Origin: a virus
Direction: 5' to 3' (one strand)
DNA: 20,221 bases
Virus record (IMG/VR): IMGVR_UViG_3300046683_000131
Span: 1-20,221 of that record
This document shows, piece by piece, positions 1-20,221 of this stretch (position 1 is the first letter of the stretch; each line of letters opens with the position of its first letter). The notes below the pieces were generated by a model, which was not told the DNA's origin, ran no database searches, and was given only the letters and a program-made list of their open reading frames with translations. Position numbers and translations under genes: made by a program.

Positions 1-2
1 AT

Positions 3-1040
3 TGCTGCGTAACCTCGCCGCCGTATTGGGGCTTGCGGGATTATGGCACGGCTAAGTGGGAAGGTGGTGTTCTAGGGTGCGATCATCAGGAAAGCGCGCC
101 ATCTCGCACCGCCGCGAGCATCGCATCATCCAGTCTCGACGGCGGAAAGGGCAGCGTTCACCTAAGTCACCAGTTTAAGGGCGATTGCCTGCGCTGCGGT
201 GCCCGACGCATCGACTCCCAGATCGGCCTCGAATCCACCTATCAGGAATACGTCGAGCAGATGGTGGCCGTGTTCCGCGAGGTGCGGCGGGTCATGAGAC
301 GGGACGGCACATGCTGGCTCAATCTGGGCGACTCCTATGCCGCGTCGCGTTCGTACCAAGTCACCGACAACATGAATCCCGCAGTCGGCCCTACGCGCCA
401 CCTAGGCCGCGCTGTGCCGCCCGCCGGGCTCAAGCAAAAGGATTTAGTGGGCATCCCCTGGCGCGTCGCCTTCGCGCTCCAGGACGATGGGTGGTATCTG
501 AGACAAGACCTGATCTGGTCAAAACCCAACCCGATGCCGGAGAGCGTCACGGATCGATGCACGAAGGCGCACGAGTATCTGTTTCTGCTGACCAAGAGCG
601 CAAGATACTACTACGATGCGGAGGCGATCAAGGAAGGCGCTAGCGCGAACACGCACGCTCGCGGCTCGGGTATCGGTATCAAGAACGCCACGGTCGACCG
701 ATCGAGCAACATCCTACATAACAGCGACTATGCGTCAAAAATCAATGGCTATGTGGATCGCCGCAACAAGCGATCCGTCTGGGAAGTCGCCACACAGCCC
801 TTTAGTGAAGCCCACTTCGCCACCTTCCCGCCAGCCCTGATAGAGCCATGTATCCTCGCGGGGTGCCCGAAGGGAGGGACGGTCCTTGATCCCTTCGGTG
901 GCGCCGGCACCACCGGCCTCGTCGCCGATCGGCTCCAGCGTTCTGCCATCCTGATCGAACTCAATCCCGAATATGCCGCAATGGCGCAGCGCCGCATCTA
1001 TGGCGATTCCCCTCTTTTTACACAGACTGCCGCAGAATAG
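3..1040 (+). CDS. DNA methyltransferase, beta-class N4-cytosine/N6-adenine type (5' partial)
   Basis: Transfers a methyl group from S-adenosylmethionine to an exocyclic amino group of DNA. The reading frame is already open at base 3, and its first residues give the catalytic motif IV, TSPPYWGLRDYG (bases 12-47), so the true start lies before the window and the TTG at 33 is not it. Further motifs are DLIWSKPNPMPESV in the middle and, near the C-terminus, the SAM-binding motif I DPFGGAGTTG (889-918) followed by ELNPEYAAMAQRR. The order IV, target-recognition region, I is that of beta-class enzymes. Phages use such enzymes to protect their DNA from host restriction, or the enzyme may be an orphan regulator; no restriction gene is visible here. 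The recognition sequence, and whether it methylates A or C, cannot be read from the sequence. Confidence 0.92.
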   Translation, partial: CCVTSPPYWGLRDYGTAKWEGGVLGCDHQESAPSRTAASIASSSLDGGKGSVHLSHQFKGDCLRCGARRIDSQIGLESTYQEYVEQMVAVFREVRRVMRRDGTCWLNLGDSYAASRSYQVTDNMNPAVGPTRHLGRAVPPAGLKQKDLVGIPWRVAFALQDDGWYLRQDLIWSKPNPMPESVTDRCTKAHEYLFLLTKSARYYYDAEAIKEGASANTHARGSGIGIKNATVDRSSNILHNSDYASKINGYVDRRNKRSVWEVATQPFSEAHFATFPPALIEPCILAGCPKGGTVLDPFGGAGTTGLVADRLQRSAILIELNPEYAAMAQRRIYGDSPLFTQTAAE

Positions 1041-1404
1041 ACGTGCGTTCCATGGCTGCCCCCTTGCAATCCGTCTAAATAGGCGTAGAGAGGGAACCAG
1101 CGCATTCTTGTTCCGTGCCATTGGGTTGGGCAAAATGCGCTGCGGTCATGACTAGGATCGCAAGGCCCTTGGAAGGCCAAATGGCCTCGGGGCTGATAAA
1201 GATTCGAGATTTGCGCACCGGCCGGGACGATCACCCTGGCCTCCGCCAACAAGCGATCGGATGTGATGGCCCGGTCGGGGCGCACCAAGTTTGGCCGGTG
1301 AGTGCTGTTCTGGGAAGGCAGATAAGTTCCGCTTCGGCGGTAAAATTGCCCCCGTAACCAATCGGGCCCGGCCGCCAATTAAGGAATCCATAGGAATCAT
1401 TCCC
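1041..1404. other. Intergenic gap, no supported gene
   Basis: This stretch between the methyltransferase and the terminase-small-like gene has no ORF with both a good start and a ribosome site. An open stretch at 1200-1301 (frame of codons starting at 1200) has a coding-like third-position composition but lacks a normal start and is preceded by TAA, so it may be a gene remnant. A small hairpin AGGCC-AAAT-GGCCT lies at 1174-1187 without a following T-run, so it is a weak terminator candidate at best. Confidence 0.5.
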
Positions 1405-1941
1405 TTGTCCGAGTCCGAGGTTGTAGAAGCTCCGGGTTGTAAGCCGCTGCGGATTGCATCGCATGAGCGGTATGCCCGCGCGCGCGCCGAAATGCACACC
1501 GCCGTAGAGGCGGCCCGGATCGCCGGATATGCCGACAAAAGCGGCGCCATCACGAAAGTAGAGCGGCGCCGCGATGTCCGGGAGCGGATTGAATACCTGA
1601 CGGGCCAGCCCGAAGAAACGATCAAGGCCAAGCGGCTTGCGCTAGAAGCCTGGCTGTGGCGCGTGCTCCGCTACGATCCCATGATTTTTTGGGACGGTTC
1701 CCGGTTGAGGGAATGGGACCAGATTGACCCCGAAGACCGCACCATGATCGAGGGGCTGATGTTCACCGAAAAGGGCAAGCCGAATCTAAGGGTCGTCTCC
1801 CGGCTCGCTGCCCACATCGAACTCCGCAAAATGCTCGGCGGGGATGCGCCGCAGAAAGTGGCCCAGACCGATCCGAGCGGCGAGCACGCGGCCCCGTTGG
1901 CTCCGGTGATCAATCTCAGCGGGCGGCCGGAGGCGGCTTAA
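1405..1941 (+). CDS. Terminase small subunit-like DNA-binding protein
   Basis: Probably recognises phage DNA for the packaging motor. The segment AVEAARIAGYADKSGAI followed by a basic helix (KVERRRDVRERI) matches the helix-turn-helix of Terminase_2-type small subunits (known family pattern: AA..AGY.....A...L....V...I). A middle LALEAWLWRVLRYDP segment and a flexible Pro-rich tail follow. I chose the TTG at 1405 because AGGA at 1392-1395 gives a 9-base spacing; an in-frame TTG at 1291 would add 38 residues of poor coding character. The gene ends on TAA that overlaps the stop of the convergent minus-strand gene. It is separated from the large terminase by about 4.4 kb of accessory genes, which is unusual. 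It could instead be a regulator with a similar fold. Confidence 0.62.
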   Translation: MSESEVVEAPGCKPLRIASHERYARARAEMHTAVEAARIAGYADKSGAITKVERRRDVRERIEYLTGQPEETIKAKRLALEAWLWRVLRYDPMIFWDGSRLREWDQIDPEDRTMIEGLMFTEKGKPNLRVVSRLAAHIELRKMLGGDAPQKVAQTDPSGEHAAPLAPVINLSGRPEAA

Positions 1942-2120
1942 ACTTCAGTCCGATCGAGCGCGACCAGCGCCCGCACAAGCTTTGCAACGATATCAGGAAT
2001 GTCCGCGTCGCCCTGCGCATACCGAATGGACTGGCGACGCGAGATTCCCAGCACTGGACCGGCGGCATAAGGAGTAAGGCCCAGCTTGTGGAGTTGGGCC
2101 GTGTATTGGGCGGGGGTCAT
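1938..2120 (-). CDS. Small helix-turn-helix (Cro/YdaS-like) protein
   Basis: A 60-residue protein likely to bind DNA as a transcriptional regulator. The region LGLTPYAAGPVLGISRRQSIRYAQG reads as helix-turn-helix: a helix, the turn around GIS, then a recognition helix rich in Arg and Gln. It is followed by IPDIVAKLVRALVAL, a typical dimerising or closing helix in small phage repressors. GAGGGG just upstream (overlapping the TGA of the preceding minus-strand gene) is a good ribosome site for the ATG at 2120. It is the second gene of the unit driven by the promoter at 2466-2494, whose spacer holds a palindrome that could be its operator (inference). Its stop shares TTAA (1938-1941) with the convergent gene. 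Confidence 0.7.
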   Translation of the reverse strand: MTPAQYTAQLHKLGLTPYAAGPVLGISRRQSIRYAQGDADIPDIVAKLVRALVALDRTEV

Positions 2121-2129
2121 GGCGGCCCC

Positions 2130-2438
2130 TCAGTTGCAGGTGAAAGAGCCGATGCCGTGATTCTTGCCGCCGCACGAGCACTCGCAATTCATTGTGCGGC
2201 CCTTGGCGAACATGCAACGCGCGTCGCATTGGTGCTTTGAAGGATTGGACTTGTAGAACACCGACCGTTCCACCGGAACCGCATCGCGCCAAGCCGCGCC
2301 AGCGGCAACGCCAACCATCATCGAAAAGCTGTCAACGCGCTTTCCCTTGACGCCAGGAAACTTGACCGCGAATTCCTTATTGTTCATCGTGGAAATTGCG
2401 ATCAGTTGAGTGTCGCCGTTGAAGTGCTTCATTGCCAT
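2130..2438 (-). CDS. Cys-rich small phage protein with CGGKNHG motif
   Basis: A 102-residue protein of unknown function. The C-terminal part holds H69, C71, C75, C85, C87, C89, H94 and C101 in the pattern CDARC...CECSCGGKNHG, a small metal-binding-type cluster that I have seen in uncharacterised phage proteins. The N-terminal part (MAMKHFNGDTQLIAIS) looks like a short beta-rich domain. The start at 2438 is supported by GGAG (2445-2448) six bases upstream. It is the first gene after the minus-strand promoter and lies nine bases before the helix-turn-helix gene, so the two are probably co-transcribed. Zinc binding is inferred from residue pattern only. Confidence 0.72.
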   Translation of the reverse strand: MAMKHFNGDTQLIAISTMNNKEFAVKFPGVKGKRVDSFSMMVGVAAGAAWRDAVPVERSVFYKSNPSKHQCDARCMFAKGRTMNCECSCGGKNHGIGSFTCN

Positions 2439-2465
2439 TTCCGTCTCCCCGTGGCTCGATGATTG

Positions 2466-2494
2466 ATAGTGTCACAGCGTCACCGTGATGTCAA
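2466..2494 (-). promoter_or_regulatory. Sigma70-type promoter with internal palindrome
   Basis: Read on the minus strand: -35 TTGACA (2489-2494), a spacer of exactly 17 bases, and -10 CACTAT (2466-2471). The expected transcript start is about 20 bases upstream of the ATG at 2438. The palindrome TCAC-C-GTGA (2480-2488) sits inside the spacer, with further GTCA copies nearby (2471-2474, 2491-2493 region), as expected for an operator. It probably drives the Cys-rich and helix-turn-helix genes and may be autorepressed; binding by the latter is inference. Confidence 0.7.
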
Positions 2495-2512
2495 CAGGTC
2501 ATCAAAAAATAA

Positions 2513-3223
2513 ATGAGCACCGGCCATCTTCACGGCGAGGAGAAAAAATCCGACGCAGAGCTGCACAAGATGCTCGGCGAAGGAGACACGCCTGATCTTT
2601 ACGGCCGCAAGGTCAAGCTCGATACGTCGCACGACATTCCCTACGCGGGCGGCATCAGCGTTGACGGCAAAACTGTCTACATCGATCGGACGCTGTACTT
2701 AGATATGATATATGGCAGGCTTGGCGTTCGTGGTATGAGCGGACGCGATCTTAGGCAGGCATGGATTGAGCACGAACACACCGAATGGGCGATCGACGCA
2801 GGCGATAACCCCGTTGACACCTATCCCGCCGCCCATGCGTTTGCGACAGCAAGCGAGCATCATCACGTGATGGTCTTCGGCGTCAACCCCGAGCGCTACG
2901 AAGAGGCCATCCGCCCGGCGCTCGAGCGGTGCCTCAAGCGTGATCCCGAGAACCCGCCCCATGACCTATGGTGCGGTCCCTATCTCGACGATCCAACGCC
3001 ACGGGACAGAGAACTGCTGCGGATATTCCGCGCTAAGGGCGTGGTCGACGCCTTCAAGGCGAGCAAGATCACCGCGGTCTACGGAATCGGTGATCGGGAA
3101 TGCAAGGACTGCCGATATTTCGGCGGGGGCGAGTTGTCGTCATGCGAGAAGGTCTGCGGACTCGTGAGGGCGAATCGTCATTGTAAATGGTGGACGGAAA
3201 AGCGCTCGTCCCGTGCGAGCTAG
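2513..3223 (+). CDS. Phage protein with HEHTE motif and C-terminal Cys cluster
   Basis: A 236-residue protein with two parts. The N-terminal domain has PYAGGISVDGKTVYID followed by WIEHEHTEWAID (H87, E88, H89, E91) and a second His group HHH (116-118), reminiscent of a zincin-like metal site, although the standard HEXXH is absent. The C-terminal 40 residues carry C197, C200, C211, C215 and C224 in CKDCRYF...SC...C...HCKWW, a pattern seen in phage proteins annotated as iron-sulfur (HiPIP-like) or zinc-binding tails. The ATG at 2513 has only a weak AGG upstream. The gene runs divergently from the minus-strand unit and shares its upstream region. Function is unknown; metal-dependent peptidase activity is a guess. 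Confidence 0.72.
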   Translation: MSTGHLHGEEKKSDAELHKMLGEGDTPDLYGRKVKLDTSHDIPYAGGISVDGKTVYIDRTLYLDMIYGRLGVRGMSGRDLRQAWIEHEHTEWAIDAGDNPVDTYPAAHAFATASEHHHVMVFGVNPERYEEAIRPALERCLKRDPENPPHDLWCGPYLDDPTPRDRELLRIFRAKGVVDAFKASKITAVYGIGDRECKDCRYFGGGELSSCEKVCGLVRANRHCKWWTEKRSSRAS

Positions 3224-3309
3224 ACATTTGGGCGGATGTGCAAGTTGCTAATTCTATCGCGATTGGACACATCAAAGCGCGCGTTGATGCAGACAAAAGG
3301 CGTTATCCT

Positions 3310-3447
3310 ATGAAGGACTACCGCGACGACCATTCCAAGTATGGCGAAGCCAAAGACCTCATTCCCAAACAACAAATTATGAACGATCTGCATCAGTCTA
3401 TGACAGACTACAGCGCGACCACTGGAAAGCAATCGATACCGCCATGA
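3310..3447 (+). CDS. Small hypothetical protein
   Basis: A 45-residue polar protein beginning MKDYRDDHSKYGEAK, not recognised. I chose the ATG at 3310 because AAAAGG (3295-3300) lies nine bases upstream. An in-frame ATG at 3187 would add 41 residues, but it overlaps the preceding gene by 37 bases and lacks a ribosome site. Third-position composition is weaker than in its neighbours. Its TGA overlaps the ATG of the following mini-ORF (ATGA at 3444). Confidence 0.4.
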   Translation: MKDYRDDHSKYGEAKDLIPKQQIMNDLHQSMTDYSATTGKQSIPP

Positions 3448-3500
3448 CACCATTCGAACACCATCCCGATCCAGTCGAGACAGAGGAAATAGGAGCCTAA
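3444..3500 (+). CDS. Possible 18-residue coupled mini-ORF
   Basis: ATG at 3444 overlaps the preceding stop (ATGA) and the frame reads MTPFEHHPDPVETEEIGA to TAA at 3500, one base before the GTG of the next gene. It has no ribosome site of its own. It contains the AGGAG (3490-3494) used by the next gene, so its translation could couple the two genes. It may simply be chance. Confidence 0.25.
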   Translation: MTPFEHHPDPVETEEIGA

Positions 3501-3501
3501 C

Positions 3502-3972
3502 GTGGCCGAAAGCATGAAGTCCCTCTACCGGCGCGGCGCAATCTCCGGCAATCAAATGCGCAAGATGGGCGGCCATCGCGAGCCCGACGCGGACGATCGC
3601 AGAAACGGAGGCAAGCCTGCTATCCTGCGCAAAACGACATCCCAACGCGGCAGGATGACCGACTTCGACGGCAAGGCCGGCAAACGTGACCAAGGCGGCG
3701 TTCGTGACCGCGGCGCAGTGCCGGGCAATGAGATAAATCACCCAACCAATCAGCGAGCCGGCGCGATGCCCTCCCGAGGCGCACGCGTCAACAAGGGTGG
3801 GCAGCCGAGCGTCCGGCACATAGATGAGGATCAGAATCCCAAATTTCCCTCGGGTGCCAGCGTAAAAAAAAACGCTAGGCCGGTAGGACGCCAGGGCCTC
3901 GGCGGCACGTCGCCTGGCTTGCGGAGTTCGGGGCCACAGTATGGCGGGCCGTCATCGCGGAAATACGGCTGA
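3502..3972 (+). CDS. Basic, disordered hypothetical protein
   Basis: A 156-residue protein rich in Gly, Arg, Lys, Asn and Pro with almost no large hydrophobic stretches, so it is probably intrinsically disordered and able to bind nucleic acid or a partner by charge (inference). The N-terminus MAESMKSLYRRGAIS may form a short helix. The GTG start is backed by AGGAG (3490-3494). A run of nine A residues (3864-3872) lies inside the gene, flanked by AGCGT and ACGCT. I do not recognise the family. The next gene starts eight bases after its stop. Confidence 0.6.
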   Translation: MAESMKSLYRRGAISGNQMRKMGGHREPDADDRRNGGKPAILRKTTSQRGRMTDFDGKAGKRDQGGVRDRGAVPGNEINHPTNQRAGAMPSRGARVNKGGQPSVRHIDEDQNPKFPSGASVKKNARPVGRQGLGGTSPGLRSSGPQYGGPSSRKYG

Positions 3973-3979
3973 GGGCACG

Positions 3980-4168
3980 ATGGATAATGAGATTGTGCAT
4001 ATCGAACAGCGCTGGTGTGTTGTTTTCAGCAGCGGCGTGATCACCTGCCACTCAAAAGAAGAGGCGCTGGAATTGCTGGCAACCGTCAACTTTGTTGACG
4101 GCAAGCAGTGGACGCCAAAACAAATAGCTGAAATGCACAGCGCGCGGAACGAAGCGGGACGCCGCTGA
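3980..4168 (+). CDS. Small hypothetical protein
   Basis: A 62-residue protein (MDNEIVHIEQRWCVVF...) with a predicted beta-rich N-terminal half (IVHIEQRWCVVFSSGVITC) and a helical C-terminal part including TPKQIAEMHSA. I chose ATG 3980 because GAGGG at 3971-3975 gives a normal spacing; an upstream ATG at 3941 would overlap the previous gene. No family recognised. The TGA overlaps the possible ATG at 4168. Confidence 0.58.
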   Translation: MDNEIVHIEQRWCVVFSSGVITCHSKEEALELLATVNFVDGKQWTPKQIAEMHSARNEAGRR

Positions 4169-4221
4169 TGTCAGGCTTCGGCGTCGCCCCTCTAAGGCAA
4201 TCGAACGGCGAGGATTCATCA

Positions 4222-4467
4222 ATGCCATGGAACTCGAAATCGTTCGCGAGCCGTCATAATCACGCCCTCTCCGGTGCCGGAGCCGCCAAGGCCGCCTCGG
4301 TCGCGAACGCGATCCTTCGGGATAGCGGTGACGAGGGCAAGGCCATCCGGATTGCAAACTCCAAGGTCAAGGGCATGCGCAAGAGGGGCCGTATCTCGGA
4401 CAAGGCACACGCCAAGCATAGCTCGGGGCTCGACGGTGAGCGGGATGTGGACGCGGCTACCGCTTGA
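4222..4467 (+). CDS. Conserved small phage protein (MPWxSKSF...HN family)
   Basis: An 81-residue basic helical protein starting MPWNSKSFASRHNHAL, followed by AAKAASVANAILRDSG, DEGKAIRIAN and a basic tail. This arrangement (MP..SKSF...HN..L....A..AA..AN.......EG.AI..AN) is a widespread small phage or plasmid protein of unknown function. GAGGA (4210-4214) seven bases upstream selects the ATG at 4222; an in-frame ATG at 4168, overlapping the previous stop, would add 18 poorly coding residues. The stop is followed within a dozen bases by the first GCNNC array. Confidence 0.75.
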   Translation: MPWNSKSFASRHNHALSGAGAAKAASVANAILRDSGDEGKAIRIANSKVKGMRKRGRISDKAHAKHSSGLDGERDVDAATA

Positions 4468-4478
4468 ATATCTATCAC

Positions 4479-4568
4479 GCACCGCACCGCGTCGCGTCGC
4501 TCAGCATCGCGTCGCTCAGCATCGCAACGCACCGCGTCGCACCGCAACGTTTCGCGTCGCTCCGCAAC
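4479..4568. repeat. Array of 5-base units GCNNC (array 1, 18 units)
   Basis: Ninety bases divide without slippage into 18 consecutive 5-base units: GCACC, GCACC, GCGTC, GCGTC, GCTCA, GCATC, GCGTC, GCTCA, GCATC, GCAAC, GCACC, GCGTC, GCACC, GCAAC, GTTTC, GCGTC, GCTCC, GCAAC. Seventeen begin with GC and sixteen end with C, while the two middle bases vary. The array begins 12 bases after a stop codon and has no supported protein reading. It is not a CRISPR array (units far too short) and not a simple microsatellite, because only the frame positions are conserved. Confidence 0.85.
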
Positions 4569-4587
4569 GTTCTTATTCATTCAAATT

Positions 4588-4605
4588 CCCTAGCCACTAC
4601 TAGGG
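4588..4605 (+). promoter_or_regulatory. Hairpin CCCTAG-N6-CTAGGG over a ribosome-binding site
   Basis: Perfect 6-bp inverted repeat, CCCTAG (4588-4593) and CTAGGG (4600-4605), with a 6-base loop. Its right arm forms most of the strong AGGGAG (4602-4607) that precedes ATGs at 4612 and 4618. No T-run follows, so it is more likely an operator or translational element than a terminator. Confidence 0.5.
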
Positions 4606-4630
4606 AGAGCGATGAAGATGAATCCCGAGA

Positions 4631-4717
4631 CTCCATCGTCTCCGGGTGATGCTTCATCGAGCATGAAGTGTCCCCTGACAAATCGCTCCGGGCGTAGTGG
4701 GCTCGGAGACGATGGAG
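4631..4717 (+). promoter_or_regulatory. Long inverted repeat sequestering a ribosome-binding site
   Basis: CTCCATCGTCTCCG (4631-4644) is perfectly complementary to CGGAGACGATGGAG (4704-4717), and G-U/G-C pairs extend the stem to about 17 bp. A second hairpin, CTTCAT-CGAGC-ATGAAG (4652-4668), sits in the loop. The right arm ends in GGAG (4714-4717), the ribosome site for the gene at 4727, so folding would hide it. This suggests translational control; the trigger is unknown. Confidence 0.6.
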
Positions 4718-4726
4718 AACTTCGCA

Positions 4727-5317
4727 ATGAAAATTGTTACAGCGCATCTCAAAAGCATATCACCCTATTCACAGGCGAAGCACTACGAAGTAGAAAAGTT
4801 ACAAGGTGAGTCGCACGACGACTATTACCGCCGCACTTGGCGCAATCATATGCACGCCGACGGCAACGGAATGACGTTCATCTCTCCAGGAGCATTCAAA
4901 AACTGCCTATCAGAATCCGCTTTATTCATGTCCATCCCTGTTCCTGGAGGAGGAAAGGCGAAGTACACCAAGAATTTCGAGGCCGGCGTAATGGTAATTA
5001 CGCCAGTGCCGCTTGGTGTGCACCGAGACAAAGTCGAATGCGAATGCCTGTTTTTGCCTTCGGACGGAAAACGTGGCGGGTCGAAACGGGTCAATAAATA
5101 TTATCCATTCTTTCCCAAATGGGAGGCGTCCGTCGAGTTTGTGATTGTGGACGATACGGTGTTGCAATCGTCAGTAATCGATAAGTCCAAGACCGTATTC
5201 GAGCAAGTTCTTATCGGGGCTGGTCAGTTTATTGGTATCGGTCGGTTTAGACCTCGCAAAAATGGATGGTATGGAAGATTCTCGGTGGAGAGCATTAAAA
5301 TCGAGCAAGGAGTGTAA
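4727..5317 (+). CDS. Conserved phage protein of unknown function with Gly-rich GxGxxxxxGxGRF C-terminal loop
   Basis: A 196-residue protein. Recognisable segments in order: KIVTAHLKSISPYSQ near the N-terminus, a YYRRTWRNHMH segment, GMTFISPGAFKNCLSESA, a GKRGGSKRV loop, FPKWEASVEFVIVDDTVL, and near the end GAGQFIGIGRFRPRKNG then WYGRF (residues about 164-185). I associate this pattern with an uncharacterised family in proteobacterial phages. The terminal glycine-rich loop resembles the one in RAMP/ferredoxin-fold RNA-binding proteins, a likeness only. ATG 4727 is chosen because GGAG (4714-4717) lies nine bases upstream; in-frame ATG 4712 and GTG 4697 are alternatives. It is followed three bases later by the winged-helix gene, so the two form an operon. 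Confidence 0.68.
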   Translation: MKIVTAHLKSISPYSQAKHYEVEKLQGESHDDYYRRTWRNHMHADGNGMTFISPGAFKNCLSESALFMSIPVPGGGKAKYTKNFEAGVMVITPVPLGVHRDKVECECLFLPSDGKRGGSKRVNKYYPFFPKWEASVEFVIVDDTVLQSSVIDKSKTVFEQVLIGAGQFIGIGRFRPRKNGWYGRFSVESIKIEQGV

Positions 5318-5320
5318 CCT

Positions 5321-5824
5321 GTGCCCGATTTCAAGCAATCGCGCGAAAGTCAGATTATATATGATCTCTTTCGCAACATCCGCAATAGAGACCCGGCGCT
5401 GATCACTTGGGACGAGTTGCTGGAGGCAACGGGGAAACAGCGCCGCACCCAGATTGCCGGCGCAATCATGACGGCAACTCGCCGCGCTAGAAAAGACGAT
5501 CAACTTGTCATCGAATGTGATCGAGGACTCGGATATCGGCTGCGTATAGACAAAGAATTATCCATCAGTGGACAACGAGCAATCGATCGGTCTCGACGTA
5601 TCCAACGGACGGGACTACAAAAGATGGATTGTGCGGACATCAGCAAACTCGATGCTGAGAACAAAGCAATTCACAATGTTCGCAAAAGTGTGCTTGAACT
5701 TGGAATGCTCACGACCCGCCCGAGGACGGTGGCAAGCGTCACGCAGATGGTTATGCGGAAACATAATCAGCTTGACGAGCAAGAGTTGCTAGCAGCCGCC
5801 AAAGAAGCTCTGAGCCGCCGGTAA
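5321..5824 (+). CDS. Winged-helix DNA-binding protein
   Basis: A 167-residue protein. Residues about 6-72 read as a winged helix-turn-helix: helices around IIYDLFRNI and TWDELLEATG, a recognition helix QRRTQIAGAIMTATRRA, and a wing hairpin LVIECDRGLGYRLRI that matches the closing motif (RGxGYRL) of OmpR/PhoB-type DNA-binding domains. The remaining part is helical and charged. There is no receiver domain. GTG 5321 follows AAGGAG (5307-5312) with eight bases spacing, and the gene starts three bases after the preceding stop, so it is co-expressed with the Gly-loop protein. It may regulate this island or act at the flanking arrays (inference). Confidence 0.65.
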   Translation: MPDFKQSRESQIIYDLFRNIRNRDPALITWDELLEATGKQRRTQIAGAIMTATRRARKDDQLVIECDRGLGYRLRIDKELSISGQRAIDRSRRIQRTGLQKMDCADISKLDAENKAIHNVRKSVLELGMLTTRPRTVASVTQMVMRKHNQLDEQELLAAAKEALSRR

Positions 5825-5833
5825 TAACTACTA

Positions 5834-5871
5834 CACTGCGGCGCCGCAACTTGACGCTGCGCGCCGCAGTG
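5834..5871. promoter_or_regulatory. Perfect 11-bp inverted repeat at the head of array 2
   Basis: CACTGCGGCGC (5834-5844) and GCGCCGCAGTG (5861-5871) are exact reverse complements with a 16-base loop, beginning nine bases after the stop of the winged-helix gene. It could be a transcript-end hairpin (but no T-run follows) or a protein-binding site. It overlaps the start of the second GCNNC array. Confidence 0.6.
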
Positions 5872-5950
5872 CCGCACCCCGCAGCGCATCTCGCCGCATC
5901 GCCGCACCCCGCCGCGCATCGCGACGCTTCGCTCTGCAACTCAACGCAAC
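5841..5950. repeat. Array of 5-base units GCNNC (array 2, 22 units)
   Basis: These 110 bases divide without slippage into 22 five-base units, e.g. GCGCC, GCAAC, GCTGC, GCAGC, GCATC, GCCGC, GCGAC, GCTTC. Seventeen begin with GC and twenty end with C. A longer word, GCCGCACCCCGC, occurs twice 30 bases apart (5871-5882 and 5901-5912). It has the same unit, a similar length and the same position (just after a stop codon) as array 1. Confidence 0.82.
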
Positions 5951-5955
5951 GAATT

Positions 5956-6111
5956 ATGAGCGTCTCCGTGATCCGCACTCGACGTAAGAGGCGAAAGTTC
6001 ATGTGGTCCCTCCATCAATTATGGCTTCGCTGGAAATATTGGCGCGCCACAATTCGTAATGGTCACAAGTTTCACGGGTCGGTATGGAGATGGCTACTCA
6101 ATTGGCCGTGA
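5956..6111 (+). pseudogene. Truncated copy of small Trp/Arg-rich gene (first duplicate)
   Basis: ATG 5956 opens MSVSVIRTRRKRRKFMW..., a strongly cationic, Trp-rich sequence (WSLHQLWLRWKYWRATIRNG, WRWLLNW). After 51 residues the frame hits TGA because the 140-bp tandem duplication, whose length is not a multiple of three, shifts it. Removing one repeat copy would join this start directly to the downstream tail ending at 6338, restoring an 80-residue or so ORF. It may still be translated as a short peptide. No clear ribosome site precedes it. Confidence 0.55.
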
Positions 6112-6245
6112 TCCGCACTCGACGTAAGAGGCGAAAGTTCATGTGGTCCCTCCATCAATTATGGCTTCGCTGGAAATATTGGCGCGCCACAATTCGTAAT
6201 GGTCACAAGTTTCACGGGTCGGTATGGAGATGGCTACTCAATTGG
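5966..6245. repeat. Exact 140-bp tandem duplication (2 copies)
   Basis: Bases 5966-6105 and 6106-6245 are identical over all 140 positions, both beginning CCGTGATCCGCACTCGACG and ending GGCTACTCAATTGG. No terminal inverted repeats or transposase are present, so it is a plain tandem duplication, either recent or an assembly artefact. The unit carries most of a small gene, and each copy contains the palindrome TGGCGCGCCA (6040-6049, 6180-6189). Confidence 0.97.
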
Positions 6246-6338
6246 GAGATACCAATCAATTATAAGTTGCTGAAAAGCGACCCCGATTATGAGCGTCGAT
6301 TAATGGCATTTAAGCATGAGCAACCGCCGCCCTCTTGA
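6084..6338 (+). CDS. Small cationic Trp/Arg-rich protein (second duplicate, complete 3' end)
   Basis: An 84-residue ORF from ATG 6084 (or ATG 6090) that reads into repeat copy 2 (VIRTRRKRRKFMWSLHQLW, WRWLLNWEIP) and continues into unique sequence ending KSDPDYERRLMAFKHEQPPPS. The first eight or so residues come from the end of copy 1 read in another frame, so the original start was probably ATG 5956. The composition (many Arg, Lys and Trp) suggests a membrane- or nucleic-acid-binding peptide, but I do not recognise a family. It overlaps the start of the large terminase by 23 bases, which supports it being part of the same operon. Confidence 0.5.
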   Translation: MEMATQLAVIRTRRKRRKFMWSLHQLWLRWKYWRATIRNGHKFHGSVWRWLLNWEIPINYKLLKSDPDYERRLMAFKHEQPPPS

Positions 6339-8067
6339 GCTTGATCTACATCTGCATCCCAAACAGTGGATAGCATTCGAGACCGGGGCAACAGAGGTTC
6401 TATTCGGCGGCGCGGCCGGTGGCGGAAAATCGATGTGCATGCGTATTGCTGGCGTCGTTTGGGGCGCCGCAATTCCAGGACTGCAAATCTATCTCTTCCG
6501 CCGCAGCCGTCTTGATCTGATCAAGAATCACATGGAGGGCCCCAACGGCTTTCGCGCGCTATTGGCTGGATGGGCTAACAGTGGCTTCTGTTCGGTCATC
6601 GAGGACGAGATTCGCTTCTGGAACGGAAGCAAGATTTATCTTTGCCACTGCAAAGACGAAAAGGATATCTACCGCTACCAGGGCGCCGAGATTCACGTTC
6701 TATTGATGGATGAACTTACCCATTTTTCGTCCACAATGTACCGATTTCTCCGCAATCGCGTCCGCATGGTCGGAATTGATCTGCCGTCTCAATATGCCGG
6801 TCGGTTTCCTCGCATCTTTGCGAGTGCAAACCCAGGAAACATCGGACATCTGTGGGTCAAGGAAACATTCATCGCGGGCGTGCAGCCTTTAGTTGCCCGT
6901 TTGATGCCCGCCTCTGAAGGCGGAATGATCCGCCAATTCATCCCCGCTCGGTTGGAAGACAACCCGAGCATGATGCAGGACGATCCCGGCTATGAACAGC
7001 GCCTTGAAGGTTTGGGCTCGGAAGCTCTCGTCAAGGCGATGCGGTACGGCGATTGGGATGTTGTCGATGGCGCCTTCTTCGACTGTTGGCGCAATGACAA
7101 GCACGTTATCCCGCCGTTCTCTATTCCGCCGGATTGGCTGCGCTTTCGCAGCGGTGACTGGGGTTCGGCTTCTCCCGCAAGTATTGGATGGTGGGCAGTC
7201 GTCCAAGATGATTTCGAAATCCCCGCTGTGGGTGATCGACTTGGAAGGCGGCGATTTCATCAAGACCACGCACCCAATAGATGCTTGGACCCAATTGGAG
7301 AAATTGGCGAGGACGGCGCCGCGGTGCAGGCCGGTATCGTGCTCCGTCGAGGCTCCCTCGAAGACGAACCGGATATTTCAGGACGACGACTTGACTTACA
7401 ACGGGCTGATCATCCGGGACAGCGCAACGGGGAATCCGATCGACTTGGGATGGAACACGCCGGACGAGGAGGCTTGATCCTCCGTCGCGGCTCTCTCATC
7501 CGCTATCGTGAGGATTACATCTCCTGCGGCCCCAACAAGGGCCTAAAGCTCACCGCCGAACAAGTCGCAGACCGCATCATCGAGCGGGAGGCGAAAGACC
7601 CGAAGCTGTCTTACGGTGTCCTTGACCCTTCCGCATTCAAACAAGACGGCGGCCCCTCGATCGCCGAGCGCATCAACGGCAAACTGGTCAAGGCAGAGCT
7701 CGCCGCCTTCCGTCCTGCGGACAATGCACGCGTCAGCAGGATCGCCGGCCATGGCGGCGGCCCCATGAGCGGCTGGGATGTGGTTCGATCAAGGATGATC
7801 GGAACGGGCACCGCGGTCGATCCCGATCCCATGATTTTCTGGTTTTCGACCTGCGTCGATTCCATCCGCACGATCCCGGTCCTGCAGCACGACATTCATC
7901 AGCCCGAGGATGTGGACAAGAACGCAGAAGACCATTCGGCTGACGATGCTCGGTACGCTTGTCTGAGCCGGCCCTACACCAAGACGAAGCTCGTGCCGGA
8001 AGCGCCGAAGGATGCCTATCGGCCTCCGAGCGAGACGATTCCGATGGACAGTTGGAAAACGCTCTAA
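6316..8067 (+). CDS. terL: Terminase large subunit (packaging ATPase/nuclease) with aberrant nuclease-domain segment
   Basis: The motor that cuts and translocates phage DNA into the procapsid. The ATPase domain shows Walker A GGAAGGGKS (residues about 31-39), Walker B VLLMDE (about 128-133) and the coupling motif FASANPGN (about 168-175). The RNase H-like nuclease domain has the acidic RSGDWGS (about 280), VLDPSAF (about 435) and DHSADDARYACLSRP (about 540). Total length is 583 residues, longer than I would expect because about 85 codons between GWWAVVQDDFEIP and LRRGSLIRYRED (about 7220-7477) have non-coding character in this frame, while another frame looks coding. The flanking parts are intact, so the protein may be a full-length ORF with a scrambled loop. 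ATG 6316 has only a weak ribosome site. Confidence 0.88.
   Translation: MSNRRPLELDLHLHPKQWIAFETGATEVLFGGAAGGGKSMCMRIAGVVWGAAIPGLQIYLFRRSRLDLIKNHMEGPNGFRALLAGWANSGFCSVIEDEIRFWNGSKIYLCHCKDEKDIYRYQGAEIHVLLMDELTHFSSTMYRFLRNRVRMVGIDLPSQYAGRFPRIFASANPGNIGHLWVKETFIAGVQPLVARLMPASEGGMIRQFIPARLEDNPSMMQDDPGYEQRLEGLGSEALVKAMRYGDWDVVDGAFFDCWRNDKHVIPPFSIPPDWLRFRSGDWGSASPASIGWWAVVQDDFEIPAVGDRLGRRRFHQDHAPNRCLDPIGEIGEDGAAVQAGIVLRRGSLEDEPDISGRRLDLQRADHPGQRNGESDRLGMEHAGRGGLILRRGSLIRYREDYISCGPNKGLKLTAEQVADRIIEREAKDPKLSYGVLDPSAFKQDGGPSIAERINGKLVKAELAAFRPADNARVSRIAGHGGGPMSGWDVVRSRMIGTGTAVDPDPMIFWFSTCVDSIRTIPVLQHDIHQPEDVDKNAEDHSADDARYACLSRPYTKTKLVPEAPKDAYRPPSETIPMDSWKTL
7208..7477 (+). other. Alternate-frame coding segment inside terL (nested ORF or compensating frameshifts)
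   Basis: From ATG 7208 (overlapping the terL frame) to TGA 7477, the +2 frame reads SPLWVIDLEGGDFIKTTHP...TYNGLIIRDSATGNP...GWNTPDEEA. By hand count, about 79% of its third codon positions are G or C, against about 48% in the terL frame over the same bases. The terL frame here is full of CGA, GGA and CAA codons. One extra C in the CCCC run near 7218-7221 and one missing base near 7473-7477 would join this frame smoothly to the terL sequence on both sides. Alternatives are a nested gene or an inserted gene fragment. Confidence 0.6.
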
Positions 8068-8079
8068 CAATATGACGCA

Positions 8080-8370
8080 ATGAAGTCCATCCCCCGCCCT
8101 CCCGACGCCCCCCTTCAGTCCCTCGCCCGCCTCATCAATCATCGCCTCGCCAACATTGGCGCTTCCGTCAATTTCTACCGCATCGAGCATCCCGATCAGC
8201 GCATCGACACCGGGATCATATTTTCATGCGGACCACGGCGCGCGAACGTGGTCACGCAAACCCCGCTCGGTGAGGCCGACGCAGACGATATCGTGGCGAA
8301 TGTGAATGCTTGGGTCGCGGAGCTGCGGCCAGAATCGAAATGGACGACTGATCCTAACGAGGCTTCGTAA
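8080..8370 (+). CDS. Hypothetical protein, first of the mini-gene cluster
   Basis: A 96-residue protein starting MKSIPRPPDAPLQ, with a helix (LARLINHRLANIGA), a beta-rich centre (NFYRIEHPD, TGIIFSCGPRRANVV) and a C-terminal helix ADDIVANVNAWVAEL. No family recognised. It starts 12 bases after the large terminase and its TAA overlaps the next ATG (TAATG), so it is in the terminase operon. No strong ribosome site is visible. Confidence 0.62.
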   Translation: MKSIPRPPDAPLQSLARLINHRLANIGASVNFYRIEHPDQRIDTGIIFSCGPRRANVVTQTPLGEADADDIVANVNAWVAELRPESKWTTDPNEAS

Positions 8371-8573
8371 TGGAAAAGTGGTCTCGCGACGAATTGGATT
8401 ACATTGTAAAACGCACGCTCGATCCTTCCACTTTGCCGCCCGGAATGCTTGACCAGATGAAGGCGGCGAAGGTCGGACCATTTGCCCATAGTGAGGCAGA
8501 ATGGCAAGCGGCATTCGGAAAGATATTCGGCCGGGAGGCAGTAGACCGAAGTTTGACAAAGTGGCCCCGTTGA
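8370..8573 (+). CDS. Small hypothetical protein
   Basis: A 67-residue protein, MEKWSRDELDYIVKRTLDPS..., predicted mostly helical with a Pro-rich middle (TLPPGMLDQMKAAK) and the ending EAVDRSLTKWPR. It starts on the stop of the previous gene (TAATG), indicating translational coupling. Not recognised. Confidence 0.62.
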   Translation: MEKWSRDELDYIVKRTLDPSTLPPGMLDQMKAAKVGPFAHSEAEWQAAFGKIFGREAVDRSLTKWPR

Positions 8574-8716
8574 TCCGCCTCCGCGCCATCGCTCTCTCGA
8601 CCGTCTCCGGCATCACGCTCCGCAACGTACTGCCCGAGATTCACGATCTAACGCTCCAGACCATCAGGCTCAGAGCCGGGCTGCGGCTCGGCGTCGTACA
8701 GGTGTTTCCGGCATGA
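8561..8716 (+). CDS. Small hypothetical protein
   Basis: A 51-residue protein (from GTG 8561; TTG 8570, overlapping the preceding TGA, is the other candidate start). The sequence is an amphipathic, hydrophobic series (LIRLRAIALSTVSGITLRN, LTLQTIRLRAGLRLGVVQV), perhaps two helices or a small beta structure. It overlaps the preceding gene by 13 bases and shares ATGA (8713-8716) with the next. No family recognised. Confidence 0.45.
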   Translation: MAPLIRLRAIALSTVSGITLRNVLPEIHDLTLQTIRLRAGLRLGVVQVFPA

Positions 8717-8865
8717 GAAAGCATCCGATCGTAGATTTGATGGAGCGCGATCCCTCATTAAATGTTTATTATGCGGGGTTTGTCGTCTATGGACGTTGGA
8801 TTTCATTGGAGGAAGCAAAGGAACTATTCCCCGATGACAAAACGCATGAAAACGAAAAACGCTAA
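8713..8865 (+). CDS. Small hypothetical protein (50 aa)
   Basis: ATG 8713 overlaps the preceding TGA (ATGA). The 50 residues begin MRKHPIVDLMERDPSLN and continue VYYAGFVVYGRWISLEEAKE, a plausible small alpha/beta fold. The coupling and protein-like composition support it despite its size. It ends 32 bases inside the following gene. No family recognised. Confidence 0.5.
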   Translation: MRKHPIVDLMERDPSLNVYYAGFVVYGRWISLEEAKELFPDDKTHENEKR

Positions 8866-9166
8866 ACCAGAAAACAACGGCGCCGCGTCTGAACCCCGCA
8901 CCCTCACCACGAGTCGTGTGATCGATGCCGCCTGGCGCTCCATCATGGAACAGACCATCCCGCCCGAGACGCATGCCGATCTGGTCAAGACTTACAAGCG
9001 ATTTTTCTATGCGGGCGCCAAGGCGCTGATCGATTCGTTCGTCTATTCCGACATGCTTGACGAAGATGATCCGACCTATGCGACCGAGCGTGATGTCGAT
9101 CGCGTCGATGCGATCTTGCACGAGATCAATGCGTATTTTGTGGAGGTAGCGGCGGGGCGGCAATGA
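8834..9166 (+). CDS. Hypothetical protein, acidic helical
   Basis: A 110-residue protein from ATG 8834 (MTKRMKTKNAKPEN...), preceded by AAGGAA (8818-8823). After a basic flexible N-terminus, the rest reads as helices: VIDAAWRSIMEQ, HADLVKTYKRFFYAGAKALI, and an acidic DRVDAILHEINAYFVEV. Phage proteins of this kind (a short helical protein before the portal) are common but uncharacterised. Its TGA overlaps the next ATG (9163). Confidence 0.6.
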   Translation: MTKRMKTKNAKPENNGAASEPRTLTTSRVIDAAWRSIMEQTIPPETHADLVKTYKRFFYAGAKALIDSFVYSDMLDEDDPTYATERDVDRVDAILHEINAYFVEVAAGRQ

Positions 9167-9363
9167 GCATGGATTTGCGAAAATACCCAACGAATGTTCT
9201 TCAGCATGTATCGGCGATCATCCATGCCGACGTTGGCCAGGTTGTGCAGGTAAAGGTTGAATGCGTCGATCAAGCCAACAATCTCATTCGTGATATTCGT
9301 AAAATTCTCAATGGAGTCATACCGGAAGAGATCGATGCTGAAATCAGACGACGGGCGAATTGA
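9163..9363 (+). CDS. Small hypothetical protein
   Basis: A 66-residue protein starting MSMDLRKYPTNVLQHV. Two helices flank a short beta segment (GQVVQVKVECV), ending in a charged helix IPEEIDAEIRRRAN. The start overlaps the previous stop (ATGA). Not recognised. Confidence 0.58.
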   Translation: MSMDLRKYPTNVLQHVSAIIHADVGQVVQVKVECVDQANNLIRDIRKILNGVIPEEIDAEIRRRAN

Positions 9364-9386
9364 GGGATGCCCGATGAGGGGCGACA

Positions 9387-9509
9387 ATGAAACGATTCCC
9401 ACGAATTAGGCCGGGGCAAAAACCAATTTTTCGACTTGATTCGAAAACTGGAAAACTGTGGGTTATCTGGTTGATGGTTTCAAAGCGGATCAATAAGCGC
9501 CGTGCCTGA
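9387..9509 (+). CDS. Small basic protein (40 aa)
   Basis: ATG 9387 is preceded by GAGGGG (9376-9381) at a good distance. The frame encodes 40 residues, MKRFPRIRPGQKPIFRLDSK then GKLWVIWLMVSKRINKRRA, with a net positive charge of more than ten and one short hydrophobic patch (LWVIWLMV). The following gene overlaps it by eight bases. A membrane- or nucleic-acid-associated role is possible, but there is no family match I can name. Confidence 0.55.
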   Translation: MKRFPRIRPGQKPIFRLDSKTGKLWVIWLMVSKRINKRRA

Positions 9510-9729
9510 TCCAAACTCCCTTCGCGTGATGTCCGCCATCGACCGCATGCCCAAGGGCTTCCGCGCCCTCGTCCATGAGTTCGGCGCCGTCATTGTCGAC
9601 AAGATGATGGCGGACGGATACTCGGACCCGGGTGAGCTGCGGACCGTGCTGGAAGGCTGGCGCGAGCGGCGACAGGAAGAGTGGCTTAGGACGGATTATC
9701 TGATTCGGCGCAGAACGTTCGATGAGTGA
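9502..9729 (+). CDS. Small hypothetical protein
   Basis: A 75-residue protein from GTG 9502 (MPDPNSLRVMSAIDRMPKGF...), helical: FRALVHEFGAVIVDKMMADGY, then ELRTVLEGWRERRQEEW. The shape (a hydrophobic helix, a loop with SDPGEL, then a charged helix) resembles small helix-turn-helix-type proteins but no signature is present. It overlaps its neighbours on both sides by eight bases. Confidence 0.58.
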   Translation: MPDPNSLRVMSAIDRMPKGFRALVHEFGAVIVDKMMADGYSDPGELRTVLEGWRERRQEEWLRTDYLIRRRTFDE

Positions 9730-9910
9730 CGTTCAAGCCAATTGGCTCGCGGTTGCCGTTACGGGCCTCGTGTGGTGTTCGATCATCGTGGGGGCTTATG
9801 CGCGGCTTGAAGAGGCGAGGGCGCTAGAGCCTGTGACGCAAGAACATGGTGAGGCGGTGCGTATTGGAGCTGATCATCCCGATTCTCGTGCTTTGATGGA
9901 CTTGCATTAA
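9722..9910 (+). CDS. Small single-span membrane protein
   Basis: A 62-residue protein. Residues 8-26 (WLAVAVTGLVWCSIIVGAY) form one clear membrane segment with a short N-terminus and a charged, mostly acidic C-terminal tail of about 35 residues. It overlaps the previous gene by eight bases, and its TAA shares an A with the portal ATG (TAATG), placing it in the packaging operon. It could be a lysis-accessory or virion membrane-contact protein; the sequence does not decide. Confidence 0.6.
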   Translation: MSDVQANWLAVAVTGLVWCSIIVGAYARLEEARALEPVTQEHGEAVRIGADHPDSRALMDLH

Positions 9911-11970
9911 TGCCCCTCCCGTCTAAAGGCTCCAATTTTGTCTCGCGTGACGGGACGCTCGGCTACTGGTCGACGAACGCGCCGGATGATTTCGATTTTT
10001 CCGGGGGAGACGACGGCTTCTGGCCGGTAAGCAGGCTTAGGCAACAATATATTGATTATCTGACTGCATGTGTTCAAGAGTACGAGGAGGCCAAGCAGTC
10101 GCGCCACATGTACCATGGAGCTCAATGGAGTCCCGAAGAAATCGAAATTCTCCGCAAGCGCCGCCAGCCCATCATCACCGATAACCAGATCAACCGAAAG
10201 ATCGATAGCGTCGCCGGCCTTGTGACGCGGTTGAGGCAAGACCCGAAAGCTTTCCCGCGCAATCCCAAGAATGCGGACGGCGCCGAGATCGCCACGCAAG
10301 CGGTGCGGTCGGTGCTAGAAGGCAATCAATGGAAATTTCTGGATGGCGCATGCGCTACGCAAGCCGGCATCGAGGGCATCGCCGGGATCGAGTTGAAGCT
10401 GATCGAGGGCGATCACGACGACCCCGATGTGGCAATGGAAATCGTGTATGGGGATGATTTCTTCCACGATCCCCGCGATATCAAGCCTCAAGTGCTCGGG
10501 CGATTCCACGGGCTCGCGAAGTGGCTCGACGTAGAAGAGGCGATCGAGCTTTTTCCCGACAAGGAGGAAGAACTTAGGACGCTGATGGTGGAGACCGGCT
10601 TCGATCTCACCACGCATGCCGATCGCGAGTACAAGTGGATTTACGTCAACGAAAAGCGGCTGCGTCTCGTCGAACACTGGTATATTCATGATGGGATGTG
10701 GTATTGGGCATTCTATTGCTCGATGCTTTTGCTGGCGCAAGGTGTATCGCCGTTCCTAGACGAGCGCGGCAAGCCAATGTCCCGGTTCGTTATGTTCCGC
10801 GCGAACATCGATCACGACGGCGATGCCTATGGCCTTGTCCGCACTCTGAAGGGCATGCAGGACGAAGTGAATCAACGGCGCAGCAAGGCGCTGTTTCTGT
10901 CGAATGTGACCAAGTTGACCGGGCAGAAAGGCGCGGTCGATAGCGTCGAGGTCGCGCGCCGAGAGAATGCGCGACCAGACGGGTATATCGAATACAACAT
11001 GGGTTTTGAGCCGCCCGCGGCCGATCCCAACAAGGCCGCCGATCTCGCCAATCAACTGGCGCTGATGCAGGATGCCAGGCAGCAAATCCAGTCCTATATC
11101 AATGTAAACCCGACCTTGATGGCGCAGGATGACCAGCATTCCGGCGTCGCCATCAATTACATGCAAAAGGCTGGAACGGCTGAGCTAGGGTCTTTCCTCC
11201 GCAATTACTGTGCCTGGAAACTCCGGGTCTACAAAGCGATCTGGAATATCGTTTCGCGGACTTGGCAAGCCGATCGCTGGATTCGCGTGACTGACAATCA
11301 AGGGCTCCCACAATTTTTTCAGATCAACGGCATGGAATTGGATGAATGGGGCCAGCCCGTCATCATCAATGCGATAGGTCAATTGAACGTCGAGATATCG
11401 ATGGACGAGGGGCCTGATGTCGCAAACCTCATGCAGGACGCCTACGAGATCATCAAGGATGATCCGACCATCCCGTGGAGCATCAAGCTCGAATTCATGC
11501 CGATGCCGGCGGCAATGAAGAAGTCGATCGAGCAGAAGCTGCAGCAGCAAGCGCAGAGCCAGCCGCCCGATCCGAAGCTGCAAGCCGTCCAGCTCAAGGC
11601 GCAATCCGACGAACGCTCGGCGCAACTCAAGTTTCAGCAGGATCAGCAGAAGGGTGCCGCCGAAGTCCAGCGTGCGAACGTGCAGGCAGAAGCGGAAAAA
11701 TTCAATGCGCAACAGGACGCGCTTGCGCGGACGCAGGACCAGCAAGCCGCCCGCGAACAGCACGCGCAAGACCTCCGCATGGAAATGATGCGCGTCGAAG
11801 CGGAGCGCGAGAAGATCAGAATGCAGATCGAGCAGGCCAGACAGGAGCATGAGTTCGCGATGGCAGAACTGCAGCGGCAACATCAGACGAAACAAGCCGA
11901 GCATGCGGCCAAGCGCAAGGCTGCGGCGATGCAGGCGCGGCGACGGCCTGCAGCAGCGGCGGCACGATGA
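9910..11970 (+). CDS. Portal protein, P22-type
   Basis: Forms the ring at the capsid vertex through which DNA is packaged and ejected. At 686 residues it is close to P22-type portals in length. Recognisable portal features: RRQPIITDNQINRKIDSVAG (about residues 84-103), a long mixed core including YGDDFFHDP, KALFLSNVTKLTG and SGVAINYMQKAGTAELGSF (about 415-435), and from about residue 540 to the end a long coiled coil rich in Gln, Ala, Glu, Lys and Arg, which is the barrel part of P22-like portals. It starts on the stop of the membrane protein gene and its TGA overlaps the next ATG. It follows terL at some distance with only mini-genes between. Confidence 0.88.
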   Translation: MPLPSKGSNFVSRDGTLGYWSTNAPDDFDFSGGDDGFWPVSRLRQQYIDYLTACVQEYEEAKQSRHMYHGAQWSPEEIEILRKRRQPIITDNQINRKIDSVAGLVTRLRQDPKAFPRNPKNADGAEIATQAVRSVLEGNQWKFLDGACATQAGIEGIAGIELKLIEGDHDDPDVAMEIVYGDDFFHDPRDIKPQVLGRFHGLAKWLDVEEAIELFPDKEEELRTLMVETGFDLTTHADREYKWIYVNEKRLRLVEHWYIHDGMWYWAFYCSMLLLAQGVSPFLDERGKPMSRFVMFRANIDHDGDAYGLVRTLKGMQDEVNQRRSKALFLSNVTKLTGQKGAVDSVEVARRENARPDGYIEYNMGFEPPAADPNKAADLANQLALMQDARQQIQSYINVNPTLMAQDDQHSGVAINYMQKAGTAELGSFLRNYCAWKLRVYKAIWNIVSRTWQADRWIRVTDNQGLPQFFQINGMELDEWGQPVIINAIGQLNVEISMDEGPDVANLMQDAYEIIKDDPTIPWSIKLEFMPMPAAMKKSIEQKLQQQAQSQPPDPKLQAVQLKAQSDERSAQLKFQQDQQKGAAEVQRANVQAEAEKFNAQQDALARTQDQQAAREQHAQDLRMEMMRVEAEREKIRMQIEQARQEHEFAMAELQRQHQTKQAEHAAKRKAAAMQARRRPAAAAAR

Positions 11971-12341
11971 GTATTATTGTCCCGACCATAGCCTTTGCCA
12001 ATTCCGTTGATGATGGTGACGGCTGGGTCATATCCTGGGCGATGGCTAACGGCGATACCGGGTTGACGGTGACCAAACCGCCCACCTTTATTGGATTTGC
12101 CGATCGCAGCGTCCAGGTCGATGGCACGCTCGGCGCCGGATTTAATCTGTCATGGGAAGGCTCCAATGATGGAGTTAATTTCCACACGCTGCGCGATCCC
12201 TTCAACAATCTTCTGAATATCACAGCTGCGGATATTTATGAAGTACTGCAAGTCGTGGTCTTCGCCCGCCCTCGCGTGACTAACGGCGACGGGACGACCG
12301 CGGTGACCGTCACCGCCCTTTATCGCAGGACCAAGCCATGA
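11967..12341 (+). CDS. Small beta-rich virion-type protein
   Basis: A 124-residue protein coupled to the portal (ATGA overlap). The segment RSVQVDGTLGAGFNLSWEGSNDGVNFHTLRDPFNN followed by RPRVTNGDGTTAVTVTALYRR has the beta-sandwich pattern (V.V.GT.G....L.GS.DG..W..L.DP) that I know from small, otherwise unnamed phage structural proteins. A decoration or head-completion role is likely but unproven. Its stop overlaps the next ATG (12338). Confidence 0.62.
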   Translation: MSIIVPTIAFANSVDDGDGWVISWAMANGDTGLTVTKPPTFIGFADRSVQVDGTLGAGFNLSWEGSNDGVNFHTLRDPFNNLLNITAADIYEVLQVVVFARPRVTNGDGTTAVTVTALYRRTKP

Positions 12342-12865
12342 CGACAGCGCAACAGAAGATTCAGGCTTTCGAGTCCGCGAAGAAGTTTGGCGAACTGTTT
12401 CCGGGGTTGCTGGAGACTTTGCAGGAATGGGCGCAGATCGGCAGCATCCAAGATGTGGCCGATCGTCAGGTGGCTGAATCAGAACGCCGGCTTGCGGCGG
12501 CGAAGTCCGCGGAAGCCCAAGCAAAACTCGAACGTGATGCGGCTGCAAAACGAGATGTTGAGCGGTTGCAAACCGAACTTGACAATATTTCCCACAAAAT
12601 AAATGCCCAAAACGTTACTTTGCAACGCGCAGTTGAAAGGATTGAGCTACAAAACAAACAGTCCATCGCACAAGCTAGGGCGCAGGTCGATACAGCTGCG
12701 GACCGCGTGAGAGAATTAAAAAAAGATGCCGCGGAATGGCAGGCTAAGATAGATCAAGCCAAAATTAACTATGCGATGGTATCAAGTGATCTGGAGCGGA
12801 AACGTGCCGAGCATGATAAGGTCAAGAATGTGATCGCGGAAGCGCTGGGAAGGTTGGGGCGCTGA
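12338..12865 (+). CDS. Coiled-coil protein, possible scaffold
   Basis: A 175-residue protein almost entirely helical and charged: after a short N-terminal domain (AFESAKKFGELFPGLLETLQ), heptad-rich segments such as VAESERRLAAAKSAEAQAKL, KRDVERLQTELDNISHKIN and VSSDLERKRAEHDKVK form a long coiled coil. It sits two genes after the portal, where P22-like phages keep their scaffold gene, which makes scaffolding a reasonable guess. It lacks any enzymatic motif. It overlaps both neighbours (ATGA at 12338, TGATG at 12863). Confidence 0.6.
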   Translation: MTTAQQKIQAFESAKKFGELFPGLLETLQEWAQIGSIQDVADRQVAESERRLAAAKSAEAQAKLERDAAAKRDVERLQTELDNISHKINAQNVTLQRAVERIELQNKQSIAQARAQVDTAADRVRELKKDAAEWQAKIDQAKINYAMVSSDLERKRAEHDKVKNVIAEALGRLGR

Positions 12866-13500
12866 TGTCCCTTTCTCTCGACGGCCAGTCGACCCAGAAC
12901 CACTCGACGACGACGCCGGTTACGCTTAGCCTGACCACAACTGGCGGCCCTGGGATTATCTACGTTGCCATTATTTCCAATAACTCCGTCGGCATCCCGA
13001 CATCGGTGACATCACCCGATATTCCAGACCTTGCTTTTAGGGACCAAAGTACGGGGGGTACCAACAGAACCGAGCTATGGTGGGGCACCTATTCCGGACC
13101 ATTGACAGCCACGATAACGATCGCAACCGGATCGGCATATACCACGGCGGTTGCGTTTGGGGTGTCCGGAGCAAAAACCGTTTCTCCGTTTGATACCAAT
13201 GCGAGCGTGCCTGCAAAGTCCGGATCAAGCGCGCTTGCCTCGATCAGTACGGACAATGCCAATGATTTTATCTTCGCCAATTATATACCCTCAGGCGATC
13301 CAGAAAGCGCAGGGGCCGGATGGACAATGATCGGTGATGGTCACAACTTTCAGTTGGTTGAATACCAGATTGTATCTGCGACGCAGACATCGCTTCAGGC
13401 CACAATGAACAGCGGTTCGAACGGTGGTTCTGGGATAATGGATGCCGTTAAGGCGGCGCTTCTACCATTCCTGAATACCCCTCAACTTCTTGAGATATGA
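12865..13500 (+). CDS. Beta-rich, Ser/Thr-rich virion-type protein
   Basis: A 211-residue protein of alternating small and hydrophobic residues (IIYVAIISNNSVGIP, LTATITIATGSAYTTAVAFGVSG), consistent with a jelly-roll or Ig-like beta fold. The RTELWWGTYSGPL segment is also seen in uncharacterised tail or head-decoration proteins. No Cys, no membrane segment. It starts on the preceding stop and overlaps the next gene by four bases. Exact role unknown. Confidence 0.62.
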   Translation: MSLSLDGQSTQNHSTTTPVTLSLTTTGGPGIIYVAIISNNSVGIPTSVTSPDIPDLAFRDQSTGGTNRTELWWGTYSGPLTATITIATGSAYTTAVAFGVSGAKTVSPFDTNASVPAKSGSSALASISTDNANDFIFANYIPSGDPESAGAGWTMIGDGHNFQLVEYQIVSATQTSLQATMNSGSNGGSGIMDAVKAALLPFLNTPQLLEI

Positions 13501-13862
13501 TCCAATCCATGTTCTCAAAGCGCGAATTGGAAGGCTACTTTTGCGTTGATCACCGGCAGAGTCCGGGGATCACGCCGGAACAGGCGCTGGCGGTTGGGAG
13601 CAATGCGATTCCGGTGCCGGCAGGGATGCTTTTCGAGGCACCATTCATCAAGTGTTCGCATTGCTCGGCCAGCGTCGTGCTCAATCCCAAGCGGACGCGA
13701 TCACGGGGGTACTGTCCGAAGTGTGATCATTATGTCTGCGATCTCTGCGAAGCCGACCGCGTGCGGACCGGCGAGTGCTACCCAATGAAGAAGTTTATTG
13801 CGGAATACGTCGATGCGATGGTGACGGGCAAGCCGTTTACCAGGATGCTACCGAGGTTCTAA
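13497..13862 (+). CDS. Zinc-ribbon phage protein
   Basis: A 121-residue protein conserved in phage structural regions. The N-terminus (FSKRELEGYFCVDHRQSPGI) and the cysteine part KCSHCSASVVLNPKRTRSRGY then CPKCDHYVCDLCE define a zinc ribbon: C53/C56 and C73/C76 as a four-Cys site, with C81 and C84 close by. The sequence GYxxxDHRxSPG...FE...CxHC...NP.R.R..C..C..YxCDxC is a familiar but functionally unassigned phage pattern. It is translationally coupled to the gene before it (ATGA). Confidence 0.72.
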   Translation: MIQSMFSKRELEGYFCVDHRQSPGITPEQALAVGSNAIPVPAGMLFEAPFIKCSHCSASVVLNPKRTRSRGYCPKCDHYVCDLCEADRVRTGECYPMKKFIAEYVDAMVTGKPFTRMLPRF

Positions 13863-13871
13863 GGAAACGCC

Positions 13872-14387
13872 ATGGCTCGACGCACGACGGCCGTTACATC
13901 GATCACGCCGACCGCAACGGCCGACACTGTGGACCTTGTTGATGCCACCTATCCGTTTATCCTGCGAGGCGGCAGCGACACCCAGATCAATTATATCTGG
14001 GAAATCAAGATGAACGGCCAGGCCACGTCATCCGCGCCGACCTATATGCAGCTCGCACAGGACAGCCAAGTCGGGACTGGCAGTAATTCCTTGGGGGCGA
14101 CACAAAATGACGCGCCGAATAATCCAGCGACAGCGGCATTGGCAGCGCCGGCTCTCGTTGGGAATACGAATGCAACCCTCAAACCGCGGCGCTCGTCAAC
14201 GCTGTTGCTGCAGGACATGTCCTTCAATGCTAACGGCGGCATCCAGTTCATGAAGGCAAACAAAATCGAGGAATGTTACGTCGTGATCGGAAACGTTGCA
14301 TCTACCGGGGGTGAGGTTTCGTTGAGCGCATTCACCGGAGGGACGCCGGGCGCGATGGGATGTTATATGGTCTATGAGAGCATGTGA
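13872..14387 (+). CDS. Small virion-type protein
   Basis: A 171-residue protein with an Ala/Thr/Ser-rich N-terminus (MARRTTAVTSITPTATADTV), a beta-rich centre (PFILRGGSDTQINYIWEIK) and a Gly-rich end (SLSAFTGGTPGAMGCYMVYE). AAGGAA (13861-13866) supports ATG 13872. The order after the portal, coil and beta proteins suggests a decoration or tail-connector protein. Not recognised at family level. Confidence 0.6.
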   Translation: MARRTTAVTSITPTATADTVDLVDATYPFILRGGSDTQINYIWEIKMNGQATSSAPTYMQLAQDSQVGTGSNSLGATQNDAPNNPATAALAAPALVGNTNATLKPRRSSTLLLQDMSFNANGGIQFMKANKIEECYVVIGNVASTGGEVSLSAFTGGTPGAMGCYMVYESM

Positions 14388-14391
14388 CAGT

Positions 14392-15174
14392 ATGATCCAA
14401 GTCAAGCAATGCCGCCATGGCCGGCTGATGTTTTACGATAACGACGCCTATATTGGGCGCTCGCTAAATACGTCAGGCACATATTCCGAGGAAGAGATTC
14501 TGTTGTGGCAGCAGATCGTGCGCCCTGGCGACGTGGTGGTCGAAGTCGGTGCCAATATTGGTGCGCATACCATATGGTTTGCCAAGGCGGTCGGCCGAGA
14601 CGGCAAAGTGTTTGCGATCGAACCTCAGCGGCAAATGTATCAGATGCTCGTTGGCAATCTCGCGCTCAATGAGATCACCAACGCCAATGCCATGATGGGA
14701 GCCGCCGGAGAGAAGATCGGGACCGTTCGCGTTCCGCCGGTTGATTACGACAAAACCGGAAACTTCGGTGGCCTTTCGATCGGCGGGGAGAGCGGCGAAG
14801 AGGTTGCAGTGATCACGCTTGACTCGTTCCGTATGACGCGCGTCGACCTTATCAAGATCGATGTGGAGGGCATGGAGGCGAGCGTATTGCGTGGTGCGCA
14901 TCAGACCATCGAACGATGTCGGCCGGTGCTTTACGTGGAAAACGACCGCAAGGAAAAGTCTGACGAATTGATCGCCCTCATCTCCGATATGGGATATCGG
15001 CTCTATGGCCACACGCCGCTTATCAATCGCGAGATATTCGGCGATACCGTGTCGCTCAACATGCTGTGCGTGGTTGGCGATGCCAATATCACTGGACTGC
15101 GCGAGATCGACCGCGATCACGCCATGCGACGCCAAGCCATGGTTGCGGCGCTTGAGCATGGGGCGGTGTTGTGA
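14392..15174 (+). CDS. FkbM-family SAM-dependent methyltransferase
   Basis: Likely O-methylates a sugar hydroxyl. The SAM-binding motif I VVEVGANIGAHTIWFAKAVG (about residues 49-68), the acidic post-motif FAIEPQRQMY, and the FkbM signature LIKIDVEGMEASVLRGA (about 154-170) are all present, and the ending is complete. At 260 residues it has the usual length. I chose ATG 14392 over 14374 because the latter overlaps the previous gene by 14 bases and adds only six residues. It overlaps the glycosyltransferase gene, so both are made together; a joint glycan-making role (virion or host surface) is inference. Confidence 0.85.
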   Translation: MIQVKQCRHGRLMFYDNDAYIGRSLNTSGTYSEEEILLWQQIVRPGDVVVEVGANIGAHTIWFAKAVGRDGKVFAIEPQRQMYQMLVGNLALNEITNANAMMGAAGEKIGTVRVPPVDYDKTGNFGGLSIGGESGEEVAVITLDSFRMTRVDLIKIDVEGMEASVLRGAHQTIERCRPVLYVENDRKEKSDELIALISDMGYRLYGHTPLINREIFGDTVSLNMLCVVGDANITGLREIDRDHAMRRQAMVAALEHGAVL

Positions 15175-16274
15175 TGCTCCAGCGCCCCGCCATTGCGCCG
15201 ATCAACGTCGTCTGGCCGCCGGTCGATCGAGAAATCAAAAAGAAATGGGCTGGCGTTTGCCGCATGGGCGGCGTCGGCGACAATCTGGTCGCCGCTTCCG
15301 TGCTCGCGCCGCTCAAGCGCGCCGGCTACATGACGGAAGTGATTGCGCAAGCGCCACACCACGTCATGTTCGAAAACAACCCGTTCATGGATCGGCTTAT
15401 CGTCAAGCAGAAGGAAGACTTTCCCGGCGATGGCGGACTGCAATGGCAACAGTGGTTCGATACGCGTGGCCGGGAATACGATCTGTTTGCCAATCTGTCC
15501 CACACCATGGAACACCTAGTCGCTTTTTTCCCAGGACAGACCGCATTCTATTGGCCGGCGCCGTTCCGCCGCAAAATGGCGGATCACAGCTACATCGAAC
15601 TCGTCCACGACATGTTTGGCATGCCACACGAATTCGGTCGGCTGTTCTGGCCAACCGATGAGGAGTGCGAAGATGTTGTCGAAAAGCGCCGGCAGTTCGG
15701 TTCGGATCGGCTGGTCGGATGGTGCCTGTCGGGGACGAGGATAGACAAAGTATGGGCCTACGCTCCGATGGCCATTTCGCGGATCATCCGGGAATTGGGT
15801 GCCCATGTCATTCTGCTCGGCGCGCCCTCGCTACAGCATATCGAGATGGCGCAGACTGTCGAGAGCGAAGTCGCCCGGCACAATGGATCGACAAAAGGGC
15901 TCAATACCGCTCTGTCGCTCGATGCCGCTAATCCACAATGGCCGATGCGTCGCATTCTCGCCATGGCCGGCGCCTGCGATCTCGTGATCGGCCCGGACAC
16001 AGGACCGATGTGGGCCGTGGCATTCGAGTCGATGCCAAAGATCATGATGCTGTCGCATGCGAGCGCGAAGAACATCACATCGCATTGGGTGAACACCAGG
16101 ACGCTGCATGCTGATCAAGGCCGTGTTCCGTGCTGGCCTTGTCACAGGCTCCATAATGGGATCGAGACTTGTCGGCCCAACAAGGAAAACAACGGAGCGG
16201 CGTGCATATCCGACATCAGCGTTGAAACCGTTGTTTCGACCGCGGCCGAACTTCTGGAGATAGACCATGGCTAA
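15171..16274 (+). CDS. Glycosyltransferase family 9-like (heptosyltransferase fold)
   Basis: A 367-residue GT-B enzyme, probably transferring a sugar from a nucleotide donor. The N-terminal domain has the glycine-rich RMGGVGDNLVAASVLAPLKR (about 31-50), and the C-terminal domain has the GT9 donor-site signature DLVIGPDTGPMWAVAFESMP (about 270-289). A late Cys cluster (CWPCHRLHNGIETC, then GAACI) is an extra that I have seen in phage and rhizobial homologues. GTG 15171 and ATG 15174 both overlap the preceding TGA. The gene overlaps the next one by eight bases, so it lies firmly inside the virion operon rather than in a host cluster. Substrate unknown. Confidence 0.82.
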   Translation: MMLQRPAIAPINVVWPPVDREIKKKWAGVCRMGGVGDNLVAASVLAPLKRAGYMTEVIAQAPHHVMFENNPFMDRLIVKQKEDFPGDGGLQWQQWFDTRGREYDLFANLSHTMEHLVAFFPGQTAFYWPAPFRRKMADHSYIELVHDMFGMPHEFGRLFWPTDEECEDVVEKRRQFGSDRLVGWCLSGTRIDKVWAYAPMAISRIIRELGAHVILLGAPSLQHIEMAQTVESEVARHNGSTKGLNTALSLDAANPQWPMRRILAMAGACDLVIGPDTGPMWAVAFESMPKIMMLSHASAKNITSHWVNTRTLHADQGRVPCWPCHRLHNGIETCRPNKENNGAACISDISVETVVSTAAELLEIDHG

Positions 16275-16668
16275 CATCTCGCAATACATGCAATTGAATA
16301 TGCTCTCCTGGGTGCTCGGCGGATCGCCGACCAAGCCGTCGGCCTGGGGCGTCGGTCTGGGCACGTCGTCTCCGACTTCCATTGCCGGAGGCGAGTTATC
16401 GACCACGTTTGGTTACACGCGGCAATCTATGGCCTGGGGTTCGGCGGGCAGTCCGACCAGCTCCGGCACAGTCTCGAATGCCAGCGCCGTCACGTTCGGC
16501 CCATTCACCACGGCCGCGACGGTTTCCGGCCTGCAAATCTGGGACACCATGTTGTCGGCAGGCAGCGGCAATATGTTGTTCGAGGGACTTCTCGCGGTGG
16601 CGCGTACGATGGCGAGCGGAGAGAGTTTGGTGATCCCGACCGGATCGATCCTAGTTACGCTGGCGTGA
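16267..16668 (+). CDS. Small tail-type virion protein, copy A of a paralogous pair
   Basis: A 133-residue protein (MANISQYMQLNMLSWVLGGS...). It matches the common small phage-tail family pattern: an N-terminal helix ending LGG, a P..WGVGL segment, GYTRQSMAWG, and a C-terminal GSGNMLFEGLL...GSILVTLA (compare L..HVLGG...P...Y.ALF....GGYARQ.VTFG...GG.LL.YG.L). About half of its residues are identical to the protein at 17004-17402. It starts eight bases inside the glycosyltransferase gene. Confidence 0.72.
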   Translation: MANISQYMQLNMLSWVLGGSPTKPSAWGVGLGTSSPTSIAGGELSTTFGYTRQSMAWGSAGSPTSSGTVSNASAVTFGPFTTAATVSGLQIWDTMLSAGSGNMLFEGLLAVARTMASGESLVIPTGSILVTLA

Positions 16669-16675
16669 GGCGATT

Positions 16676-16831
16676 GTGTTTAACTTCGCAGCGTTAGGTG
16701 TGCTGCTACTGTGCTGTTACAAAATGGATTCGCATCCGTTAGCCGCGGTGTTTGTGATCTTTATGATGCAGCACGTCTGGCGCTGGTGGAATTACCCTAT
16801 GGATCGGGAGTCAAACCGATGGCAGGCGTAG
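16676..16831 (+). CDS. Very small two-segment membrane protein
   Basis: GTG 16676, preceded by GAGG (16667-16670), encodes 51 residues with two hydrophobic stretches, FAALGVLLLCCY (4-15) and PLAAVFVIFMMQHVW (21-35), joined by a short KMDSH turn and followed by a basic, Trp-rich tail (RWWNYPMDRESNRWQA). That two-span hairpin layout with charged end is seen in class II holins, but nothing more supports lysis and no endolysin is in the window. The next gene starts inside its last codons. Confidence 0.52.
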   Translation: MFNFAALGVLLLCCYKMDSHPLAAVFVIFMMQHVWRWWNYPMDRESNRWQA

Positions 16832-17004
16832 GAGCTAAACTGGCGTTGACGGCGCATGCCGAAGTCGTGACGGCTTTGGAGATGATGATCGCCCGTGCGA
16901 TAGCCCCCAATCCCGGCGAGGCAGCCCATGAGCATATCGTTGCGGCGCGGCATCTGATTTCCCGTTTACGCGATGCGGGATACGAGATCATAAAGAAAAG
17001 CTGA
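16819..17004 (+). CDS. Small helical hypothetical protein
   Basis: A 61-residue protein starting MAGVGAKLALTAHAEVV, made of two to three helices (VVTALEMMIARAIA, EHIVAARHLISRLRDAGYEI). GGGAG (16806-16810) eight bases before ATG 16819 chooses this start over an upstream ATG-like start at 16711. It overlaps the membrane gene by 13 bases, and its TGA overlaps the next ATG (TGATG). It resembles the short helical proteins encoded between phage tail genes, with no named family. Confidence 0.58.
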   Translation: MAGVGAKLALTAHAEVVTALEMMIARAIAPNPGEAAHEHIVAARHLISRLRDAGYEIIKKS

Positions 17005-17402
17005 TGGCCGGCGGCACGTCGCAATACATGCAGCAGCGCATGCTTTCCTGGGTGTTTGGCGGGTCGCCGACAAAGCCGACAGCCTGGGGTGTGGGCCTGT
17101 CGCTTGGAGTGCCAACCAGCATTGCGGGATCGGAAGCATCGGTCTCCGGCTATGCGCGACAAACGGCGACGTGGGGTGCAGCGGGATCGCCAGCCAGCTC
17201 CGGCACGGTCGCCAATGCTTCGGCGATCGTATTCAACCTATTGTCAAGGGCGACCTATACCGGATTCCAGATATGGGACGGGCTTGGCAGTTCGAACTCC
17301 GGAAATATGCTGGCCTGGGGCACCCTTTCGACGGCGGTGGTGGCGTCTTCCGGTGATTCTGTTTCATTTTCCATAGGGGCTCTTCGGATTACTCTGGCAT
17401 AG
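17004..17402 (+). CDS. Small tail-type virion protein, copy B of a paralogous pair
   Basis: A 132-residue relative of the protein at 16267-16668, aligned almost end to end: SQYMQ, MLSW, GGSPTKP, AWGVGL, PTSIAG, GY.RQ, AGSP, SSGTV.NASA, QIWD, SGNML and ITLA/VTLA line up in order. Divergence is spread over the length, so the duplication is old. The start codon overlaps the previous stop. Two slightly different copies could make a hetero-oligomer or be alternative fibre parts (inference). Confidence 0.72.
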   Translation: MAGGTSQYMQQRMLSWVFGGSPTKPTAWGVGLSLGVPTSIAGSEASVSGYARQTATWGAAGSPASSGTVANASAIVFNLLSRATYTGFQIWDGLGSSNSGNMLAWGTLSTAVVASSGDSVSFSIGALRITLA

Positions 17403-17414
17403 GGCTAGACGCTT

Positions 17415-18764
17415 ATGACAGCCCGTAATGCCGTAGGCGTCATTACAGAAGTCGGCGGGTTAACCGGCGCACCAACGACGCCGCAGCAATTTGCGTCGGC
17501 GACGTTGGGGGGACAGGGCGGCCTTACTGCTGCCGCGACGATTCTTGCTGCTCCCACCGCGCCGTACATGTCTCCCCTCTGGGTGCCGCGGCCCCCGGAG
17601 GACTCTGTTTGGCAGTGGCAACCGCTGCCCCCGCCGCCGCCGTCCGCGGCGCAGACCGCATCGGCGATCCTTGCGGGCGCCGGTGGGCTCACTGCCAGCG
17701 TTCTCGGTCCATTCCAATTTGCGTCGGCGACGATCGCCGGTGCAGGCGGCATTGTCGAAGCAGACAGCGGCGCAGTCCAGTTTGCGTCGGCGACATTAGC
17801 GGGGTCCGGTAACCTTACCGCCAGCGCGCTAGGGCCGTTCCAGTTTGCTTCGGTCACGCTCGCCGGTGTCGGCGCCCTTACCGAAGCCGACAGCGGCGCC
17901 ATCCAGTTTGCCTCGGCGGTTCTTGCTGGTTCAGGCTCGCTCACCGAGGCTGATTCAGGCGCCGTTCAATTTGCTTCTGCGGCGCTTGCCGGCGTCGGAA
18001 GTCTTGCGGAAGCGGACAGCGGCGCGGTTCAGTTTACGGCCGCGACATTTGCCGGCATCGGCAATCTGGCCGCCAACACTCAACAGATCACATCCGCTGT
18101 TTTAGCGGGTGTCGGCGGGCTCTCGGCCAATAGCCCAGGCATACAGTTTGCCTCGGCCGCACTTGCCGGTGTCGGCGCCCTTATCGAAGCAGATAGCGGG
18201 GGCATACAGTTTGCCTCAGCCACGCTGGCGGGCACTGGGGCGCTAGCCGAAGCCGATAGCGGTGCAATTCAGTTTGCTTCGGCTGCGCTGGCCGGTACTG
18301 GCGCGCTCACGGGGAGCGCGTCCGGGCCGCTCCAGTTCGTATCGGTGCAATTCGGCGGCGTCGGCGGTCTTTTTGCCGATGCCATCGGTCCGCTCCAGTT
18401 TGCGTCGGCGACGCTCTCCGGAACTGGGGGCCTTGTCGAGGCCGATAGTGGTGTAGTCCAGTTTGCGTCGGCGACGCTGGCCGGTTCGGGCGGCCTTGCC
18501 GCGAGTACACAGCAACTCGCATCAATCGTTCTTGCTGGCGTCGGCGGCCTTGCGGCGGCCGGTACCGTCCTCACTCCGGGTAATGTCGTCCAGGCGGAAT
18601 TCGACGGTATTGGCGGCCTTGTTGCTGCTGCCAATGCGCGATACGTCGCATCGGCGACATTCGCCGGCGAGGGAGGAATGACCGCAGTGGCCACTGGTGG
18701 CGGCGGTCCCACGACTGGTGCAGGCGAAATTATCACTCGCTGGCGGCGGCGCGGCAGAAGGTAG
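17415..18764 (+). CDS. Repeat-rich tail-type protein (21-residue QFASATLAG repeats)
   Basis: A 449-residue protein. After a short N-terminus and a Pro-rich hinge (WQWQPLPPPPPSAAQ), it is built of about 18 modules with the core LAGxGxL. Most form a 21-residue unit QFASATLAGSGxLTEADSGAV that repeats exactly every 63 bases from 17715. The end is basic (ITRWRRRGRR). Such repeats give elongated beta-rolls or solenoids and fit a tail fibre or virion surface protein. Third bases within the repeats differ, so this is not a recent amplification. Neighbouring tail-type genes support the role; receptor binding is a guess. Confidence 0.72.
   Translation: MTARNAVGVITEVGGLTGAPTTPQQFASATLGGQGGLTAAATILAAPTAPYMSPLWVPRPPEDSVWQWQPLPPPPPSAAQTASAILAGAGGLTASVLGPFQFASATIAGAGGIVEADSGAVQFASATLAGSGNLTASALGPFQFASVTLAGVGALTEADSGAIQFASAVLAGSGSLTEADSGAVQFASAALAGVGSLAEADSGAVQFTAATFAGIGNLAANTQQITSAVLAGVGGLSANSPGIQFASAALAGVGALIEADSGGIQFASATLAGTGALAEADSGAIQFASAALAGTGALTGSASGPLQFVSVQFGGVGGLFADAIGPLQFASATLSGTGGLVEADSGVVQFASATLAGSGGLAASTQQLASIVLAGVGGLAAAGTVLTPGNVVQAEFDGIGGLVAAANARYVASATFAGEGGMTAVATGGGGPTTGAGEIITRWRRRGRR
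17715..18512 (+). repeat. 63-bp coding repeats
   Basis: CAGTTTGCGTCGGCG-type starts occur at 17715, 17778, 17841, 17904, 17967 and 18030, each exactly 63 bases apart, then again in further groups up to about 18512. Each unit encodes a 21-residue module of the protein at 17415-18764. Confidence 0.85.
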
Positions 18765-18770
18765 AGACAC

Positions 18771-19337
18771 ATGAAAGTGGACGAAGCCATATTCTGGGGG
18801 CGTTTCCTGCCAGCGGCGCTCATTGCCGGAGCCCTGCTGCTGCTGGGCATTGAATACGCGGGCGCCCAGGCCAACTGGCCGACCCCCGGAAATCAGTCGG
18901 TCGGCGGCTCCGTCCAGATGTGCCTCAACAGCGCATCGCAGGCGATTCCATGCACAGGAACTGCGGGCGCCGCCGGTTATCCGGCAGGTGCAACACCGAT
19001 CGGTGGCGCATTCTCTGGGGCCGACACAACATCGCAAGCCGCGACGCTCGCACTGGCCTCGGGGAAAACGACCTATATTTGCGGGTTTACGGTTTCCGGT
19101 CTCGGCGCTACTGGCGCGACAACAGTTGTCGTAGCTGTGGCCACATTGGTTGGGAGCACGACGCTTAGTTATAGCTATGTGTTTCCGGCGGGCGCAACGG
19201 TCGTCACTACGTCGATCGGCAAGGAATATTCGCCCTGCATTCCGGCCAGCGCCGCGGCGGCGGCGATCACGGTGACCGTGCCCGGCGCTACCGGAAATAC
19301 CGCCACTCAAATCAATGCCTGGGGATTTCAGTTCTAA
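18771..19337 (+). CDS. Secreted or membrane-anchored Ala/Thr/Gly-rich protein
   Basis: A 188-residue protein with an N-terminal signal: charged start MKVDEAIFWGR, hydrophobic core FLPAALIAGALLLLGI, then AGAQA before NWPTPGNQ, a good signal-peptidase site after residue 34. The mature part is beta-rich (TYICGFTVSGLG, TTVVVAVATLVG, VPGATGNTATQINAWGFQF) and holds four Cys. A signal peptide is unusual for a virion protein. The start lies six bases after the repeat gene, whose end gives a GAAGG ribosome site. The similar pattern TYICGF...WGFQF occurs in phage structural proteins, so a periplasm-exposed or acquired role remains open. Confidence 0.68.
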   Translation: MKVDEAIFWGRFLPAALIAGALLLLGIEYAGAQANWPTPGNQSVGGSVQMCLNSASQAIPCTGTAGAAGYPAGATPIGGAFSGADTTSQAATLALASGKTTYICGFTVSGLGATGATTVVVAVATLVGSTTLSYSYVFPAGATVVTTSIGKEYSPCIPASAAAAAITVTVPGATGNTATQINAWGFQF

Positions 19338-20221
19338 ATGACATCCCGTCTTCCCCTCGTCCTCGGTCCGACCGGCCTGCCAGAGCAATTGCAGGCGGGG
19401 GATACGCTTTCCGGAGTATCCGGAAGCGGGACGGTTACCAGTGTTACCTTGACACTGCCATCATTCCTGAATGTGAGTCCCGCCACCATCACGACGGCAG
19501 GGACGTTCGCTGTAACGCTTGCCTCTCAGGCTCCCAATGTTGTTCTGTCTGGACCGGCCTCCGGCGGTTCTGCAACGCCGACATTCCGGGCGCTGGTTGC
19601 GGCTGATCTTCCAACTGCTACCACGCTGGCGAAAGGTGCTGTCAGGCCGGACGGAACGACGATCACAATTGTCGGGGATGTCATCAGCGCGTCGGGGGGC
19701 GCGACCGGAAGTGGTGTTAATCTTACCTCTACCTATGGCCTTGTTGGTGATGGCGTGACGGATAATGCCACTGCGTTCCTGGCCATGACGCAGGGCTTGC
19801 GGACCCTCGGGCTCCACAAAAGCCCTGGGGATTGGACTCCTGGTCCGAATACCTACAATAAGACAATTACTGCAACATTCACATCAGGCACCCCCGGCAC
19901 GGTCTCAACTCCGCATCCGCACGGCCTTCGCGCTGGTGATCCTGTTGTATTTTCCGGCTCGCCTCCGTCTCCATTAGTCGCTGGCACGGTGTATTACACT
20001 TCCTTCTTTGGGATGACTGCAACCGATTTTCAACTCATATCCGTCGATCCCTGGACGCTTCTGACAAACGGCAACTCTACCATTTATTCGGGATTCGCTT
20101 ATCCGACATCGATTAATTTTGGGTCTGGCACTGCCACTGTCTATTTCATCAACCAAGAATTGATGTATCTAACTCTTGAGCCCGGAAATTACTTTACATC
20201 ATCAAACGCCCAGTTCGCCGG
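19338..20221 (+). CDS. Tail fibre/tailspike N-terminal part (3' partial)
   Basis: From ATG 19338, immediately after the preceding TAA, the frame is open to the window end (294 codons, no stop). The part ASGGSATPTFRALVAADLPT then TTLAKGAVRPDGTTITIVG matches the repeated attachment segments of phage tail fibres, and STYGLVGDGVTDNATAFLAM is the entry motif of pectate-lyase-like beta-helix tailspikes (usual form: FGA.GDG.TDDT.A). So this is probably a receptor-binding or polysaccharide-depolymerising spike. The catalytic part is beyond the window. Confidence 0.8.
   Translation, partial: MTSRLPLVLGPTGLPEQLQAGDTLSGVSGSGTVTSVTLTLPSFLNVSPATITTAGTFAVTLASQAPNVVLSGPASGGSATPTFRALVAADLPTATTLAKGAVRPDGTTITIVGDVISASGGATGSGVNLTSTYGLVGDGVTDNATAFLAMTQGLRTLGLHKSPGDWTPGPNTYNKTITATFTSGTPGTVSTPHPHGLRAGDPVVFSGSPPSPLVAGTVYYTSFFGMTATDFQLISVDPWTLLTNGNSTIYSGFAYPTSINFGSGTATVYFINQELMYLTLEPGNYFTSSNAQFA

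Follow-up and report, generated by a model that had tools for sequence, protein, structure and literature searches.

A probable VIPR locus with CGC-scaffold guide arrays in a virus record

The interval 4479-5950 of the analysed DNA (hereafter the window, a stretch of 20,221 nucleotides comprising positions 1 to 20,221 of IMG/VR virus record IMGVR_UViG_3300046683_000131) is very probably a VIPR locus, made up of a vipr gene, a vap gene and two vrRNA genes built on a CGC scaffold (Table 1). VIPR systems, described in 2026 and proposed as a CRISPR forerunner, combine Vipr, a RAMP protein of phages, with the accessory gene vap and with guide RNAs termed vrRNAs, and are found mainly in phages and proviruses (PMC13142463). 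The window comes from a virus record with a terminase and a P22-like portal, which fits such carriage. The vrRNAs are tandem 5-nt units in which a fixed triplet alternates with a hypervariable NN pair, with a GGY/NN or related consensus according to the published main description, and double-stranded DNA is recognised through these NN pairs, one base being skipped per pair, so that rival phages are repressed (PMC13142463). The system in general is known; the window holds a CGC-scaffold locus, set apart from the GGY arrays of that main description. This assignment is favoured because of Vipr homology with a RAMP fold, a gene order like that of Escherichia phage SUSP1, the linkage of arrays to Vipr, the agreement of strands and the variability of the NN pairs.

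Table 1. Components of the putative VIPR locus
Feature	Coordinates	Strand	Basis
vrRNA array 1	4479..4568	+	18 GCNNC (= CGC/NN) units
vipr: RAMP protein, 196 aa, glycine loop GIGRFRPRKNGWYGRF	4727..5317	+	profile, hhalign, predicted fold
vap: accessory protein, 167 aa, N-terminal half winged-helix-like	5321..5824	+	homologues in array loci; weak vap1 relation
vrRNA array 2	5841..5950	+	22 GCNNC units

Profile and model evidence identify the gene at 4727 as a Vipr homologue. Its product shows weak similarity to a hypothetical protein from a Felixounavirus. A profile of 45 homologues from array loci, compared with 177,635 PDB sequences, gave 36pp_D ('SUSP1 Vipr protein', E 3.9e-12) as its sole match, and alignment of the Vipr family with SUSP1 agp039 by hhalign gave E 9.6e-13. 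Six residues (G114, G166, G170, G172, G183 and R184) are invariant in the alignment of the 45 homologues. The AlphaFold model of the protein (pLDDT 94.8) matches the RAMPs of type III and type VII CRISPR systems (best Foldseek value 1.9e-7) and aligns with Csm3 at Z 12.0 over 162 residues at 3.5 A. Pfam offered no convincing family for this protein or for the product of the 5321 gene. An earlier sequence-only reading of the same DNA, which named a winged-helix protein, missed the RAMP identity of the 4727 gene; the predicted model of the 5321 product is winged-helix-like (pLDDT 91.8).

The 5321 gene adjoins vipr in the same direction, its homologues occur in array loci, and it is counted here as the vap accessory gene. 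Its resemblance to vap1 of SUSP1 is weak: hhalign of the two families gave E 1.6e-4 with a probability of 51%, and phrog_5926, the family of SUSP1 vap1, gave 0.094 for the 5321 protein and 1.8e-4 for another member of its family. Foldseek with the 5321 model returned nothing below E 0.001.

Array 2, read in register from 5841, consists of the units GCGCC GCAAC TTGAC GCTGC GCGCC GCAGT GCCGC ACCCC GCAGC GCATC TCGCC GCATC GCCGC ACCCC GCCGC GCATC GCGAC GCTTC GCTCT GCAAC TCAAC GCAAC, with the NN string GC AA GA TG GC AG CG CC AG AT GC AT CG CC CG AT GA TT TC AA AA AA. The structure previously reported for it was reproduced on recounting: its 22 units are in register, 17 beginning with GC and 20 finishing with C, the 5321 gene has its stop codon (ending at 5824) 16 nt before the array, and an internal word, GCCGCACCCCGC, recurs 30 nt apart (period 30, 84% matches). 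Array 1 starts 11 nt past the stop of the 4168 gene, has the NN string AC AC GT GT TC AT GT TC AT AA AC GT AC AA TT GT TC AA, and possesses the 3' end GCAAC-G that is seen in other arrays. The best 12-unit scores are 33/36 for array 2 and 34/36 for array 1, as against maxima of 29 and 27, respectively, in dinucleotide shuffles of the arrays themselves and of 25 in shuffles of the whole window. Both arrays and both intervening genes are encoded on the + strand.

IMG/VR viral contigs were scanned for eight exact GCNNC units, which yielded at least 120 stretches; these are counts of stretches rather than of independent lineages, and some contigs are near-copies. Among the matches listed, a Vipr homologue accompanies 82 of 120 stretches, compared with 0 of 109 control viral loci (0.94 Mb), and many of the remaining stretches are either repeats of low diversity or close to the end of a contig or locus. 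Many contigs possess several arrays, nearly always on one strand among the matches listed, and the ratio of same to opposite strand relative to Vipr is 311:13 in that set. Loci contain from 1 to 14 arrays, distributed upstream, downstream or between genes. Over the 7,503 units of the matches listed, the three fixed positions are conserved at 85, 96 and 92%, all 16 NN pairs occur, and AA is the commonest (0.138). Adenine mutagenesis of a GCAAC repeat, as in a DGR, was considered on account of this preference and dropped once Vipr had been identified. Array tails tend to the ending GCAAC GCAAC G, which fixes the polarity of the arrays, and among 236 CGC-class tails only GCAAC-G is constant. The linkage was also examined in the reciprocal direction: 80 loci were retrieved by Vipr sequence alone and scanned for any triplet-NN array, and one was found in 75 of them (score at least 27/33; controls reached at most 26).

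These data bear on two other explanations of the arrays. The winged-helix-like model of the 5321 protein, and the position of both arrays beside its operon, would suit iteron-like DNA sites that this protein coats to control transcription of the island, and binding sites of this kind had been suggested in the sequence-only reading. We regard this as very unlikely, however, as two of the five unit positions are hypervariable, which is odd for a protein site, and the arrays track the RAMP protein. Furthermore, the strand bias relative to Vipr points to RNA, and the similarly built arrays of SUSP1 are transcribed into RNA that is bound by Vipr (PMC13142463). The second explanation, ordinary microsatellites grown by slippage, has almost no likelihood as a full account. 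Slippage does contribute, since neighbouring units share their NN pair more often than expected (0.135 vs 0.074) and array 2 includes a 30-nt internal duplication; a few of the scan matches (L024, L054 and L063) are pure repeats. Decay of a microsatellite would strike all five positions, but three are fixed while NN spans all 16 pairs, and Vipr is present in 72 of the 94 loci with diverse NN pairs as against 10 of the 26 low-diversity loci.

Comparison with relatives supports the treatment of the two arrays and two genes as one unit, the functional pairing that had been proposed from the sequence. In L005, whose portal is 92% identical, the 4168-4467 gene is separated from the terminase (6316) by 192 bp, as against about 1.85 kb in the window; the 192 bp hold a different small frame, and the absent stretch corresponds to about 4464 to 6315. 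The interval is therefore missing as a whole in this one comparison, which is what the sequence-only reading had advised looking for in related phages. Vipr was not found in the whole records of four relatives. In the closest relatives of the window Vipr, the proteins are kept and the NN strings are changed with respect to the window. The absence of the complete interval from L005 might also be expected if both genes belonged to a mobile cassette bounded by the arrays, but this earlier suggestion is extremely unlikely: the variable interval continues 365 nt past array 2 up to the terminase start, the arrays are direct rather than inverted and differ in sequence, the number of arrays at other loci ranges from 1 to 14 and their positions are many, and neither gene is a recombinase.

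The region between array 2 and the terminase contains a perfect 140-bp tandem duplication (5966-6245), with two copies in the window and in L007 and one in L003. In L003 the frame from the ATG at 5957 is intact up to the terminase and encodes a small protein of the 81-aa class, and the two copies shorten this frame in the window and L007. The duplication represents strain variation or assembly. In the terminase large subunit itself (6316-8067), the frame appears to shift at about 7356-7480, where similarity to L005 breaks; another long frame (6992-7477) overlaps it. Further along the window, 17415-18764 encodes a 449-aa protein built from repeats of some 21 residues (QFASATLAGVGALTEADSG-like; 63-nt period), which is probably a structural or fibre-like protein.

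The stretch between array 1 and vipr (4587-4717) is strongly structured (fold z-score -4.7): it contains a perfect inverted repeat of 14 nt (4631-4644 / 4704-4717), and several shorter pairings interlock in the manner of pseudoknots. Searches of Rfam, and for similar DNA in relatives and phages, gave no match to it, and only array 1, of the two arrays of the window, precedes such a stretch. The stretch could serve as the tail of a guide RNA or as an attenuator, or have nothing to do with the arrays. No Rfam family, and thus no hammerhead or other known RNA, was matched in 4300-6400 of the window or in any of 13 array loci.

Five types of fixed triplet were identified at the 80 Vipr loci: GGC (the most frequent), CGC, GAC, GTC and GTT. 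GAC arrays are found in L369, L373, L375, L377, L389 and L406, GTC arrays in L418 and L380, and GTT in L383. From these sequences, the fixed triplet follows the phylogeny of Vipr: the tree requires 22 triplet changes as against 46 when labels are shuffled, and none of 200 shuffles was as low, with near-copies inflating the clustering. To fit the well-supported branches, the CGC label must have changed at least twice, and the window Vipr groups with those of L348, L349 and L350, all of them CGC; a quick method was used for the tree, its outgroup SUSP1 sits on a very long branch, and its root is unsure. We tentatively suggest, as a possibility short of even likelihood, that VIPR scaffold triplets (GGY, CGC, GAC, GTC, GTT) switch repeatedly together with Vipr, that the CGC class had two or more origins and has no structured tail, and that the triplet acts as a lock-and-key which stops coexisting systems from loading each other's guides. 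The co-variation of triplet and protein makes it testable which Vipr residues read the triplet and whether a triplet swap gives independent guide sets. VIPR guide arrays can moreover be found in raw DNA by the five-base rule, and among the viral contigs of IMG/VR the CGC version is common.

By analogy with SUSP1, the locus would most likely use its guides to repress transcription in a competing element. Transcription of each array, running the same way as the genes, would give an RNA with a repeat tract of about 90-110 nt, and Vipr subunits would line up along this guide RNA, as expected from the SUSP1 complex (PMC13142463), one Vipr per unit being our assumption. The RAMP protein would hold the fixed CGC triplet and the NN pair would stay free for pairing. 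The NN string may then read double-stranded DNA as NNxNNx..., with one base skipped per pair, and the complex, helped by vap, may repress the gene to which it binds, both steps being modelled on SUSP1 (PMC13142463). The repressed gene would most likely belong to a competitor, whether phage, prophage or satellite.

Possible targets were sought with the one-base-skip rule. A scan with 8-pair cores of both arrays in viral contigs, and of one core in bacterial genomes, followed by extension of the matches, gave no target, and nine related virus records contained no match to the window arrays within 3 mismatches. The first 11 pairs of array 1 match L145/L182 perfectly; the match extends no further, and its skipped base does not fall on the wobble position of the open frame, so it was judged to be chance. 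When all arrays were compared with the collected loci, no clear excess was seen for a one-base skip in CGC arrays, a survey in which the window's own matches are biased because those loci were retrieved with the window pattern. A suggestive match involves the CGC-type array of L047 (5742-5796), 11 NN pairs of which agree at 21/22 with a gene of L014 (about 1666-1698), the skipped base falling at the wobble position; about 0.04 such matches are expected by chance, as an estimate. L014 is itself a VIPR carrier, and the frame of the matched gene is VRR-NUC-type nuclease-like by eye.

Among known systems, the predicted fold of the 4727 protein is shared with Csm3/Cas7, the RAMP subunits of CRISPR types III and VII, from which it differs in its 6-18% sequence identity and in being a single RRM-type core protein. 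In CRISPR-Cas loci, unique spacers some 30 nt long lie between direct repeats, whereas the 5-nt units of the window arrays follow one another without spacers; no repeat-spacer array adjoins the 4727 gene, and the code is carried by 5-nt repeats rather than contiguous spacers. The closer comparison is with the VIPR system of SUSP1 (NC_028808; PMC13142463; PDB 36pp), in which our procedure, as a positive control, recovered GGT/NN arrays flanking the agp039/agp038 gene pair. The two Vipr proteins are only about 23-38% identical. The triplet is CGC in the window as against GGT/GGC in SUSP1, and we take CGC as a 'related consensus' in the sense of the published main description; the arrays have 18 and 22 units, compared with 9-16 in published vrRNAs (PMC13142463). 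The SUSP1 vrRNA possesses an invariable structured 3' tail, whereas no conserved structured tail was seen in the CGC class, whose arrays end in GCAAC-G. On account of their triplet and length, the window arrays are not classed as SUSP1-clade (type II) vrRNAs, which are strictly GGY with 9-16 units. Shared by both are 5-nt units composed of a fixed triplet and a hypervariable NN pair, a RAMP gene followed by a small gene of DNA-binding type, and the order array-vipr-vap-array, with the arrays on the same strand as the genes.
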